Notes under the pieces: model-generated
What the model saw: the letters and a program-made list of their open reading frames with translations, nothing else
What the model was told of the DNA's origin: nothing
The model's database searches: none
Assembly: GCF_015350805.1 (NCBI RefSeq)
Contig: NZ_JADKSG010000002.1
Location: 248,001-312,000 of the forward strand
DNA length: 64,000 nt
Origin: Herbiconiux sp. VKM Ac-1786
GTDB lineage: Bacteria; Actinomycetota; Actinomycetes; Actinomycetales; Microbacteriaceae
Reading direction: 5' to 3'
Part shown: positions 1-64,000 of the stretch, piece after piece
Layout: every line of letters starts with the position of its first letter
Position numbering within the stretch: the first letter of the stretch is position 1
Translations under genes and position numbers: made by a program

Positions 1-624
1 CTCTCGGTGCGCGCCGACGTCGACCGCATCGCCGAGCGGCTCGAGTCGACGGAGTCGCCCATCGACTTCCTGGTCAACAACGCCGGCTTCGGCATCCACG
101 GCTCGCTGCTCGAGCGCGACATCTCGATCCACGAGCGGGCGCTGTCGGTGATGTGCCTCGCGGTGCTCGTGCTCGGCGGTGCGGCCGGCCGCGCCATGAA
201 GGCCAGGCACAAGGGCACCATCCTCAACGTCTCGAGCGTCGCCGGCACCATCGCCACGGGCAACTACTCGGCCGTGAAGGCGTGGACGACGGCGTACACC
301 GAGGCGCTCGCGGTCGAGCTGAAGGGCACGGGCGTGCAGGTCACGGCGGTGCTGCCGGGCTGGGTGCGCACCGAGTTCCACGACCGGGCGGGCATCCGCA
401 CCAAGTCGATCCCCGACTTCCTCTGGCTCGACGCCGACGCGCTCGTCGAAGAGTGCCTGCGCGACGTCGCCCACGGCAAGGTGCTCTCGGTGCCCTCGAA
501 GCGGTTCCGCTTCCTCATGCTCTTCACCCGCCACCTGCCCCGCCGCACCATCCGCTGGGTCTCGGGCCGCATCTCGTCCAGCCGCAGCAAACCGATCGTG
601 CCGTCGGAGGCGAAGACCTCATGA
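1..624 (+). CDS. SDR family oxidoreductase (5' partial)
   Basis: The C-terminal 207 residues of a short-chain dehydrogenase/reductase; the reading frame is open to the window edge, so the start and the Rossmann glycine motif lie upstream. Visible landmarks are NNAG (visible residues 26-29), the catalytic-type Ser in LNVSSVAG, and the Tyr-x3-Lys pair in YSAVK (Tyr89, Lys93), followed by a PGWVRTEF segment typical of SDRs. The family uses NAD(P)H to interconvert carbonyl and hydroxyl groups; the substrate cannot be read from this fragment. The stop overlaps the ATG of the acyltransferase gene (ATGA at 621-624), so the two are probably translationally coupled. With the acyltransferase and the alkyl-DHAP-synthase-like gene downstream, a role in glycerolipid or ether-lipid metabolism is a reasonable inference. 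Confidence 0.88.
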   Translation, partial: LSVRADVDRIAERLESTESPIDFLVNNAGFGIHGSLLERDISIHERALSVMCLAVLVLGGAAGRAMKARHKGTILNVSSVAGTIATGNYSAVKAWTTAYTEALAVELKGTGVQVTAVLPGWVRTEFHDRAGIRTKSIPDFLWLDADALVEECLRDVAHGKVLSVPSKRFRFLMLFTRHLPRRTIRWVSGRISSSRSKPIVPSEAKTS

Positions 625-1355
625 TGACCCACAACCACCCGCACCTCATCCGTGCCCCCAAAGACCGCTTCACGAGCAGCGTCATGGCGAACATGCGCTT
701 CGTCGCGCAGCGGATGCTGCTGAAGCCGGTGGTCTGGTCGATCACCCGCGTGACCGTGCGCGGCCACGACGCGGTCAAGGGCGTGCAGGGTGCGTTCATC
801 GCGGTCGCGAACCACTCCAGCCACCTCGACGCGCCGCTGATCATGTGCGCGCTGCCGCGGCGCATGGGCCGGTACCTGGCGGCCGGAGCCGCTGCCGACT
901 ACTTCTTCGACATCTGGTGGCGGCGCATCCTGACCGCCCTGTTCTTCAACGCCTTCCCGATCGACCGCACCGGCACCGCGCAGAAGCAGGGCGTGTCGAA
1001 GAAGCTGCTGAACCGCGGGGTGCCGCTGCTCGTCTTCCCCGAGGGCACCCGCTCGAAGACCGGCGAGATGGCCGACTTCAAGGCCGGGGCCGCCGCCCTC
1101 TCGCTCTCCTGCAACGTGCCGCTCGTGCCCGTCGCCCTGGTCGGCGCGAGCGCCGCCATGCCGCGCGGCCGCAACTGGCCGATCCCTGGGCGCCCGCCGG
1201 TGGCGGTCGTCTTCGGGGAGCCTATGATCGGACTGCCCGGCGAGACGCCCGACCAGTTCTCCCAGCGCATCAGGGCCGAGGTGCAGCGACTGCACTCGAC
1301 CGGAGCCGCCACCGCCGACGGCTCACCCCGCAGCACCCCGAAAGGAATCGCATGA
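621..1355 (+). CDS. PlsC-type lysophospholipid acyltransferase
   Basis: A 244-residue 1-acylglycerol-3-phosphate acyltransferase family protein that would transfer an acyl chain to a lysophospholipid at the inner membrane face. The family motifs are present: NHSSHLD with His65-x4-Asp70, and EGTRS starting at Glu141. The start is placed at ATG 621 (a second ATG follows at 624) because GGAGG lies at 606-610 and the upstream gene stops at 622-624; the frame is open further upstream but that part reads as shadow of the SDR gene. The 3' end overlaps the next start (ATGA at 1352-1355). The exact acyl acceptor is unknown; with an AGPS-like neighbour, acylation of an ether-lipid precursor is possible. 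Confidence 0.9.
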   Translation: MMTHNHPHLIRAPKDRFTSSVMANMRFVAQRMLLKPVVWSITRVTVRGHDAVKGVQGAFIAVANHSSHLDAPLIMCALPRRMGRYLAAGAAADYFFDIWWRRILTALFFNAFPIDRTGTAQKQGVSKKLLNRGVPLLVFPEGTRSKTGEMADFKAGAAALSLSCNVPLVPVALVGASAAMPRGRNWPIPGRPPVAVVFGEPMIGLPGETPDQFSQRIRAEVQRLHSTGAATADGSPRSTPKGIA

Positions 1356-3085
1356 CCGACGTGAAGCACATGAAGTGGTGGGGCTGGGGCCTCGAGGGCG
1401 TCGGATTCCACTTCGAGGACAAGCCCGACTTCGCCCCCTTCGTGAAGAAGGCCGTGGCGCTCGACATCAGCGTCCCGCCGGTGCCGCCGCTGGCGTTCGA
1501 CGAGCTCACCGTCGAGCCGCCGCGCCTGACACCGTCGTTCGAGGCCGAGCTGGTCGCCATCGTCGGCGAGGCCAACTCCACCACGGATGACATGGCCCGT
1601 GTCGTGCACACCTATGGCAAGAGCATCCGCGACCTGCTGCGCGTCCGCCGCAACGAGATCGCCCGCGTGCCCGATGTCGTCGTCTACCCGGCCGACGAGG
1701 CCGAGGTGCAGCGCATCGTCGACGCGGCCATCACCGAGGGCGCCGTGCTCATCCCGTTCGGCGGCGGCAGCAACATCGCCGGCAGCCTCGAACCCCTCGC
1801 CGACGAGAAGCGCACCATCGTCTCGCTCGACCTGGGGCGCCTTCGTCGCGTGCTCGACATCGACGAGGGCTCGGGTCTCGCCCGCATCCAGGCCGGTGCC
1901 CAGGGCCCCGACCTCGAGGCGCAGCTGAACGCCCGCGGCTGGACGCTCGGTCACTTCCCCGACAGCTTCACCCACTCCACGCTCGGCGGCTGGGTCGCGA
2001 CCCGCTCCTCGGGCATGCAGAGCGACAAGTACGGCGACATCGCCGACATCGCCCGAGGCCTCCGCATGGTGCGCCCCGGCACGGTCGTCGTGCTGCGCCC
2101 CCTGCCCTCCACCTCCACCGGCCCGTCGGTGCGCGAGATGATCGTCGGCTCCGAGGGCCGCCTCGGCGTGATCACCGAGGTCACCGTGCAGGTGCACCGC
2201 CAGCCCGCCGTGCGCGAGGTTCAGGCCTACTTCTTCCCGAACTGGAAGGCCGGCCTCGCCGCCATGCACGAGATCTCGGAGTCCGACGCCTCGCCGTCGA
2301 TCACCCGGGTGTCGGATGCGCGGGAGAGCGGCTTCTCGCTGGCCACCCGCAAGGAGTCCAAGGGTGTCTCCTCGTTCGTGACGAAGACGCTCATGTCGGT
2401 GCTCCAGCGCCGCGGCTGGGTGCTCGAGGACATGTGCCTGTCGTTCATCGGCTTCGAGGGCAGCTCGTCGCACGTCGCCTACGAGAAGAAGCTCGTGTCG
2501 AAGATCGTGCGGAAGCACGGCGGCCTCGGCGTCGGCAAGGGCCCGGGCGCCCTCTACGACCAGAAGAAGTTCGACACGCCCTACCTCCGTGACTTCCTGC
2601 TCGACCGGGGTGCCGCCGCCGACGTGTCGGAGACAGCCGCCCCCTGGTCGAAGCTGCAGAAGGTCTACGACGACACCGTCGCGGCCGCGAACAAGGCCTA
2701 CGACGCCCTGGGCGTGCACGGCTGGATCATGTGCCACCTCTCGCACTCGTACCACTCCGGCGCCTGCCTCTACTTCACCTTCGCGTTCGTGCACGGCGAC
2801 GACCCGATCGCCCAGTACGAGGTCGTGAAGTCGAGCATCCAGCAGGCCTTCATCGACGCCGGCGGTACGCTGTCGCACCACCACGCGGTGGGCGTCGAGC
2901 ACTCGCCGTGGATGGAGCAGGACATCTCGGCGGGCGGCGTCGCCCTCATGCAGGGCCTGTTCGACGCGGCCGACCCGGGCCAGCAGTTCAACCCGGGCAA
3001 GATCCTCGGCACGCCGATCACGCCCGAGGAGGTCGCGGCCCGCGTCGCGCACGCCCCTCGCGCCGACGCTCCCGCCGGCCACTAG
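1352..3085 (+). CDS. FAD-binding oxidase, alkyldihydroxyacetonephosphate synthase-like
   Basis: A 577-residue VAO/PCMH-fold flavoprotein. The N-terminus begins with the MKWWGWG signature of alkyl-DHAP synthases, the FAD loop is PFGGGSN (Gly137-Asn141), a DSFTHSTLGGW segment follows, and the C-terminal part carries SHSYHSG and a His triad (His509-511) matching the HHH active-site motif of eukaryotic AGPS. Known family members exchange the acyl chain of acyl-DHAP for a fatty alcohol, forming the ether bond, or oxidise other substrates. The start is the ATG that overlaps the acyltransferase stop. Last gene of the three-gene operon; 10 bp separate it from the convergent TetR gene. AGPS-like actinobacterial proteins are mostly uncharacterised, so ether-lipid synthesis is inference. 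Confidence 0.88.
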   Translation: MTDVKHMKWWGWGLEGVGFHFEDKPDFAPFVKKAVALDISVPPVPPLAFDELTVEPPRLTPSFEAELVAIVGEANSTTDDMARVVHTYGKSIRDLLRVRRNEIARVPDVVVYPADEAEVQRIVDAAITEGAVLIPFGGGSNIAGSLEPLADEKRTIVSLDLGRLRRVLDIDEGSGLARIQAGAQGPDLEAQLNARGWTLGHFPDSFTHSTLGGWVATRSSGMQSDKYGDIADIARGLRMVRPGTVVVLRPLPSTSTGPSVREMIVGSEGRLGVITEVTVQVHRQPAVREVQAYFFPNWKAGLAAMHEISESDASPSITRVSDARESGFSLATRKESKGVSSFVTKTLMSVLQRRGWVLEDMCLSFIGFEGSSSHVAYEKKLVSKIVRKHGGLGVGKGPGALYDQKKFDTPYLRDFLLDRGAAADVSETAAPWSKLQKVYDDTVAAANKAYDALGVHGWIMCHLSHSYHSGACLYFTFAFVHGDDPIAQYEVVKSSIQQAFIDAGGTLSHHHAVGVEHSPWMEQDISAGGVALMQGLFDAADPGQQFNPGKILGTPITPEEVAARVAHAPRADAPAGH

Positions 3086-3095
3086 CCGACGGGGG

Positions 3096-3686
3096 CTACT
3101 GCGGGGGAGTGAGGGCCGGCCAGAGCAGCGTGAGCAGCCGGTCGGCCCACTCCTCGTCGGGCTCGCCGCCACGGATGACGTGGCCGACCGCCGAGCCGAG
3201 CAGCACGCTCACCACGAGCTTCACGTCGAGGCCGGCACGCAGGTCGCCCCGCGCGACGGCCTCGTCGAGGAACGAGACGAGCTGGTGGCTGCGCATCCGG
3301 ATCATGTCGCGCAGCTGCTCGGTGAACGGCGCGTCGCCGTCGTCGACCAGGATGGCGGCGACCGTGCCGCGCCCCACGATGTCCTGCACGCGCACGCGGG
3401 CGGCCCCCAGCAGCCAGTGCAGGGTGTCGTAGGTGCTCATGCCGCTCGGCAGGGTGACCTCGGTGGTCGCCGCGTCGATGGCGGCGGTCAGCAGGGCCTC
3501 GCGGTCTTCGTAGCGGCGGTAGATCGTCGTCTTCGCGACGCCCGAGGTCGCGGCCACCGCCTCGACGGTCACGCCCGCCGGCCCGCGGTCGCGCAGCAGC
3601 TGCAGCGTCGCCGCCACGATCCGCTCATCGGCGGCACCGCGCTGCGCGCCGTCGTGCTGCCCCGCGGGGGCGCCGGAGCCGCTCAT
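3096..3686 (-). CDS. TetR family transcriptional regulator
   Basis: A 196-residue TetR repressor. Residues about 20-66 form the HTH domain (RIVAATLQLL ... VAATSGVAKTTIYRRY ... REALL), followed by a helical ligand-binding domain with the look of the TetR_C_11 class. It lies convergent to the SDR/PlsC/AGPS-like operon and in tandem with a second TetR gene. The ligand and target are unknown; regulation of the adjacent lipid operon is plausible, but no operator was identified upstream of this start. Confidence 0.9.
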   Translation of the reverse strand: MSGSGAPAGQHDGAQRGAADERIVAATLQLLRDRGPAGVTVEAVAATSGVAKTTIYRRYEDREALLTAAIDAATTEVTLPSGMSTYDTLHWLLGAARVRVQDIVGRGTVAAILVDDGDAPFTEQLRDMIRMRSHQLVSFLDEAVARGDLRAGLDVKLVVSVLLGSAVGHVIRGGEPDEEWADRLLTLLWPALTPPQ

Positions 3687-3782
3687 CCTGCCATCATGCC
3701 AGTCGGCGCGGGATCTCCCCTGAGCCTTGACCGCGGAGTGCCGACGCCCTTGGGGCCGGGCGAGGCCGGCGTCGTGTACGGG

Positions 3783-4436
3783 TCAGAGGCCGCGGTCGAC
3801 CATGTCGAGGAGGCGGGAGGTCGCGAAGTCGACCATGCGGTCGTCGAGTCCGCGGAGGGGCCCGTCGATGATGAGCATGCCGAGGCCGTGCACGGTGGCC
3901 CAGGCGAGGAACTCCGCGTTCTGGCGGCGGGCGGCGGGCATGGCACCCGTCTCGACCATCGCGTCGAGGGCGATGCCGACGAGCTGGAAGGGGGTGCGGC
4001 CCGCCCGGCCCGCCTTGGCGGGGTCGAAGGCGTGGCTGAGGTCGTCGGGCACCGAGTACGCGGTGCGGAAGAGCCCGGGCTCCTCGCGGGCGAAGGCCAG
4101 GTAGCCGAGGCCCACGGCGCGCAGCATCGCGCGGGCGTCGGCCTCGGTGGGGGTTCCGCCGGGGCCGGTGGGCGGATGCTCGGCCAGCTCCCGCTCGATG
4201 CGGTCGGCCGAGAAGCCGAGGCAGCTGTCGCTCACGGCCTTCAGCAGCGCCTCCCGGTCGGCGAAGTGCCGGTAGGCCGCGTTGGGGGACACTCCGGCGC
4301 GCCGGGTCGCCTCGCGCAGTACGACGGCGTCGGGGCCGCCCTCGCGCGCCATCTCGATGCCGGCCTCGAGCAGGGCCTCGCGGAGTCCGCCGTGCCGGTA
4401 GGTCGACCGCGACGGCGGCTGCTCCTCATCGCTCAT
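3783..4436 (-). CDS. TetR family transcriptional regulator with WHG-type C-terminal domain
   Basis: A 217-residue TetR regulator. The N-terminal HTH (residues about 12-58: GLREALLEAG ... VVLREATRRAGVSPNAAYRHF) is followed by a C-terminal domain containing WATVHGL, the WHG signature shared by many actinobacterial TetR proteins. The start codon ATG at 4436 has only a weak GAAGG-like ribosome site upstream. A 17-bp palindrome at 4483-4499 in its 5' region is a candidate autoregulatory operator. The two tandem TetR genes are separated by 96 bp, and their products are not close relatives. The regulated function is unknown. Confidence 0.88.
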   Translation of the reverse strand: MSDEEQPPSRSTYRHGGLREALLEAGIEMAREGGPDAVVLREATRRAGVSPNAAYRHFADREALLKAVSDSCLGFSADRIERELAEHPPTGPGGTPTEADARAMLRAVGLGYLAFAREEPGLFRTAYSVPDDLSHAFDPAKAGRAGRTPFQLVGIALDAMVETGAMPAARRQNAEFLAWATVHGLGMLIIDGPLRGLDDRMVDFATSRLLDMVDRGL

Positions 4437-4462
4437 GCTGGACCTTCGGGGTAGGGAAGCGT

Positions 4463-4499
4463 GTCCGGGGACCGGACGCTCTTGTGGACAGCGTACACA
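4463..4499. promoter_or_regulatory. Candidate TetR operator region
   Basis: Two short inverted repeats lie upstream of the TetR start at 4436: GTCCGG-GGA-CCGGAC at 4463-4477, and TGTGGACAGCGTACACA at 4483-4499 (arms TGTG/CACA plus AC/GT, two mismatched pairs). The second resembles operators bound by TetR-family dimers. Autoregulation is inferred from position only. Confidence 0.4.
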
Positions 4500-4501
4500 T
4501 G

Positions 4502-4542
4502 GCGCCGCCGCTCCGGCCCCCGACGGGACGGAGCGGCGGCGC
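4502..4542 (-). terminator. Hairpin terminator after the coiled-coil gene
   Basis: A perfect 14-bp inverted repeat (4502-4515 with 4529-4542; arm GCGCCGCCGCTCCG) with a 13-nt loop, just beyond the 3' end of the coiled-coil gene that stops at 4557. There is no clear U-tract, which is common for actinobacterial terminators. Confidence 0.6.
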
Positions 4543-4556
4543 GGAACGAACGGACT

Positions 4557-6578
4557 CTACTCGTCGGCGCCCGCGATGGCGTTGAGCACGAGCACGGCGG
4601 AGTCGTTCGCGCCGATGGCGTACTCGCTCGTCTCGTCCTCGTCGCAGAGCTGGCCGGTGGCGATCTCCTCGATCTCGGTGACGAGGGCCTTGGCCTGCTG
4701 GAGCTCGACCTCGAGGGTCGACGCCTGGGTCGAGCGGTTCGCCTGGGCGGCCATCAGGGCGTCGCTGAGCTTCTCGCGGTCCTCGAGCGAGATGGCGGCG
4801 TCGGACAGCGCACGGTCGCGCTCGTCGGCGAGGATGCCGATCTCGGTGCGGGCGGCCCGCAGCTCGCTCTCGAGCCGGGCGACCCGGTCGCGGGCGTCGC
4901 CGAGGTCGTCGTCGCCGCTTCCGAGTCCCAGGGCCTCGAAGCCCTCGGGCTCGCGCTCGGCGTCGCGGCTCGAGGCCGTCGCGGCGGCCGACGCGGCTGC
5001 GGCCGCCGTGGCCGCCGCCGCATCCGCGTCGCGGCGGGCCTGGGCGGCCTCGGCCTGCGCCTCGGCCAGCTCGCGCTCGAGGCCGTCGACCCGGCCCCGC
5101 GCTTCGGCGAGGGCTGCTTCGTGCTCGGCCCCCGCATCCGTCGCCGGGCTCTCGTCGGCGAACGACGCCGCGGTCGCCGCGTCGCTCTCGGCCCGGGCGG
5201 CGGCCAGCTCGTTCTCGAGCTGCACGACCCGCGCGCGGCTCTGCTCGAGCTCGTCGGCGGTCTGCGCGATCGCGGCGGCCGCGCCCTCGCCGTCGGCCGA
5301 CAGGGCGGCGACGGTGGTGGCGTGGTCGGTGCGCAGCTGCTCGATCTCGGCGCCGAAACGCTCGGTGAGGGTGGTGTTCTCGCTGCGGAGCCCGTCGAGC
5401 TCGGCGGCCGCGTCGGTGCGCTGCTGCTCGAGCTCGGCCTCGTGCTGCGTGCGCAGCTGCTCGAGCTCGGCGAGGTGGGCCGCGGTGAGCTGCTCGATCT
5501 CGGCGACGTGGGCGGCGCGCAGCTGCTCGTCGTGCATCCGCAGCTGGTCGCTCTCGGAGGCGTGGCCCGCGCGCAGCTGGTCGGTCTCGGCGGCGTGCGC
5601 CTTGCGCAGCTCGTCGACCTGGGCCGCGTGCGCGGCGGTGAGCTGCTCGATCTGGCCGGAGTGCGAGGCGCTGAGCTGCTCGAGCTGGGCGACGTGCGAG
5701 CCGCGCACCTCCTCGAGCTGGGCGGCGTGCGCGGTGTGCAGGCCGGCGATCTGCACCTCGTAGCCCGAGGCCATGGCCTGGTGCTCGTCGGTGAGGCGCG
5801 CGGTGGTCGAGCTCAGCTCGGTCTGCAGGCGGCCGGTCTCGTCGAGCCGCTGGGCCTCGAGGCGGGCGGTCTCGTCGGCCAGCTGCGCCTGGAGCGCGGC
5901 GGTCTCCGAGGCGAGGCGCTGCTGCAGCGCCGTGGTCTCCGAGGCGAGGCGGGCCTGGAGGGCGAGCAGCTGCTCCTCGCGCTCGGCCAGGTCGGCGGCG
6001 GTGGAGTCGAGGGTCGCCTGGGTGCGCTCGTAGCGGGCGGTCATCTCGGCCAGGCGCTCGCTGGTGTCGGCGAGGCGCTGCTCGGCGTCGGCGCGCGCGT
6101 CGTCGCGGAGGCGCCGGTCGTCGAAGACCAGGCCGAGCTGCGAGCGGATGATCTCGAGCGGGTCGGTCTCCTCGACGTCCTCGATCGGCGGAACGGGGGG
6201 CGGCTCGTAGGCCGGGTGCGCCTTCGGGTCGATGAAGTGCTGGCGGTAGAGGTCGTCGATGACGGCGGCGTAGCGGGCCCGGAACTCGGGGGTGCCGATC
6301 TTCAGCGACGCCCCGACGAAGCTGAGGGCGGTGCGGTCGCGCCCGGTCAGCTCGTAGCCCGGGGCGGGCTCGGGGGACGGCTCGGAGGCCGGGGCCGGCT
6401 GGGCAGCCGTGGCGGTGGCGTCGTCATCGTCGTCGGACAGGCTCGCGAACAGATCGGTCTCGGGCTCGTCGGTCTCGCGTTCAGCGGTCTCGCGCCCGGC
6501 GGTCTCCGGCTCGACGGCCTGGGGGTGCGTGGTGTGGGGCCGGGTGGCGTCGGGGTCGGTGGGGGTGGCGTCGGACAT
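4557..6578 (-). CDS. Long hendecad coiled-coil protein, unknown function
   Basis: A 673-residue hypothetical protein. Residues 1-75 are acidic and Thr/Pro-rich, probably disordered. Residues about 76-165 form a short conserved-looking segment (ELTGRDRTALSFVGASLKIG, then a Pro-rich stretch). From about 165 to 640 the chain is almost entirely coiled coil. Residues 211-254 are four 11-residue repeats (LASETxALQxx type); residues 284-390 continue with 11-residue units that each begin with His (284, 295, 306, 317, 328, 339, then 349, 357, 368, 379). There is no signal peptide or membrane segment, so it is cytoplasmic. Start supported by GGAG six bases upstream of ATG 6578. DivIVA/SMC-like scaffolding is conceivable, but no family is recognised. 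Confidence 0.8.
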   Translation of the reverse strand: MSDATPTDPDATRPHTTHPQAVEPETAGRETAERETDEPETDLFASLSDDDDDATATAAQPAPASEPSPEPAPGYELTGRDRTALSFVGASLKIGTPEFRARYAAVIDDLYRQHFIDPKAHPAYEPPPVPPIEDVEETDPLEIIRSQLGLVFDDRRLRDDARADAEQRLADTSERLAEMTARYERTQATLDSTAADLAEREEQLLALQARLASETTALQQRLASETAALQAQLADETARLEAQRLDETGRLQTELSSTTARLTDEHQAMASGYEVQIAGLHTAHAAQLEEVRGSHVAQLEQLSASHSGQIEQLTAAHAAQVDELRKAHAAETDQLRAGHASESDQLRMHDEQLRAAHVAEIEQLTAAHLAELEQLRTQHEAELEQQRTDAAAELDGLRSENTTLTERFGAEIEQLRTDHATTVAALSADGEGAAAAIAQTADELEQSRARVVQLENELAAARAESDAATAASFADESPATDAGAEHEAALAEARGRVDGLERELAEAQAEAAQARRDADAAAATAAAAASAAATASSRDAEREPEGFEALGLGSGDDDLGDARDRVARLESELRAARTEIGILADERDRALSDAAISLEDREKLSDALMAAQANRSTQASTLEVELQQAKALVTEIEEIATGQLCDEDETSEYAIGANDSAVLVLNAIAGADE

Positions 6579-6644
6579 GATGCTCCTACTGGCCTCGCGG
6601 GGGTGGTGGTGAGGGCTGCCGCTCGTCGTCGCGGCTCGTCGTGA

Positions 6645-7094
6645 TCAAGGGTACTGGCCGTGCCTGAGTCCGAGGTCTCCGTCGTCGTCCTCGTCCCCGT
6701 CGCGGGCCGGGCCGCCCGGACCGGCCGGGCTGAGGCCCCGCAGCCGCTCGAGCTCGCGCCGGTCGCGCTTCGTCGGCCGCCCGGTGCCGCGGTCGCGCAC
6801 GGGCACGAAGGCGACTTCCTCGCGGGGCGGCGGCGGGGGAGTGAGATCCGCGAACAGCTCGGCGGCCACCGCGGCCGAACCGCGCTTGGCACCGAGCTTC
6901 TGCACCGTCAGGATGCGGTCGAAGCCGCTGATGCGCGCCCGCACCTCGTCGCCAGGCCGCACCGGCTGCGCCGCCTTGACCCGGTCGCCGTTCAGCTTCA
7001 CGTGACCGGCCCGGCACGCCGCGGTGGCGAGCGAGCGGGTCTTGTAGACGCGCGCAGCCCACAGCCAGCTGTCGATGCGCACGCCCTCGCTCAT
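6645..7094 (-). CDS. S4-domain RNA-binding protein (Hsp15-like)
   Basis: A 149-residue protein whose first 60 residues are an S4 domain (RIDSWLWAARVYKTRSLATAACRAGHVKLNG), the fold that binds structured RNA in ribosomal protein S4, pseudouridine synthases and Hsp15. Hsp15 family members bind the 50S subunit carrying a stalled nascent chain. The C-terminal half is basic with a Pro-rich patch and KRDRRELERL, as in actinobacterial homologues. It is followed after 66 bp by the coiled-coil gene on the same strand and is divergent from the helicase gene, sharing a 115-bp intergenic region with it. No enzymatic domain is present. Confidence 0.88.
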   Translation of the reverse strand: MSEGVRIDSWLWAARVYKTRSLATAACRAGHVKLNGDRVKAAQPVRPGDEVRARISGFDRILTVQKLGAKRGSAAVAAELFADLTPPPPPREEVAFVPVRDRGTGRPTKRDRRELERLRGLSPAGPGGPARDGDEDDDGDLGLRHGQYP

Positions 7095-7209
7095 CCGTCA
7101 AGCCTTGCACAGGCCGCCGACAGCCGGGAGGCCCCGCGGCCACCACCCTCGCGGCCGAGCGCCCGCGCCCGCACCCGGGAGCGTCGGCGGCCCGCCGTAG
7201 GCTGGGCTC

Positions 7210-9744
7210 GTGACCTCCACCCCCTCCCGCCCGGCGATGCCGCAGCCCTTCGACCCCGATGCGGCCTACGACGCCTTCGCCGAGTGGGCGGCCGGCCGCG
7301 GCACTCCCCTCTATCCGGCGCAGGACGAGTCGGTGCTCGCCATCGTCTCGGGCGAGAACGTCATCCTCAGCACCCCCACGGGCACGGGCAAGTCGCTCGT
7401 GGCGGTCGGTGCCCATGCCACGGCGCTGGCCCAGGGCATCCGCAGCTATTACACGGCCCCGATCAAGGCCTTGGTGAGCGAGAAGTTCTTCGACCTGGTC
7501 GAGATCTTCGGGGCCACCAACGTGGGCATGGTCACGGGCGACTCGTCGGTGAATCCGGATGCTCCGATCATCTGCGCGACCGCCGAGATCCTCGCCAACC
7601 TGGCCCTCCGGCACGGCGCTGACACCGAGGCCGGCCAGGTCGTGATGGACGAGTTCCACTTCTACGCCGACCCCGATCGCGGCTGGGCGTGGCAGGTGCC
7701 GATCCTCGCGCTGCCGAACGCGCAGTTCGTGCTGATGTCGGCCACCCTCGGCGAGGTCGACTGGCTGGCCGAAGACCTCTCGCGCCGCACCGGCCGCGAG
7801 ACCACGGTCGTCACGGGCGTCGAGCGACCCGTGCCGCTGACGTTCAACTACGCCACGACGCCCATCCAGGAGACGGTCGAGGAGCTGCTGCAGACCCAGC
7901 GCGCCCCCGTCTACATCGTGCACTTCTCCCAGCTCGCCGCCATCGAGCGGGCGCAGGCCCTGTCGAGCATCAAGGTCGCGAGCCGGGAGGTGCGCGACGA
8001 GATCGCCGAGCTGATCGGGCCGTTCCGCTTCACGACGGCCTTCGGCAAGACGCTCGCGCGGCTGATCCGCATGGGCATCGGCGTGCACCACGCGGGCATG
8101 CTGCCGAAGTACCGTCGTCTCGTCGAGCGGCTCGCGCAGCGGGGCCTGCTCAAGGTCATCTGCGGCACCGACACGCTCGGTGTCGGCATCAACGTGCCGA
8201 TCCGCACGGTTCTGCTGTCGGCGCTGACCAAGTTCGACGGCACGCGGATGCGCCAGCTCACCGCGCGCGAGTTCCACCAGATAGCGGGTCGCGCGGGCCG
8301 CGCCGGCTACGACACCGCGGGCACGGTCGTGGTGCAGGCGCCCGAGCACGAGACCGAGAACCTCAAGGCGCTCGCCAAGATCGGCGACGATCCCAAGAAG
8401 CGCCGCAAGTTCATCCGCAAGAAGGCGCCCGAGGGCTTCGTCTCGTGGGGCGAGCCGAGCTTCGAGAAGCTGATCGCGGCCGAGCCCGAGAAGCTCACCT
8501 CGCAGCTCACGGTCACGCACGCGATGGTGCTGAACACGATCGCGCGCGGCGGCGACGTCGTGGCGAACATGCGCGCCCTGCTGGAGGACAACCACGAGCC
8601 GCGCGTGAAGCAGCGCGAGCTCATCCGGCAGGCCCTCGCGATCTACCGCACGCTCCGCACGGCGGGAGTGGTCGAGCAGGTCACCGACGCGGTCACGGGC
8701 ATCACGATCATCCGCCCCACCGTCGACCTGCAGCCGAACTTCGCGCTCAACCAGCCGCTGTCGCCGTTCGCACTCGCCGTCTACGACCTGCTCGACGAGG
8801 ACTCGCCGTCGTTCGCGCTCGACGTGGTGTCGGTCACCGAGGCCATCCTCGACGACCCCCGGCCGGTGCTCTCGGCGCAGCAGTTCGTGGCACGCGGCGA
8901 GGCCGTGCAGGCGATGAAGGCCGAGGGCATCGAGTACGAGCAGCGCATGGAGCTGCTCGACGAGGTCACCTACCCGAAGCCGCTGCTCGGCCTGCTGAGC
9001 GAGGCGTTCGACACCTACCGCGCCTCGCAGCCGTGGATCGGCGACTTCGACATCTCGCCGAAGTCGGTCATCCGCGACATGTACGAGCGGGCGATGTCGT
9101 TCGGCGAGTACATCGCGTTCTACCGGCTGCCCCGCTCGGAGGGCCTGGTGCTGCGCTACCTCTCCGACGCCTACCGCACGCTGCGCTCGACGGTGCCCGA
9201 CGAGCTGAAGAACGACGACCTGCTCGACCTGATCGAGTGGCTCGGCGAGCTCGTTCGGCAGACCGACTCGAGCGTGCTCGACGAGTGGGAGGCGCTGATC
9301 GACCCCGCCGCCGTCGAGGCCGCCGCCCGGCGCGAGGAGTCGGAGGAGGCCGTGGTGCCCCCGGCGCCGAAGCTGCTCACCTCGAACCCGCGGGCGTTCC
9401 GCATCCTGGTGCGCAACGAGCTGTTCCGTCGGGTCACGCTGGCCGCCCGCGAGGCCTGGGACGAGCTCGGCGAGCTCGACGCCTCCTCGGGCTTCACCGC
9501 CGACCGTTGGGCCACCGCGATGGACGACTACTACGACGTGCACGACTCGGTGGGCATCGGCCCGCACGCCCGCAGCGCGGCCCTCCTCATCCTCGAGGAG
9601 CAGCCGACGGTGTGGCGCGCCCGGCAGATCTTCGACGACCCGGCCGGCGACCACGACTGGGGCATCACCGCCGAGATCGACCTCGCTGCCTCGAACGAGG
9701 CGGGCACGGCGGTCGTGCGGGTGACGGCGGTCGACCAGCTCTAG
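7210..9744 (+). CDS. DEAD/DEAH-box helicase, Ski2-like with DUF3516 C-terminus
   Basis: An 844-residue superfamily 2 helicase. Domain 1 has Walker A TPTGTGKS (GTGKS at 58-62), DEFH (147-150) in the Walker B position and SATLG; domain 2 has QIAGRAGRAG, the motif VI arginine finger of Ski2-like enzymes. The C-terminal half matches the DUF3516 region that accompanies this actinobacterial helicase family, probably an RNA helicase, although the substrate is not established. The GTG start at 7210 follows directly on the intergenic region divergent from the S4 gene. It ends 58 bp before the convergent GNAT gene. Full length, no frameshift seen. Confidence 0.9.
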   Translation: MTSTPSRPAMPQPFDPDAAYDAFAEWAAGRGTPLYPAQDESVLAIVSGENVILSTPTGTGKSLVAVGAHATALAQGIRSYYTAPIKALVSEKFFDLVEIFGATNVGMVTGDSSVNPDAPIICATAEILANLALRHGADTEAGQVVMDEFHFYADPDRGWAWQVPILALPNAQFVLMSATLGEVDWLAEDLSRRTGRETTVVTGVERPVPLTFNYATTPIQETVEELLQTQRAPVYIVHFSQLAAIERAQALSSIKVASREVRDEIAELIGPFRFTTAFGKTLARLIRMGIGVHHAGMLPKYRRLVERLAQRGLLKVICGTDTLGVGINVPIRTVLLSALTKFDGTRMRQLTAREFHQIAGRAGRAGYDTAGTVVVQAPEHETENLKALAKIGDDPKKRRKFIRKKAPEGFVSWGEPSFEKLIAAEPEKLTSQLTVTHAMVLNTIARGGDVVANMRALLEDNHEPRVKQRELIRQALAIYRTLRTAGVVEQVTDAVTGITIIRPTVDLQPNFALNQPLSPFALAVYDLLDEDSPSFALDVVSVTEAILDDPRPVLSAQQFVARGEAVQAMKAEGIEYEQRMELLDEVTYPKPLLGLLSEAFDTYRASQPWIGDFDISPKSVIRDMYERAMSFGEYIAFYRLPRSEGLVLRYLSDAYRTLRSTVPDELKNDDLLDLIEWLGELVRQTDSSVLDEWEALIDPAAVEAAARREESEEAVVPPAPKLLTSNPRAFRILVRNELFRRVTLAAREAWDELGELDASSGFTADRWATAMDDYYDVHDSVGIGPHARSAALLILEEQPTVWRARQIFDDPAGDHDWGITAEIDLAASNEAGTAVVRVTAVDQL

Positions 9745-9802
9745 GCGCGGGTCCCGTCCTGGTTCCCGGGTGGCCGACGACGAGCGGATGCCCGTCCGGC
9801 GG

Positions 9803-10297
9803 TCACCCGTCGGCGGGCCGTTCCAGGCAGACGAGCCCGGCGCGGGAGTCCCACGACGGCACGTGCGTGAACCCGAGCCGCTCGTAGAGGGCGATCGCCG
9901 TGGTTCGCCACTCCCAGACCGAGAGCCGGAGGCCCTCGCCGGCGGCAGTGGCGCGGGAGGCGGCCTCGAGCAGCAGGTGCTTCGCCAGGCCTCGCCCACG
10001 GGCCTCGGGCTCCACCCACAGCCTCTTCACCTCGACCCAGTCCGGCGAGGTGGAGCTGAGGACGAGCATGCCGAGGGGCCTGTCGAGTGACCGCGCCAGA
10101 AGCACCGTCGACCCGGCGAAGGCCGTCACCGGATCCTCCGTCTCGGCCCGGTAGCGGTCGGACAGCTCGACCGCCGACGCCCCCTTCTCGCTCTCGGTCT
10201 GCTGGTGGTAGTGCCCCACCATCGCCGCGACCGCAGCCCGATCGGCGGCGTCGGACGGGTTCCAGGGGTCAACGTGCAGCGGGGCCGGGGTGGTCAT
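9803..10297 (-). CDS. GNAT family N-acetyltransferase
   Basis: A 164-residue acetyltransferase with the acetyl-CoA-binding motif RGRGLAKHLL (Q/R-x-x-G-x-A/G type) near residue 95, preceded by the beta-strand WVEVKRLWV and followed by AIALYERLGF, as in standard GNAT proteins. It would move an acetyl group from acetyl-CoA to an amine; the acceptor is unknown. Its ATG overlaps the stop of the upstream RibD-like gene (10294-10297), placing it last in a likely folP-like/RibD-like/GNAT operon. Confidence 0.88.
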   Translation of the reverse strand: MTTPAPLHVDPWNPSDAADRAAVAAMVGHYHQQTESEKGASAVELSDRYRAETEDPVTAFAGSTVLLARSLDRPLGMLVLSSTSPDWVEVKRLWVEPEARGRGLAKHLLLEAASRATAAGEGLRLSVWEWRTTAIALYERLGFTHVPSWDSRAGLVCLERPADG

Positions 10298-11091
10298 GCG
10301 GCTGCGCGGGTCCAGCGGGAGAGCAGGAGGCTGTCGCTCTGGAGGAGGCCCGCGAGTGCGAGGTGGCGGGGGACGACGGGGGCGCCGGTGCTGCCGCCGG
10401 CGCCGCTGGTAGCGCCGCCGGCTCGGGCGATGCGGGGGCCGGCGCCGCCCTCGAGCACCGGGCTGAGCGTGAGGCAGAGCTCGTCGACGAGGTCGGCCGC
10501 GATCAGGTCGCCGAAGAACGACGGGCCGCCCTCGCAGAGGATCTGGGTGAGGCCCCGCTCGTGCAGCTCCCGCACGACGAGTGCGGGGTCGACCCGCTCG
10601 TCGCCGGCGTCGACGACGTCGGCGACGGGGGCGAGCCGCCGCCGGGCGTCCGGCGGCGCTGCCTTCGAGGTGAACACGAGAGGTCGGCGGGGGGCCTTCG
10701 CGAACAGGTCGGATGCCGGGTCGAGGTCGAGCCGACCGCTCACCAGCGCCATGGCGGGGTGCACGGGCATCCGGAGTGCCTCGCGCCAGCCGTGGAAGCG
10801 CTCGTCGACGGTGAGGGCGCCGTACCCTTCGGCGCGCGCGGTGCCGGCACCGACCAGCACCACGTCGGCGACCCCGCGCAGGATGTTGAAGACGACCTTG
10901 TCGGCGGGGCCGCCGAGACCGCCGGACAGGCCGTCGACGGTCGCCGATCCGTCGACGCTCTGCACGAAGTTCACCCGGAGCCGCGGGGTCGCGCGGTCGG
11001 GCGAGTAGAGCGAGAGCAGCTCCTCGGGGGCGAGCGGGGCCGACGGTGTGGGGAAGAGCTCGACGATGTCGGGGGTGGGTGGAACGGTCAT
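10294..11091 (-). CDS. RibD C-terminal domain (pyrimidine reductase-like) protein
   Basis: A 265-residue protein with the dihydrofolate-reductase-like RibD C-terminal fold: NFVQSVDGSATVDG near residue 39, GVADVVLVGAGTARAEGYG near residue 75, and the closing motif ILCEGGPSFFGDLIAADLVDEL near residue 190. In riboflavin synthesis this domain reduces a ribosyl-pyrimidine with NADPH, but here the deaminase domain of RibD is missing, so a stand-alone reductase of uncertain substrate is likely. It lies 23 bp downstream of the folP-like gene on the same strand and overlaps the GNAT start, suggesting a co-transcribed group linked to pterin or pyrimidine chemistry. Confidence 0.87.
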   Translation of the reverse strand: MTVPPTPDIVELFPTPSAPLAPEELLSLYSPDRATPRLRVNFVQSVDGSATVDGLSGGLGGPADKVVFNILRGVADVVLVGAGTARAEGYGALTVDERFHGWREALRMPVHPAMALVSGRLDLDPASDLFAKAPRRPLVFTSKAAPPDARRRLAPVADVVDAGDERVDPALVVRELHERGLTQILCEGGPSFFGDLIAADLVDELCLTLSPVLEGGAGPRIARAGGATSGAGGSTGAPVVPRHLALAGLLQSDSLLLSRWTRAAA

Positions 11092-11114
11092 CCTCAGGCC
11101 TCTCTCGGCGGGGG

Positions 11115-12011
11115 TCAGACGTTGTGCGACAGGAAGGAGGGTTCGCGGAAGCCGAGCACGGTCTCGAGCATGCGCATCGACGCGACCGAGGCGCGCACGT
11201 CGTGCATGCGCACGATACGGGCGCCGAGCATGGCGCAGACGGTGGCGGCCACGAGCGAGCCTTCGAGGCGGTCGGGCTTGGCGGCGTCGAGCGATTCGCC
11301 CACGAAGTCCTTGTTCGACACCGCGGCGAGGGCGGGCAGGCCGATCGCGGCGATCTCGTCGAAGCGGCGCGTGAGCTCGAGGCTGTGCAGCGTGTTCTTG
11401 TTGAGGTCGTGCCCCGGGTCGATGTAGAGCGCGCTCTCGGCGATGCCGGCGTCGATCGCGCGCCCGACCCGCTCGACGATGAACGCCCGCACCTCGTCGA
11501 CCACGTCGTCGTACTGCGGCCGTGGATACGGCGTGCGGGGCTCGGCGAGCGAGTGCGTCACGACGAGAGACCCGCCCCCGTCGGCGACCGCGGCGGCCAT
11601 CTCGGGGTCGCTCAGCCCGGTCGTGTCGTTCACGACGTGCGCGCCCGCGGCGAGGCAGGCGGCGGCGACGGATGCGCGGAAGGTGTCGACCGAGATGACG
11701 ACGTCGCTCACCCCGGCCAGCTGCGCCACCACCGGCAGCACGCGGTCGAGCTCCTCGGCCTCTTCGATCTCGGGCCCCGGAGCGAACTTCGCCCCGCCGA
11801 TGTCGACCCAGTCGGCGCCCGCCTCGGCCGCGGCGACCGCGCTCGCGACGGCCTTGTCGAGCGCGAACGTGGCGCCCCGGTCGAAGAAGGAGTCGGGGGT
11901 GCGGTTGACGATCGCCATCACGGCGATGCGCCGGTCGAAGTCGATGACGCGCTCGCCGTGCCGCGTCGGGAAGCGCCGCAGCGGGTGGCGGAGCTCGGGT
12001 GTGACGATCAT
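11115..12011 (-). CDS. Dihydropteroate synthase family protein, FolP2-like
   Basis: A 298-residue TIM-barrel pterin-binding protein. It has MAIVNRTPDSFFDRG where true DHPS has a NVTPDSFSDGG-type loop, DIGGAKFAPG in place of the DIGGESTRPG motif whose Ser/Thr/Arg contact p-aminobenzoate, and NKDFVGESL and RMHDV toward the end. This pattern matches the mycobacterial FolP2 branch rather than FolP1; FolP2 was reported to lack DHPS activity. The frame is open to 12071, but that start would run into the divergent NUDIX gene; ATG 12011 (M-I-V-T-P-E-L) is preferred, although the ribosome site is weak. A catalytic role in folate synthesis is therefore doubtful. Confidence 0.85.
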   Translation of the reverse strand: MIVTPELRHPLRRFPTRHGERVIDFDRRIAVMAIVNRTPDSFFDRGATFALDKAVASAVAAAEAGADWVDIGGAKFAPGPEIEEAEELDRVLPVVAQLAGVSDVVISVDTFRASVAAACLAAGAHVVNDTTGLSDPEMAAAVADGGGSLVVTHSLAEPRTPYPRPQYDDVVDEVRAFIVERVGRAIDAGIAESALYIDPGHDLNKNTLHSLELTRRFDEIAAIGLPALAAVSNKDFVGESLDAAKPDRLEGSLVAATVCAMLGARIVRMHDVRASVASMRMLETVLGFREPSFLSHNV

Positions 12012-12069
12012 GTTTCCATCATGGTCGTTCGGGCGGGTCGCCCGGGTCGCTCCGTGAGAAGGTGGAGTC

Positions 12070-12972
12070 ATGACGGCACTTCCCCCGACGCATCCGCGGG
12101 ACAGCGGCGACGCCTGGGTCGAGGGGCCCGACGGCCGCCGGTTCTGGGGCCGCTACGGTGCGGCCGGGCTGCTGGTGCACGACGAGGCGGCGGGCATCCT
12201 GCTGCAGCACCGGGCCGAGTGGAGCCACTTCGGCGGCACCTGGGGCCTGCCCGGCGGCGCCCGACACGAGGGAGAGTCGGCGGTCGAGGGCGCCATCCGC
12301 GAGTCGGAGGAGGAGGCCGGGGTGCCGGCCGACGCGCTGCAGCTCGCGTTCACCTCGGTGCTCGACCTCGGCTACTGGTCGTACGTCACCGTGGTCACCA
12401 CGACGTCCCGCCCGTTCGCCCCGCGCATCGGCGACGCCGAGAGCCTGGAGCTGCGCTGGGTGCCGCTCGAGGAGGTCGACTCCCTGCCGCTGCACCCGGG
12501 GTTCGGCTCGGCCTGGCCCGTGCTGCGCGAGCGGCTGGGGGAGCGCATCCGGGTGGTGGTCGACGCGGCGAACGTGGTCGGCTCGGTGCCCGACGGCTGG
12601 TGGAAGGACCGGGCGGGGGCCGCTGACCGCTTGGTCGCCCGTCTCGCCCGCCTCGGCGAGGCCGGCATCGAGACCTCGGAGCTCGCACCCGGATCCGGTG
12701 CGGGGCGCAGCTGGCCCCGAATCGACGTCGTGCTCGAGGGGCAGGCGAAGGATGCGGTGGCCGCCGACTCGGGGCAGGTCACCGTGCTGCGTGCGGCCGG
12801 CTCGGGCGACGACGCGATCGTCGACGAGGTCGCGCGGGCGGCGCGGCAGCCGGTGCCCGAGCGGGTCGTCGTGGTGACCGCGGATCGCGGGCTGATCGAG
12901 CGGGTGCGGGAGCACGGGGCCGAGGTGCGCGGGCCGGGCTGGCTGCGCGGACTGATCGACGCGCTGGACTGA
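12070..12972 (+). CDS. NUDIX hydrolase fused to an NYN/PIN-like domain
   Basis: A 300-residue two-domain protein. Residues 1-150 are a NUDIX hydrolase with a complete box G-x5-E-x7-REUxEExG at 63-85 (GGARHEGESAVEGAIRESEE), an enzyme class that cleaves nucleoside diphosphate derivatives with Mg2+. Residues about 158-300 form a separate alpha/beta domain starting RIRVVVDAANVVGS (Asp165, Asn168) and containing VVVTADRGL, typical of NYN/YacP-like PIN-type ribonucleases. ATG 12070 has GGTGGAG upstream and lies 58 bp from the divergent FolP2-like start. The fusion suggests RNA or nucleotide housecleaning; the substrate of either domain is unknown. Confidence 0.85.
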   Translation: MTALPPTHPRDSGDAWVEGPDGRRFWGRYGAAGLLVHDEAAGILLQHRAEWSHFGGTWGLPGGARHEGESAVEGAIRESEEEAGVPADALQLAFTSVLDLGYWSYVTVVTTTSRPFAPRIGDAESLELRWVPLEEVDSLPLHPGFGSAWPVLRERLGERIRVVVDAANVVGSVPDGWWKDRAGAADRLVARLARLGEAGIETSELAPGSGAGRSWPRIDVVLEGQAKDAVAADSGQVTVLRAAGSGDDAIVDEVARAARQPVPERVVVVTADRGLIERVREHGAEVRGPGWLRGLIDALD

Positions 12973-13011
12973 GCACCGGTGTCCGGGGTGTGACGTAGTC
13001 TTCATGCCACG

Positions 13012-14028
13012 ATGAGCTCCTCGACCGCTTCGCCCCAGGCGCACGCTCCCGAGCTCGAGACGGTCTACCGGCCGCGGGGTCCGCTCGATCTGCGGGGCAC
13101 GCTGTCGCCCCATCGGCGTGGGGCCGGAGATCCGTGCACGCGGCTCGACGAGAACGGCGGGGTGTGGATCGCGCTGCGCACGGGTGGTGAGACGCCGGGC
13201 GTCGCGACGCTGCTGCTCACGCCGGGGGCGGGCGAGGTTCGGGTACGGGCCTGGGGGAGCGGAGCATCCGTCGCCGTGTCGATGGTGCCCGAACTGCTCG
13301 GCGAGGGTGACGACTGGAGCGATCTCGACACCTCGGGTCACCCGCTGCTCGCCGACTCCGCGCGCCGCAACGCGGGGCTGCGGCTCACCCGCTCGGGGCG
13401 CGTGCTCGATGCGCTGGCACCGGCGGTGATCGAGCAGCGGGTGACGTCGGTCGAGGCGTTCCGGGCGTGGCGCATCCTGCTGACGGCGTACGGGGAGATC
13501 GCGCCGGGGCCGCTGGGGAGCGGTGCCGCCGACCGTCACTCGCACGCGGCGTACGGCCGGCCGGCCTTCGGGCACGCGCCGCTGCGGCTGCCGCTCACGC
13601 CCGAGCAGTGGCGCCGCATCCCGTCGTGGGAGTGGCACCGGGCCGGGGTCGACCCGGGTCGTTCGCGCACGGTGCTGCAGGCGGCGACCGTCGCGTCGGG
13701 GCTCGAACGCACGCTCGCGCTCGGCCGGGGCGGCGACGAGGTGCTCCGCCGGCTGCGCACGGTGAACGGGGTGGGGGTCTGGACGGCGGCCGAGACGGCT
13801 CAGCGCGCGCACGGCGACGCCGACGCGGTGAGCTTCGGCGACTACCACCTGGCGGCCACCGTCGGCTGGGCGCTCGTGGGCGAGCCGATCGACGACGACG
13901 CGCTGGCCGAGCTGCTCGAGCCGTGGCGCGGTCAGCGGCAGCGCATCGTGCGGCTGGTGCTCGCGAGCGGGTTCAGGCCGCCGCGGCGGGGGCCGCGGAT
14001 GACGATCCAGGATCATCGGGGGTACTGA
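13012..14028 (+). CDS. DNA-3-methyladenine glycosylase, AlkA-like (HhH-GPD)
   Basis: A 338-residue DNA glycosylase of the HhH-GPD superfamily. The helix-hairpin-helix region is LRTVNGVGVWTAAETAQRA and the catalytic Asp is Asp277 in SFGDYHLA, at the spacing expected for AlkA/Ogg-type enzymes. The N-terminal half resembles the beta-rich AlkA N domain. Function: base excision repair, removing alkylated purines. It follows the NUDIX-NYN gene by 39 bp on the same strand. The C-terminal end GPRMTIQDHRGY is a typical tail of actinobacterial members. Confidence 0.88.
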   Translation: MSSSTASPQAHAPELETVYRPRGPLDLRGTLSPHRRGAGDPCTRLDENGGVWIALRTGGETPGVATLLLTPGAGEVRVRAWGSGASVAVSMVPELLGEGDDWSDLDTSGHPLLADSARRNAGLRLTRSGRVLDALAPAVIEQRVTSVEAFRAWRILLTAYGEIAPGPLGSGAADRHSHAAYGRPAFGHAPLRLPLTPEQWRRIPSWEWHRAGVDPGRSRTVLQAATVASGLERTLALGRGGDEVLRRLRTVNGVGVWTAAETAQRAHGDADAVSFGDYHLAATVGWALVGEPIDDDALAELLEPWRGQRQRIVRLVLASGFRPPRRGPRMTIQDHRGY

Positions 14029-14046
14029 GGGCCTCGTTCGCCCCTT

Positions 14047-14088
14047 GGCGCTCGGCGCTCGGCGCTCGGCGCTCGGCGCTCGGCGCTT
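14047..14088. repeat. 7-bp tandem repeat (GGCGCTC) x6
   Basis: Five exact copies of GGCGCTC at 14047-14081 and a sixth ending in T at 14082-14088, in the 83-bp gap between the convergent AlkA-like gene and the lysozyme-fold gene. Probably a slippage-prone spacer; no function seen. Confidence 0.9.
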
Positions 14089-14111
14089 GCCCGGCTCGTG
14101 GCGTGTGCGGC

Positions 14112-15350
14112 TCAGTACCAGTGCGGGTTGCGGGCGTTCCAGGCCGAGAGCGCACCGCAGGGCGTGCCGTAGCGGTCGGAGATGTAGTTCATGCCCCAGA
14201 TGATCTGCGTCTCGTGGTTGGTGACGTAGTCGGTGCCGACCGAGGCCATCTTCGACGCGGGCAGCGACTGCGGGATGCCGTAGGCCCCGCTCGAGGGGTT
14301 GTAGGCGTTCGCGCGCCAGCCCGACTCGCCGATCCACAGCTGTACGAGGCAGCCGAACTGGTCGCCGCCCCAGCCGTAGTTGCCGAGGATGCTCTGCGCG
14401 TAGGCCTGCGCCACCGAGGCCGGAGCGACCTCGCCCGGCACCCAGGCGCTGCCCGGGGCATCCTGATCGGCGAGAGCCTGACGCTGCCGCTCCTCCTCCT
14501 GCCGCTTGGCCTCCTCGCCGGCGCGGTAGCGCGACTCGACGTCGGCCGTGACGTTCTTCAGCGACGCCAGCTGGGTGACGAGGAAGTCGCTGCGGTTCTG
14601 CTCCTCGGCGAGCTGGGCGTCGGCGGCGGCCTGCGCGTCCTCGGCGGCCTGCAGCCGCTCGTCGGCGGCCGTCTCCAGCTGGTCGCGCTCGGTCTTGGCG
14701 GCCTGGGCCTGCTCCTCGAGGGCCTTGGCGGTGTTCTTCGCGGCCTCGGCGGCCTCGCGGATCTGGCCCGTGCGCTCCGTCAGCTTCGTCATCGTGCCGA
14801 GCTGGTAGAGCAGCGAGTCGGAGTTGTTCTGGTTCAGCACGAGGTTCATCGTCGTGTCGCCACCCGAGCGGTAGAGCTGCGCGGCGAGGAGTCCGGCCTG
14901 GGTCGTCGCGGTGTCGGCCTTCGCGCTCGCGTCGTCGGCCTGGGTCTGGAGGGTCGTGGCGTAGGCGGTCGCGGCCTCGGCGGCGGCCTTGGCCTGGAGG
15001 TACTCCTGGCCGGCCTGCAGCGCCTCGTTGGCACGCTGGGCGGAGACCGACGAGAGCTCGTCGAGGAGGGACGTGATCTTGGTGACCTCGGCGGCGGTGG
15101 CCTGCTCGTTCTGCTTCGCGGCGTTGACCTCGTCCCAGCTGGGGTAGTCGACGCGGGGAGCGACGCCGGCGGTCACGGCGGTCGTGGTCGCGGCGGCGCC
15201 GGACGTGGTGGCGGCGGCGCCTGAGGTCGTGGCGGCCGAGCCGGTCGTGACGCTCGTCCCGGCAGCCGCACTGGCCGGCACCCCGGCGCACGCGACGAGC
15301 GCGCTCACGACGGCGACGGTGCCCCAGCTGCGGGCGGACGGCTTCCACAT
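14112..15350 (-). CDS. Secreted coiled-coil protein with lysozyme-like (SLT) domain
   Basis: A 412-residue exported protein. The start at ATG 15350 is chosen because GGAGG precedes it and it yields a clean signal peptide (MWKPSARSW, hydrophobic core, ASAAAG cleavage region); the frame is open 15 codons further. A Thr/Ala-rich linker and a coiled coil (about residues 80-290, with LNQNNSDSLLYQLG) precede a C-terminal lysozyme-superfamily domain: IGESGW with Glu342, YNPSSGAYGIPQSLP, and a closing ALSAWNARNPHWY. This architecture is common in actinobacterial peptidoglycan-cleaving or RipA-partner proteins. The likely role is cell-wall lysis or remodelling outside the membrane. Confidence 0.87.
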   Translation of the reverse strand: MWKPSARSWGTVAVVSALVACAGVPASAAAGTSVTTGSAATTSGAAATTSGAAATTTAVTAGVAPRVDYPSWDEVNAAKQNEQATAAEVTKITSLLDELSSVSAQRANEALQAGQEYLQAKAAAEAATAYATTLQTQADDASAKADTATTQAGLLAAQLYRSGGDTTMNLVLNQNNSDSLLYQLGTMTKLTERTGQIREAAEAAKNTAKALEEQAQAAKTERDQLETAADERLQAAEDAQAAADAQLAEEQNRSDFLVTQLASLKNVTADVESRYRAGEEAKRQEEERQRQALADQDAPGSAWVPGEVAPASVAQAYAQSILGNYGWGGDQFGCLVQLWIGESGWRANAYNPSSGAYGIPQSLPASKMASVGTDYVTNHETQIIWGMNYISDRYGTPCGALSAWNARNPHWY

Positions 15351-15539
15351 GGCCTCCAGGGTATGTGACGAAAGTGAAAGACGGGGCGATGACACCGGGC
15401 GCGTCCATCCGCTTCCACGCCGATTCGGAGGTTCTGGACACCAGCCCGGAATAAAGCTGTGCTTTCATGCATTTGTATAGACCGTGGGGACGGGTGATCG
15501 CTCCCCCCGCCATCGTTCACACTCACGAAAGAGGAACAC

Positions 15540-16094
15540 ATGACCGACACCATCGAGATCCCCGGGTACAAGGCCGGCACCTGGACCGTCGACCCCTCGC
15601 ACTCCGAGGTCGCCTTCTCCGTCCGCCACATGCTGATCAGCAAGGTCAAGGGCAAGTTCGAGAAGTTCGACGCGACCTTCGTCACCACCGAGAACCCGCT
15701 CGACACCAAGGTCACCGCGACCGCCGACGTCGCCTCCGTCAACACCAACGACAAGAACCGCGACGGCCACCTCGCGACCAACGACTTCTTCGACGCCCCC
15801 ACCCACCCCGAGCTGAAGTTCGTCTCCACCGGCGTGCGCGTCGAGGGCGGCGACTACAAGATCGACGGCGACCTCACCATCAAGGGCGTCACCAAGCCGG
15901 TCACCTTCGACTTCGAGTTCGGCGGCTTCGGCACCGACGCTTACGGCAACTACAAGGCCGGCTTCGAGGCCAAGACCGAGATCGACCGCAACGACTTCGG
16001 CGTCAACTGGAACGCCGCGCTCGAGACCGGTGGCGTCCTCGTCGGCGACAAGGTCACCATCACGCTCGACGTGCAGGCCGTCCTCTCCGCCTGA
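15540..16094 (+). CDS. YceI family protein
   Basis: A 184-residue YceI/lipocalin-like protein: GTWTVDPSHSEVAFSVRHM near the N-terminus, VSTGVRVEGGDYKIDGDLTIKGVTKPV in the middle and DRNDFGVNWNAALETGG near the end, all family hallmarks. Members bind isoprenoid-type lipids in an extended beta-barrel; many are periplasmic, but this one has no signal peptide, as usual in actinobacteria. Start supported by AGAGGA ahead of ATG 15540. A 189-bp divergent region separates it from the secreted lysozyme-fold gene, and a strong hairpin follows its stop, so it is probably monocistronic. Confidence 0.93.
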   Translation: MTDTIEIPGYKAGTWTVDPSHSEVAFSVRHMLISKVKGKFEKFDATFVTTENPLDTKVTATADVASVNTNDKNRDGHLATNDFFDAPTHPELKFVSTGVRVEGGDYKIDGDLTIKGVTKPVTFDFEFGGFGTDAYGNYKAGFEAKTEIDRNDFGVNWNAALETGGVLVGDKVTITLDVQAVLSA

Positions 16095-16106
16095 TCCACC
16101 CCGTCC

Positions 16107-16144
16107 CGACGGCCCGGCCGCGCACTGCGCGCGCCGGGCCGTCG
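16107..16144 (+). terminator. Hairpin terminator after the YceI gene
   Basis: A perfect 12-bp inverted repeat (CGACGGCCCGGC at 16107-16118 paired with 16133-16144) around a 14-nt loop, 13 bp beyond the YceI stop. No U-tract. Confidence 0.65.
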
Positions 16145-16307
16145 TGCGTCGGGGCTGCGGCCCGCCTCTTGCGCCTCGTCTCGTGCGCCTCGTCTCCGGC
16201 GGCCCGCCTCGTGCGTGCCTCCTCCACAGATCCCGGATGCGCCGACGCCGTCCACAGATCACCTCCTCGAGCGGCTCGCTCCGCACCACCCCGCCCACAC
16301 TTTGGCC

Positions 16308-17708
16308 ATGACACCGTCGACCGCCCCCAGTGCGCTCCCCACGACCCTCCCTCCGGCCGCTCACCCGCCCCGCGGCGTGACCGTCGATCACGTCCCCGTC
16401 CCGGCGCCGGAGCCTGATCCCCGCCCCGACGCCGAACCGCGCCCGCCGTCCCCCAGAGGGCGTGGCGACGCCGAACCCCCACCCCGCCCGTCTGGCGCCC
16501 GGCCTTCCGACGTCCATCCCGTCGAGGTCGACGTCGTCGCCGACATCGTCCGCACGCTCGGCTTCTGGCCGCGGGGCAGTCTCGCCCTGCGCATCCGCCG
16601 ACGACGACGACCTTTCGCGGTTCTGCGCGTCGATCTGCCCGCTGCGCCCGATCCCGGCACGGCTGGTGACCCGGTCTCCGTCCCAGCAGCCGACTCCGAC
16701 GCCGTGCTCCAGCTCGCCGGCACTCTCACCGGCCTGCTCTCCCGGCTCACGGGTGTGGCCCGCGTCGACTTCGTCTACTTCGCTCCATCACCGAGCTCCG
16801 CGGGGCCGTCGACCGAACCGCTCCCTCGGCGCAACCGCCGAAGACGTCCGAGGCACCCGACCGCGTCTGCCGGCGAGCTGCTGACCACTTTGGCCGCGGG
16901 GCTGGACGCGGCCGGATTCTCGATCGGTGAGCTGCTGGAGGTCTCGGGCGACGTAGTCCGCCGCTTCGAGCCCGGCTCCTGGCGCGGCGACGCGCCGCGT
17001 CCGCCGCGAACCGGTGAGGCCGTCACCCTGCCCGAGCTGCTGACCGGGCCCACCCGGCAGACCGATGCCGACACACCCGGGCAAGCGCCTTCGACGCGAT
17101 CGGCACCTCCGCCCGACCTGCACCGGGGAGCCTTCGTGCCCCTGTCCCACATCCCGGACGAGCTGACCAGCGCTGCGCTCGCCGCCCTCGGTCTCCCCGC
17201 CGAGGACCAGGAGCGTGCCGAGGTCGACCCGATGCGGGCGCTCCAGCTCTGGTGCAGCGCGCTCGATCCGGCGGCGGGGCTGCCCACCGAGATCGGCGCC
17301 ATCCGCCTGGCCTGGCCGCTTAGGCGACGGCTGCTCCGCGACCTCGTGCTGATGCAGTGCGCGTGGGGGCTCGACGGCGCCGTCAGGGCGCTGGCCGAAT
17401 CGCTCGACGGCAGCGACGCCCGCGCCGGATCGGTGTTCTCGACGTTCCTCGGGGCCGCCGACGACGCCCCGCGCGATCAGACGCTCCGCCGATCGGTCGA
17501 GGTGCTCCGCCGCATCGCCGAATGCGTGCCGCCCTCGCTCGCCGCCTCTCCGCTCGTCATGCTGGCCTGGCTCGAATGGTGCCGAGGCCGGGGCACGGTC
17601 GCCGCGGCCTACCTCGACGACTGCCTCGCGGCCGACCCGGCCTGCTCCCTGGCCCACCTCTTCCGCCAGATCCTCGACCAGGGCCTGGTGCCGCAATGGC
17701 TCGACTGA
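16308..17708 (+). CDS. DUF4192 family protein
   Basis: A 466-residue cytoplasmic protein of the actinobacterial DUF4192 family. The first 75 residues are Pro/Arg-rich and low in complexity; the family core begins with VVADIVRTLGFWPRGSLALRI, the usual DUF4192 opening (x-x-x-LGF-x-P), and ends with WLEWCRGRGTVAAAYLDDCLAADPACSLA, the usual closing segment. The central part from about residue 170 to 300 is longer and more variable than I expect for the family. The start is taken at ATG 16308; the frame is open about 31 codons upstream without a good start. Function unknown. Confidence 0.8.
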   Translation: MTPSTAPSALPTTLPPAAHPPRGVTVDHVPVPAPEPDPRPDAEPRPPSPRGRGDAEPPPRPSGARPSDVHPVEVDVVADIVRTLGFWPRGSLALRIRRRRRPFAVLRVDLPAAPDPGTAGDPVSVPAADSDAVLQLAGTLTGLLSRLTGVARVDFVYFAPSPSSAGPSTEPLPRRNRRRRPRHPTASAGELLTTLAAGLDAAGFSIGELLEVSGDVVRRFEPGSWRGDAPRPPRTGEAVTLPELLTGPTRQTDADTPGQAPSTRSAPPPDLHRGAFVPLSHIPDELTSAALAALGLPAEDQERAEVDPMRALQLWCSALDPAAGLPTEIGAIRLAWPLRRRLLRDLVLMQCAWGLDGAVRALAESLDGSDARAGSVFSTFLGAADDAPRDQTLRRSVEVLRRIAECVPPSLAASPLVMLAWLEWCRGRGTVAAAYLDDCLAADPACSLAHLFRQILDQGLVPQWLD

Positions 17709-18085
17709 CCCATCCCTCGGGCTCCGTCTCTCAGCTTTGGGCGCCCCGCTCCGGTGCCCGGGGTACGCGCCGTCACCGTGACGGGGTGGCCTGTCCATCC
17801 CGCCCATCCCTCGCGATCGTTGGTGTCTGCGGGTCATCGGCCGGTGGGCGCGCCGAGGAGGTATGCGGCAGACCGGCCACAATGGTGCGCCGCATGTCAG
17901 CCATGGAGGTGAGCGGTAGGTCAGTGGTCCATGAAGGAACCCAGCTGCCATCCCGCGGGTCGGTGGTCGGTGAGTGCGCCGAAGAGGTGAGCCGCAGGTC
18001 GGCCATGGAGGGGAGCAACCGGTCAGCCGTGGATATGAGGGACAGGTCAGAGGTCTGTGAGGGCATCCAGCTGCCACACCCCGAA
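17709..18085. repeat. 377-bp intergenic region with degenerate 126-bp tandem repeat
   Basis: No convincing gene. Two ungapped 126-bp units lie head to tail at 17830-17955 and 17956-18081 (89 of 126 positions identical by hand alignment). A third, partial unit starts at 18082 and runs into the 3' end of the amine oxidase gene, matching unit 2 well for about 40 bp including the stop codon position. Shorter motifs of about 24 bp (GGTCRGCC...GG) recur within each unit. The bases 17709-17829 show nothing recognisable. Confidence 0.8.
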
Positions 18086-19642
18086 TCAGTGGCCGGTGAG
18101 GGGGCCGAGGAGGCGGGCCGCGATCGAGGGGCGGCCGGTGAGTGCCTCCTCCGCGTCGGCGGCGGTCGTGCCGAGGAGGCCGAGGTTCGCGCCGATGAAG
18201 CGGAGGGGCTCCGGTTCCCAGCGCGGCGAGCGATGGTTCACCCACGGCAGCCCGGTGAGCTCCGTCTCGCGACCGCCGATCAGGTCGGCGAGGGTGCGGC
18301 CCGCGAGGTTCGTCGTGCTGAGGCCGTCGCCCACGTACCCGCCCGCGAACGCCACGCCGGTGCGCGGGTTGTAGCTCGCCGAGGCGTGCCAGTCACGGGG
18401 AACGCCGAGCGGTCCACCCCAGCGGTGGGTGACCTCGGCGCCCTCGGCGGCGGGGAAGAGGTCGATGAGCGCACGTTCCAGATGAGCGAACACGGCGGCC
18501 GAGCGGTCGTGGTCGGGCGTGATGCTGCTGCCCCAGTGATAGCGGGCGCCGCGACCGCCGAAGGCGAAGCGGTCGTCGGCGGTGCGCTGCCCGTACACGA
18601 GCAGATGGCGGTAGTCGGAGAAGGTGGTGCCGTGCTCGATGCCCAGCTCGTCCCAGAGTGCGGCCGGCAGCGGCTCGGTCGCGATCATCAGCGAGTACAG
18701 GGGCAGGATGCGCCGCCGCACGCCGGGCAGCGTCGCGCCGTACCCCTCGGTGGCGATCACGACGGTGTCGCAGTGCACGAGCGACTGCCCGGCCGCACCC
18801 TGGCAGAGCACACGCCGCGGCGCCCACTCCACCACCTCGGTCTGCTCGGCGATCACCACGCCCATCCGCTCCACCACCGCCGCAAGACCGCGGACGAGCT
18901 TCGCGGGCTGCAGCCGGGCGCAGGACGGATCGAAGGACGCGGCCGACGCCCCGGTGGCCCCGAGCGCCTGCCGCAGTGCTGCCGAACGACTGGACGGCGC
19001 TCCGGAGGGGACACCGCCCACGGCACCGACATCGCGACGGTCGCCCGCGTCGACTTCACGTTGGCCCGGGCTCGCGTTGCCGGCAGTGTTGCCTCTCCCG
19101 TCGTCGGTGCCCGGTCCGCCGGCGGTGTCGCCGGTACTCGGCGTGACGAGTTCCAGACGGTCGGGGCCGAAGGCGCTCGCCGCCTCGACCTCGGCCCGGG
19201 CCGCCGCGAGCTGCACCCCACCTCGGGCGAACGTGATCGTGCCGCCCTTGGCGTAGTCGCAGTCGATGTCCTCCGCGGCGACGACCCGGCCGACCTCGTC
19301 GACCGTGTCGATCATCGCCTGCCGCATCGCGATCGCGGCCTCGTCGCCGTAGGCGCGACGGAGCCCGGCCGTCGACGTCGGAAACAGGGCCGAGCACCAG
19401 CCGCCGTTCCGCCCCGACGCTCCGAAGCCCGCGATGTGCTTCTCGACGATCGTGATCGCGAGCGACGGGTTCGCGCGCTTGAGGTAGTACGCGGTCCACA
19501 GCCCGGTCAGCCCGCCGCCGATGATGCACACGTCGGTGCGCTGATCGCCGGCGAGGCCCGGGCGGGGTGTGAGGTCGTCACGCCCCGACCCGGCCAGCGA
19601 GTCGAACCAGAACGAGAGGTCGCGGTAGTCGGTCGCCGTCAT
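18086..19642 (-). CDS. FAD-dependent amine oxidoreductase (DAO family, PuuB-like)
   Basis: A 518-residue flavoprotein of the D-amino-acid-oxidase/glycine-oxidase fold. The dinucleotide motif is IIGGGLTGLWTAYYL (Gly42-Gly47), followed by ASGRNGG near residue 75, and later YSLMIATEPLP and a GGYVGDGLSTTNLAGRTLADL C-terminal FAD segment. The pattern resembles PuuB, which oxidises gamma-glutamylputrescine with release of H2O2. Residues about 168-222 are a Gly/Ser/Thr/Asp-rich stretch that looks inserted relative to the family. The gene starts 15 bp after the aminotransferase stop in an Lrp-aminotransferase-oxidase operon, consistent with polyamine or amine catabolism. The exact substrate is uncertain. 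Confidence 0.85.
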   Translation of the reverse strand: MTATDYRDLSFWFDSLAGSGRDDLTPRPGLAGDQRTDVCIIGGGLTGLWTAYYLKRANPSLAITIVEKHIAGFGASGRNGGWCSALFPTSTAGLRRAYGDEAAIAMRQAMIDTVDEVGRVVAAEDIDCDYAKGGTITFARGGVQLAAARAEVEAASAFGPDRLELVTPSTGDTAGGPGTDDGRGNTAGNASPGQREVDAGDRRDVGAVGGVPSGAPSSRSAALRQALGATGASAASFDPSCARLQPAKLVRGLAAVVERMGVVIAEQTEVVEWAPRRVLCQGAAGQSLVHCDTVVIATEGYGATLPGVRRRILPLYSLMIATEPLPAALWDELGIEHGTTFSDYRHLLVYGQRTADDRFAFGGRGARYHWGSSITPDHDRSAAVFAHLERALIDLFPAAEGAEVTHRWGGPLGVPRDWHASASYNPRTGVAFAGGYVGDGLSTTNLAGRTLADLIGGRETELTGLPWVNHRSPRWEPEPLRFIGANLGLLGTTAADAEEALTGRPSIAARLLGPLTGH

Positions 19643-19657
19643 GCGCGCGGGCGGGGC

Positions 19658-21097
19658 CTAGAGCCGCGTCCAGGCCTCGGAGAGCACGCCCCGCAGGATC
19701 TGCTCGATCTCGTCGAACTCGCTCGGCCCGATCGTCAGCGGCGGAGCCAGCTGGATCACCGGGTCGCCCCGGTCGTCGGCCCGGCAGTAGAGTCCGGCGT
19801 CGAACAGCGCTTTCGACAGGAAGCCGCGCAGCAGGCGCTCCGACTCGTCGTCGTCGAAGGTCTCCTTCGTCGCCTTGTCCTTGACCAGTTCGATGCCGAA
19901 GAAGTACCCGTCGCCGCGCACGTCGCCGACGATCGGCAGGTCGGTGAGCTTCTCGAGCGTCTGGCGGAACAGCGGCGAGTTCTCCCGCACGCGCTCGTTC
20001 AGCTTCTCCTCCTCGAAGATGTCGAGGTTCTCGAGCGCGACGGCCGCCGAGACCGGATGCCCGGCGAAGGTGTACCCGTGGTAGAACGCCGTCTGGCCGT
20101 GCTTGAACGGTTCGTACACCCGCTCGTTCACGATGGTCGCACCGATGGGGGAGTAGCCGCTCGTCATCGCCTTCGCGCAGGTGATCATGTCGGGCTGGTA
20201 GCCGTAGGTGTCGCAGGCGAAGTAGTTGCCGATGCGCCCGAACGCACAGATCACCTCGTCGCTGACGAGCAGTACGTCGTACTTGTCGCAGATCTCGCGC
20301 ACGCGCTGGAAGTAGCCGGGAGGCGGCGGGAAGCACCCGCCCGAGTTCTGCACCGGCTCGAGGAAGATCGCGGCCACGGTCTCGGGGCCCTCGAACTGGA
20401 TCATCTCCTCGATGCGGTTCGCGGCCCACAGCCCGAAGGCCTCCTCGGTGCCCTCGAAGCCCATCTCGTGAGCACGGTAGTAGTTCGTGTTCGGCACCCG
20501 GAAGCCACCGGGCGTGACCGGCTCGAACATCTCCTTCATCGCGGGGATTCCGGTGATCGCGAGAGCACCCTGCGGCGTGCCGTGATAGGCGATCGAGCGC
20601 GAGATGACCTTGTGCTTGGTGGGCCGTCCCTGGAGCTTCCAGTAGTGCTTCGCCAGCTTGAAGGCCGTCTCGACGGCCTCGCCGCCGCCGGTGGAGAAGA
20701 AGACGCGGTTCAGGTCACCGGGCGCGAGGTCGGCCAGGCGGTCGGCGAGTTCGATGGCCGACGGATGGGCGTACGACCAGATCGGGAAGAAGGCGAGCTC
20801 CTCGGCCTGCTTCGCCGCGACCTCGGCGAGACGGCGCCGTCCGTGACCGGCGTTCACCACGAACAGGCCCGACAGGCCGTCGATGTACTTCTTGCCGGTG
20901 GAGTCCCAGATGTGGTGACCCTCACCCTTGGTGATGATCGGCACGCCGCCGCCCGACTCCATCACCGACTGGCGGGAGAAGTGCATCCACAGGTGGTCCT
21001 TCGCCATCTGCTGGAGCTCGGCGTCGGAGCGCGCGGCCCGCCCGCCGAGAGGGGCTCCGGTGCCGGTGGACGTGACGGGCTGTTCGGTGGTGGTCAT
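19658..21097 (-). CDS. Class III PLP-dependent aminotransferase (omega-amine/polyamine type)
   Basis: A 479-residue fold-type I, class III transaminase. Landmarks include STGGGEAVETAFKLA for PLP phosphate binding, VSDEVICAFGRIG with the cofactor-binding Asp, and TCAKAMTSGYSPIGA with the Schiff-base Lys. The family moves the amino group of omega-amino acids, diamines or beta-alanine to pyruvate or 2-oxoglutarate. ATG 21097 is chosen because it overlaps the Lrp stop (ATGA at 21094-21097) and gives the expected family length; upstream frame is shadow. With the PuuB-like oxidase downstream it probably degrades a polyamine-derived amine. Confidence 0.9.
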   Translation of the reverse strand: MTTTEQPVTSTGTGAPLGGRAARSDAELQQMAKDHLWMHFSRQSVMESGGGVPIITKGEGHHIWDSTGKKYIDGLSGLFVVNAGHGRRRLAEVAAKQAEELAFFPIWSYAHPSAIELADRLADLAPGDLNRVFFSTGGGEAVETAFKLAKHYWKLQGRPTKHKVISRSIAYHGTPQGALAITGIPAMKEMFEPVTPGGFRVPNTNYYRAHEMGFEGTEEAFGLWAANRIEEMIQFEGPETVAAIFLEPVQNSGGCFPPPPGYFQRVREICDKYDVLLVSDEVICAFGRIGNYFACDTYGYQPDMITCAKAMTSGYSPIGATIVNERVYEPFKHGQTAFYHGYTFAGHPVSAAVALENLDIFEEEKLNERVRENSPLFRQTLEKLTDLPIVGDVRGDGYFFGIELVKDKATKETFDDDESERLLRGFLSKALFDAGLYCRADDRGDPVIQLAPPLTIGPSEFDEIEQILRGVLSEAWTRL

Positions 21098-21561
21098 CGT
21101 GTACCCCAGTTGTAGAGCTGCTTGTGCAGCTTCAAATAGACGAATGTTTCGGTGGACTGCACGCCGTCGAGCTTCCGGATCTCGGAGTTCAGCAGGGCGA
21201 TGAGGTCGTCGTCGTCTTCGCAGACGACTTCGGCCAGGATGTCGAACGTTCCCGCGGTGAGCACCACGTAGTCGACCGCCGGCATGGCGGCCAGGGCGTC
21301 GGCGACCTCGCGGGTGTCGCCGGAGACCTTGAGGCCGATCATGGCCTGACGGTAGAAGCCGAGCTGCAGCGGGTCGGTGACGGCCACGATCTGCATGACG
21401 CCCGACTCGGTGAGCTTCTGCACCCGCTGCCGCACCGCTGCCTCCGACAGACCGACCGCCTTGCCGATCTCGGCATAGGAGCGGCGCCCGTCGTCTTGCA
21501 GCTGCTCGATGATCGCCTTGGAGGTGTCGTCGAGAGCGGAGGGCTTCGGCTTCGTGCTCAT
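21094..21561 (-). CDS. Lrp/AsnC family transcriptional regulator
   Basis: A 155-residue regulator. Residues about 8-68 are the AsnC HTH (DDTSKAIIEQLQDDGRRSYAEIGKAVGLSEAAVRQRV) and the rest is the RAM ligand-binding domain (DYVVLTAGTFDILAEVVCEDDDDL). Lrp proteins sense amino acids or related compounds and usually control adjacent transport or catabolic genes. As first gene of the operon with the aminotransferase (overlapping start) and amine oxidase it is the likely local regulator. The 284-bp gap to the divergent PP2C gene should hold its control sites. Confidence 0.93.
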   Translation of the reverse strand: MSTKPKPSALDDTSKAIIEQLQDDGRRSYAEIGKAVGLSEAAVRQRVQKLTESGVMQIVAVTDPLQLGFYRQAMIGLKVSGDTREVADALAAMPAVDYVVLTAGTFDILAEVVCEDDDDLIALLNSEIRKLDGVQSTETFVYLKLHKQLYNWGTR

Positions 21562-21845
21562 GCTTCGATCCTGTCAGGTGATCGGCCCTCGGGCAAGCGG
21601 ATCCGTAGGTCGAAGCCCCCGATAACGCGGATTCCGTCGTCATCGCCCCGGAACAACCACGTCGGCATCACCGGGCACTCCGTAGTCCACGCACCCGCGT
21701 TTCCGCGGCACGGTGATTCGGTGGTCGGGGGTGGGTCGACTATCGTCGGAACCGGCGACGGGACCGTCATCCGCAGCTCGCCACAGACCGAAATAGCACC
21801 GGGATCACACCGTAGGGTTCCGGAACGTCGTCAGGAGCAGTCACC
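21562..21845. other. Intergenic region between lrp-like and PP2C genes
   Basis: A 284-bp divergent region that must contain promoters for both flanking operons. The only confident element is the ribosome site AGGAG at about 21833-21837 ahead of the PP2C GTG start. No gene, hairpin or clear operator was found. Confidence 0.6.
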
Positions 21846-22691
21846 GTGACCCAGATCGGTCGAACGAGTGCGCGGGTCAGCGTCACGCGCGACGGCGCCG
21901 TGCCCCGCCAGGTCACCCTCTCCTGGGCCGCCATCAGCGACAAGGGCAACAAGCGGGCCGGCAACGAGGACAGCTCGATCTCCGACATCCCGGTCTTCGC
22001 GGTCGCCGACGGCATGGGCGGACACTCGGCCGGTGACGTCGCCTCCGCCGCCGTGGTCGACCGGCTCGGGGAGATCGGCGACGCCGTCACCACCGCCGAC
22101 CGCATCGAGGAGGCGCTCGCCGAGGCGCTGACCGACATCGACCGCGTGGGCGACGAGTCCGTGCTCGGAACGGGCACCACCGTCACCGGGGTCGCGCTCG
22201 CCGAGGTGGACGACGACCTCGCCTGGATGGTCTTCAACATCGGCGACTCCCGTGTCTACCTGCTGCAGGACGGCGAGCTGCAGCAGCTCACCGTCGACCA
22301 CTCCGTGGTGCAGGAGCTCATCGACGCGGGGCTGATCACGCCCGAGCAGGCGGAGCGCCACCCCGACAGCAACGTCATCACGCGAGCGGTCGGGTTCCAC
22401 GAGCGGCCCATCCCCGACTACTCGACCATTCCGGTGGTCGCCGGGCAGCGGGTGCTGATCTGCTCCGACGGGCTCACCAAGGAGCTCACCGACGTCGGCA
22501 TCCGGCACTACCTCTCCATCTCGCCCACGGCCGAGCGGGCCGCGAACGAGCTCGTCGCCGCATCGCTCGCCAACGGCGGGCGCGACAACGTGACGGTCGT
22601 CGTGGTCGACGTGGAGTCCGACGAGAACGACGGTGCGCCCGCGGGCGACGCCGATGAACGCGCGGGCGACCGCGACGCCTCGCAGCCCTAG
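21846..22691 (+). CDS. PP2C-family Ser/Thr protein phosphatase
   Basis: A 281-residue PPM phosphatase. The metal-binding motifs are in order: KRAGNEDS, VADGMGGHSAGDVAS, TTVTGVAL, FNIGDSRVYLL, LICSDGLTKEL and NGGRDNVTVVVV. It would remove phosphate from Ser/Thr with Mn2+/Mg2+ in the cytoplasm. The C-terminal 25 residues are an acidic tail. GTG 21846 has AGGAG eight bases upstream. It is followed after 8 bp by a membrane Ser/Thr kinase, the normal PstP/Pkn pairing, and heads the locus that runs to the FHA gene at 36165. Confidence 0.93.
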   Translation: MTQIGRTSARVSVTRDGAVPRQVTLSWAAISDKGNKRAGNEDSSISDIPVFAVADGMGGHSAGDVASAAVVDRLGEIGDAVTTADRIEEALAEALTDIDRVGDESVLGTGTTVTGVALAEVDDDLAWMVFNIGDSRVYLLQDGELQQLTVDHSVVQELIDAGLITPEQAERHPDSNVITRAVGFHERPIPDYSTIPVVAGQRVLICSDGLTKELTDVGIRHYLSISPTAERAANELVAASLANGGRDNVTVVVVDVESDENDGAPAGDADERAGDRDASQP

Positions 22692-22699
22692 GCCGCACC

Positions 22700-24175
22700 G
22701 TGCCGCGCCGCCTCCCCTCGCCGCCCCCCACGCTCCCCGGGTTCACCCCGGTGCGCGTGCTGGGCTCGGGCGGGTTCGCCGACGTGTTCCTGTTCGAGCA
22801 GAACATGCCGCGCCGCCAGGTGGCGGTGAAGGTCATGCTGCCCGAGGTCGTCAACGAGCAGGTGCGACGCATGTTCCAGGTCGAGGCCGATCTGATGGCG
22901 GGGCTGAGCGCGCATCCGTCCATCCTCACCGTGTACGAGGCCGGGGTGTCGGGCGACGGCCGGCCCTACCTCGTGATGGAGCTCTGCTCCTCGTCGCTCG
23001 GTCAGCGCTACCGGCAGGAGCCCCTGCCGGTGCCCGAGGTGCTGCGCATCGGGGTGAAGATCGCGGGAGCCCTGCACACCGCCCACCAGCAGGGCATCCT
23101 GCACCGCGACGTGAAACCGTCGAACATCCTCGTCACGGCCTACGGTGCGCCGGTGCTCTCCGACTTCGGCATCGCCCAGTCGACCCGCGGGCGCTCGGCG
23201 GGCGCCGACGCCGTGGGCCTGTCGGTTCCGTGGTCGGCTCCCGAGGTCGTGTCCGAACAGACCCAAGGCACCATCGCGTCCGAGGTGTGGGGTCTCGCGG
23301 CGACGCTGTACTCCCTGCTCGCCGGGCGCTCGCCGTTCGAGGTGCCGGGGGCGGTGTCGACGAGCTCGTCCGAGCTCACCACCCGGATCGTCAAGGCCAG
23401 GCCCGCACCCCTCGGCCGCCCCGACGTGCCGGCCTCGCTCGAGCGGGCTCTGGTCCGCGGGATGTCGAAGAGGCCCGGCGACCGCCCCGCGTCGGCGCTC
23501 GAGCTGCTCCACGAGCTGCAGGCGATCGAGACCGAGCTCGGCCTCGCGCCGACGGGCGTGGAGGTCGCTCGCGCCGAGTGGGCCGTCGAGTACGACCGTG
23601 ACCGGCCGAACGGGCTCGACCGCGCCGACCGCACGCAGCTTGCCGCGGGTCCCACCGAGGCGAGGCGCCCCCGTCGCGCGGGAGGGGGCGTCGACGCCGA
23701 CGGGTCCACGGGAGGACGGAGCTCCGGTAGCCGCTCGGCAGGAGGTGACCGCGCGGCCGCCGGACGTGGGGGCGCGGGTACTGACGCAGGCAGGGGTGCC
23801 GGCACCGTCAGAGGGCGCCGAAGGGTTCGCCGCCCGGCCTTCGTGGCCGGCGTCGTGATCGCCGTGGTCGTCGTCGCCGGGGGAGCGGTCGCCGCCGGCC
23901 TGGCCATGCTGCCGCGGGGCGACGACCTCCCGCGGGTCGGCGAGATCACCACCGAGGTGGCCGACGGGCGCATCCTGTTCCGGTGGAACGACCCGGGCCT
24001 CACCGAGGGCGACAGCTTCCGCGTCGACACCTCCACGGGGGAGACCTCGGTGCAGCGCAGCAGTGAGTTCGCCGCGTTCCCGAACGACACGACACCCGTC
24101 TGCATCACCGTGACGGTCGTGCGCGAGGGCCGCTCGGGCGACGCCGGCGCCGAGACGTGCGCGAGCCTGCCGTGA
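22700..24175 (+). CDS. Membrane Ser/Thr protein kinase (PknB-like) with FN3-like outer domain
   Basis: A 491-residue Hanks-type kinase. The glycine loop is LGSGGFADVFLF, the ATP lysine Lys44 (VAVKVM), the catalytic loop HRDVKPSN (His135-Asp137) and the Mg2+ Asp155 of DFG. A Gly/Arg/Ala-rich linker leads to one membrane helix at about 380-402 and a short extracytoplasmic part of about 80 residues (GEITTEVADGRILFRWNDPG onward) with the look of a single FN3/Ig fold. There are no PASTA repeats. GTG start 22700 lies 8 bp after the phosphatase. Its stop overlaps the next start (GTGA). Likely role: phosphorylation signalling in envelope growth, with FHA partners. Confidence 0.92.
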   Translation: MPRRLPSPPPTLPGFTPVRVLGSGGFADVFLFEQNMPRRQVAVKVMLPEVVNEQVRRMFQVEADLMAGLSAHPSILTVYEAGVSGDGRPYLVMELCSSSLGQRYRQEPLPVPEVLRIGVKIAGALHTAHQQGILHRDVKPSNILVTAYGAPVLSDFGIAQSTRGRSAGADAVGLSVPWSAPEVVSEQTQGTIASEVWGLAATLYSLLAGRSPFEVPGAVSTSSSELTTRIVKARPAPLGRPDVPASLERALVRGMSKRPGDRPASALELLHELQAIETELGLAPTGVEVARAEWAVEYDRDRPNGLDRADRTQLAAGPTEARRPRRAGGGVDADGSTGGRSSGSRSAGGDRAAAGRGGAGTDAGRGAGTVRGRRRVRRPAFVAGVVIAVVVVAGGAVAAGLAMLPRGDDLPRVGEITTEVADGRILFRWNDPGLTEGDSFRVDTSTGETSVQRSSEFAAFPNDTTPVCITVTVVREGRSGDAGAETCASLP

Positions 24176-27100
24176 GATCGACCGGGAGCGGCACCGAGCT
24201 CCGCCGCCGCTCTCTCGCCGCGAGCATCGGCGTCGGTGCGCTGATCGCGGCGGTGGTCGCGGTGACCGCCGTCGTGTCCACGGGGTACGACGCGCAGAAG
24301 GTCGACCTCGACGACGCGGCCGTCTGGGTCACGAGCGACCTGCACCAGGCCGTCGGTCGCGCGAACCCCCAGGTGGGCGAGCTGAACACGGCCATCCGCA
24401 TGGAGTCGGGGTCGCTCTCGGTCGCGCAGTCGGGGCAGCACGTCGTCGTGCTCGACGAGGGCGGCGGGGAGGGCCGGCTCGTCGACACGGCGTCCGCCGA
24501 GGTGTCCGACACGTTCCCGCTGCCCTCCGGCGACGTCGAGGTGGCGCTCGCCGGAAACACCGCGGTCGTCACCGCCCGGGCCTCCGGCGACGTCTGGATC
24601 ATCCCGGTCGCCGCCCTCGCGACCTTCGACCCCGCGAGCCCGCCCGACCTCACGCTCGGGGTCGGCGGCGCCACGGCCGTCACCGCCGCGGGCACCGTCG
24701 TCGCGGTCTCGGCGGCGAGCGGCTCGGTGCAGAGCGTCGACCCCGACGCTCTGGCGCGCGGTGAGAGAGCGGATGCTCGAGCCCTCGACGTGACCCCCGA
24801 CGCCGACCTGGCGATCAGCGCGGTCGGTGACCGCTGGGTGGTGCTCGACCGGTCCGCGGGCCGCCTGATCACCGCCGAGGGCAGCGTGCCCGTCGATCTC
24901 GGCACCGGGTCGGGCGCAGGAGATGCCGGCGGATCGCCACCGCCGGGCGACCAGCCGGCCGACTCCGTTGATCAGGGCGGAGCCGATGCCTCCTCCGGCT
25001 CCGGATCGAGTGCGGTGGGTGCGGGTGCCGAGCCGCCCGCCACCTGGCTGCAGAGCCCGTCGGAGGGCGCGGACAACGTGCTGGTGGCGACACCGGCGGC
25101 TCTCCTCTCGGTCGCACTGGCCGACGGCGCGGTGGAGGTGCTCTCGGACGGCCACTCCGGCACCTCGACCGCTCCGGTGCAGATCGACGGCTGCTGGTTC
25201 GCGGCCTGGACTGACGGCCGCACCTGGACGGGCTGCGACGACCGCGCCGGCGCCGACGACGACCGGGGCGACGGCGGCAGCACGATCGGCGGAACGGGTC
25301 TCGCCGACGGCGTCGGCTTCACCGCGGTCGACCCAACAGCCGCGCCCTCCCGCCGCCCCTCGGCGGCCGCAGGCGGCGCCGACGGCCGGCTGCCCGGCGC
25401 GGCCTCCGGAGACCGCCTCGTCTTCCGCACGAACGGCACCGGCGGCGTGCTGCTCAGCGACGCGGCCAGCGGCCGCTCCTGGGACGTCACCCGCGGCAAC
25501 GCCCCCATCGACGACTGGGACGCCCTGCTCCCCGACACCACCGCCCGCCCCACGAGCACCGAGGTGGCCGCCGACGTCGACGAGGCCCCCGACCCCGACC
25601 AGCAGCCACCCGTCGCGGCCGACGACGAGCTCGGCGCACGCCCGGGCCGCTCGGTCGTGCTGCCGGTGCTGCAGAACGACGTCGACCCGAACGACGACGT
25701 CATCGTCATCGATTCCGTCGCCCTGCCGGAGGGCGCGGGCTTCACGGTCGACCTCGTGTCCGACGACCAGCAGCTCCAGCTGACGACGCCGGCGGGCGCG
25801 AGCGGTGTGCTCGAGTTCGGCTACACGATCTCCGACGGCCACGGGGGCACCGACGACGCCGTGGTCCGGGTGACGCTCCGCGGCGACGACGAGAACTCGC
25901 CCCCGGTGCAGAGCACGCGCGAGCTGCTCGACCTCGGTCTCGGCGGCCGGGCGGAGCTCGATCTCCGCGGCGACTGGTACGACCCCGACGGCGACGCCTT
26001 CTACCTGCAGTCGGCGACGATCGCGGCGCCCGACACCGTCAGCTGGACCCCCGAGGGCATCGTCACCGTCACCGACGCCGGCGCGACCACGGGCACGAAG
26101 GAGGTCACCGTCACGGTGGGCGACGGTGTCGCCTCGACGACGGGGTCGTTCACGGCCGAGGTGCACCCGCCCGACCAGGTGCCGCTGCGGGCCGAGGGCT
26201 TCGTCGTGCTCGCCCGGGTGGGTCAGGCCGTCGAGGTCTCACCGCTCGCGCACGTGACCGGCGGGGGCTCCGGGCTCCGGCTCGCCGGGGTGCCCGCCCG
26301 CGAGGGGTTCGCGATCGTCCCCGACTTCGCCGGCGGCACCGTGCGCATCACCGCCGAGGCGGCGGGGTCCACGATGCTCGACTACGCCGTCGGCGACGGC
26401 AGCCGCAGCGCGGCCGGCGTCATCCGCGTGGTGGCGACCCTGCCCCCCGACGCCAACGCGCGCCCGGTCACCGTGCCCCACGCGGCCTTCGCCCGGCAGG
26501 GCGCCGAGGTGCCGGTCGATGTGCTCGCCGGCGACTTCGACCCGGCGGGCGGTGTGCTCATCGTCACCGGCGCCGACGGCGCGACCGATCCTGCCCTGCG
26601 CGTCGAGGTGATCGAGCAGCGGATGCTCCGCGTCACCCTCACGGGCCCGCTCACCGGCGGGCGCGCCACCGCCGGCTACATCGTCACCAACGGCTTCACC
26701 GCCGCGCAGGGCACGGTCACCGTGGTCGAGATCCCCGAGCCCGCCGTGCGTCAGCCTCCGACCGCCGTGCCCGACCGGGCGGCGGTGCGGGTCGGCGACG
26801 TCGTCGACATCCCGGTGCTCGCCAACGACGTGCACCCCGACGGTGACCGGCTGAGTCTCGACCCCGAGCTCGTCACCGCCCCGGCCGCGGAGGCCGGACT
26901 GCTCTTCGCCTCGGGCGACCGCCTTCGCTTCCTCGCACCCTCGACACCGGGTGACGTGACCGCCGTGTACCGGGTCGACGCTCCTGACGGACAGTGGGCG
27001 ACGGCGTCGGTCACCATCAGCGTGCGTGAGGCCGATGCGACGGTGAACGCCGCCCCGGTGCCGGCGCTCGTCACCGCGAGGGTGATCGCGGGCGAGACCG

Positions 27101-30100
27101 TGCGCATCAGCGTGCCGATCCAGGGCATCGACCCCGACGGCGACTCGGTGCAGTTCCGCGGCATCGACTCGACGCCGGCCAAGGGGCAGGTCGTCGAGAC
27201 GGGCCCCGACTGGATCGAGTTCGCCGCCGGCGAGTACTCCTCGGGCACGGACGTGTTCGGCTACACCGTCGTCGACCGCCTGGGGGCCGAGGCGAGCGGC
27301 ACGGTGCGGGTGGGCATCGGCCCGCGCCCCGACGGTGCTCGAAATCCGGTCGCCACGCCCGACGAGGTGCGAGTGCGACCCGGGCGCACGGTCCTGCTGC
27401 GGGTGCTCGACAACGACTCGGCTCCCGGCGGCAGCCCGCTGAGCATCGCGGCCGTCGAGCCGCTCACCGGTCTCGGGGGAGCAGCGGTCGGCGGCGGGCC
27501 GGCGACCGCGTCGGCCGGGGAGGCGGTGGCGGCGGTGACGATCGAGGGTCGGCTGCTGAGCATCCGTGCGCCCGACGACCCCGGCCGCTACAGCGTCATC
27601 TACACGGTCGCCGACGACCAGGGCGGCACGGGATCGAGCTTCGCGACGATCGACGTCGACCCCGACGCCCCGCTCGCGCGACCGGTCGTCGACGACACGG
27701 TGCTCACGCTCGGCGACATCCTCGACCGCACCGAGGTCGACGTCGACGTGCGGAAGAACGTGTTCTTCGCCGAGGGATCGCCGAGCGACCTCGCCCTGAC
27801 CGTGCAGGATGGCTTCTCCGACACCGCTCGCGTGGTGGACGGCCGCGTGCGGGTGCGGATCGGCGGGTCCGCGCAGGTGATCCCGTTCACCGTGGCCCAT
27901 CCCGACGACCCGGCGGTGCGCTCGTCGGGCTTCGTCTGGGTGCCCGGCACCGACGACGCCCTGCCCCAGCTGCGGCAGGGGCTGCCGACGCTCGAGGTCG
28001 TCTCGGGAGCGCTGCTCGAGGTCGACGTGAACGACGTCGTCGTCGCGGTCGGCGGCCGCCCCGTGCGGATCACCGACCCCACCGCGGTGCGCGCGACGCA
28101 CGCCGACGGCGGTGCCCTGGTGATCGGCGACGACACGCTCGCCTTCCGCAGCGCCGACCGCTACTTCGGCCCCGCCTCGCTGTCGTTCGAGGTGGCCGAC
28201 GGCGACGGCCCTTCGGCCCGGCGGGCGACACTGGTGCTGCCGATCACCGTGACACCGCGCGAGAACCAGCCCCCGGTCTTCGCCGGGGCGGTCGTCGAGT
28301 TCGAGCCCGGTCAGCAGAAGGTCATCGACCTGTCCCGGCTCACGACCTCGGCGACACCCGGCCCGCTCGCCTTCGCGCTGAAGGGCACTCCGCCGAGCGG
28401 GTTCGAGGCCGTGCTGATCGGCGGCGCCCTCACCGTGACTGCCGCGCCCGGTGCCCCGATCGGCACCGCCGGTGAGCTGAGCGTCGAGGTCACGGCGAAC
28501 GGCGACGGCACCGCCACCACGACCGGGCGCATCGCGGTGTCGGTGGTGCCCTCGACCCGTCCCCTCGCCGCGCCGGCGCCCGACGCGATCGTGGCGCCCC
28601 GGGGCCGTACCACCACGGTCGACGTGCTCGAGAACGACGCCGCGACGAACCCGTTCCCGGCCACGCCGCTGCGGGTCACCGCCGTGCGGGGCCTCGACCG
28701 CGCCCGGCTCCCCGCGGGGGTGAGCATCGCGACCGGCAGCGAAGGCACCTCCGGCAGCGTGCTCGCCATCACGGTCGCCCCCGACGCCCCCGCCGCCGAC
28801 ATCGCCGTGCAGTACCAGGTGCTCGACGCGACCGGTGACCCGTCCCGCGCCGCCTGGGGCACCGTGCGCATCTCGGTCGCCGATCGGCCGGCTCCCGTGA
28901 CCGGCCTGTCGGTGACCGGTTTCGGCGATCGCAGCGTGCGGCTGGCGTTCTCCCCGGGTCCGGCCAACAATGCTCCCATCAGCGGCTTCGAGATCGAGGC
29001 CCGCACCGCCGCCGGGGAGGTGACGACGACCCGGTGCGCGAGCACGAGCTGCGACGTCGGCACCCCGGGCAACGGGCCGGGCTCCGCCGTCACGCTGAGC
29101 GTCTCGGCCGTGAACGCCATCGGTGTCTCGGATGCGCGGAGCTACTCGGCCCCGGTCTGGTCCGACCTGCTGCCGTCCGCACCGGGCACCCCCGAGCTCG
29201 CCCCGCTCGACGGCGCCCTCGTCGTGCGCTGGGCGCCGGCCACGGTGCCCGCCGGAGGCTCGGCCGTGCGCCAGTACGACGTCACGGCGAACGGGGTGTC
29301 CGCCGCGACGGTCGACGCCGCGAGCTGCGCGGGCGACGGATGCTCGACCACGATCACCGGCCTCCAGAACGGCTCCTCGGTCGACGTGGTCGTCACCGCG
29401 CGGAACGGCGCCTACCCACCGCTCGCGGCCTGGCCGTCGGCCGGTGCATCAGGCACGCCCTACGGGGCGCCGGCCGCATCCGCGATCACCGCGGTGGCCA
29501 CCCCGGAGGCCGGCCCCGGAACCGTCGTCGTCAGCTGGCCGGAGTTCGAGGGCAACGGCAGCGCGGTGGCCGGCTACTACGCCCAGGCGCTCCGCCCGGG
29601 GGCCGGTCAGCCGACCGGGGCTCAGGCCTGCTCGGTCTCGACACCCGCGCCGGGCCGGCCGACGGCACCCGTGGTGGGCGGCGACGTGCTCGTGCAGCAG
29701 GCGCTCGGCGCTGGCGCCGGCTCTGCGACCTTCACCGGGCTGACCGACGTCGACGCGGCCTACGGCTTCGTGGTGTGGGGCTACAACGCGGCCGGCTGCG
29801 TCGCCTCGCCGGTGGCGGCGGCGGTCGCCTATCCGAGCCCGGGCCAGGTGCAGGCGGGGCAGGTCTCGGTCGCCATGGTTCAGACGGGCACCGAGTTCGA
29901 CGCGCAGGTGCTCGCCGCGCCGGTGTCGGGCACGCTCTCGGGAGACACCCGCTACCGGGTGCGCCGGGTCGACGCCGGAGGGTCGCCGACCGGGGAGGCG
30001 CAGTCGTTCACCCTCGGCGGCTTCCCGCGCTCGCTCACGGGCGGCGCCTTCGGTGAGGCGTACCGCTTCCAGCTGCAGGCCTGCAACCGCTGGGGGGCGG

Positions 30101-30393
30101 CGGAGGTGTGCGGATCGTTCTCCGACACCGTCACGGCGCCCGAGCCGTCGCTCACCTTCGCCTTCGACCGAGCACCGAGCTACGACGGCACCCGCTGGAC
30201 CTGGGCGGGCGAGCCGGTGAACGGAACCCTGACGCCCGGCTACACCTGCGGTACGGGGGCGATCACCCCCGAGGGGGAGCCCGGCGGGCAGATCGTGCTG
30301 CCCGGTTCCTGCACCCCGGCGACCCCGGCGGCCCCCGGCGACGCCGGTCTCGCGGTGCAGATCGGCGACCACCACTATGTGTACCGTGGCTAA
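24172..30393 (+). CDS. Giant membrane-anchored Ig/cadherin-like and FN3 repeat protein
   Basis: A 2073-residue protein. Start GTG 24172 overlaps the kinase stop. After a short basic cytoplasmic tail, residues 15-36 form one membrane helix, leaving the rest outside. Residues about 50-430 contain short repeated beta segments suggestive of a propeller-like domain. From about 480 to 1570 come roughly eight Ig/cadherin-like repeats recognisable by VLPVLQNDVDPNDD, VPVDVLAGDFDPAGG, IPVLANDVHPDGD, LLRVLDNDSAPGG and VDVLENDAATN. From about 1572 there are three to four FN3-like domains with Cys pairs. Such proteins precede MoxR/DUF58/transglutaminase genes in many actinobacteria; the ligand is unknown. 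It may be a surface sensor or scaffold for the kinase. Confidence 0.88.
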   Translation: MRSTGSGTELRRRSLAASIGVGALIAAVVAVTAVVSTGYDAQKVDLDDAAVWVTSDLHQAVGRANPQVGELNTAIRMESGSLSVAQSGQHVVVLDEGGGEGRLVDTASAEVSDTFPLPSGDVEVALAGNTAVVTARASGDVWIIPVAALATFDPASPPDLTLGVGGATAVTAAGTVVAVSAASGSVQSVDPDALARGERADARALDVTPDADLAISAVGDRWVVLDRSAGRLITAEGSVPVDLGTGSGAGDAGGSPPPGDQPADSVDQGGADASSGSGSSAVGAGAEPPATWLQSPSEGADNVLVATPAALLSVALADGAVEVLSDGHSGTSTAPVQIDGCWFAAWTDGRTWTGCDDRAGADDDRGDGGSTIGGTGLADGVGFTAVDPTAAPSRRPSAAAGGADGRLPGAASGDRLVFRTNGTGGVLLSDAASGRSWDVTRGNAPIDDWDALLPDTTARPTSTEVAADVDEAPDPDQQPPVAADDELGARPGRSVVLPVLQNDVDPNDDVIVIDSVALPEGAGFTVDLVSDDQQLQLTTPAGASGVLEFGYTISDGHGGTDDAVVRVTLRGDDENSPPVQSTRELLDLGLGGRAELDLRGDWYDPDGDAFYLQSATIAAPDTVSWTPEGIVTVTDAGATTGTKEVTVTVGDGVASTTGSFTAEVHPPDQVPLRAEGFVVLARVGQAVEVSPLAHVTGGGSGLRLAGVPAREGFAIVPDFAGGTVRITAEAAGSTMLDYAVGDGSRSAAGVIRVVATLPPDANARPVTVPHAAFARQGAEVPVDVLAGDFDPAGGVLIVTGADGATDPALRVEVIEQRMLRVTLTGPLTGGRATAGYIVTNGFTAAQGTVTVVEIPEPAVRQPPTAVPDRAAVRVGDVVDIPVLANDVHPDGDRLSLDPELVTAPAAEAGLLFASGDRLRFLAPSTPGDVTAVYRVDAPDGQWATASVTISVREADATVNAAPVPALVTARVIAGETVRISVPIQGIDPDGDSVQFRGIDSTPAKGQVVETGPDWIEFAAGEYSSGTDVFGYTVVDRLGAEASGTVRVGIGPRPDGARNPVATPDEVRVRPGRTVLLRVLDNDSAPGGSPLSIAAVEPLTGLGGAAVGGGPATASAGEAVAAVTIEGRLLSIRAPDDPGRYSVIYTVADDQGGTGSSFATIDVDPDAPLARPVVDDTVLTLGDILDRTEVDVDVRKNVFFAEGSPSDLALTVQDGFSDTARVVDGRVRVRIGGSAQVIPFTVAHPDDPAVRSSGFVWVPGTDDALPQLRQGLPTLEVVSGALLEVDVNDVVVAVGGRPVRITDPTAVRATHADGGALVIGDDTLAFRSADRYFGPASLSFEVADGDGPSARRATLVLPITVTPRENQPPVFAGAVVEFEPGQQKVIDLSRLTTSATPGPLAFALKGTPPSGFEAVLIGGALTVTAAPGAPIGTAGELSVEVTANGDGTATTTGRIAVSVVPSTRPLAAPAPDAIVAPRGRTTTVDVLENDAATNPFPATPLRVTAVRGLDRARLPAGVSIATGSEGTSGSVLAITVAPDAPAADIAVQYQVLDATGDPSRAAWGTVRISVADRPAPVTGLSVTGFGDRSVRLAFSPGPANNAPISGFEIEARTAAGEVTTTRCASTSCDVGTPGNGPGSAVTLSVSAVNAIGVSDARSYSAPVWSDLLPSAPGTPELAPLDGALVVRWAPATVPAGGSAVRQYDVTANGVSAATVDAASCAGDGCSTTITGLQNGSSVDVVVTARNGAYPPLAAWPSAGASGTPYGAPAASAITAVATPEAGPGTVVVSWPEFEGNGSAVAGYYAQALRPGAGQPTGAQACSVSTPAPGRPTAPVVGGDVLVQQALGAGAGSATFTGLTDVDAAYGFVVWGYNAAGCVASPVAAAVAYPSPGQVQAGQVSVAMVQTGTEFDAQVLAAPVSGTLSGDTRYRVRRVDAGGSPTGEAQSFTLGGFPRSLTGGAFGEAYRFQLQACNRWGAAEVCGSFSDTVTAPEPSLTFAFDRAPSYDGTRWTWAGEPVNGTLTPGYTCGTGAITPEGEPGGQIVLPGSCTPATPAAPGDAGLAVQIGDHHYVYRG

Positions 30394-30411
30394 CAGAGAG
30401 GCAGCACCACG

Positions 30412-31383
30412 ATGACGATGACGAGCGAACAGGCGGCCCGGTTCGCCGACGTCTTCGACCGCCTCACCGCGACGATCGAGCAGACGCTGCACGGCAAGGC
30501 GCACGTCATCCGACTCGCGCTGGTCGCCCTGTTCAGCGAGGGCCACCTGCTCCTGGAGGACGCGCCGGGAACGGGCAAGACCTCGCTGGCGCGGGCGATC
30601 GCCGACAGCGTGCGGGGCTCGTCGAGCCGCCTGCAGTTCACGCCCGACCTGCTGCCCGGCGACATCACGGGTGTCAGCGTGTACGACCAGCGCACGGGTG
30701 CCTTCGACTTCCACCCCGGGCCGGTCTTCGCCAACGTGGTGCTCGCCGACGAGATCAACCGCGCGAGCCCCAAGACCCAGGCGGCGCTGCTCGAGGTGAT
30801 GGAAGAGGGGCGCGTCACGGTCGACGGGGTCTCCCACCCGGTCGGGGAGCCGTTCATGGTGATCGCGACCCAGAACCCGATCGAGCAGGCGGGCACCTAC
30901 CGGCTGCCCGAGGCGCAGCTCGACCGCTTCCTGATCAAGACGTCCATCGGCTACCCCGACCACGCGACGACGCTGCGCATCCTCGAGGGAGCCACCGAGC
31001 GCGCCCACGGCGAGGCGAAGCCGGCGGTGATCACGGCCGAGGGCGTCACCCTCCTGGCGTCCGAGGCCCGCTCGGTGCACGTCGACGCGGCGATCAACGA
31101 CTACGTCACCCGCCTCGTGCAGGCCACCCGCGACGCCGAGGAGACCCGGCTCGGCGGCAGCGTGCGCGCCGCGCTCGCCCTGGTTCGCGCCAGCAAGACC
31201 TACGCGGCGTCCGACGGCCGGCACTACGTCGTGCCCGACGACGTCAAGGCGCTCGCGGGCCCCGTGCTCGCGCACCGCCTCGTGCTCGACCCCGAGGCGG
31301 AGTTCGACGGCGTCACGGCCCTCGGCGTCATCTCGCGTGTGCTGCTCGACGTCGCACCTCCCGGGGACGCACCGGGGGCATGA
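30412..31383 (+). CDS. MoxR family AAA+ ATPase
   Basis: A 323-residue MoxR ATPase: Walker A GTGKTSLA (Gly53-Thr57), Walker B LADEINRA (Asp113-Glu114), sensor ATQNPIEQAGTYRLPEAQLDRF, and a C-terminal lid domain. MoxR proteins act as ATP-driven chaperones that mature partner complexes, often with DUF58 and VWA proteins. ATG 30412 follows GAGAGG by about ten bases (a second ATG at 30418 is possible). It begins 18 bp after the giant Ig-like gene and its stop overlaps the DUF58 start. Confidence 0.93.
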   Translation: MTMTSEQAARFADVFDRLTATIEQTLHGKAHVIRLALVALFSEGHLLLEDAPGTGKTSLARAIADSVRGSSSRLQFTPDLLPGDITGVSVYDQRTGAFDFHPGPVFANVVLADEINRASPKTQAALLEVMEEGRVTVDGVSHPVGEPFMVIATQNPIEQAGTYRLPEAQLDRFLIKTSIGYPDHATTLRILEGATERAHGEAKPAVITAEGVTLLASEARSVHVDAAINDYVTRLVQATRDAEETRLGGSVRAALALVRASKTYAASDGRHYVVPDDVKALAGPVLAHRLVLDPEAEFDGVTALGVISRVLLDVAPPGDAPGA

Positions 31384-32873
31384 CCGGTCGACGACCCGGC
31401 CCCGGCCGCCCCCGTGGCCCCGGCCGCTCCGCCGGCCCCGGCGGTCCTGGCGCAGGCGACCCCGGCACAGGCAACCCCAGCGACCCCGGCGGGCCTCGCA
31501 CCGGCGACCTCGTCGGTCCTCGCACCGGCGGTCCCGGCGGCCCCGGTGATTCCGGCTCTGGTCGTGGGGTCTCCGGCTTCGGTGGCCGGTCGACGGATGC
31601 TCGGCAGCCCGATTCCGCCGCGCCCACCGTGGCCGCGGTCCGTCCGGTCGCCGTGTCGGCCGCGGGGTGGGCCGTCGTGGCGGCCGCCGTCATCGGGCTC
31701 GGGCTCGGCGTCGCCCTCGGCTGGACCGAGTTCGTCGTCGTCGGCCTCGCCGCCACCCTGCTCGCGGTGGTCGCCGCCCTCTTCCTCGTCGGCCGCAGCT
31801 CGGGCGGGGTCGACATCTCGGTGCTCGAACGCCAGGTCGTCGCGGGCGGCACGGCGACGGTCGTCGTCCGCGTGACCGGCGACGGCGATAGTCAGAGCGG
31901 TGGTGGTCAGAGCGACGGAGGCGGTCGGGGCGGGCGGCGCCAGCGCGGCAGAGCGCAGCGGGGTCAGGATGCCGAGCTGCCCGTGGGCGACGCGGTGGCG
32001 AGCATCCGTCTGCCGCCTGTCGCAGCGGGGGAGTCCCGCGAGGTGCGGCTGCCGGTGCCGGCCGGGCGGCGGGGGATCGTGCAGCTGGGGCCCGTGACGC
32101 TGGTGCGCCGCGATCCGTTCGGGTTCGCCCGGCGCGAGTCGCCGCGGAGCGGGCGGGCGGTGCTGTACGTGCATCCGGCGACCGCTGCCCTCACGGTCTC
32201 GACGAGCGGACTGCTGCGCGATCTGGAGGGCATCGCGACCCCCGACCTCACCGACAGCGACATCGCGTTCCACGCACTCAGGCCGTATGTGGCGGGGGAC
32301 GACCGGCGTCACATCCACTGGAAGAGCACCGCCAAGACGGGCAGCTTCCTCGTGCGGCAGTTCGAGCAGACCCGGCGGAGCCACCTGATCGTGCTGCAGT
32401 CGCTCGCGCCCGACGACTACGCCTCCGACGAGGAGTTCGAGCTCGCCGTGAGCGCGGTCGGGTCGATCGGCACCCGGGCGATCGCCGACGGCACGAGCCT
32501 GTCGGTCTTCGCCGGCGCTCCACGCACCCGCGGTGAGGCGGGCCGGCTGCGATCGCGGGGGCGGCGGGAGCTGCTCGACGACCTGAGCGGCATCGACGAG
32601 ACGCCCGGTGCCGCGTCGGTCGCCGCGCTGGCCCGCGTGGTCGCCGAACAGGCGCCCGACGCCTCGCTCGTCTTCGTGGTGTGCGGGTCGACCGTGCCTG
32701 CCCGCCGCCTGCGCGCCGCCGCGTCGCACTTCGCGCCGGGGGTCGAGGTGGTCGCGGTCGTGGCCGCGCCCGAGTCCCCGGCCACCGTCGTGCGCGTCGG
32801 TGCGCTGCGGATCATGCGCATCGGCTACCTCGACGACCTCGTGCGGGGGCTGACTCGGGCGGTGGGCGCATGA
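31380..32873 (+). CDS. DUF58 domain protein with collagen-like Gly/Pro N-terminus
   Basis: A 497-residue protein. The first 85 residues are a low-complexity Gly/Pro tract (many GPG triplets, e.g. GDPGTGNPSDPGGPRTGD). Two membrane helices follow (about 90-140). The DUF58 core has LVRRDPFGF and LRPYVAGDDRRHIHWKSTAK at about 300-320, the defining motif of the family, which adopts a VWA-like fold and partners with MoxR. A second low-complexity Gly/Gln/Arg insert lies near residues 175-200. ATG 31380 overlaps the MoxR stop, and the 3' end overlaps the next ATG. The likely role is a membrane-bound client or adaptor of MoxR. Confidence 0.9.
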   Translation: MTGRRPGPGRPRGPGRSAGPGGPGAGDPGTGNPSDPGGPRTGDLVGPRTGGPGGPGDSGSGRGVSGFGGRSTDARQPDSAAPTVAAVRPVAVSAAGWAVVAAAVIGLGLGVALGWTEFVVVGLAATLLAVVAALFLVGRSSGGVDISVLERQVVAGGTATVVVRVTGDGDSQSGGGQSDGGGRGGRRQRGRAQRGQDAELPVGDAVASIRLPPVAAGESREVRLPVPAGRRGIVQLGPVTLVRRDPFGFARRESPRSGRAVLYVHPATAALTVSTSGLLRDLEGIATPDLTDSDIAFHALRPYVAGDDRRHIHWKSTAKTGSFLVRQFEQTRRSHLIVLQSLAPDDYASDEEFELAVSAVGSIGTRAIADGTSLSVFAGAPRTRGEAGRLRSRGRRELLDDLSGIDETPGAASVAALARVVAEQAPDASLVFVVCGSTVPARRLRAAASHFAPGVEVVAVVAAPESPATVVRVGALRIMRIGYLDDLVRGLTRAVGA

Positions 32874-35533
32874 CGGCGATATCCCCGGTCGGAACTGTCC
32901 CCACGCCCTCGCCGCCGTCGGTGGCGCCGCCGTCGCGACGGCCTCGACGCGGGGGCGGGGGGCGCGCGGCCGCCCGGAGCATCCGGAGCCGCGCAGCCGG
33001 GATGGCGCTGCTGCTCGCGGTCGCCGCGGCGGCCTGGTGGCCGGTGCACGAGTCTCTGTCGTTCGTGCTGGCGGCGGGTGTCGCGATCGTGGCGGGGGTG
33101 GCGATCGGTGCGCTCGGTGCGGCGTTCAGGTGGAGCGGGCCGGTCGTGCTCGGCGCGACCGTCGTCGCGTGGCTCGTGCTCGGAGTGCCGTTCGCGGTGC
33201 CCGGCAAGGCGCTCGGCGGAGTGCTGCCGTCTGGCGAGGGCCTCCTCGACCTGATCGTCACCACGGCCACCGGCTGGCACCAGCTCGTCACGATCGAGCT
33301 GCCCGTCGGCGACTACCAGGCGCTGCTCGTCCCGGTGTTCTCGCTCACCCTCGCGGCGGCGGTCGTCGGCACCACGATCGCCACCCGCACCTCCCGCCCG
33401 GCGGCCGCGCTGCTGCTGCCGACGGCGGTGCTGGTCGCGGGCATCGCGCTCGGCTCCGCCCGCGGATTCGCGCCGGGTCTCGTGGGCGGGGCTTTCGCGG
33501 CCGCGTCACTGCTCTGGCTCGTCCTCGTCAGGCCCCGCCCGGAATCGCTCCGCGTGTCGCCCGGTTCCGGCTCGGGTGGGTCGGCGTTGGGGTCTGGCTC
33601 GGGTGGGGAGGTGTCGGGGTCTGGCTCCGACAAGTCGTGGCCGCTTCCGGGCTCCGGCGCGGTGGGGCCGCGGCGGAGGTCAGGCGCGACGGCGTCGGAC
33701 GGGCCGGCGTCGCACGGGCCCGCGTCGGACGGGCCCGCGTCGATTGGCCGTTCGCCGGAAGTGAGCTCGGGGGCCGGGGGAGCTCGGTCGCGGGGGGTCG
33801 CGGTGGCGCTCGTCGCGGGGGCCGCGGTGGTGGCCGTGCTCGCGGTGGGGGCGCTTCCGGCCCCCGACCGGATGGTCGCCCGGGAGGCGGTCGAGCCGTC
33901 GTTCGACGCCCGCGACTACGCCAGTCCGCTGTCCGGGCTGCGCGCGCTCCTGAAGGATCCCGCGGCCGACGCGACCCTGCTCACCGTGACCGGCGCCGAG
34001 CCCGGATCCCGCCTCGCCCTCGCCCGCCTCGACGCCTACGACGGTGTCGTCTTCACGGCCGCCGGAACCGACACCCCGGCCGTGTGGGCTGCGTCCGCCG
34101 GGCCCGTCGACCGGTTCCAGCGGGTGACCGGCCGCCTCGGTGCGACCGGCGACGGTGCTCTCGACGACGGCACGAGCGCAGGGGCAGGGGCAGGGGCCGC
34201 CGGCGGCGACGTGTCGGTCGCGGTCGAGGGGTACTCGGGGGTGTGGGTGCCGCTGCCCGACAGTGCGTCAAGTGTCGAGTTCAGCGGTCCCGACGGGGCC
34301 GCGCTGCAGAACGCGCTGTTCGCGAGCACTCGGCTGGCGACGGTCGCCGATCTCGCGGGCCTGCGCGCGGGTGACGGGTACACGGTGACGGGCGCGGCCT
34401 CCGCGCCGTTCGCCGACGCCGACTCGCTCGCCGAGCTCGAGCCGGGCGCGGCGGCGACTCCCGCGGCGACGGCTCCGGATGCGCTGTCCGAGCGACTCGC
34501 GGAGTGGGCCCCCGACTCGCGGCCGCCGGGCGAGCGCCTCGCCGGCATCGTGGCGGGACTGCACAGCGGCTACCGGTCGGGAGCGCCGGGCGACGAGGGT
34601 TTCAGCCGATCCGGACACGGGGCCGACCGCCTCCAGGAGCTCCTCACCGCGTCCCCCATGCTCGGCGACGCGGAGCAGTACGCCGCGGCTGCCGCCCTGC
34701 TCGCGCGGGCCGCGGGCTTCCCGTCCCGCGTCGCCGTCGGCTTCGTGGTGCCGTCGGACGCCGCCGACACCGCGTCGACGCCCGCAGCCACCGCGCCGGC
34801 TCCCGCCGACGACGCAGCCGACGTCGGCATCGTCGTCCGGGGGCGCGACGCGACCGCCTGGATCGAGGTCTACACCGCCGGCGCCGGCTGGGTCGCGATC
34901 GATCCCACGCCCGAGCTCCGCCCCGTCCCGCCGAGCGCGCTCGAGGACACCCCCACCTCGGTGCAGCCCCCCGAGGTGCTGCCGCCGGCCTCCGAGGGGC
35001 TCGACGACGACGCCAGCGGTACTCCCGCGCAGCAGAGCGACGACGAGCCCGACCCGCGCACGGAGGACGCCGGCCCGCTGCTCGCGATCGTCCTCGGCGC
35101 GGGCCTCGGCCTGGCGGTGCTCGCGGTGCTGCTGGCGCCGTTCCTGACGGTGCTGGCGCTGAAGGCGCGACGGCGCGGACGCCGGCGGAGCACCGGCAGC
35201 GCCCGAGCGCGGGCCGCCGGCAGCTGGGCCGAGCTCGTCGACACCGCCCGTGACCGGGGCGAGCCGCCGCCGCCCCGGGCGACTCGGCGGGAGGCCGCGG
35301 TGGCCCTCGACTCCGAGGGCGGCCTGCTGCTCGCCGAGCGCGTCGACGCCGCGCTGTACGGCCCCGGCGAGCCCACGGCGGCCGAGCTCGACGCCCTCTG
35401 GGCCGCATCGGATGCCGAACGCCGACACCTCCTCGCCCGGGAGGGCGGGCTCGCGCGCCTGCGGGCCCGGCTCTCGCTGCGGTCGCTCCGCACCTATCAT
35501 GGCAAGGAGATGAACAGGCGGACCGAGCGGTGA
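32870..35533 (+). CDS. TgpA-like membrane transglutaminase-fold protein, catalytic residues lost
   Basis: An 887-residue protein. After a basic Pro-rich tail there are about six membrane helices (44-235), a Gly/Ser-rich loop (SGSGSGGSALGSGSGG and DGPAS repeats, about 225-295), another helix near 310-330, an extracytoplasmic transglutaminase-like domain (about 580-685), a helix at about 740-765 and a cytoplasmic tail. Standard enzymes read G-x-C-E-x-F-A, HAWVE and DPTP; here the corresponding residues are GDAEQYA (Ala601 for Cys) and TAWIE (Thr662 for His), with only Asp678 of IDPTP kept. The domain is therefore probably non-enzymatic. ATG 32870 overlaps the DUF58 stop; the end overlaps the FHA start. 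Confidence 0.88.
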   Translation: MTAISPVGTVPTPSPPSVAPPSRRPRRGGGGRAAARSIRSRAAGMALLLAVAAAAWWPVHESLSFVLAAGVAIVAGVAIGALGAAFRWSGPVVLGATVVAWLVLGVPFAVPGKALGGVLPSGEGLLDLIVTTATGWHQLVTIELPVGDYQALLVPVFSLTLAAAVVGTTIATRTSRPAAALLLPTAVLVAGIALGSARGFAPGLVGGAFAAASLLWLVLVRPRPESLRVSPGSGSGGSALGSGSGGEVSGSGSDKSWPLPGSGAVGPRRRSGATASDGPASHGPASDGPASIGRSPEVSSGAGGARSRGVAVALVAGAAVVAVLAVGALPAPDRMVAREAVEPSFDARDYASPLSGLRALLKDPAADATLLTVTGAEPGSRLALARLDAYDGVVFTAAGTDTPAVWAASAGPVDRFQRVTGRLGATGDGALDDGTSAGAGAGAAGGDVSVAVEGYSGVWVPLPDSASSVEFSGPDGAALQNALFASTRLATVADLAGLRAGDGYTVTGAASAPFADADSLAELEPGAAATPAATAPDALSERLAEWAPDSRPPGERLAGIVAGLHSGYRSGAPGDEGFSRSGHGADRLQELLTASPMLGDAEQYAAAAALLARAAGFPSRVAVGFVVPSDAADTASTPAATAPAPADDAADVGIVVRGRDATAWIEVYTAGAGWVAIDPTPELRPVPPSALEDTPTSVQPPEVLPPASEGLDDDASGTPAQQSDDEPDPRTEDAGPLLAIVLGAGLGLAVLAVLLAPFLTVLALKARRRGRRRSTGSARARAAGSWAELVDTARDRGEPPPPRATRREAAVALDSEGGLLLAERVDAALYGPGEPTAAELDALWAASDAERRHLLAREGGLARLRARLSLRSLRTYHGKEMNRRTER

Positions 35534-36165
35534 AGTGCAGAACCTGCGGCACGACCCTGAGCGCGGGCGCCGTGCTGTGCGGAGAGTGCGGAACCTCGGC
35601 GATCGCCCCGCGCCCCACTCTCGGCGACACCGCCCGGCACGACCGCCGCGCCCTCCTCGAGGCCCTCGCGGCCGAAGCCGCCGCCCGCGCCGCGACCCCG
35701 CCGCCGGCCCCCGAGCGACCTGCCCGCGAGCAGCCCGCCTCCCGAGCAACGCCGCAGCCTCAGCAGCAGCCCGCCCCCCGGGCAACACCCGAACCGCCGG
35801 CGCCCACCCCGTTCACCCTCGTCTTCAGCACCGGCGAGAGCATCCACGTGCACGGCCCGGGCCTCGTCGGCCGCAACCCCCAGCCCGCCGACGGCGAGCA
35901 CGTCGACTACCGCGTGCAGCTGATCGACCCGCAGCGCAGCGTCTCGAAGACGCACCTCGCGTTCGACGTGACCGGCGACACCCTCGTCATCACCGACCGC
36001 CGCTCCTCCAACGGCACCCGCGTCGTCACCCCGCCCGACCCCGAGGCGGCCCCGGGCGACCCCGCCGGCCGCGCGCGCAGCGCCGAGCTGGAGCCGGGCG
36101 TTCCCACCCCCGTGCCCCGCGGCAGCCGGGTCGGCATCGGTGACGAGTGGTTCGACGTGCGCTGA
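35530..36165 (+). CDS. Zinc-ribbon and FHA domain protein
   Basis: A 211-residue cytoplasmic protein. Residues 3-20 form a zinc ribbon (Cys3-x2-Cys6, Cys17-x2-Cys20). A Pro/Ala/Gln-rich linker leads to a C-terminal FHA domain: VGRNPQ (113-118), RSVSKTHLAF and DRRSSNGTRV, the residues that contact phosphothreonine. FHA domains read out Ser/Thr kinase signalling, so this is a likely effector of the kinase in the same locus. GTG 35530 overlaps the stop of the transglutaminase-like gene. It is the last gene of the locus, 164 bp before potD. Confidence 0.9.
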   Translation: MKCRTCGTTLSAGAVLCGECGTSAIAPRPTLGDTARHDRRALLEALAAEAAARAATPPPAPERPAREQPASRATPQPQQQPAPRATPEPPAPTPFTLVFSTGESIHVHGPGLVGRNPQPADGEHVDYRVQLIDPQRSVSKTHLAFDVTGDTLVITDRRSSNGTRVVTPPDPEAAPGDPAGRARSAELEPGVPTPVPRGSRVGIGDEWFDVR

Positions 36166-36329
36166 CCGCGACCCCGCGACGCCGCTCCACCTGCGGAAAG
36201 AGCGGTCGAACCCCGCTTCGGACACTGATTTCGTAACGAGTATGTTTCCGAGGCGTGTTTTTCGTCGTTCTCGCTAACCCTCCGCAGCGCCCGTGTGCCA
36301 GTATCGAGTCACTTATTTCAGGGAGGATG

Positions 36330-37556
36330 ATGACCGTGCGCACTCCGCGAGACCCCCAGATCCTGCAGGCGATCAAGCACTCCCAGGCGCTGCAGCGTGC
36401 CCGGGCCCTTCAGCTCACGCGACGTGGCTTCCTCGGCGCCACCGGCGTCGGTGCCACGGCGCTCGCGCTGGCCGCCTGCGCACCCTCGGAGAAGAAGGAG
36501 CTGACCCCCGCGAAAGACGTCAGCGCCACCGAGAAGACCCTCACCTGGGACAACTGGCCCGCCTACATGGACGAGGACGACGCCGGCGACTACCCCACCC
36601 TGATGGGCTTCCAGAACGAGTCGGGCATCACCGTCACCTACAACGTGGCCGTCGACGACAACAACAGCTACTACGCCAAGGTCAAGGACCAGCTCGCGCT
36701 CGGTCAGGCCATCGGCGCCGACACGGTCTGCCTCACCGACTGGATGGTCGCCCGGCTCGTCCGCAACGGCTACCTCCAGGAGCTCGACCACGCGAACATC
36801 CCGAACATCGCCAACCTCAGCGACAGCTTCGCGAACCCCGACTTCGACAAGGGCCGCAACCTCTCGCTCCCCTGGCAGGGCGGCTTCGCCGGCATCTGCT
36901 GGAACAAGGAGAAGGTGCCGAACGGCCTGAAGTCGGTCGACGACCTCTGGGCCGCCGACCTCAAGGGCCGCGTCGGCGTGCTCAGCGAGATGCGCGACAC
37001 CATGGGCCTGATCATGCTGAACCAGGGCACCGACATCACCGGAGAGTGGGGCGACGACGAGTTCGCCAACGCGATGGATGCGTTCACCGAGCAGGTCGAG
37101 AACGGCCAGATCCGCAACATCAAGGGCAACGCCTACCTCAACGACCTGCAGTCCGAAGACACCTACGCGGCCATCTGCTGGTCGGGCGACATCACCTCGC
37201 TGAACGCGCAGGCGGGCGACAAGTGGGAGTTCGCTATTCCGGATGCGGGGGGCACGCTCTGGAACGACACCTTCGTCGTGCCGATGGGTGCGACCCACAA
37301 GGCCAACGCCGAGGCCGTCATGAACTACTACTACGAGCCCGAGGTCGCGGCCGAGCTCGCCGCCTGGGTCAACTACGTGACGCCCGTCAACGGAGCGAAG
37401 GAGGCGATGGACGCCATCGACCCCGAGCTCGCGGCGAACCAGCTGATCTTCCCCGACGAGGACACGCTGAGCACGGTGCACGTGTTCCGCACCCTCACCC
37501 CGCAGGAGGAGAACGACTACCAGGCCCAGTTCCAGAAGGTGCTGCTGGGCAGCTGA
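36330..37556 (+). CDS. potD: Spermidine/putrescine ABC transporter substrate-binding lipoprotein
   Basis: A 408-residue PotD-like binding protein. The N-terminus carries a twin-arginine signal (RRGFL at 31-35) and a lipobox ALAAC with Cys50, so it is probably exported folded and lipid-anchored. The mature part has WDNWPAYM, DWMVARLVRNGYL and WNKEKVPNGLKSVDDLW, characteristic of polyamine-binding proteins. Three in-frame starts exist: ATG 36327, ATG 36330 and GTG 36336; the strong GGGAGG at 36321-36326 is best spaced for 36336, so the first two residues are uncertain. First gene of potDABC; its stop overlaps the potA ATG (TGATG). Confidence 0.9.
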   Translation: MTVRTPRDPQILQAIKHSQALQRARALQLTRRGFLGATGVGATALALAACAPSEKKELTPAKDVSATEKTLTWDNWPAYMDEDDAGDYPTLMGFQNESGITVTYNVAVDDNNSYYAKVKDQLALGQAIGADTVCLTDWMVARLVRNGYLQELDHANIPNIANLSDSFANPDFDKGRNLSLPWQGGFAGICWNKEKVPNGLKSVDDLWAADLKGRVGVLSEMRDTMGLIMLNQGTDITGEWGDDEFANAMDAFTEQVENGQIRNIKGNAYLNDLQSEDTYAAICWSGDITSLNAQAGDKWEFAIPDAGGTLWNDTFVVPMGATHKANAEAVMNYYYEPEVAAELAAWVNYVTPVNGAKEAMDAIDPELAANQLIFPDEDTLSTVHVFRTLTPQEENDYQAQFQKVLLGS

Positions 37557-38755
37557 TGGCCATCGCATCCTTCGCCGAGAGCGGCGCCGACCTCCAGCTG
37601 ACCGGCATCACCAAGCGGTTCCCCGGTTTCACCGCCATCGAAGACCTGGATCTGACGATCCCGGCGGGCTCGTTCTTCGCCCTGCTCGGCCCCTCCGGCT
37701 GCGGCAAGACGACGACGCTCCGGCTGGTGGCCGGGCTCGAGGAGCCCACGGAGGGCAAGATCCTGATCGGCGGCAAGGACGTCACCGAGACGAAGCCCTA
37801 CCAGCGGCCGGTCAACACGGTGTTCCAGTCGTACGCGCTGTTCCCGCACATGACGATCCTCGAGAACGTCGCCTTCGGGCTGAAGCGCCGCAAGATCGGC
37901 GACGCGGTCGCGAAGGCGCACGAGGCGCTGAAGCTGGTCGAGCTCGACCACCTCGCGTCCCGCCGTCCCGCGCAGCTCTCGGGCGGCCAGCAGCAGCGCG
38001 TCGCACTGGCCCGCGCCATCGTCAACCGCCCGGCCCTGCTGCTGCTCGACGAGCCGCTCGGGGCGCTCGACCTGAAGCTCCGGCGCCAGATGCAGCTCGA
38101 GCTGAAGACCATCCAGACCGAGGTCGGGCTCACGTTCCTGCATGTCACCCACGACCAGGAGGAGGCCATGACCATGGCCGACACCGTCGCGGTGATGAAC
38201 AAGGGCCGCATCGAGCAGCTCGGCGCCCCCGAGGAGCTCTACGAGCTGCCCCGCACGGCGTTCGTCGCCAACTTCCTCGGGCAGTCGAACCTGTTCACGG
38301 GCGACGTCGTCGCGAGCGGGCCCGACCACATCACGGTCGACGTGGCCGGGGTGCCGATCGTGGTGCCGCGCATCCGGAGCCGTCGTCACGCGGGCGAGGT
38401 CGCGATCGGCGTGCGGCCCGAGAAGGTCACGCTGCTCACCACGGCGCCGGCCGCCGAGACCGGGCGCAACGTGCTCGGCCCGGGCCGGGTCACCGACGTG
38501 TCGTTCTCGGGCGTCAGCACCCAGTACCTCGTCGAGGTGCCGCACGTCGGCGAGCTCGTCGTGTTCGCTCAGAACATGGTCTTCGGGCCGGTCGTGAACG
38601 TGGGCGCCGAGGTGTGGCTGTCGTGGAACGTCGAGCACGGCTTCGGGCTCGACGACGAGCCGGGCACGGTGCCGCGCTTCGTGGCGGACGACTCCACGGA
38701 GTCGATCGCCATCCAGCGCCGCATCGCGCTCGAAGAAGAGCTCGAGCAGGCGTAG
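37556..38755 (+). CDS. potA: Polyamine ABC transporter ATP-binding protein
   Basis: A 399-residue ATPase: Walker A GPSGCGKT (45-52), signature LSGGQQQR, Walker B ALLLLDEPLGALD, switch His in HVTHDQEEA, then a C-terminal TOBE-type domain (GVRPEKVTLL, VSFSGVSTQYLVEV) as in PotA/MalK. It energises import of spermidine/putrescine through PotBC. Start at ATG 37556 overlaps the potD stop. It is separated from potB by 9 bp. Confidence 0.93.
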   Translation: MAIASFAESGADLQLTGITKRFPGFTAIEDLDLTIPAGSFFALLGPSGCGKTTTLRLVAGLEEPTEGKILIGGKDVTETKPYQRPVNTVFQSYALFPHMTILENVAFGLKRRKIGDAVAKAHEALKLVELDHLASRRPAQLSGGQQQRVALARAIVNRPALLLLDEPLGALDLKLRRQMQLELKTIQTEVGLTFLHVTHDQEEAMTMADTVAVMNKGRIEQLGAPEELYELPRTAFVANFLGQSNLFTGDVVASGPDHITVDVAGVPIVVPRIRSRRHAGEVAIGVRPEKVTLLTTAPAAETGRNVLGPGRVTDVSFSGVSTQYLVEVPHVGELVVFAQNMVFGPVVNVGAEVWLSWNVEHGFGLDDEPGTVPRFVADDSTESIAIQRRIALEEELEQA

Positions 38756-38764
38756 GGCGCGGGC

Positions 38765-39676
38765 ATGGCCTTCACCGCGTTCGCGTCGACCCCGGCCGTC
38801 GAGCAGGCGCCGAGGAAGCGCAGCTTCATCGCGCTCGTGCTGCTGCTGCCGGGCATCCTGTACCTCGTTCTCTTCTTCCTCACGCCGCTGATCTCGCTGG
38901 TGCTCACCTCGTTCCAGCAGCCCGTTCTCGACGGCGACATCGGGGAGTACCAGGCCGGTTTCAACTGGCAGAACTACAGCGACTCGGTGGGGGAGTACTG
39001 GCCGCTCATCCTGCGCGCGTTCGGCTACGCGCTCGTCGCGACCGTGCTCGCGCTCGTGATCAGCTACCCGATCGCCTACGTGATCGGGGTGAAGGCCCGG
39101 CGCTGGCCGCTCCTGCAGAGCCTGCTGCTGACGCTCGTGATCGCGCCGTTCTTCATCAGCTTCCTGCTGCGCACGCTGGCCTGGAAGCAGATCATGTCGG
39201 ATGAGGGGCCGATCGTCCAGGCGCTGAAGGCGGTCGCGATCCTCCCGTCGGACGGGCACCTCACCGGCACCACCTTCTCGGTGATCTTCGGTCTGACCTA
39301 CAACTTCATCCCGTTCATGACGCTGCCGCTCTACGCGACGCTCGAACGGCTCGACCTCCGGTACATCGAGGCGGGCGCCGACCTCTACGCGAGCCCGTTC
39401 ACGGTCTTCCGCAAGGTCACCATCCCGCTGTCGATGCCCGGGATCGTGTCGGGCACGCTGCTGACCTTCATCCCGGCGGCCGGTGACTACATCAACGCGA
39501 GTCGCGACTTCCTCGGCTCCTCGTCGACGGCGATGGTCGGCAACGCGATCGAGGCGAACTTCCTGGTGCTGCAGAACTACCCCGCGGCCGCGGCGCTGTC
39601 GATCGTGCTGATGGCGGTCATCCTGGTGATCGTCGGCGTCTACGTGCGCCGCTCCGGAACGGAGGACCTCGTATGA
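38765..39676 (+). CDS. potB: Polyamine ABC transporter permease PotB
   Basis: A 303-residue inner-membrane permease with six predicted helices, the first at about 20-43. The EAA loop that docks to the ATPase is EAGADLYASPFTVFRKVTIPLSMPG near residue 205. The sequence matches PotB (FQSF..., LLRTLAWKQIM, NFIPFMTLPLYATLE). The stop overlaps the potC start (ATGA at 39673-39676). Confidence 0.92.
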   Translation: MAFTAFASTPAVEQAPRKRSFIALVLLLPGILYLVLFFLTPLISLVLTSFQQPVLDGDIGEYQAGFNWQNYSDSVGEYWPLILRAFGYALVATVLALVISYPIAYVIGVKARRWPLLQSLLLTLVIAPFFISFLLRTLAWKQIMSDEGPIVQALKAVAILPSDGHLTGTTFSVIFGLTYNFIPFMTLPLYATLERLDLRYIEAGADLYASPFTVFRKVTIPLSMPGIVSGTLLTFIPAAGDYINASRDFLGSSSTAMVGNAIEANFLVLQNYPAAAALSIVLMAVILVIVGVYVRRSGTEDLV

Positions 39677-40476
39677 ACCGCCGCACGAAGGGCCTCGGGC
39701 TCTGGATCTACACGATCATCGCCCTCGTCTTCCTGCTCATCCCGATCGCGTACACCTTCGTGTTCTCGTTCAACGACTCGGGCAAGCTCAACATCGCGTG
39801 GCAGGGCTTCACGCTCGACAAGTGGCTCACGGTCTGCAACACGCAGGGGCTCTGCGAGGCGTTCGGCAACAGCATCCTCGTGGGCGTCGTCGCGACGGTG
39901 CTCGCCACCGCGCTCGGCACCCTGATCGCGATCGCGCTGGTGCGCTACCGGTTCAAGGCGCGGTCGGCGATCAGCCTGCTGCTGTTCCTGCCGATGGCGA
40001 CCCCCGAGGTGGTGCTGGGCGCCGGCCTCGCCGCGCAGTTCCTGACGGTGGGCGCCGAGAAGGGGCTCGGCACGATCATCCTGGCCCACACCATGTTCTG
40101 CATCAGCTTCGTGGTGGTGACGGTGAAGGCGCGCGTGGCGTCGCTCGACCCGGCGCTCGAGGAGGCGGGGCGCGACCTCTACGGCTCGCCCGGGCAGGTG
40201 TTCTGGCGCATCACGTTCCCGCTGCTGATCCCCGGCATCGCGGCGGCGGCGCTGCTGTCGTTCGCGCTCTCGTTCGACGACTTCATCATCACGAACTTCA
40301 ACTCGGGCGCGGTCGACACTTTCCCGAAGTTCATCTACATCGCGGCCGCTCGCGGCATCCCGGCGCAGGTGAACGTGATCGCGTCGGCGGTGTTCCTGCT
40401 GGCGATCGTGATCGTGGTGGTGACGCAGGTCTCGCGGGCGGCTAGGGCGAAGCGGCTCGCGCGGCAGATGGGCTGA
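39673..40476 (+). CDS. potC: Polyamine ABC transporter permease PotC
   Basis: A 267-residue permease with six helices; the EAA loop is EEAGRDLYGSPGQVFWRITFPLLIPG at about 157-182, followed by ALSFDDFIITNFNSG, a PotC hallmark. ATG 39673 has GGAGG seven bases upstream inside the end of potB. It completes the importer. The operon ends here, 39 bp before the convergent asparaginase gene. Confidence 0.92.
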   Translation: MNRRTKGLGLWIYTIIALVFLLIPIAYTFVFSFNDSGKLNIAWQGFTLDKWLTVCNTQGLCEAFGNSILVGVVATVLATALGTLIAIALVRYRFKARSAISLLLFLPMATPEVVLGAGLAAQFLTVGAEKGLGTIILAHTMFCISFVVVTVKARVASLDPALEEAGRDLYGSPGQVFWRITFPLLIPGIAAAALLSFALSFDDFIITNFNSGAVDTFPKFIYIAAARGIPAQVNVIASAVFLLAIVIVVVTQVSRAARAKRLARQMG

Positions 40477-40515
40477 GACCCCGTCACAGGGCACGCCCGC
40501 TACAGGGTGGGCCGT

Positions 40516-41550
40516 TTACAGCGTGGGGGAGACGCGGATGGTGCCGACGGGGTTCGCGCCGCCGTAGACCGCGAGGCCGAGCTCGGGCGTCAGCTCGGCG
40601 ACCTGCTCGCGGGTGATCGAACCGTGCCGGGCGAGCAGCTCGAGCGCCACGACCGTGGCCGCGCGCAGAGAGCCGTCGAGCATCTTCAGGGCGACGGATG
40701 CGCCATCCGGCGTCGCCATCACCATGACGCCCTCGGCGCCGAGCTTCGCCACCACGCCGAGGCGGTCGATGACGACGGTGTTCGCCCGTCCCGGCCCATC
40801 GATCGCCCACCCGTTCGCGAGGATGCTCTCGGTGAGCTGCTTCGCCGGACCCTCGGTGGCCCGGCGCAGACGGCCGATGCCGCGGGCCAGGGCGACCAGG
40901 GACATCGCGTGCACGGGAGCACCGCATCCGTCGACCCCCGAGTGCGCGACGGGAGCGCCGGTCTCGCGCTCGACCACGGCGAGGATGCGCTGCTGCAGTG
41001 GGTGCGCGGGGTCGAGGTAGCTCGCCGTGTCCCACCCGTTCTGCACGCAGGCGAGCAGCATGGCGGCGTGCTTGCCCGAGCAGTTCATCAGGATGCGCTC
41101 CTGATGCCCGTGCGCTCGGATGACGCCGTCGCGGGCGGCGGAGTCGCCGGGCCAGTCGGGCGGGCAGCCGAGGTCGTCGGCGTCGAGTCCGGCCTTCTCG
41201 AGGATGGAGTCGACCACGCGCACGTGCTCGGGGGTGGCCGCGTGGCTCGCCGTGGCGAGCACCGTCTGCACCGGGTCGAGCTCGACGCCCGACTCGAGCA
41301 CGGCGAGGGCCTGGAACGGCTTCATGCACGAGCGCGGGTAGACGGGCAGCTCGGGGGAGCCGACCGCGATCGCCACCTCGCCGGCGGCGTCGAGCACGAC
41401 GGCTGAGCCGATGTGGCGCGACTCGACGAAGCCGTTGCGCTCGAGCACGGCGAGCTCGACCGACTCGGCGAGGCCGGCGGTGCCGGGCATGCCGTCCCCG
41501 CGCGACCCGCCCTCGCTCACCGGCTCGACCCGCGCGTGCTGCCCGCTCAC
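40516..41550 (-). CDS. Asparaginase (asparaginase II family)
   Basis: A 344-residue protein of the thermolabile asparaginase II (Rhizobium-type) family, distinct from the E. coli AnsB fold. Motifs include VYPRSCMKPFQALAVLESG, TASHAATPEHV, NCSGKHAAML and GVDGCGAPVHAMSL; the conserved Ser/Cys/Lys residues lie in these segments. It hydrolyses asparagine to aspartate and ammonia in the cytoplasm. The GTG start at 41550 overlaps the gabT stop, so the two are co-translated. An extra Gly-rich N-terminus of about 25 residues precedes the family start; a downstream ATG (Met21) is possible. Confidence 0.87.
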   Translation of the reverse strand: MSGQHARVEPVSEGGSRGDGMPGTAGLAESVELAVLERNGFVESRHIGSAVVLDAAGEVAIAVGSPELPVYPRSCMKPFQALAVLESGVELDPVQTVLATASHAATPEHVRVVDSILEKAGLDADDLGCPPDWPGDSAARDGVIRAHGHQERILMNCSGKHAAMLLACVQNGWDTASYLDPAHPLQQRILAVVERETGAPVAHSGVDGCGAPVHAMSLVALARGIGRLRRATEGPAKQLTESILANGWAIDGPGRANTVVIDRLGVVAKLGAEGVMVMATPDGASVALKMLDGSLRAATVVALELLARHGSITREQVAELTPELGLAVYGGANPVGTIRVSPTL

Positions 41551-42914
41551 AGCTGCGCGAACGCCTCGTCGATGACCGACAGCGCGTCGGCGATCAGCGC
41601 GTCGCTCGTGGCGAGCGACGGCAGGAAGCGCAGCACGTTGCCGTAGGTGCCGGCCGTAAGCACGAGCACGCCCCGCTGGGTCGCGTAAGACACGATCGCA
41701 TTGACGGCATCCGTGTTGGGGGCCTTCGTGGTCTCGGCGGTGCCGGGCTGCACGAGCTCGATCGCGATCATCGCGCCGATGCCGCGGATCTCGCCGATGA
41801 TGTCGTACTTCTTCTGCAGCGACGTGAGGCCGCCGACCAGAGCGGTCTCGATGCGGGCCGCCTCGGCGAGCAGGTCGTTCGACTCGATCGACTCGAACAC
41901 GGCCACCGCGGCGGCCGCTGCGACGGGGTTGCCGCCGAAGGTGCCGCCGAGGCCGCCGGGCTGGGCGGAGTCCATGATCTCGGCGCGGCCGGTGACGCCG
42001 GCGAGCGGCAGGCCGCCCGCGATGCCCTTGGCCGAGAGCACCATGTCGGGCACGAGGCCGAAGTGGGTGCTCGCGAAGTACTCACCCGTGCGGGCCATGC
42101 CCGACTGGATCTCGTCGGCGATGAAGACGATGCCCTCGGCGGTGCACCACTCCTGGAGCGCGGTGAGGTAGCCCTCGGCCGGCACGACGAAGCCGCCCTC
42201 GCCCTGGATCGGCTCGACCACGAGGCAGGCCAGGTCGGCGGCGCCCACCGTCTTCTCGAGGTAGGCGATGGTGCGGGCCGCCGCCTCGGCGCCCGAGAGG
42301 CCGTCGTGGTAGGGGTAGGAGTTCGGCGCACGGTAGACGTCGCCGGCGAAGGGCCCGAAGCCGGTGGCGTAGGGCGAGGCCTTGTAGTTCATGGCCATCG
42401 TGAGGTTGGTGCGGCCGTGGTAGGCGTGCTCGAGCACCGCGACGCCGTTGCGGCCGGTGTGCTTGCGGGCGATCTTGACGCCGTTCTCGACGGCCTCCGC
42501 GCCCGAGTTCACGAGCACGGTGCGCTTGGCGAAGTCGCCGGGGGTGTGCTGGGCGAGCAGCTCGGCGACCCGCACGTACTCCTCGTAGGGCGTGATGGTG
42601 AACAGCGTGTGCGTCACGTCCTGCAGCTGGGCCGCGGCGGCCGCGACGACCGAGGCCTCGGTGTGGCCGATCGTGGTGACGCCGATGCCGGCGCCGAGGT
42701 CGATGAACTGGTTGCCGTCGACGTCGACCAGGATGGCGCCGTTCGCCTTCGCGATGTACACCGGCAGCGCGCTCGACACACCGGGCGGCACGACCTCCAG
42801 GCGTCGCCGGTGCAGCTCCTCCGACTTCGGGCCGGGAACGGCGGTGACGATCTTCCGCTCCTGGGGGACCGTGTAGACGGGGGTGGCGACGGGGGTGTCG
42901 AGGATGTCAGTCAT
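41547..42914 (-). CDS. gabT: 4-aminobutyrate aminotransferase
   Basis: A 455-residue class III transaminase close to GabT: LVNSGAEAVENGVKIARKHTGRNGV for PLP binding, LACLVVEPIQGEGGF, FIADEIQSGMARTGEYFA with the cofactor Asp, and LSAKGIAGGLPLAGVTG with the Schiff-base Lys. It converts GABA and 2-oxoglutarate to succinate semialdehyde and glutamate, the step after putrescine oxidation. GGAGG lies five bases before ATG 42914. It sits convergent to the potDABC operon, which fits polyamine-to-GABA use, and overlaps the asparaginase start. No succinate-semialdehyde dehydrogenase is adjacent. Confidence 0.9.
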   Translation of the reverse strand: MTDILDTPVATPVYTVPQERKIVTAVPGPKSEELHRRRLEVVPPGVSSALPVYIAKANGAILVDVDGNQFIDLGAGIGVTTIGHTEASVVAAAAAQLQDVTHTLFTITPYEEYVRVAELLAQHTPGDFAKRTVLVNSGAEAVENGVKIARKHTGRNGVAVLEHAYHGRTNLTMAMNYKASPYATGFGPFAGDVYRAPNSYPYHDGLSGAEAAARTIAYLEKTVGAADLACLVVEPIQGEGGFVVPAEGYLTALQEWCTAEGIVFIADEIQSGMARTGEYFASTHFGLVPDMVLSAKGIAGGLPLAGVTGRAEIMDSAQPGGLGGTFGGNPVAAAAAVAVFESIESNDLLAEAARIETALVGGLTSLQKKYDIIGEIRGIGAMIAIELVQPGTAETTKAPNTDAVNAIVSYATQRGVLVLTAGTYGNVLRFLPSLATSDALIADALSVIDEAFAQL

Positions 42915-42966
42915 AGTCCTCCGAGTTTAGGCCAGCCTTCCTGTGGCCCCGCGCTAGCATGGCCGG

Positions 42967-43434
42967 GTGAATCGTGAGCATCACTACAGCGTCGATGTCG
43001 CCTGGCTTGGCAATCGCGGCACCGGCACGAGGGGCTACCGCGAGTACGGCCGGCAGAGCGTCGTCACGGCCGCCGGCAAGCACGAGCTCGAGACCTCGGC
43101 CGACCGCACCTTCCACGGCGACGCCGACCGCTGGAACCCCGAGGAGCTGCTGCTCGCCGCCCTCGCCGAGTGCCACATGCTCTCCTTCCTCCACGTCGCG
43201 GTGAAGCACGGGGTGGTCGTCACCGACTACACGGATGCCGCCCGGGGCACCATGGAGCAGCAGGGCGACGGGGGCCGGTTCACCTCCGTCACGCTGCACC
43301 CCGTCGTCACCGTCTCGGCGCCGCTCGACGACGAGCTGTTCGCGACCCTGCATCACGAGGCGGGCGAGGCGTGCTTCATCGCCAACTCGGTGAACTTCCC
43401 GGTGCGGCACGAGCCGCGCCTCGTCGTCGGCTGA
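42967..43434 (+). CDS. OsmC/Ohr family peroxidase-like protein
   Basis: A 155-residue OsmC-family protein. The two reactive cysteines sit in AECHMLSFLH and EACFIANSVNFPV, the arrangement needed for thiol-dependent reduction of organic hydroperoxides. The N-terminus (YSVDVAWLGNRGTGTRGYREYG) matches the OsmC subgroup rather than Ohr. The GTG start 42967 has a poor ribosome site; it lies 52 bp from the divergent gabT start. The small gene at 43448 follows after 13 bp. Confidence 0.9.
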   Translation: MNREHHYSVDVAWLGNRGTGTRGYREYGRQSVVTAAGKHELETSADRTFHGDADRWNPEELLLAALAECHMLSFLHVAVKHGVVVTDYTDAARGTMEQQGDGGRFTSVTLHPVVTVSAPLDDELFATLHHEAGEACFIANSVNFPVRHEPRLVVG

Positions 43435-43447
43435 TCGTCCCGCGGGC

Positions 43448-43852
43448 ATGAGCGGCGGGGATGCGGTGCACCTCGTCCTGGTCGGGCGCACGCTCCGGGG
43501 GACTCTCGGGGAGGAGTTCCGGGCGGAGGCTCTGGCTCTGGTGGGCGCTACGGCCGATGCGGCCTCGGCCATCAGCCGGACGGTGGAGCTGACGGCGGTC
43601 GCGGTGAGTTCCGTCGGGGCGGTGCGGGTGGGGGCGTCGATCGCCGATCCGGCGTTTCCGGGTGGCGGTGCGGGTGCTGAGCCGGTTCGGGAGGGGTGGC
43701 AGCGGTTCGTCGTCGCAGTGGACGAGGTGGCGGGCATCCGGCCGCTCGTCGGGCCACCGGGAGTGGACCTCGCGCGCACGGTGACGGTGGACGTCGCGGC
43801 GCCCGATGGCGTGTGGCCTGGGCTCGAGGTGCACGTCGTTGAGCGGGGCTAG
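43448..43852 (+). CDS. Small hypothetical protein (134 aa)
   Basis: Not a family I recognise. The 134-residue product is Ala/Val/Gly-rich, acidic, without signal peptide or membrane helix, with alternating short hydrophobic strands (VHLVLVGRTL, ELTAVAVSSVGAVRVGASI, WQRFVVAVDEVAG, TVTVDVAAPDG), suggesting a small beta-rich fold. It follows the OsmC gene by 13 bp and its stop overlaps the convergent GH76 stop by 4 bp. It is called because it fills the space between two real genes and has codon use like its neighbours. Confidence 0.6.
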   Translation: MSGGDAVHLVLVGRTLRGTLGEEFRAEALALVGATADAASAISRTVELTAVAVSSVGAVRVGASIADPAFPGGGAGAEPVREGWQRFVVAVDEVAGIRPLVGPPGVDLARTVTVDVAAPDGVWPGLEVHVVERG

Positions 43853-44988
43853 GCCGGGGCTCGAGTCATCCGATCCAGGCGCCAGCGCGCCTCGAGCGCG
43901 AGGGTGGCCGCGAGCTGGGTGGAGAGGAACGTCGCCGGTGGGGCCGGGCGGCTCCAGTCGTCGCCCACGCGGCCGGTTCTTGCTGCCGATTGGGTGCGGA
44001 TCAGGGCATCCGTCGACCCGGCGATGAAGAGTGTGAGAGCCTCTCGGTCTGGCCCGGCAGGCAGCGCGGCAGCCACCTCGGCCAGGTAGCGGATGTGAAT
44101 GCCCTTGAAGAGGCCGGCGTCGCCTCCGCCGGCGTGGTCGGCGCGGGCCGTCTCGCCCTCGACGAGACCGTGCGGGGCCAGGTGGGGGAGCGCGGCGCGG
44201 GCGATCCGGGCTGCGGCGGCGGGAGCATCCGGAACCCAGGCCCGCTCGAGGATCGCCGCGGCGACCACGCCCTGGTTGTAGCTGAAGACCCACTCGGCGT
44301 CGACGCGGTGGTCGCCCTCGCGATTGACGCCGTCGAGCACGGTGCCGTCGGCGGCGACGAGGCGCTGCTCGAGCCAGCCGACGGTCTCGTCGGCGGCGTC
44401 GCGATAGCGCGGCTCACCGGTGCGGGCGTGCAGTCGGGCCGAGGCGAGGGCGAAGGTGCCGTTGCTGGGTGCGTTCTTGTAGGCGGGCTGCTGTTCGCGC
44501 CAGGCGACGCTCGGGCCCTCTCGGTCGTTCCAGCCACGGGTGCGGATGCGCTGCCAGAGCGCCTCGGCGTCGCGGAGGTGCCGCGGGTCGGCGGTGGCGT
44601 CGAAGAGGCCGATCAGGGCGAGGGTCAGCCAGCCCATGTCGTCGAAGTAGTCGTTGGCGAGGCCGCGGTTGCGGACCCTCAGCAGGCGCAGCACGCTCTC
44701 GGCCTGGCGCAGGCGGTGCTCGTCGCCGGTGCGGTGGAAGGCGTCGAGGCGGGCGTCGATCAGGTGGGAGAGCCACCAGTGGTTGAGGGGGAGCAGCTGC
44801 GGGAGGCGGCGGAGGCTCGGCGGGGCGACGTTCAGGGCGGCGCCGGGGAGCAGGCCGAGCGTGAAGGTGCGGTCGAGCGTGCGCTGAGCCCGCTCGGCGG
44901 CGGCGTGCACGGCTGCTGCCCGCTCGGCGGCGGCGTGCACCGCTGCTGCCCGCTCGGCTGCGGCGCGCGTCTGCTCCTGCACAGCCAC
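43849..44988 (-). CDS. Glycoside hydrolase family 76 protein
   Basis: A 379-residue protein with the (alpha/alpha)6-barrel pattern of GH76 endo-alpha-1,6-mannanases: DYFDDMGWL with the paired catalytic Asp residues, KNAPSNGTFALASARL, VFSYNQGVVAAAILE and FKGIHIRYLAEV. Bacterial GH76 enzymes cut alpha-1,6-mannan backbones such as fungal or mycobacterial mannans. There is no signal peptide, so it would act inside the cell or be exported atypically. The first 33 residues consist of a tandem repeat (AAAVHAAAER), encoded by 30-bp units at 44891-44970, which looks like a recent expansion; the true start could be lower. It may be a trimming enzyme for imported oligosaccharides. Confidence 0.83.
   Translation of the reverse strand: MAVQEQTRAAAERAAAVHAAAERAAAVHAAAERAQRTLDRTFTLGLLPGAALNVAPPSLRRLPQLLPLNHWWLSHLIDARLDAFHRTGDEHRLRQAESVLRLLRVRNRGLANDYFDDMGWLTLALIGLFDATADPRHLRDAEALWQRIRTRGWNDREGPSVAWREQQPAYKNAPSNGTFALASARLHARTGEPRYRDAADETVGWLEQRLVAADGTVLDGVNREGDHRVDAEWVFSYNQGVVAAAILERAWVPDAPAAAARIARAALPHLAPHGLVEGETARADHAGGGDAGLFKGIHIRYLAEVAAALPAGPDREALTLFIAGSTDALIRTQSAARTGRVGDDWSRPAPPATFLSTQLAATLALEARWRLDRMTRAPA
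44891..44970. repeat. 30-bp tandem repeat in the GH76 N-terminus
   Basis: Units at 44891-44920 and 44921-44950 differ at one base (CGCTCGGCGGCGGCGTGCAC start); a partial diverged third unit starts at 44951. In frame, it adds ten residues per copy to the N-terminus. Confidence 0.85.
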
Positions 44989-45061
44989 ACCCTACGGCGG
45001 ATCGGTGCACATTCGACATCCTGCTGTCGTCGCGCGGGCACGGATGCACGAGACTGAGCAG

Positions 45062-46594
45062 ATGGCCGAGAAGATGTCCTCCCCGCAGCGCCTCGTGCTG
45101 ATCGTGGCGATCCTGAGCGCGTTCATCTCGTTCCTCGACGCCACGGTCATCAACGTCGCCCTGCCCGCCATCAGTCGTGAGCTCGGGGGCGAGCTGTCGT
45201 CGCAGCAGTGGGTGGTCGACGCCTATCTGATCACGCTCGGCGCAGTCATCCTGCTGGCCGGGTCGCTGAGCGACGTGTTCGGCCGCAAGCGGGTGCTGCT
45301 CGTCGGGCTGATCGGCTTCGGGATGACGTCGCTCGCGTGCGCCTTCGCGCCCACCATCGAGTTCCTGATCGTGTCGCGCGGGCTGCAGGGCGTCGCCGGG
45401 GCGCTTCTCGTGCCCTCCTCGCTCGCCCTGATCCTGGCGAACTTCAGCGGGGCGGCGCAGAGCCGCGCCATCGGCACCTGGACGGCGTTCACCAGCGTCG
45501 CGAACATCGCCGGGCCGATCCTCGGCGGGGTGCTCGTCGACCAGCTGTCCTGGCGGCTCGTGTTCGGCATCAACGTGCTGCCGATCGTCGTCGCCGTGTT
45601 CCTCGTGGCGCGGCTGCCGCGCGACGCGCATCACGCCACCGGGGCGCGCATCGACGTGCTCGGTGCGGTGCTCGGCATCCTCGGTCTCGGGCTGCCGGTG
45701 TTCGCCCTGATCGAGCAGGCCAACTTCGGCTGGGGCTCGCCCGTCGTGCTCGTGCCGCTCGTCGTCGGGGTGCTCGCGTTCGCCGGGTTCCTCGTGAACG
45801 AGCGGCTCGCGAAGCAGCCGATGCTGCCGCTCGCGCTGTTCCGGGTGCGCAACTTCTCGGTCGGCAACATCTCGACCTTCCTCATCTACGGAGCACTGTC
45901 GCTCGGCTTCTTCAGCATCGCGGTGTTCCTGCAGCAGGTGGCCGGCTACAGCGCCACCGAGGCGGGCTTCGCGATGATCCCGACGAGCCTGCTGCTCATC
46001 GCGCTCTCCTCGCTGTTCGGGCGGCTGTCGGGGCGCATCGGGCCGCGGCTGTTCATGACGGTGGGCCCGATCCTCGCGGGTGCCGGCTTCCTGCTGATGC
46101 TCCGGGTCGACGAGAGTGCCGACTACCTCACGCAGGTGCTGCCCGCGGTCATCGTGTTCGGGCTCGGCATGTCGATCACCGTCGCCCCGCTCACCGCGGC
46201 CATCCTCGGCGCCATCGACCCGGCGCGCTCGGGCATCGCCTCGGCGGTCAACAACGCGGTCTCGCGGGTCGCGGGCCTGATCGCGGTGGCGCTCGCGAGC
46301 CTCATCGCGGGCACGGCCGTGCTCGACCTCGAGGGCTTCCACCGCGTCGTCCTCGTCACGGCGATCTTCTTCGTGGCGGGCGGCCTCGTCTCCCTCGCCG
46401 GCATCCAGAACCCCAAGCGCGCCGCCCCCACCCCGGGTGTGTCGGCGCCCACCCCGGGTGTTTCGGCGCCCACCCCGGGTGTTTCGGCGCCCACCCCGGG
46501 TGGGCCGGCGCCCGCCCCGAGCGCGCCGGCGCCCACCCCCGCCGCGCCCACGTCGTCGCCGGCCGCCCCCGCCCCCGGCAGCCCCGCCGGCTGA
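45062..46594 (+). CDS. MFS exporter, DHA2 family (EmrB/QacA-type)
   Basis: A 510-residue multidrug-type transporter with about 14 predicted helices. Motif C-like FLDATVINVALPAI near the N-terminus, WVVDAYLITLGAVILLAGSLSDVFGRKRVLL (motif A) and GPILGGVLVDQLSWRLVFGIN are typical of DHA2 drug:H+ antiporters. The last 50 residues are a cytoplasmic tail made of SAPTPGV repeats, encoded by 21-bp tandem units. ATG 45062 is the preferred start because it places the first helix correctly; earlier in-frame ATGs at 45005 and 45044 also exist and none has a clear ribosome site. Substrate unknown. Confidence 0.88.
   Translation: MAEKMSSPQRLVLIVAILSAFISFLDATVINVALPAISRELGGELSSQQWVVDAYLITLGAVILLAGSLSDVFGRKRVLLVGLIGFGMTSLACAFAPTIEFLIVSRGLQGVAGALLVPSSLALILANFSGAAQSRAIGTWTAFTSVANIAGPILGGVLVDQLSWRLVFGINVLPIVVAVFLVARLPRDAHHATGARIDVLGAVLGILGLGLPVFALIEQANFGWGSPVVLVPLVVGVLAFAGFLVNERLAKQPMLPLALFRVRNFSVGNISTFLIYGALSLGFFSIAVFLQQVAGYSATEAGFAMIPTSLLLIALSSLFGRLSGRIGPRLFMTVGPILAGAGFLLMLRVDESADYLTQVLPAVIVFGLGMSITVAPLTAAILGAIDPARSGIASAVNNAVSRVAGLIAVALASLIAGTAVLDLEGFHRVVLVTAIFFVAGGLVSLAGIQNPKRAAPTPGVSAPTPGVSAPTPGVSAPTPGGPAPAPSAPAPTPAAPTSSPAAPAPGSPAG
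46427..46531. repeat. 21-bp tandem repeat in the MFS tail
   Basis: Five in-frame 21-bp units (46427-46447, -46468, -46489, -46510, -46531; consensus CCCACCCCGGGTGTTTCGGCG), the last two diverged. Each encodes P-T-P-G-V-S-A or a variant. Confidence 0.9.
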
Positions 46595-46676
46595 GGCGCT
46601 CCCAGCGCGTCACCAGCTTGCTGCAAGGCGGCTGGGCGAGACTGGGCGCTTCCCCCCACTGTCACGAAGAGGACTC

Positions 46677-47660
46677 ATGCGCTCACTCCCGGCCTTCGCC
46701 GCCGCAGCCGTCGCCGCCACGCTCCTGCTGGCCGGCTGCTCGGCCTCGACCCCCTCGACCGACGACGCGACCTCGTCCCCGGCCGCCGACGCCGTCCAGT
46801 GCGCCACCGACGGCAGCGCCTCGAAGGCCGTCACCGTCACCGGCGACTTCGGCGCCCTGCCCACCACGAGCTTCACCGGCCCGCTGAACGTCGACACCAC
46901 CGAGCGCACCGTCGCCATCGAGGGTGACGGCGAGACCATCGACACGGGCATGACCGCCACCGTCGACTTCACCGTCTACAACGGCACCAGCGGCACCAAG
47001 GTCTTCTCCACCCTCGACGCGGGCGGCACCGCGCTGCAGCTCAGCACCGACGACAAGCAGTACATCCCGGGCCTTTTGAAGGCCGTGCTCTGCAGCACGG
47101 TCGGCTCGCGCGTCGTCGCGGTCATCCCGCCGGCCGAGGCGTTCGGTGACCAGGGCAACGAGTCGCTCGGCGTCGCGGCGACCGACTCGCTCGTCATGGT
47201 GGCCGACGTCGAGGCGATCATCCCCGACCGCGCGAACGGCGTCGACCAGCCTGCGCAGGACGGCTTCCCGACCGTCGAACTCGCCGACGACGGCGCCCCG
47301 ACCGTCACGATCCCCGACGCCGACCCGCCGACCGACCTCCAGATGGAGACCCTGAAGAAGGGCGACGGCGCGGTCGTCGGCGACGGCGACAACGTCACCG
47401 TCCAGTACCAGGGCGTCATCTGGGGCACCGGCAAGGTCTTCGACCAGAGCTGGGGCACCGGCGGTCCGACCACGTTCCAGACCACGGGCGTCGTCAAGGG
47501 CTTCGCGGCGGCCCTCGTCGGCCAGACCGTCGGATCCCAGGTGCTCGTCGTGATCCCGCCGGAGCTCGGCTACGGCTCCGAGGGCAACACCGCCGCCGGC
47601 ATCTCGGGCACCGACACGCTCGTCTTCGTCGTCGACATCCTGGCGAGCGCCTCGGCCTAA
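46677..47660 (+). CDS. Lipoprotein with two FKBP-type peptidyl-prolyl isomerase domains
   Basis: A 327-residue exported foldase. The signal peptide ends in the lipobox LLLAGC, followed by a Ser/Thr-rich spacer. Two FKBP domains follow: the first (about 85-185) with YIPGLLKAV and RVVAVIPPAEAFGDQGN but a poorly conserved substrate loop; the second (about 215-325) with VTVQYQGVIWGTGKVFDQSW, VVKGFAAALVGQTVGSQVLVVIPPELGYG, close to active FKBPs. It would catalyse Xaa-Pro isomerisation in proteins outside the membrane. ATG 46677 has AGAGGA upstream. A hairpin terminator follows. Confidence 0.92.
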   Translation: MRSLPAFAAAAVAATLLLAGCSASTPSTDDATSSPAADAVQCATDGSASKAVTVTGDFGALPTTSFTGPLNVDTTERTVAIEGDGETIDTGMTATVDFTVYNGTSGTKVFSTLDAGGTALQLSTDDKQYIPGLLKAVLCSTVGSRVVAVIPPAEAFGDQGNESLGVAATDSLVMVADVEAIIPDRANGVDQPAQDGFPTVELADDGAPTVTIPDADPPTDLQMETLKKGDGAVVGDGDNVTVQYQGVIWGTGKVFDQSWGTGGPTTFQTTGVVKGFAAALVGQTVGSQVLVVIPPELGYGSEGNTAAGISGTDTLVFVVDILASASA

Positions 47661-47682
47661 CCCGCCGCAGCACCACCACCCC

Positions 47683-47716
47683 GACGGGGCCGACCTCCAC
47701 CGAGGCCGGCCCCGTC
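47683..47716 (+). terminator. Hairpin terminator after the FKBP gene
   Basis: GACGGGGCCG at 47683-47692 pairs perfectly with 47707-47716, extended by CCTC/GAGG inside, 22 bp after the FKBP stop. The rest of the 236-bp gap to dxr shows no gene. Confidence 0.6.
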
Positions 47717-47896
47717 CGCGTTCCACCCGGGGTGCCCGGCCATCCGGCACCTCTGCGACCGGTGGGCGTTCGCGCACGGGAGCCGGCCGCCGGACTGACC
47801 ACGCGCTCGGCACCTGCCGGGCGTGCGCGAAGGCCGCAGCCGGCCGGCCGGTCGCCGCCCCGAGCGCGGTTCGGGCGGATGCGAGATGATGGCGGG

Positions 47897-48982
47897 GTGA
47901 GACGCGTCATCATCCTCGGTTCCACCGGCTCCATCGGCGTTCAGGCGCTCGATGTGATCCGGGCCAATCCCGAGCGCTTCGAGGTGGTCGGCCTCGTCGC
48001 CGGATCCAACCGCACGGTGCTCGACGCCCAGGCCGCCGAGTTCGGCGTCGCCGACACCGGCCTCGGCGAGATCGAGGCCGAGCAGCTCGTACGCGACATC
48101 GACGCCGACGTCGTGCTGAACGGCATCACCGGCAGCGTCGGTCTCGGCCCCACCCTCGCCGCCCTCGAGAGCGGACGCACCCTCGCCCTCGCCAACAAGG
48201 AGAGCCTCATCGTCGGCGGCGACCTCGTGCGCGGCGCGGCGAGCCCGGGCCAGATCGTGCCCGTCGACTCCGAGCACTCCGCCATCGCGCAGGCCCTCCG
48301 CTCGGGCACCGCGGCCGAGGTCTCGCGCCTCGTCCTGACGGCCTCCGGCGGCCCCTTCCGCGGCCGCACCCGCGACCAGATGAAGGACGTCACGCCCGGC
48401 GAGGCCCTCGCCCACCCCACCTGGGACATGGGCCTCGTCGTCACCACCAACTCCGCCACCCTCGTGAACAAGGGCCTCGAGGTGATCGAGGCGCATCTGC
48501 TGTTCGACGTCGCCTACGCTGACATCGAGGTGACCGTGCACCCGCAGTCGGTCGTGCACTCGATGGTCGAGTTCGTCGACGGGTCGACCATCGCCCAGGC
48601 CTCACCCCCCGACATGCGCCTGCCGATCTCGCTCGGCCTCGACTGGCCGAACCGCGTCGCCGGCGTCGGCACCCCGCTGGACTGGACCGTCTCGCACGAC
48701 TGGACCTTCGCCCCGCTCGACGAGGTCGCCTTCCCCGCCGTCGCCCTGGCGAAGCAGGTCGGGCGCGCGGGCGGCAGCTTCCCGGCCGTGTTCAACGCGG
48801 CCAACGAGCAGGCGGTCGCGGCCTTCCACGCGGGGCGCATCGGCTTCCTCGACATCGTCGACACGGTGCAGCGCGTGGTCGACGCGCACGAGATGCCGGG
48901 CGAGGCGGTCACGCGGGAGTCGCTCGCCGAGTCCGAGCTCTGGGCGCGCGCCACCGCCGACCAGCTGATCGCCGCCCACTAG
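47897..48982 (+). CDS. dxr: 1-deoxy-D-xylulose-5-phosphate reductoisomerase
   Basis: A 361-residue DXR (IspC). The N-terminal NADPH-binding motif is GSTGSIGVQAL; metal and substrate residues lie in PVDSEHSAIAQ, SGGPFRG and GLEVIEAHLLF, followed by VHPQSVVHSMVEF and a C-terminal helical domain (NAANEQAVAAF). It converts DXP to MEP, the committed step of the MEP isoprenoid pathway. GTG 47897 is the start, giving the expected length. It heads a dxr-rseP-ispG cluster common in bacteria. Confidence 0.96.
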   Translation: MRRVIILGSTGSIGVQALDVIRANPERFEVVGLVAGSNRTVLDAQAAEFGVADTGLGEIEAEQLVRDIDADVVLNGITGSVGLGPTLAALESGRTLALANKESLIVGGDLVRGAASPGQIVPVDSEHSAIAQALRSGTAAEVSRLVLTASGGPFRGRTRDQMKDVTPGEALAHPTWDMGLVVTTNSATLVNKGLEVIEAHLLFDVAYADIEVTVHPQSVVHSMVEFVDGSTIAQASPPDMRLPISLGLDWPNRVAGVGTPLDWTVSHDWTFAPLDEVAFPAVALAKQVGRAGGSFPAVFNAANEQAVAAFHAGRIGFLDIVDTVQRVVDAHEMPGEAVTRESLAESELWARATADQLIAAH

Positions 48983-48992
48983 CGCCATCGGG

Positions 48993-49015
48993 CGCGCCCA
49001 GGTTCGCTGGGCGCG
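48993..49015 (+). terminator. Short hairpin after dxr
   Basis: An 8-bp stem (CGCGCCCA at 48993-49000 with 49008-49015) and 7-nt loop, 11 bp after the dxr stop and 79 bp before rseP. It may be an attenuating or weak terminator within the cluster. Confidence 0.4.
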
Positions 49016-49093
49016 ACGGGCGCGACGAGCGCGTCGAGCATCCGTTCAGCCAACGATCAGCGCCGCCATCGGGCCGGCGGGTAGTGTCCTCCT

Positions 49094-50425
49094 GTGGAAA
49101 CGGTCCTGCAGTTCATTCTCGGCGTGCTCATCATCGCCGTCGGGCTCGCCGTCTCCATCGGCCTGCACGAGGTCGGCCACCTGGTGCCCGCGAAGCTGTT
49201 CGGCATCAAGGTCACGCAGTACATGATCGGCTTCGGCCCCACCGTGTTCTCGCGCCGCCGCGGCGAGACCGAGTACGGCTTCAAGGCCATCCCGCTCGGC
49301 GGCTACATCTCGATGATCGGCATGTTCCCGCCGCGCCGCCAGGGCCAGAAGGCGGTGGCCAACAGCACGGGCTTCTTCCAGTCGATGGCTCAGGATGCGC
49401 GTGAGCAGTCCCAGCTCACCATCGGCATCGACGAGGACGACCGCGCCTTCTACCGCAAGCCGGTCTGGCAGCGCGTCATCGTGATGCTCGGCGGGCCGTT
49501 CATGAACCTCGTCCTCGCGGTGCTGTTCTTCTCGATCACGCTCGTCGGCTTCGGCACGGCCCAGTCCTCGACCACCATCGGAAGCGTGTCGGCCTGCGTG
49601 CTGCCCGCCACCAGCGAGCGCCAGACCTGCGAGACCGGCGACCAGCCCTCGCCCGGTGCCGCGGCCGGTCTCCAGCCGGGCGACACCCTCGTCAGCATCG
49701 ACGGCACCCCGATCGACACCTGGGAGCAGTCGACCGCGATCATCCGCGACGCCGCCGGCGAGACCCTCCCGGTCGTGGTCGAGCGCGACGGCGCCGAGCA
49801 GACCCTGAGCCTCACGCCGCTCCTCACCGAGCGCTACGTCTACGGCGACGACGGCAAGATCGCCACCGGCCCCGACGGCCAGAACCTCACCGAGGAGGTC
49901 GGCTTCGTCGGCATCGGCGCCGCGAGCGAGCTCGTGCCCCAGCCGATCACGGCGGTCCCGGCCTTCATCGGCGAGAACATCGGCCACACGGTCGCCCTCG
50001 TCGCGAACCTCCCGCAGCGCCTCTACGACGTCGCGCAGGCCGCCTTCGGCTCGGGCGAGCGCGACCCGAACGGTCCGATCAGCGTCGTCGGCGTCGGTCG
50101 CGTCGCGGGCGAGATCGCCTCGATCGACACGATCCCGCTCGCGTCGAAGGCCGCGAGCCTGCTCGGCCTCCTCGGTTCGCTGAACATCGCGCTGCTCGTG
50201 ATCAACCTCGTGCCGCTCACCCCGCTCGACGGCGGCCACGTCGTGTCAGCGCTCTGGGAGGGCATCCGCCGCTTCTTCGCCAAGCTCTTCAAGCGCCCCG
50301 ACCCGGGGCCGGTCGACGCGGCGAAGCTGATGCCGCTCACCTTCGCGGTCGTCATCCTGTTCGGCGGAATGACCGCGCTGTTGGTGTACGCCGACATCGT
50401 GAAGCCGATCGACCTCTTCGGCTGA
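49094..50425 (+). CDS. rseP: Site-2 membrane metalloprotease (RseP/Rip1 family)
   Basis: A 443-residue intramembrane zinc protease. Zinc motif HEVGH (His25-His29) lies in the first helix, the third zinc ligand is in NLVPLTPLDGGHV near residue 380, and a PDZ domain occupies the middle (PSPGAAAGLQPGDTLVSIDGTPIDTWEQ). These enzymes cut anti-sigma factors and other membrane proteins after a first cleavage; the mycobacterial orthologue is Rip1. GTG 49094 start. It sits between dxr and ispG as in most actinobacteria, probably co-regulated. Confidence 0.94.
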   Translation: METVLQFILGVLIIAVGLAVSIGLHEVGHLVPAKLFGIKVTQYMIGFGPTVFSRRRGETEYGFKAIPLGGYISMIGMFPPRRQGQKAVANSTGFFQSMAQDAREQSQLTIGIDEDDRAFYRKPVWQRVIVMLGGPFMNLVLAVLFFSITLVGFGTAQSSTTIGSVSACVLPATSERQTCETGDQPSPGAAAGLQPGDTLVSIDGTPIDTWEQSTAIIRDAAGETLPVVVERDGAEQTLSLTPLLTERYVYGDDGKIATGPDGQNLTEEVGFVGIGAASELVPQPITAVPAFIGENIGHTVALVANLPQRLYDVAQAAFGSGERDPNGPISVVGVGRVAGEIASIDTIPLASKAASLLGLLGSLNIALLVINLVPLTPLDGGHVVSALWEGIRRFFAKLFKRPDPGPVDAAKLMPLTFAVVILFGGMTALLVYADIVKPIDLFG

Positions 50426-50430
50426 CGGGC

Positions 50431-50450
50431 GAGCGGATGCGCATCCGCTC
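50431..50450. terminator. Perfect 20-bp palindrome after rseP
   Basis: The 10-bp arm GAGCGGATGC is followed directly by its complement, 5 bp after the rseP stop. A related copy of the right half (GCATCCGCTCGTCACC) recurs near 50500. It could form a hairpin in RNA or be a protein-binding site; the rest of the 178-bp gap to ispG is featureless. Confidence 0.45.
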
Positions 50451-50603
50451 GTCACCACGGCACCACCGCACGGGCGCCGACCGCTCCGGCCGCGCATCCG
50501 CTCGTCACCCGCAGCCCCGCGCCTTGTCGGCCGAGGCTCGGGCGACACTCAGGATGCGGCCCGCCCTGACCGTGCATCCAGCCAGCGGATCTAGACTGAA
50601 CCC

Positions 50604-51755
50604 GTGCCTGCAGTCAACTTGGGGATGCCCAAACCCCCGCCCGAAACCCTCGCTCCCCGTCGGAAGTCCCGCCAGATCAAGGTCGGCAAGGTCCTCGTGG
50701 GCGGCGACGCCCCGGTGAGCGTGCAGTCGATGACCACGACTCCCACGCCGAACATCAACGCCACCCTGCAGCAGATCGCCGAGCTCACCGCCTCGGGCTG
50801 CGACATCGTGCGTGTGGCGGTGCCGTCGCGCGACGACGCGGAGGCGCTGCCGATCATCGCGAAGAAGTCGCAGATCCCGGTGATCGCCGACATCCACTTC
50901 CAGCCGAACTACGTGTTCGCCGCGATCGACGCGGGCTGTGCGGCGGTTCGCGTGAACCCCGGCAACATCCGCAAGTTCGACGACAAGGTGGGCGAGATCG
51001 CCGCCGCGGCCAAGGCCGCCGAGGTCTCGATCCGCATCGGCGTGAACGCCGGCTCGCTCGACCCGCGCCTGCTCGAGAAGTACGGCAAGGCCACCCCCGA
51101 GGCGCTCGTCGAGAGCGCCGTCTGGGAGGCGTCGCTGTTCGAGGAGCACGACTTCCACGACTTCAAGATCTCGGTCAAGCACAACGACCCGATCGTCATG
51201 GTCAAGGCGTACCGCCTGCTCGCCGAGCGCGGCGACTGGCCGCTGCACCTCGGTGTCACCGAGGCCGGGCCGTCGTTCCAGGGCACGATCAAGAGCGCGA
51301 CCGCGTTCGGCATCCTGCTGTCGGAGGGCATCGGCGACACCATCCGCGTCTCGCTGTCGGCCCCGCCGGCCGAGGAGGTCAAGGTCGGGCTGCAGATCCT
51401 GCAGTCGCTGAACCTGCGGGAGCGCAAGCTCGAGATCGTGTCGTGCCCCTCCTGCGGGCGTGCGCAGGTCGACGTGTACAAGCTCGCGAACGACGTCACC
51501 GACGGGCTCGAGGGCATGACCGTGCCGCTCCGCGTCGCCGTGATGGGCTGCGTCGTGAACGGTCCGGGCGAGGCCCGCGAGGCCGACCTCGGCGTCGCCT
51601 CGGGCAACGGCAAGGGCCAGATCTTCGTCAAGGGCGAGGTCATCAAGACCGTCCCCGAGTCGGAGATCGTCGCGACCCTGATCGAGGAGGCCAACCGCCT
51701 GGCGGCCGAGATGCCCCCCGGCGAGCTCGGCGCCCCCGAGGTCGTCACGGTCTGA
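50604..51755 (+). CDS. ispG: 4-hydroxy-3-methylbut-2-enyl diphosphate synthase (flavodoxin/ferredoxin)
   Basis: A 383-residue IspG (GcpE). The TIM-barrel part contains [19 protein letters not shown] and [14 protein letters not shown]; the 4Fe-4S cluster cysteines lie in [10 protein letters not shown] and [15 protein letters not shown]. It reduces MEcPP to HMBPP, the penultimate step of the MEP pathway. GTG 50604 start. With dxr upstream, two MEP enzymes flank the rseP protease. A large palindrome lies 21 bp past its stop. Confidence 0.96.
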
Positions 51756-51776
51756 CCCGCCCCGCCGTGCATCAGC

Positions 51777-51849
51777 GTCGGTACGGGAGGAGAATGCTGC
51801 CCTTGACCCCATATACGGGTCAAGGGCCCGATTCTCCTCCCGGACCGAC
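51777..51849. terminator. Large two-tier palindrome, probable bidirectional terminator
   Basis: Nested inverted repeats between convergent genes: GGGAGGAGAAT (51785-51795) with 51831-51841, CCCTTGACCC (51800-51809) with 51817-51826, and outer arms 51777-51784 / 51842-51849 with one mismatch. The apical loop is CATATAC. Position between ispG and the reverse-strand gene suits a two-way terminator, although the structure is much larger than needed. Confidence 0.65.
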
Positions 51850-51857
51850 CTGTGGGG

Positions 51858-52709
51858 TCACGCGCGGCGGCCGCCCGGCGGCCATCGGTGCTCGCCCGCC
51901 CGCACGAGCTGCAGGATCACCCGCTCACACGCGTCCCAGTCGAACGTGACCTGCCGCCAGCTGAGCCGGAGCACGCGGTACCCGCGCCGGGCGAGCTCGA
52001 GTTCACGGCGCCGGTCCTCCTCGAACGCCGTCCTCGACGAGTGCCAGCGGTACCCGTCCAGCTCGAGCACAAGACGGTCGCCGAGCAGCAGATCGACCCG
52101 GCCGACGCCCTCGATCTGAACCTGGCTCCGCAGTCGCACCCGCCGACTCCGGATGCGCAACCGGGCCTTGGTCTCGAGGCCCGAGCCGGAGGCGGGGTCG
52201 ACCAGCAGCAGGTGGTCGCGGTGCACCACCGAAAGGGGCGCGAGGACCCGTCGCAATTCGGCTATCGTCACCAGGCCCTGGCCGAGCGCCGAGTCGAGCG
52301 ACACGACCGCATCCAGCCTCGACTGGCACAGGGATGCGCAGGCGAGCGCGGTCGCGACGTCGTCGAACGCGGTGCGCGGTGGGGCGATCAGCGCCGAGCG
52401 ATGCAACCGTGCGGCGCGATCCACCGAGCGGGAGTGGCCGGCATGCGGCGCGACCCGCACGTGCAGCCGGCCATCATGGGAGGTCCAGACCTGTCTGTGG
52501 TCGAGGAGCGAGGTGCAGCTGAGAGCGCCGCCGATGGTGACCGCATCGACCAGGAGGGCCGAGGCGTCGGGCAGGGCCACCCAGCCGCGTCGCAGTCGGC
52601 GGATGGTGCCGGCCCGAACGGCCGCGTCGACCTCCCGCGGTGGGATCCCGCGCCCGGCAAACGCCGATACTGACGCCACGCCTCCCGCCGACGCCAGCTG
52701 CTCGATCAT
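51858..52709 (-). CDS. AbiEi-like winged-helix and DUF559 (Vsr-like) domain protein
   Basis: A 283-residue protein common in actinobacteria. Residues about 5-60 resemble the AbiEi_4 type winged helix (GGVASVSAFAGRGIPPREVDAAVRAGTIRRLRRGWVAL). The C-terminal 110 residues match DUF559/Vsr-like restriction-endonuclease fold: RVDLLLGDRLVLELDGYRWH (Asp and Glu-x-Asp in the usual positions), FEEDRRRELELARRGYRVLRLSW. The fold is shared by very-short-patch endonucleases, but no activity is established. No AbiEii toxin partner is present. It is flanked by the palindrome and a 95-bp gap, so it appears monocistronic. Confidence 0.83.
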   Translation of the reverse strand: MIEQLASAGGVASVSAFAGRGIPPREVDAAVRAGTIRRLRRGWVALPDASALLVDAVTIGGALSCTSLLDHRQVWTSHDGRLHVRVAPHAGHSRSVDRAARLHRSALIAPPRTAFDDVATALACASLCQSRLDAVVSLDSALGQGLVTIAELRRVLAPLSVVHRDHLLLVDPASGSGLETKARLRIRSRRVRLRSQVQIEGVGRVDLLLGDRLVLELDGYRWHSSRTAFEEDRRRELELARRGYRVLRLSWRQVTFDWDACERVILQLVRAGEHRWPPGGRRA

Positions 52710-52804
52710 CCACCGAGGATGGTTAAAGAAACAACGCCCGGTGAGGTCGAGGTGCAGATGGTGGACGGCCGAATGCCGGCCGCGTCTGTGCAGGAGGGGA
52801 CGGG

Positions 52805-54139
52805 TCAGGGGCGGAGGTTGTCGCGGAGGGTGGGGCCGGGGTAGCGGGGCGCGAGGGCGCCGCGGCGGCGGAGTTCGGGCACCAGGAGCTCCGCGAGGTC
52901 GGCGACGCCCGAGGGTGCGGCGAGGGGGCTGGCGAACATGTAGCCGCCGCGCGAACCGGTGGCGGCGAAGTTCTGCTCGAGCTCGTCGGCGATGGAGGCG
53001 GCCGTTCCGCAGAGCGTGTGGTCGAGTCCGGTCGCGTGCCGCCAGCCGTGCTCGAACAGCTCCGCCCGCGTGAGCGACGCCGACGGCCCGAGCTCGGCGA
53101 CGAGTGCCCCGACGAAGCCGCCCTGGGCGCCCTGCACGCGCTTGACCTCGTCCATCAGCTCGCCGAGGGTGAAGCGCTCGGGCAGCGTCGAGAAGTCGAA
53201 GCCGACGTTGTGCGAGAGGAACGCGCCCACCGCCTCCTCGTGCCAGAACGCCGCGACCTCGTCGCGCCGAGCTGCCGCCTCACGGGCGCTCCGCCCCACG
53301 ATCGCCTGCGTCGCCCAGAGGATCCCGACTGAGGCGGGGTCCCTCCCCGCGGAGACGAGCGCCGCGTCCAGGGCAGAACGGTGCCGTTGCTGGCCGGCGA
53401 CACTCCCGCCGAAGCCGAACACGAGCTCCACGAACTCCGCCGAGGTCGCGATGCCCTTCGGCGAGTTGCCCGCCTGCACGAGTACGGGCGACCCCTGGGG
53501 GCTCGGCATGCTGGCCAGCGGCCCCTTCACGCGGAAGTACCGCCCGACGTGATCGATGGCGGCGATCTGCGAGGGGTCGGCGAACCGTCCCGACGAGCGG
53601 TCGGCGATGATCGCCGAGGCCGGTACGGATGCCCAGAGTGCCCGGCAGACGGCCATGAACTCGCTCATCCTGTCGTAGCGCTCGTCGTGGTCCATCCGCT
53701 CGTCGAAGCCGTAGTTGGCGGCGTCCGCCCCGCGCGCCGACGCCACGACGTTGAAGGCGATGCGCCCGTTCGTCACGTGGTCGAGCGAGTTCAGCAGCCG
53801 GGCCACGGTGAACGGATGCAGGAAGGTCGACGAGTAGGTCAGCCCGAAGCCGATGCGCTCGGTGACCGCGGCCATCGACGTCACGACCGGGCTCATGTCG
53901 TGGCGCGGCCACTGGATGCCCCACTCCAGCGCCGCGTCCATCGAACCGCGCCAGGTGTCGGGGATGCCGCTTCCGTCCCCGAAGAAGAGCAGGTCGACCC
54001 CGGCGCGCTCGGCGGTGCGGGCGATCTCCTGATAGATCCGCACGTCGGGGAAGCCGGCGCCGATCCACGACCCGGGCCGCGCCCAGCGCCCCTCGGTGTG
54101 GGCGAACGACAGGTCGAAGGCGGTGTGCATCCCGGTCAT
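52805..54139 (-). CDS. Flavin-dependent monooxygenase, NtaA/SnaA/DszA family (group C)
   Basis: A 444-residue luciferase-like (LLM) TIM-barrel enzyme of the NtaA/SnaA/SoxA/DszA subgroup: DLLFFGDGSGIPD, SPVVTSMAAVTERIGFGLTYSSTFLHPF, SLDHVTNGRIAFNVVAS, YDRMSEFMAVCRALW, and VLVQAGNSPKG. These enzymes use FMNH2 from a separate reductase and O2 to oxidise N- or S-containing small molecules. Its ATG at 54139 overlaps the RutB-like stop (ATGA), making it the last gene of a three-gene reverse operon. Substrate unknown. Confidence 0.9.
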   Translation of the reverse strand: MTGMHTAFDLSFAHTEGRWARPGSWIGAGFPDVRIYQEIARTAERAGVDLLFFGDGSGIPDTWRGSMDAALEWGIQWPRHDMSPVVTSMAAVTERIGFGLTYSSTFLHPFTVARLLNSLDHVTNGRIAFNVVASARGADAANYGFDERMDHDERYDRMSEFMAVCRALWASVPASAIIADRSSGRFADPSQIAAIDHVGRYFRVKGPLASMPSPQGSPVLVQAGNSPKGIATSAEFVELVFGFGGSVAGQQRHRSALDAALVSAGRDPASVGILWATQAIVGRSAREAAARRDEVAAFWHEEAVGAFLSHNVGFDFSTLPERFTLGELMDEVKRVQGAQGGFVGALVAELGPSASLTRAELFEHGWRHATGLDHTLCGTAASIADELEQNFAATGSRGGYMFASPLAAPSGVADLAELLVPELRRRGALAPRYPGPTLRDNLRP

Positions 54140-54783
54140 GCGGCGCTCCAGAGTCGTTCGATGTCCGCGACGCCCCGCACGTCGGCGACGTTCAGCGCCA
54201 TGCTCGCGAGTGCCGCCTCGTGCAGGGCGACGTCATAGGCGGCGGTCGCGTCCCGGGCGATGACGACCGGCAGATCGTGCTGGGCCGCATCCGTCGCCGT
54301 CGCCTGGATGCAGCACTCGGTCGTCAGCCCGGCGACCACCAGCCAGCCGGCCTGCAGCTCGTCGAGCACCCCGGCGAGGGAGGTCCCCACGAAACCGCTG
54401 TAGAACCGCTTCGGCACCCGGGGCTCATCGGGGCCGGGCGCGAGCCGCCACCATTCGGCACCGGGGCTCCCGGCCACACAGGGGAAGGCGTCGGTGGGGG
54501 AGTCGAGGTTCCCGGTCTGCAGCCACGCGCTCGCCCGCCAGGGACGCGCCGGGTCGTAGGCGAGCTCGACCCAGACCACCGGCACACCGAGCCGTCGCGC
54601 GGTCTCCACGAGCTCGCCGCACCGGGTGACTGCGGCGTCGACCGCGGCGAGGCCCGCCTCGTCGACACCCCATTCGGCCAAGAGCGCCGGGTCGGCGAAG
54701 TCGCGCTGCACGTCGACCAGCACGAGCACCGGATGCCCGGCCGCACGCAACCCGGCCCCGCGCACGTCCTCGTCCCCGCTCAT
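54136..54783 (-). CDS. Isochorismatase-like cysteine hydrolase, RutB-like
   Basis: A 215-residue cysteine hydrolase. The triad appears as Asp24 (VDVQRDF), Lys125 (RVPKRFYSGF) and Cys158 (GLTTECCIQ); Lys-to-Cys spacing of 33 equals that of E. coli RutB, and PKRFYSGF parallels its PKPRYSGF. RutB hydrolyses ureidoacrylate peracid in uracil breakdown; relatives cleave other amides or carbamates. Start ATG 54783 overlaps the stop of the RutA-like gene, and the gene end overlaps the second monooxygenase. The pairing with a RutA-like enzyme suggests an oxidise-then-hydrolyse pathway. Confidence 0.88.
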   Translation of the reverse strand: MSGDEDVRGAGLRAAGHPVLVLVDVQRDFADPALLAEWGVDEAGLAAVDAAVTRCGELVETARRLGVPVVWVELAYDPARPWRASAWLQTGNLDSPTDAFPCVAGSPGAEWWRLAPGPDEPRVPKRFYSGFVGTSLAGVLDELQAGWLVVAGLTTECCIQATATDAAQHDLPVVIARDATAAYDVALHEAALASMALNVADVRGVADIERLWSAA

Positions 54784-55892
54784 GCCCGCACCCCCTCGAG
54801 GCTTCGCAGCTCCGGCAGCACGGATTCCCCGAACACCGGAAGATCCGCCAGGTAGTCGGGGAAGATCAGCATCAGCCCGTCGAGCTCGGCGGTGTCCATC
54901 ACGGTCGCGATGTGCTCCACGACCCTCGACGGACCGCCCGCGACGTACACGGTCTGGAAGGCCTGCTCGCCGTCGGCGCCCTCCGCCCAGGCGAGCGCCC
55001 GCTCCTCGGGCATGCCCCATGACTTCCGCATGTTCGCCAGGGCCACCCGGTCGAGCCCGCGGCCGTACTCCGTGGCCCGGGCGGTGGCGTCGGCATCCGT
55101 GTCACCGAGCACCACCGTGAGCATCGCGTAGGTCTTGACCGAGCGCCCGAGCGAGGCCGCTCGGTCGTGCACGTCGCGGGAGGAGGCCCGCATGTCCTCG
55201 AGGGTGTCGGCACCGAGGAACGCGCCGTCGGCGTACTGCGCCTGGAAGGCCCGGCCCGCCGGCGAGGTCGCGGCGTTGATGATCTCGGGCCTTATGACCG
55301 GATGCGGCCGGGACTGGCAGTCGGTGAGGGTGTAGAACTCGCCGGCGTGCGTCACCGAGTCCTCGCTCCAGAGCCGCGTGACGAGGTGGGCCCACTCCGC
55401 GGTCATGCGGTAGCGCTCGTCCTTGGTCATGTCCGCGTCCCATATTCCCATCTGCTCGAACTCGTCGGCGTAGGAGCCATTCACGATGTTCATGCCGGCG
55501 CGGCCGTGACTGATCTGCTGCAGGGTCGTGAAGACCTTCGCGGCGAAGGCCGGGTTCTGCATGTTGGCGTGGATCGTGGCCCAGACCTTCACCCTCTCGG
55601 TGGCCTCGGCGATGCCCGCCATCATCGTCATCGACTCGATGGTCTCGCCCCAGTGGTCGGTCGAGCCGCCGAAGCCGCGCCACTTGGCCATGGCCATCAC
55701 GAAGTCGAGGCCGATCTCCTCGGCGACCTTCGCGATCTGCTTGTTGTGGTCGTAGTCGGCGGGCGGGTACGGGGCCGTCGTCGAGACGAGCCATCCGCCG
55801 GCAGCGTTGGGCAGGAAGACGCCGTACTCGCGGGGCGAAACGGGCGACGCAGGCGACGCGGGCGGCACGGGCGAAACAGGTGATGCGGACAT
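54780..55892 (-). CDS. Flavin-dependent monooxygenase, RutA-like (group C)
   Basis: A 370-residue LLM flavoenzyme. After a 20-residue Ser/Pro/Val low-complexity start (VSPVPPASPAS), it matches RutA closely in order: GVFLPNAAGGWLVSTTAP, LDFVMAMAKWRGFGGSTDHW, ESMTMMAGIAEATERVKVWAT, HGRAGMNIVNG, EFEQMGIW and LTDCQSRPHPV. RutA uses reduced flavin and O2 for ring-opening amide cleavage of uracil. Strong ribosome site GGAGGAG before ATG 55892, and a TATACT -10 about 105 bp upstream. First gene of the reverse operon. RutC-F homologues are not adjacent, so the substrate may be another cyclic amide. Confidence 0.9.
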   Translation of the reverse strand: MSASPVSPVPPASPASPVSPREYGVFLPNAAGGWLVSTTAPYPPADYDHNKQIAKVAEEIGLDFVMAMAKWRGFGGSTDHWGETIESMTMMAGIAEATERVKVWATIHANMQNPAFAAKVFTTLQQISHGRAGMNIVNGSYADEFEQMGIWDADMTKDERYRMTAEWAHLVTRLWSEDSVTHAGEFYTLTDCQSRPHPVIRPEIINAATSPAGRAFQAQYADGAFLGADTLEDMRASSRDVHDRAASLGRSVKTYAMLTVVLGDTDADATARATEYGRGLDRVALANMRKSWGMPEERALAWAEGADGEQAFQTVYVAGGPSRVVEHIATVMDTAELDGLMLIFPDYLADLPVFGESVLPELRSLEGVRA

Positions 55893-56025
55893 GGTGCTCC
55901 TCCAGTTCGAGTGCGCCGGCGGACGCCGACGAACCAGGACACGGTGGGAAGCGTGCGATGCGAACCGTGGTTGCGTCGCGGAGTCCAGCCTGGTCCGAGT
56001 ATAGGAACCCCGCGTTTCGGGCGGG
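55893..56025 (-). promoter_or_regulatory. Probable promoter of the RutA/RutB-like operon
   Basis: The 133-bp gap contains, on the reverse strand, TATACT at 56003-55998 as a good -10 element and GGAGGAG immediately before the ATG at 55892. No strong -35 is seen, and no TAAAACG operator was found here, unlike the other two promoters of the island. Confidence 0.45.
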
Positions 56026-56448
56026 TTACGCCGCGGACGACTCCGTCAGCGGCTCCACGCGGCCGGGACCCTGCACCACGAGAACGGCGATGCGGAGGTC
56101 GCGCGCGGCGGCGGCGAGCCAGCCGCGGCGGGCGAGGAGGGTGGCGACGGTGGGGCTGACGCAGAGCACGGCGCGAGCATCCGGAACCAGGGCCTGCCGC
56201 ACCCAGACCAGCTTGAACAGATCGGCCGCCACCTTGTTGCGCAGGGTCGACTTCACCGCCCCGCCGTTCAGCACGAACTGGGCGACGACGGTGCCCTCGG
56301 CGTCCATCGCCTCGACCTCGACGGCGGTGCCGTCGGGGAGGGTCAGCCGACGGGGCCGGAGGGCGGTGCCGAGGTGCTCCGCGAGGGCCGCGGCCGCCTC
56401 GGCCTCCGGGCTCCCGGGGCCGTAGCGCGTGCTGTCCGTCTCGTTCAT
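56026..56448 (-). CDS. Hypothetical protein (140 aa)
   Basis: Not recognised. A 140-residue cytoplasmic protein with an alternating strand/helix pattern (TAVEVEAMDAEGTVVAQFVLNGG, NKVAADLFKLVWVRQALVP, DARAVLCVSPTVATLLARRGW, DLRIAVLVVQG). The E-x-E and the strand-helix order recall a PD-(D/E)XK-like fold, but this is only an impression. It lies between the two arms of the monooxygenase island, ends 133 bp upstream of the RutA-like gene on the same strand, and is divergent from the ABC binding-protein gene across the first LacI-type operator. Confidence 0.7.
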   Translation of the reverse strand: MNETDSTRYGPGSPEAEAAAALAEHLGTALRPRRLTLPDGTAVEVEAMDAEGTVVAQFVLNGGAVKSTLRNKVAADLFKLVWVRQALVPDARAVLCVSPTVATLLARRGWLAAAARDLRIAVLVVQGPGRVEPLTESSAA

Positions 56449-56506
56449 CTCACCACCCGCGAACAGGATGCCAGTGCAGCGGGCGGCGCAAAGAGTCCGT
56501 GACGAA

Positions 56507-56561
56507 CCTTTTACACGCTCGAAATAAAACGATTTACATCGGGGCGCGGGGTGTTGTTAGT
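56507..56561 (+). promoter_or_regulatory. Promoter with LacI-type operator of the ABC importer operon
   Basis: TAAAACGATTTA at 56525-56536 is a near-perfect CG-centred palindrome. Next to it, 56507-56521 read in reverse (CGAGCGTGTAAAAGG) matches 13 of 15 bases of the sequence flanking the second operator near 61540. TTTACA at 56533-56538 could be a -35 with GTTAGT at 56556-56561 as -10 (17-bp spacer). The operator overlapping the -35 implies repression. Confidence 0.6.
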
Positions 56562-56669
56562 GTGCCGAACACGCGATCGCTCACGCAGCTCCATCACGGG
56601 CACGCCGGCTCCACGAAATTCCCCCCTCAGTCAGCCGGGACCTCCCCGGCGCCTCTCGGAAGGCCTCGT

Positions 56670-57806
56670 ATGTCACCTGCACCGCTCCTGAAGACCAAGC
56701 CCTCGCTCCTGAAGACCAAGCCCCTCGTGGCCCTCGCGGCCCTCTCCGCCTCAGCCCTCGTGCTCACCGGATGCTCGGGCTCGAGCACCGCCTCCGAGCC
56801 GAGCGCCTCGGCCTCGGGCGGCAGCGACCTGATCAGCGCCGAGCGCTGCGCCGAGAACGAGGCGGCCGGCCCGATCACCTTCCTGACCTCGTTCGGCTAC
56901 GTCGCGTCGGCCGGCCTCCTCGACGTGATCACGGCCAAGGAACGGGGTGTGTTCGAGGACCTGTGCCTCGACGTCACCCTGCAGCCCGGCTCGAACAACG
57001 CCCAGCTCGTGAGCGCCGGCACCGCCCAGTTCGCCGGGGTCGGCAGCCCCTCCGACGTGCTCGTCGCCATCGACAATGGCGCCGACATCTCGGGAGTCGC
57101 GACCTACGGCAACACCGTGGCGATCACCTTGATGACGATGACCGACGGCGGACCGGCGTCGCTCAAGGACTTCAGCGGCCTGACCGCCGGCTACAAGGGT
57201 GCGATCCCGCCGCAGATCCAGGCGATGTTCCTCGCCGAGGACGTCGACCCGGCGACGATCAACTGGGTGTCGGTGGGTTATGACCCGACCATCCTGCCGA
57301 ACGACCAGGTGCAGGCGCTGACGGGGTACAAGTCGAACGAGCCGCTGGCGCTCAAGGCTCAGGACTACGACATCACGGAGTGGGACCCGGCCGAGTACGG
57401 CATCGAGTCGGCCTTCAACACCCAGATCGTCAACAACACCTTCAAGGAGGAGCACCCCACCGCGGTCGAGGACTTCCTGCGCGCGAGCCTGTACTCCTAC
57501 GACTGGATCAACGAGTCCGACGCGAACCTCGACGAGGCGCTGTCGTACGCCGAGGCGCTGTCGGATGCGGGCTACGACCTCGAGTCGAGCCGCGCCCGCT
57601 GGGCCACGGAGGTCGGCCTGATCGACGAGAGCCAGCCCGAAGGCCTGCCGATCGGCGGCGAGACCGTCGAGCAGTGGACGCCGGAGGCCGACATGCTCGT
57701 GCAGTTCGACCTCGTCAAGGCCGAGCCCGACGTCGAGGCCGCGATCGACCCGAGCTTCATCGAGGCCATCCACGACGGCACCGAGCTCATCTGGCCCGCT
57801 CCGTGA
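56670..57806 (+). CDS. ABC transporter substrate-binding lipoprotein (NMT1/THI5/SsuA-type)
   Basis: A 378-residue binding protein. The Sec lipoprotein signal ends at Cys35 (LVLTGC), preceded by a duplicated LLKTKP motif. The mature part begins ITFLTSFGYVASAGLLDVITAKERGVFEDLCLDVTLQPGSNN and has SAGTAQFAGVGSPSDVLVA, the pattern of THI5/SsuA-like proteins that bind pyrimidines, riboflavin precursors, sulfonates or related small molecules. ATG 56670 is chosen over the open upstream frame because it gives a signal peptide and follows GGAAGG. It heads the five-gene forward operon and is controlled by the adjacent LacI-type operator. Confidence 0.88.
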   Translation: MSPAPLLKTKPSLLKTKPLVALAALSASALVLTGCSGSSTASEPSASASGGSDLISAERCAENEAAGPITFLTSFGYVASAGLLDVITAKERGVFEDLCLDVTLQPGSNNAQLVSAGTAQFAGVGSPSDVLVAIDNGADISGVATYGNTVAITLMTMTDGGPASLKDFSGLTAGYKGAIPPQIQAMFLAEDVDPATINWVSVGYDPTILPNDQVQALTGYKSNEPLALKAQDYDITEWDPAEYGIESAFNTQIVNNTFKEEHPTAVEDFLRASLYSYDWINESDANLDEALSYAEALSDAGYDLESSRARWATEVGLIDESQPEGLPIGGETVEQWTPEADMLVQFDLVKAEPDVEAAIDPSFIEAIHDGTELIWPAP

Positions 57807-58885
57807 GAGCCTGGCTGCAGACGGGGTTCGGGGGGCCGGAGGTGCGGCGGCTGACCGAGGTCGCCGCACCCGCTCCCGCCGACGGCGAGGTGACGGTGCG
57901 GATGCTCGCGGTCGCCCTCAATCGACTCGACGTGCTGCAGCGGCGGGAGCCCGTCATCCCGGGCATGACCGTGCCCCACGTGGCGGGGATGGACCTGATC
58001 GGGGAGGTCGTGGCGGCGGGAGCGGCGGACGACCTGCTCGGCGCCGTGGTGCTGATCGATCCGGTCGTCAGCTGCGGCCGGTGCGAGCTGTGCCTCGCCG
58101 AGACGCCGACGTACTGCGAGGCGTTCCAGACCATCGGCTCCACGCGCGACGGGGGGATGGCCGAACTGGTCACGGTCCCGGCGCGCAACTGCACCGTGGT
58201 GGACGTGGCGACCGACGACTCCGACTCGCTCGCGCGGCTCGCCGCCGTGCCGGTCGCCGGCGCGACCGCCTGGCGAGGGCTGCTCGGAGCCGGCGGGCTG
58301 CGCGCGGGGGAGACCGTCGTCATCCCCGGCGCCGGCTCGGGTCTCGGGGCGGCGGGCATCCAGATCGCGCTCGCCCACGCGGCCGACGTGATCGCCCTCG
58401 TCTCGGGCCCCGCCAAGAAGACGCGGGCCGAGCAGAGCGGCGCCCGGCTCGTGATCGACCGCACGGCCACCGACGACTGGGTCGCCGAGGTGCTCGGCGC
58501 CACGGACGGCCGGGGTGCCGACCTGGTCTGGGACCACGTCGGCGGACGCTTCCTCGGCCAGGCCCTCCGCGCCACCCGCGCGGGCGGCCGGGTCGTGCTC
58601 TCCGGCACCACCGACGGGCTCGACACCGAGCTGCACCTTCCCGACCTCTACCAGCGCGGCCGCAGCATCATCGGGCACGGCAGCTACAGCCGGGCCGACA
58701 TGGCGGCGGCGGTCGCGGCGTTCGGCACCGGCCACTTCGAGGTCGTGATCGACAGCGTGTGGGGGTTCGAGCAGCTTCCCGAGGCCGAGGCGCGGCTCGA
58801 GAGCGACGCCTTCTTCGGCAAGATCGTCGTGCTCGGCCCGTCGTTCTCCACCTCCACCGCACCCGAACGGAAGGACGCCGCATGA
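57803..58885 (+). CDS. MDR-family alcohol dehydrogenase/quinone reductase-like protein
   Basis: A 360-residue medium-chain dehydrogenase. The structural zinc lobe is intact (Cys-x2-Cys-x2-Cys-x7-Cys in SCGRCELCLAETPTYC), the Rossmann motif is VIPGAGSGLGAAGIQIAL, and GRGADLVWDHVGG follows. The usual catalytic zinc ligands are altered: NRLDVL has Asp where Cys is normal, and the GHE motif reads AGMDLIGEV, so it may work like a zinc-free quinone oxidoreductase. The GTG start overlaps the binding-protein stop; the end overlaps the ATPase start. Its place inside the transporter operon suggests a role in the same catabolic route. Confidence 0.87.
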   Translation: MRAWLQTGFGGPEVRRLTEVAAPAPADGEVTVRMLAVALNRLDVLQRREPVIPGMTVPHVAGMDLIGEVVAAGAADDLLGAVVLIDPVVSCGRCELCLAETPTYCEAFQTIGSTRDGGMAELVTVPARNCTVVDVATDDSDSLARLAAVPVAGATAWRGLLGAGGLRAGETVVIPGAGSGLGAAGIQIALAHAADVIALVSGPAKKTRAEQSGARLVIDRTATDDWVAEVLGATDGRGADLVWDHVGGRFLGQALRATRAGGRVVLSGTTDGLDTELHLPDLYQRGRSIIGHGSYSRADMAAAVAAFGTGHFEVVIDSVWGFEQLPEAEARLESDAFFGKIVVLGPSFSTSTAPERKDAA

Positions 58886-59700
58886 GCGACACAGCCATGA
58901 GCGACACGACGGCGCAGATCGAACTCACCGGGGTCGGCCGCACCTACACCCGCGGCAAGAAGACCGTGGAGGCGCTCACGGGCGTCGACCTCACCATCGA
59001 GCAGGGGGAGTTCATCACCCTCTTCGGCCCGTCGGGCTGCGGCAAATCGACGCTGCTGCGGCTGATCGCCGGGCTCGACACCCAGACCACGGGAGAGATC
59101 TCGATCTTCGGCAGCACCCCGAAACAGGCGTCGTCGCGAAAGGACATCGCGTGGATCCCGCAGTCCTCGGCGCTCCTGCCCTGGCTCGACATCGAGTCGA
59201 ACGCCTCGCTGTCGTCGGTGGTCAACACCCGCGCCGACCGCAGCGGTGCGACCACCCGGCGGCCGGAGGCCGCCGTCGGCATCCTCGAGGAGGTGGGGCT
59301 CGGCGACTTCCGCGCCTCCCGCCCCGACCAGCTCTCCGGCGGGATGCGGCAGCGTGCCTCGATCGCGCGCGGATTCGCGCAGGGGGCGCCGCTGATGTTG
59401 ATGGACGAACCGTTCTCGGCACTGGACGAGCTCACCCGCGACACCCTGCGCATCCGTCTGCTGGAGCTCTGGGAGCACCACCGCAAGACGATCGTCTTCG
59501 TCACCCACTCGGCGATGGAGGCGGTGCTCTTGAGCGACCGGGTCGTGGTAATGAGCCCACGGCCGGGCCGCATCCGCGAGGTGGTCGACATCGACCTGCC
59601 CCGGCCGCGCACCTGGGAGCTCACGGAGACGTCGGAGTTCACCGCCAAGGTCGCGCAGGTCAAACAGATCCTCTGGAGCGCCTGGGAGGGTGACGAATGA
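58882..59700 (+). CDS. ABC transporter ATP-binding protein (SsuB/TauB/ThiZ-type)
   Basis: A 272-residue importer ATPase: Walker A GPSGCGKST, signature LSGGMRQRASIARGFAQGAPLMLMDEPFSALD, switch His in VTHSAMEAV, and the SPRPGRIREVVDIDLPRPR tail typical of nitrate/sulfonate/taurine/thiamine-precursor importers. ATG 58882 overlaps the dehydrogenase stop (a second ATG at 58897 is possible). It overlaps the permease start by 4 bp. Confidence 0.92.
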   Translation: MSDTAMSDTTAQIELTGVGRTYTRGKKTVEALTGVDLTIEQGEFITLFGPSGCGKSTLLRLIAGLDTQTTGEISIFGSTPKQASSRKDIAWIPQSSALLPWLDIESNASLSSVVNTRADRSGATTRRPEAAVGILEEVGLGDFRASRPDQLSGGMRQRASIARGFAQGAPLMLMDEPFSALDELTRDTLRIRLLELWEHHRKTIVFVTHSAMEAVLLSDRVVVMSPRPGRIREVVDIDLPRPRTWELTETSEFTAKVAQVKQILWSAWEGDE

Positions 59701-60512
59701 CCGTCGGAATCGATCCCCTGAACCCCGCGGTGGCCGTCGCGCCCGCGCGCCGCGGCCGCCCGCGGATGTCCTCGCGCACGGGAGGGGCCCTGCTCACGGT
59801 GGGCGCCCCGCTGGCCCTGTTCGTGCTGCTCGCGATCGCCTGGCAGTGGACCGCGGCGACGTTCAAGAGCGTGCTGCCGCCGATCCAGGACATCGTGACC
59901 GACATCGCGGGGCGGCCGGAGTTCTATCTCGAGAACCTCCTCGTGACGCTCGAGGCCGCGCTCCTCGGCTTCGTGATCGGCGTGGTCGTCGCGCTGCTGC
60001 TGGCTGCGGCGATCGTGCACTTCCGCTTCCTGCGGGCCGCGATCATGCCCGTGGCGCTGCTGCTGAACGTCACGCCGATCGTCGCGATCTCTCCCGCTCT
60101 CGTGGTGGCGTTCGGGTTCAACCAGATCCCGCACGTGATCGTCGCGGCGCTCAGCGCCTTCTTCCCGACCCTGATCAACTCGATCACCGGGCTCCGCGCG
60201 GTCGACCCGCAGGCCCTGGAGGTGTTCGACGCGATGTCGGCGTCGCGCACGGAGGTGTTCTTCCGGCTCCGGGTGCCGTCGAGCCTGCCCTACATCTTCG
60301 CCGGGGCGCGTCTGTCGGTGGCGGCGGCCGTGATCGGCGCGGTGGTGTCGGAGTTCACCGGCTCGAGCAAGGGGATCGGTGCGGTGATCGTGATGGCGAC
60401 CACGTACCTCAACCTGCCGCAGATGTGGGCGGCGATCTTCTTCTCGGCCCTCACCACGCTGGCGCTGCTCGGTCTGGTGGGGCTCCTCGAACGCCTGGTG
60501 GTGCGCTGGTAG
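59697..60512 (+). CDS. ABC transporter permease (SsuC/ThiX-type)
   Basis: A 271-residue membrane permease with about six helices; the ATPase-docking loop is FDAMSASRTEVFFRLRVPSSLPYIFAGARLS near residue 180. It matches the binding-protein-dependent importer family that pairs with THI5/SsuA-like proteins. ATG 59697 overlaps the ATPase stop (ATGA). A LacI regulator follows after 9 bp. Confidence 0.92.
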   Translation: MTVGIDPLNPAVAVAPARRGRPRMSSRTGGALLTVGAPLALFVLLAIAWQWTAATFKSVLPPIQDIVTDIAGRPEFYLENLLVTLEAALLGFVIGVVVALLLAAAIVHFRFLRAAIMPVALLLNVTPIVAISPALVVAFGFNQIPHVIVAALSAFFPTLINSITGLRAVDPQALEVFDAMSASRTEVFFRLRVPSSLPYIFAGARLSVAAAVIGAVVSEFTGSSKGIGAVIVMATTYLNLPQMWAAIFFSALTTLALLGLVGLLERLVVRW

Positions 60513-60521
60513 CGTCGGCAC

Positions 60522-61550
60522 ATGAAGATCGTCCCGCCCGGCCGCGGCCCGGTCACGCTCCGCGACGTCGCCGAGCACGCGCGGGTGAGCATCGCCACCG
60601 CGAGCAACGCGTTGACAGGCGCGCGCCGCGTCGGCCCCGACTCCGTGGAGCGGGTGCTCCGCTCGGCGTCCGAGCTCGGCTACCGGCCGAACGGGGTCGC
60701 GCGGTCGCTCCGCACGGGGCTCCACCGGAGCATCGGCCTCGTCATCCCCGACGTGACGAACCCGTTCTGGGCGGGCATGGTGAGCGTGATCGAGGGGCTG
60801 GCCGACGAGTCGGGCTTCCAGCTCTCGCTCGTCAACACCGGCTTCGACGCCGGGCGCGAGTCGGCGTCGCTGACCCGGCTCGCCGGCTCGGTCGACGGCG
60901 TGCTGCTGTTCTCCACGAACCCGAGGGCGACGATGCTCGCTCCGGCTCTCGCCGGCGGCCTGCCGATCGTGGCCGTCGACGAGGGCTTCGAGCTCGAGGG
61001 CATCGGCGGCGTGCACTCCGACAACGCCGGCGGGGGACGGCTCGCCGCCGAACATCTCGTCGACGTCGGCGGCACGTTCTTCGGCCTGCTCGCCGGCCCG
61101 GCCAGCCTCACCACGGCCGCCCAGCGCAGCGCCGGCTTCGCCGCGGGGCTCGCCGGGCGCGGGGTCGACCCCGCCCGCCTCCATCGGGTGACCGCTCCCT
61201 ACTCCTTCGAGGGCGGCCGCGAGGGGGTGCGCCGGATGCTCGCCCGGCACCCCGAGGTCGACGCCCTCTTCGCCTGCACCGACAACCAGGCCATCGGCGC
61301 CACCTTCGAGGCGCACGACCTCGGCCGGGTCGTCCCCGACGACCTGCTCGTCTGCGGATTCGACGACATCAGCTGGGCGTCCCGCATCACCCCGGCCCTC
61401 ACCACGCTGCGCCAGGACTCCGCCGGCATGGCCCGCCGCGCGTTCGAGCAGCTGGTCGAGCTCGTCACCCACGGGGGAGCGCCCGAGGTGACGGTCTTCC
61501 CCGTGACACTCGTGGAACGGGCGTCGACGCGTCGCGTTACGAGTGTGTAA
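60522..61550 (+). CDS. LacI family transcriptional regulator
   Basis: A 342-residue repressor. Residues about 6-60 are the LacI HTH and hinge (VTLRDVAEHARVSIATASNALTG ... RPNGVARSLRTG), followed by a periplasmic-binding-protein-like effector domain (IGLVIPDVTNPFWAGMV, VDGVLLFSTNP, ALFACTDNQAIGA, CGFDDISWASRITPALTT). It is encoded in the importer operon, 9 bp after the permease. Two CG-centred palindromes flank the operon: one at the promoter (56525-56536) and one overlapping its own stop codon (61548-61559). It is the obvious candidate to bind both and be induced by the pathway substrate. Confidence 0.93.
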   Translation: MKIVPPGRGPVTLRDVAEHARVSIATASNALTGARRVGPDSVERVLRSASELGYRPNGVARSLRTGLHRSIGLVIPDVTNPFWAGMVSVIEGLADESGFQLSLVNTGFDAGRESASLTRLAGSVDGVLLFSTNPRATMLAPALAGGLPIVAVDEGFELEGIGGVHSDNAGGGRLAAEHLVDVGGTFFGLLAGPASLTTAAQRSAGFAAGLAGRGVDPARLHRVTAPYSFEGGREGVRRMLARHPEVDALFACTDNQAIGATFEAHDLGRVVPDDLLVCGFDDISWASRITPALTTLRQDSAGMARRAFEQLVELVTHGGAPEVTVFPVTLVERASTRRVTSV

Positions 61551-61559
61551 AACGTTTTA
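61540..61559. promoter_or_regulatory. LacI-type operator upstream of the third monooxygenase
   Basis: TAAAACGTTTTA at 61548-61559 is a perfect 12-bp palindrome with a CG centre, preceded by CGAGTGTG. The TAA stop of the lacI-like gene forms its first three bases. It sits 43 bp before ATG 61603, placing the monooxygenase gene under the same repressor. Confidence 0.7.
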
Positions 61560-61602
61560 GGGTGGCTCGCGGCGGCCCGATCGCCTCGGCGATGCTGGAG
61601 GC

Positions 61603-62967
61603 ATGGTCAAGCCCCTCTCCCTCGGCGTGTTCGAGATCCTCACCCCCTCCAACGGCGTCCCGACGTGGCGGCACCCGAACGGCCGGGGCGACCGCTACGG
61701 CAGCCCCGAGTACTGGGCCGGGCTCGCGAAGACGCTCGACGACGCCGGCTTCGACTTCATCCTCTTCGCCGACAGCTACGGCTACCCGCAGATCGACGGC
61801 GACGTGCCCGAGGAGGTGCTGACGCACGGCATCCTGTTCCCGGGCTACGACCCGATGCTGCTCGTCGCTGCGCTCTCGCAGGCCGCCCCCTCGCTCGGCA
61901 TCGTGGTGACCTCGTCGACCTCGCTCGAGCAGCCGTTTCCCACGGCCCGGCGCTTCGCCACCCTCGACGCCTTCACGAACGGGCACATCGGCTGGAACGT
62001 CGTCACCGGCAGCACCGCCCAGGTCACCGAGCAGCTGTTCGGCATCACCCAGTTCGACCACGACGCCCGCTACGACGTGGCCGACGAGTTCGTCGACCTC
62101 GCGCGCAGCCTGCTCGAGGACGTCTGGGACGACGACGCCTGGGTCTTCGACCGCGAGAGCAACACGCTGATCGACCCCGTGCGGATCCGCCCCGTGTCGT
62201 ACCGCAGCGAGCACTTCTCCAGCCACGGGCTGTTCAAGGTGCCGCCGGGTCGGCAGCGCACCCCGGTGCTGTTCCAGGCCGGCATGTCGGGGCGGGGCCG
62301 CGACTTCGGCGCGCGAAACGCCGAGGCGATGTTCATCCAGGGCCAGACCGCCGAGCAGGCGCGCACGGCCTCGCAGGACATCCGTTCCCGGGTCGCCGCC
62401 GCGGGCCGCGACCCGCACGACCTCAAGATCATCAGCGGCGTCACGGTCACGGTGGCCCCGACCCGCGAGGAGGCGCTCGCGAAGCGCAGGGAGCTCGAGG
62501 AGCAGTTCTCGATGGACGACGCGGCGGTGCTGTTCGCGGGCTTCACCGGCATCGACCTGCGCGCCCTCGACCGCTCGATGCCGATCGCGGACATCGCCGG
62601 CACCGACCAGGGCCACACCCCGCTCGACCGGTACCGCTCCATGCCCGGCATCGAGACGGTGCAGGACGTGCTCGACGCCTTCCGGGTGCAGGAGCGCGGC
62701 TTCGTGATCACCGGCTCGCCGGCCGAGGTCGCCGAGGAGCTCATCGCCACGGCCGAGACCGCCGACCTCGACGGCTATCTGCTCGAGCCCACCTTCGGCG
62801 ACTCCGGGGCCTACGAGGAGTTCATCGCCCTGGTGCTGCCCGAACTCGAGGCCCGCGGTGCGTGGCGGCAGCCCGACCGCTCGCTCACCCTGCGCGAACG
62901 CCTCGGCTTCCCCGGCCCGCACCCGGGCTTCCGCCCCTCGACGAAGAACCTCGAGCAGGGCGCCTGA
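61603..62967 (+). CDS. Flavin-dependent monooxygenase, NtaA/SnaA family (group C)
   Basis: A 454-residue LLM enzyme of the NtaA/SnaA/SoxA subgroup: DAGFDFILFADSYGYP, SLGIVVTSSTSLEQPFPTARRFATLD, NGHIGWNVVTGSTAQ, YDVADEFVDLARSLLEDVWD, VLFQAGMSGRGRDFGARNAEAMF, and a C-terminal GSPAEVAEELIATAET segment. It would use externally supplied FMNH2 and O2. It differs clearly from the other two monooxygenases in the island. It is separated from lacI by 52 bp and carries its own LacI-type operator. A convergent gene ends 4 bp after its stop. Confidence 0.9.
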   Translation: MVKPLSLGVFEILTPSNGVPTWRHPNGRGDRYGSPEYWAGLAKTLDDAGFDFILFADSYGYPQIDGDVPEEVLTHGILFPGYDPMLLVAALSQAAPSLGIVVTSSTSLEQPFPTARRFATLDAFTNGHIGWNVVTGSTAQVTEQLFGITQFDHDARYDVADEFVDLARSLLEDVWDDDAWVFDRESNTLIDPVRIRPVSYRSEHFSSHGLFKVPPGRQRTPVLFQAGMSGRGRDFGARNAEAMFIQGQTAEQARTASQDIRSRVAAAGRDPHDLKIISGVTVTVAPTREEALAKRRELEEQFSMDDAAVLFAGFTGIDLRALDRSMPIADIAGTDQGHTPLDRYRSMPGIETVQDVLDAFRVQERGFVITGSPAEVAEELIATAETADLDGYLLEPTFGDSGAYEEFIALVLPELEARGAWRQPDRSLTLRERLGFPGPHPGFRPSTKNLEQGA

Positions 62968-62971
62968 GCCG

Positions 62972-64000
<1,029 letters not shown>

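Follow-up and report, generated by a model that had tools for sequence, protein, structure and literature searches.

Two known gene sets resemble the one described here. In the uracil (Rut) pathway of Escherichia coli the gene for a RutA-family oxygenase adjoins that for an isochorismatase-family hydrolase, RutB. Operons on plasmids of Acinetobacter and Paraburkholderia (Pseudomonadota) combine MFS, RutA-like, isochorismatase-family hydrolase and flavin reductase genes, with an additional gene between hydrolase and reductase that is annotated as a peptidase M20 in Acinetobacter and as hypothetical in Paraburkholderia; we know of no function assigned to these operons. Within RutA, PMC10005588 and PMC7662398 describe an oxygen pocket, to which Thr105 and Asn134 belong, and a substrate side that includes W139 and E292.

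A search of the open-licence literature found no description of the operon presented here, which may be described elsewhere; the preliminary description likewise knew of no pathway with this gene set.

Organization of the locus

The window analyzed is a stretch of 64,000 nucleotides from a member of the genus Herbiconiux, a soil or plant bacterium, and the features of interest lie between positions 52805 and 62967 (Table 1). The locus is a composite of two modules, a conserved core and a probably recruited arm under putative LacI control. Both joins in the reverse operon are ATGA overlaps (tcat on the plus strand at 54780-54783 and 54136-54139), as the preliminary description had noted, and every gene that it named was found, although it overlooked hyp140 and the two palindromes. 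The open reading frame of the binding protein opens at 56499 and is over-long, a start at 56670 being the probable one. By Pfam, no flavin reductase is present among the ten genes called in 52805-62967. All three monooxygenases match PF00296, yet they belong to different groups, and with 29 PF00296 places in this genome the mere presence of such enzymes is nothing unusual; what stands above chance is the conserved gene order and the common palindrome, not the monooxygenases as such.

Table 1. Coordinates of genes and putative operator palindromes within the window.
Feature	Position	Strand	Remarks
NtaA-like (TIGR03860) group C flavin monooxygenase, P0001	52805-54139	-	third gene of reverse operon
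RutB-like isochorismatase-family cysteine hydrolase, P0002	54136-54783	-	D/K/C positions present
RutA-like group C flavin monooxygenase, P0003	54780-55892	-	oxygen pocket retained, substrate-side residues altered
hyp140, conserved companion protein	56026-56448	-	PD-(D/E)XK-like predicted fold
LacI-type palindrome TAAAACGATTTA, putative	56525-56536	.	between divergent arms; presumed binding site
THI5/NMT1-type ABC binding protein	56670-57806	+	probable lipoprotein start at 56670
MDR (zinc-type) dehydrogenase/quinone reductase-like	57803-58885	+	
ABC transporter ATPase	58882-59700	+	
ABC transporter permease	59697-60512	+	
LacI-family regulator	60522-61550	+	
LacI-type palindrome TAAAACGTTTTA, putative	61548-61559	.	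5' of third monooxygenase, overlaps LacI stop codon; presumed binding site
Third monooxygenase LLM3, P0009	61603-62967	+	TIGR03860; clade also holding RcaE; apparent lineage-specific addition

A conserved core module in the Actinomycetota

The core consists of hyp140, a THI5-type ABC importer and the RutA-like, RutB-like and NtaA-like enzymes, and is widespread in the Actinomycetota. Orthologs of the RutA-like protein (at least 56% identity) occur in 11 of the 120 host-family genomes searched, the window's own included, with identities of 56-93% in the ten relatives; in all ten the RutB-like and NtaA-like genes lie directly 3' of it and importer genes are in the same stretch. A wider survey yielded 80 named core loci, the best 80 of 324, of which the 72 with sufficient flanks were counted. 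Among these, ATPase (70/72), permease (68/72) and binding protein (68/72) genes are nearly constant, followed by RutB-like (61/72), hyp140 (60/72) and NtaA-like (54/72) genes, leaving 18 loci without the NtaA-like and 11 without the RutB-like gene; three loci of the survey (L093, L113 and L120) carry a RutA-like gene without the remainder of the set. A flavin reductase is encoded somewhere in 48 of 70 well-flanked core loci, and in several relatives its gene belongs to the operon itself, its best NCBIfam matches being SsuE, HpaC and similar families, below cut-off. One MFS family is common to 28 core loci.

These counts support the initial impression of a catabolic-looking set linking an importer, oxygenases and an amide hydrolase. 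The condition under which the preliminary description would have been refuted, parts that are never found together, does not hold for the RutA-like, RutB-like, NtaA-like and importer genes, which co-occur in 11/120 genomes. Close copies of the third monooxygenase, LacI and MDR genes accompany the core, among the genomes searched, in two genera only. A linkage to thiamin breakdown was considered and rejected, queries with TenA, a melamine-deaminase-like protein and the M20-position gene (from Paraburkholderia, annotated hypothetical) each giving no match in the 80 core loci and YlmB giving one (33% over 150 aa); the thiamin-breakdown linkage on two Pseudomonadota plasmids belongs, by phylogeny, to a different clade of RutA-like proteins.

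Relationship to the Rut pathway

P0003 has RutA (TIGR03612) as its best NCBIfam match, at 237.9 bits against a cut-off of 498.3, which sets it apart from RutA itself, and SfnG as the second (172.7 bits, cut-off 382.95). The RutB-like hydrolase scores 36.9 bits with the RutB equivalog TIGR03614, far below its cut-off of 377.95, and 121.8 bits with PF00857, above the cut-off of 27. Identities to the E. coli proteins are 34% for RutA and 25% for RutB, and annotated RutA proteins form a clade apart from the RutA-like core proteins (support 99). By alignment, RutA residues T105, N134, V136 and F224 correspond to T106, N135, V137 and F225, which are invariant in the 11 orthologs, and the Thr105/Asn134 oxygen pocket of RutA-type flavin-N5 chemistry is retained at the level of the aligned residues. 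On the substrate side W139 is replaced by S or A and E292 by K, R, V, L or A in the same proteins. The Asp, Lys and Cys positions of the RutB-like hydrolase, which we take to be catalytic, align with those of E. coli RutB.

RutC-F are absent from 52805-62967, where the ten genes have other assignments or, for hyp140, no family match; a RidA query had no match and a RutD-like query one weak match in the 80 core loci. The uracil pathway is excluded by the family scores, the substrate-side residues and the tree, in agreement with the first view of the locus as something other than a standard Rut system.

Binding protein and NtaA-like enzymes

The binding protein matches PF09084 (95.6 bits, cut-off 20.5) and falls short of the SsuA family TIGR01728 (42.7 bits, cut-off 163.5). 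By both sequence and fold its best solved match is ThiY (3ix1), followed by a thiamin-binding protein and THI5, albeit with 24% identity over the fold match; SsuA structures are also among the fold matches. Of the two halves of its original THI5/SsuA-type designation, the ThiY/THI5 pyrimidine binders are the nearer relatives and SsuA the more distant one. P0001 and P0009 exceed the TIGR03860 cut-off of 279.7 (359.2 and 379.6 bits respectively) and belong to the DszA/DmoA/NtaA group. The closest solved enzyme to P0001 is DszA (238.1 bits), and P0001, its orthologs and one paralog from its own genome form a clade without a characterised member in the tree, beside which DszA sits on a long and unsure branch.

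The SsuA family match, weak as it is, and the SsuA fold matches, the second place of SfnG and the proximity of DszA would fit a role in sulfur scavenging, of the ssu/sfn or Bacillus subtilis ytm kind, in which organosulfur compounds are imported and sulfite is released by monooxygenation. One reductase type in the relatives has SsuE as its best, sub-threshold match, and a flavokinase beside such enzymes is reminiscent of RibR in the B. subtilis ytm operon. We regard this reading as unlikely, since the binding protein is nearer to ThiY, the thiamin-binding protein and THI5 than to SsuA, the isochorismatase-family hydrolase has no obvious role in it, and no sulfur-assimilation gene is found among the ten annotated members of the listed recurrent neighbour families.

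The third monooxygenase

The nearest solved relative of LLM3 is RcaE, the riboflavin lyase of Microbacterium maritypicum, in the same clade (support 100/99). The two are 38% identical, with RcaE outermost in the clade and an own-genome paralog placed between them, so that in this tree LLM3 is not an RcaE ortholog. Close copies of LLM3, LacI and MDR genes beside the core were found only in the window's genus and one other (G026) among the genomes searched, and no RutA ortholog, RutB-like gene or hyp140 lies in the 20 kb covered at the LLM3 relatives in four further genomes (G087, G090, G437 and G556). LLM3 therefore looks like a lineage-specific addition to the regulon. The three monooxygenases first recognized are all present and of distinct groups, but they are not one old set, LLM3 being with the core in two genera only.

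Breakdown of flavin or lumichrome, with LLM3 acting like RcaE, the RutA-like enzyme opening a uracil-like ring and the RutB-like enzyme removing a ureide, would draw on this clade membership, on the flavokinase domains detected by direct search in 19 of the 80 core loci (the best 80 of 324), and on RutA chemistry, which should suit a pyrimidinedione ring. It is nonetheless very improbable: LLM3 stands outside the core and is distant from RcaE as described above, and the flavokinases and reductases are equally well read as FMN supply, so that the flavokinase is not accepted as proof of flavin breakdown. Moreover, the reconstituted lumichrome route (PMC12746152) opens the ring hydrolytically and includes P450 and Rieske enzymes.

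A candidate LacI regulon

The palindrome TAAAWCGWTTTA, which has a central CG and is a candidate LacI operator, has only two copies in the whole genome of 3.89 Mb: one separates the divergent arms and the other precedes the third monooxygenase. It is present exactly twice, at corresponding places, in each of three relatives that have the core together with this arm (G011, G093 and G026), giving two sites per genome in 4/4 such carriers, and is missing from 7/7 relatives that have the core without the forward arm; a reversed-sequence control gave no copy in any genome. The regulator contains a LacI helix-turn-helix domain (PF00356, 40.4 bits, cut-off 27) and would be expected to bind both palindromes and to respond to an inducer. 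A promoter scan found no sigma-70-like promoter at either site. With one copy between the arms and one before LLM3 the island looks like one regulon, and the pair supports joint control of the inducible route proposed in the preliminary description.

The forward arm (binding protein, MDR dehydrogenase, ATPase, permease and LacI) occurs without the reverse-operon trio in one other genus (G029), where near-copies of the palindrome are present and the neighboring genes are of SDR, PNPOx-like and MFS type, and the other carriers seen have the core without the arm; the two arms may therefore serve different compounds. Two unrelated neighboring pathways, one per arm, would also accord with the core having its own importer elsewhere. 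We consider this distinctly unlikely, given that the four genomes with both arms have a single such binding protein each at E<=1e-30 and that none of them has a palindrome copy other than the one separating the arms and the one preceding LLM3.

hyp140

hyp140, which has no Pfam or NCBIfam match, was found in exactly the 11 of 120 family genomes with the RutA-like ortholog, an exclusivity that holds in the family but fails in the class. Its predicted structure (pLDDT 91.7) gives Foldseek matches with probabilities up to 1.00 and a best E of 5.4e-3, none reaching E<=0.001, and the model resembles a PD-(D/E)XK fold but lacks the classical motif. With the expected motif position placed by the model, Q57-x-V59 takes the place of E-x-K in the third strand; Q57 is conserved in 56/57 aligned rows, and K79, in the following helix by alignment and model, in 57/57.

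Proposed pathway and comparison with known systems

The sequence itself establishes the gene content and its conservation, the palindrome pair, and the oxygen-pocket and hydrolase residues; the reactions and their order, the substrate class, LacI binding, the inducer and the supply of FMNH2 in trans are inferred. We lean modestly towards one LacI-type regulon of two modules that would serve to oxidise an imported N-heterocyclic compound. The forward arm, as a recruited module together with LLM3, would take the place of the importer that usually goes with the core and bring in the compound, our best guess being the pyrimidine- or thiamin-like class. This compound or a side group would be oxidised by one NtaA-type enzyme or by both, the FMNH2-dependent RutA-like enzyme would cleave a ring amide C-N bond via a flavin-N5-peroxide, the RutB-like enzyme would hydrolyse the linear amide or carbamoyl group so formed, and the MDR enzyme could deal with a released carbonyl or enone. 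FMNH2 would be supplied in trans by reductases encoded elsewhere in the genome, and LacI would keep all three transcription units off until the inducer is present. A bolder and rather doubtful proposal is that the core encodes a pathway so far undescribed in actinobacteria, in which RutA-type N5-peroxide chemistry opens the ring of an imported pyrimidine- or thiamin-like compound, and that hyp140 is a new operon-bound family, a nuclease fold turned non-nuclease (sensor, regulator or chaperone), needed by the pathway.

If the favored reading is true, the gene set, which many actinobacterial genera of soil, of plants and among the antibiotic producers possess, would represent a new way of opening a ring oxidatively, with hyp140 as a conserved companion protein alongside it. 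The candidate regulon, with two palindromes per genome, makes the inducer searchable, and the enzymes on offer include a RutA-like oxygen pocket with a non-RutA substrate pocket.

In the Pseudomonadota plasmid operons neither an NtaA-like gene nor hyp140 is annotated. Their RutA-like proteins belong to the group sister to the core clade (support 97), and their two hydrolases share 31% and 35% identity with P0002, compared with 25% for RutB.

Gene content of the island

Translating and scanning 52805-62967 recovered every gene listed in the preliminary description, together with the ATGA overlaps at the joins of the reverse trio; one gene, hyp140, had been overlooked. Pfam and NCBIfam scans give no match for hyp140. 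The host genome is 3.89 Mb long and encodes the PF00296 monooxygenase family at 29 places. Among the named matches listed, the RutA-like protein is closest to one from Herbiconiux gentiana (93%).

Features of the island and adjoining genes, in window coordinates
Feature	Coordinates	Strand	Remarks
Adjoining gene	51858-52709	-	283 residues; C-terminus DUF559-type endonuclease-like (by eye)
NtaA-like (P0001)	52805-54139	-	
RutB-like (P0002)	54136-54783	-	
RutA-like (P0003)	54780-55892	-	
hyp140	56026-56448	-	140 codons
Palindrome copy	56525-56536		
LacI gene	60522-61550	+	
Palindrome copy	61548-61559		Overlaps LacI stop codon
Third monooxygenase (LLM3, P0009)	61603-62967	+	
Glycine-rich repetitive protein	62972-63991	-	Convergent with LLM3

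Conservation of the core

The core comprises hyp140, an ABC importer and the RutA-like, RutB-like and NtaA-like enzymes. Among 120 sampled family genomes, 12 have a RutA-like match at E≤1e-60, and 11 of them, counting the window genome, encode an ortholog of ≥56% identity; the twelfth, G080, has only a 36% paralog. In all 10 fetched relatives the RutB-like and NtaA-like genes directly follow the RutA-like gene, with binding protein, permease and ATPase genes in the same stretch. A hyp140 profile finds, among the matches listed, exactly these 11 RutA-ortholog carriers in the same 120 genomes.

Across 345 genomes of the class, where counts are lower bounds, hyp140 is in at least 16, a RutA ortholog (E≤1e-105) in at least 10, and both in at least nine; in 9/9 with both they share a contig and lie at most ~5.3 kb apart. 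Against exclusivity stand, among the matches listed, one genome (G323) with a RutA match and no hyp140, and seven with hyp140-like proteins and no RutA match. Six of these seven score ≤103.2 bits. In the remaining one, G156, one of two copies sits next to importer genes on a contig lacking a RutA-like gene, and the other (L187) is inside a longer open frame. This 215-residue frame (L187:9663-10310) has an N-terminal part that appears winged helix-turn-helix-like by eye.

A contig search for core loci returned 324, of which the best 80 were retained; all 80 titles carry what we take to be actinobacterial names. Genera among them include Herbiconiux, Agromyces, Cryobacterium, Agreia, Curtobacterium, Leifsonia, Subtercola, Promicromonospora, Amycolatopsis, Saccharothrix, Nonomuraea, Actinoplanes, Streptomyces, Nocardioides, Nocardiopsis and others. 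Because at least six records (L079, L080, L081, L091, L129 and L141) are common to both, the named loci and family genomes are not independent sets. Partners were counted in the 72 of these best 80 whose flanks exceed 5 kb before the RutA-like gene and 3 kb after it: ATPase 70/72, permease 68/72, binding protein 68/72, RutB-like 61/72, NtaA-like 54/72 and hyp140 (within 9 kb) 60/72, with all six together in 49/72. The 18 of 72 loci without an NtaA-like gene include those of Nocardiopsis (L143, L148-L150, L153-L158), and L093, L113 and L120 have the RutA-like gene alone. Recurrent extra genes encode two flavin reductase families, MFS transporters and flavokinase domains, single or MFS-fused. 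Among the 70 of the best 80 with 5 kb on both sides, 48 have some flavin reductase anywhere in the locus and 19 a flavokinase (likewise 19/80 overall). At L129:13024-14883, an MFS transporter with a C-terminal riboflavin kinase domain follows the NtaA-like gene.

Predicted fold of hyp140

The hyp140 structure model (57 sequences; mean pLDDT 91.7) matches 2okf and the XisH-family protein 2inb in Foldseek with probability 1.00 (TMq 0.55 and 0.53), with further matches to Can2, Card1 and EndoMS; the best E is 5.4e-3, with zero matches at 0.001. All five are PD-(D/E)XK proteins. D49 is present in 54/57 sequences and K79 in 57/57, and the third strand has Q-x-V at the place of the expected E-x-K. 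We infer that hyp140 may have a non-classical or inactive nuclease fold.

Two modules under putative LacI control

Among the 120 genomes, LLM3 at ≥83% adjoins the core only in G000 (the window genome), G011 and G093 (two sampled genomes of its genus) and G026; the MDR gene is present in these and in G029. Close LLM3, LacI and MDR genes occur together in two of the best 80 of 324 loci, both Herbiconiux. In G029, of another genus, the order is BP-MDR-ATPase-permease-MFS-LacI (BP, binding protein), with five window relatives at 54-62% identity and SDR and PNPOx-like genes alongside; neither core enzymes nor hyp140 were found in the fetched 16.5 kb. The stretch between the arms contains an SDR gene in G026; in G093 it contains a PNPOx-like gene plus DNA alignable with the SDR gene. 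The island therefore looks like two modules fused together, with the forward arm replacing the core's usual importer.

Both intergenic regions are alignable among G000, G011, G093 and G026, which have in common a CG-centred palindrome. The whole window genome contains TAAAWCGWTTTA at two places (control 0), and each of the other three genomes has exactly two copies, at corresponding places. TAAAWCGWTTTA is absent from G072, G079, G037, G052, G060, G090 and G007; G090 has a LacI-family gene (34%) near its core. In G029, two near-copies (1 and 2 mismatches) lie a short distance ahead of the conserved part of the BP gene, and its 16.5 kb holds three sites at ≤3 mismatches versus 0.42 expected. 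This distribution across genomes strongly supports a single three-unit LacI regulon, with LacI a putative binder of the palindromes.

Proposed route and relation to known systems

The most economical account is a route under LacI in which an N-heterocycle would be imported and oxidised by the NtaA-type enzymes, the RutA-like enzyme would cleave a ring amide bond, and the RutB-like enzyme would then hydrolyse the product. This substrate class is suggested by the BP fold, the RutA-like/hydrolase pair, and other-clade RutA-like relatives beside thiamin-breakdown genes on two plasmids. In these plasmids (L196 93-9478, Rhizobium; L197 42-9490, Paracoccaceae) RutA-like genes lie near TenA, RidA-type, ABC importer and amidohydrolase or deaminase genes, a YlmB-type deformylase being named in L197; together these genes may form a breakdown route for the thiamin pyrimidine. 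In 80 core loci (best 80 of 324), TenA and deaminase-like queries gave 0 matches and a YlmB query one weak match, which speaks against thiamin itself as the substrate. The main rival is sulfur scavenging. The BP model (pLDDT 88.5) best matches ThiY, followed by a thiamin-binding protein and THI5, and SsuA ranks below these. No description of the operon was found in the open-licence literature.

P0001 falls in one clade together with its orthologs and a paralog from the same genome; DszA adjoins this clade on a long, unsure branch. A paralog set in the window genome (L041, G000:C1:1562000-1571000) contains asparaginase-like, RutA-like (37%), NtaA-like (55%) and GntR/UTRA regulator genes, and genes clustering with MFS, FMN_red and Flavin_Reduct families; the RutA-like/NtaA-like pair is also in G007, G011, G080 and G093. 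LLM3 falls in a clade that also holds RcaE, outermost at 38%.

P0003 is 34% identical to RutA, retaining T105, N134, V136 and F224 (invariant across 11 orthologs) and not W139 and E292. In a quick 35-row tree with SH-aLRT support only, annotated RutA (3 rows, 99) stands apart; the core clade has 19 rows (98) and joins four Pseudomonadota proteins (97). The genes for two of the four are in annotated operons that also contain an MFS transporter, a hydrolase (isochorismatase-family or cysteine), a flavin reductase and one more gene, annotated as peptidase M20 in one operon and as hypothetical in the other. In P0002 the D, K and C positions are conserved. Its identity is 31-37% to hydrolases near three of the four Pseudomonadota RutA-like proteins, compared with 25% to RutB.
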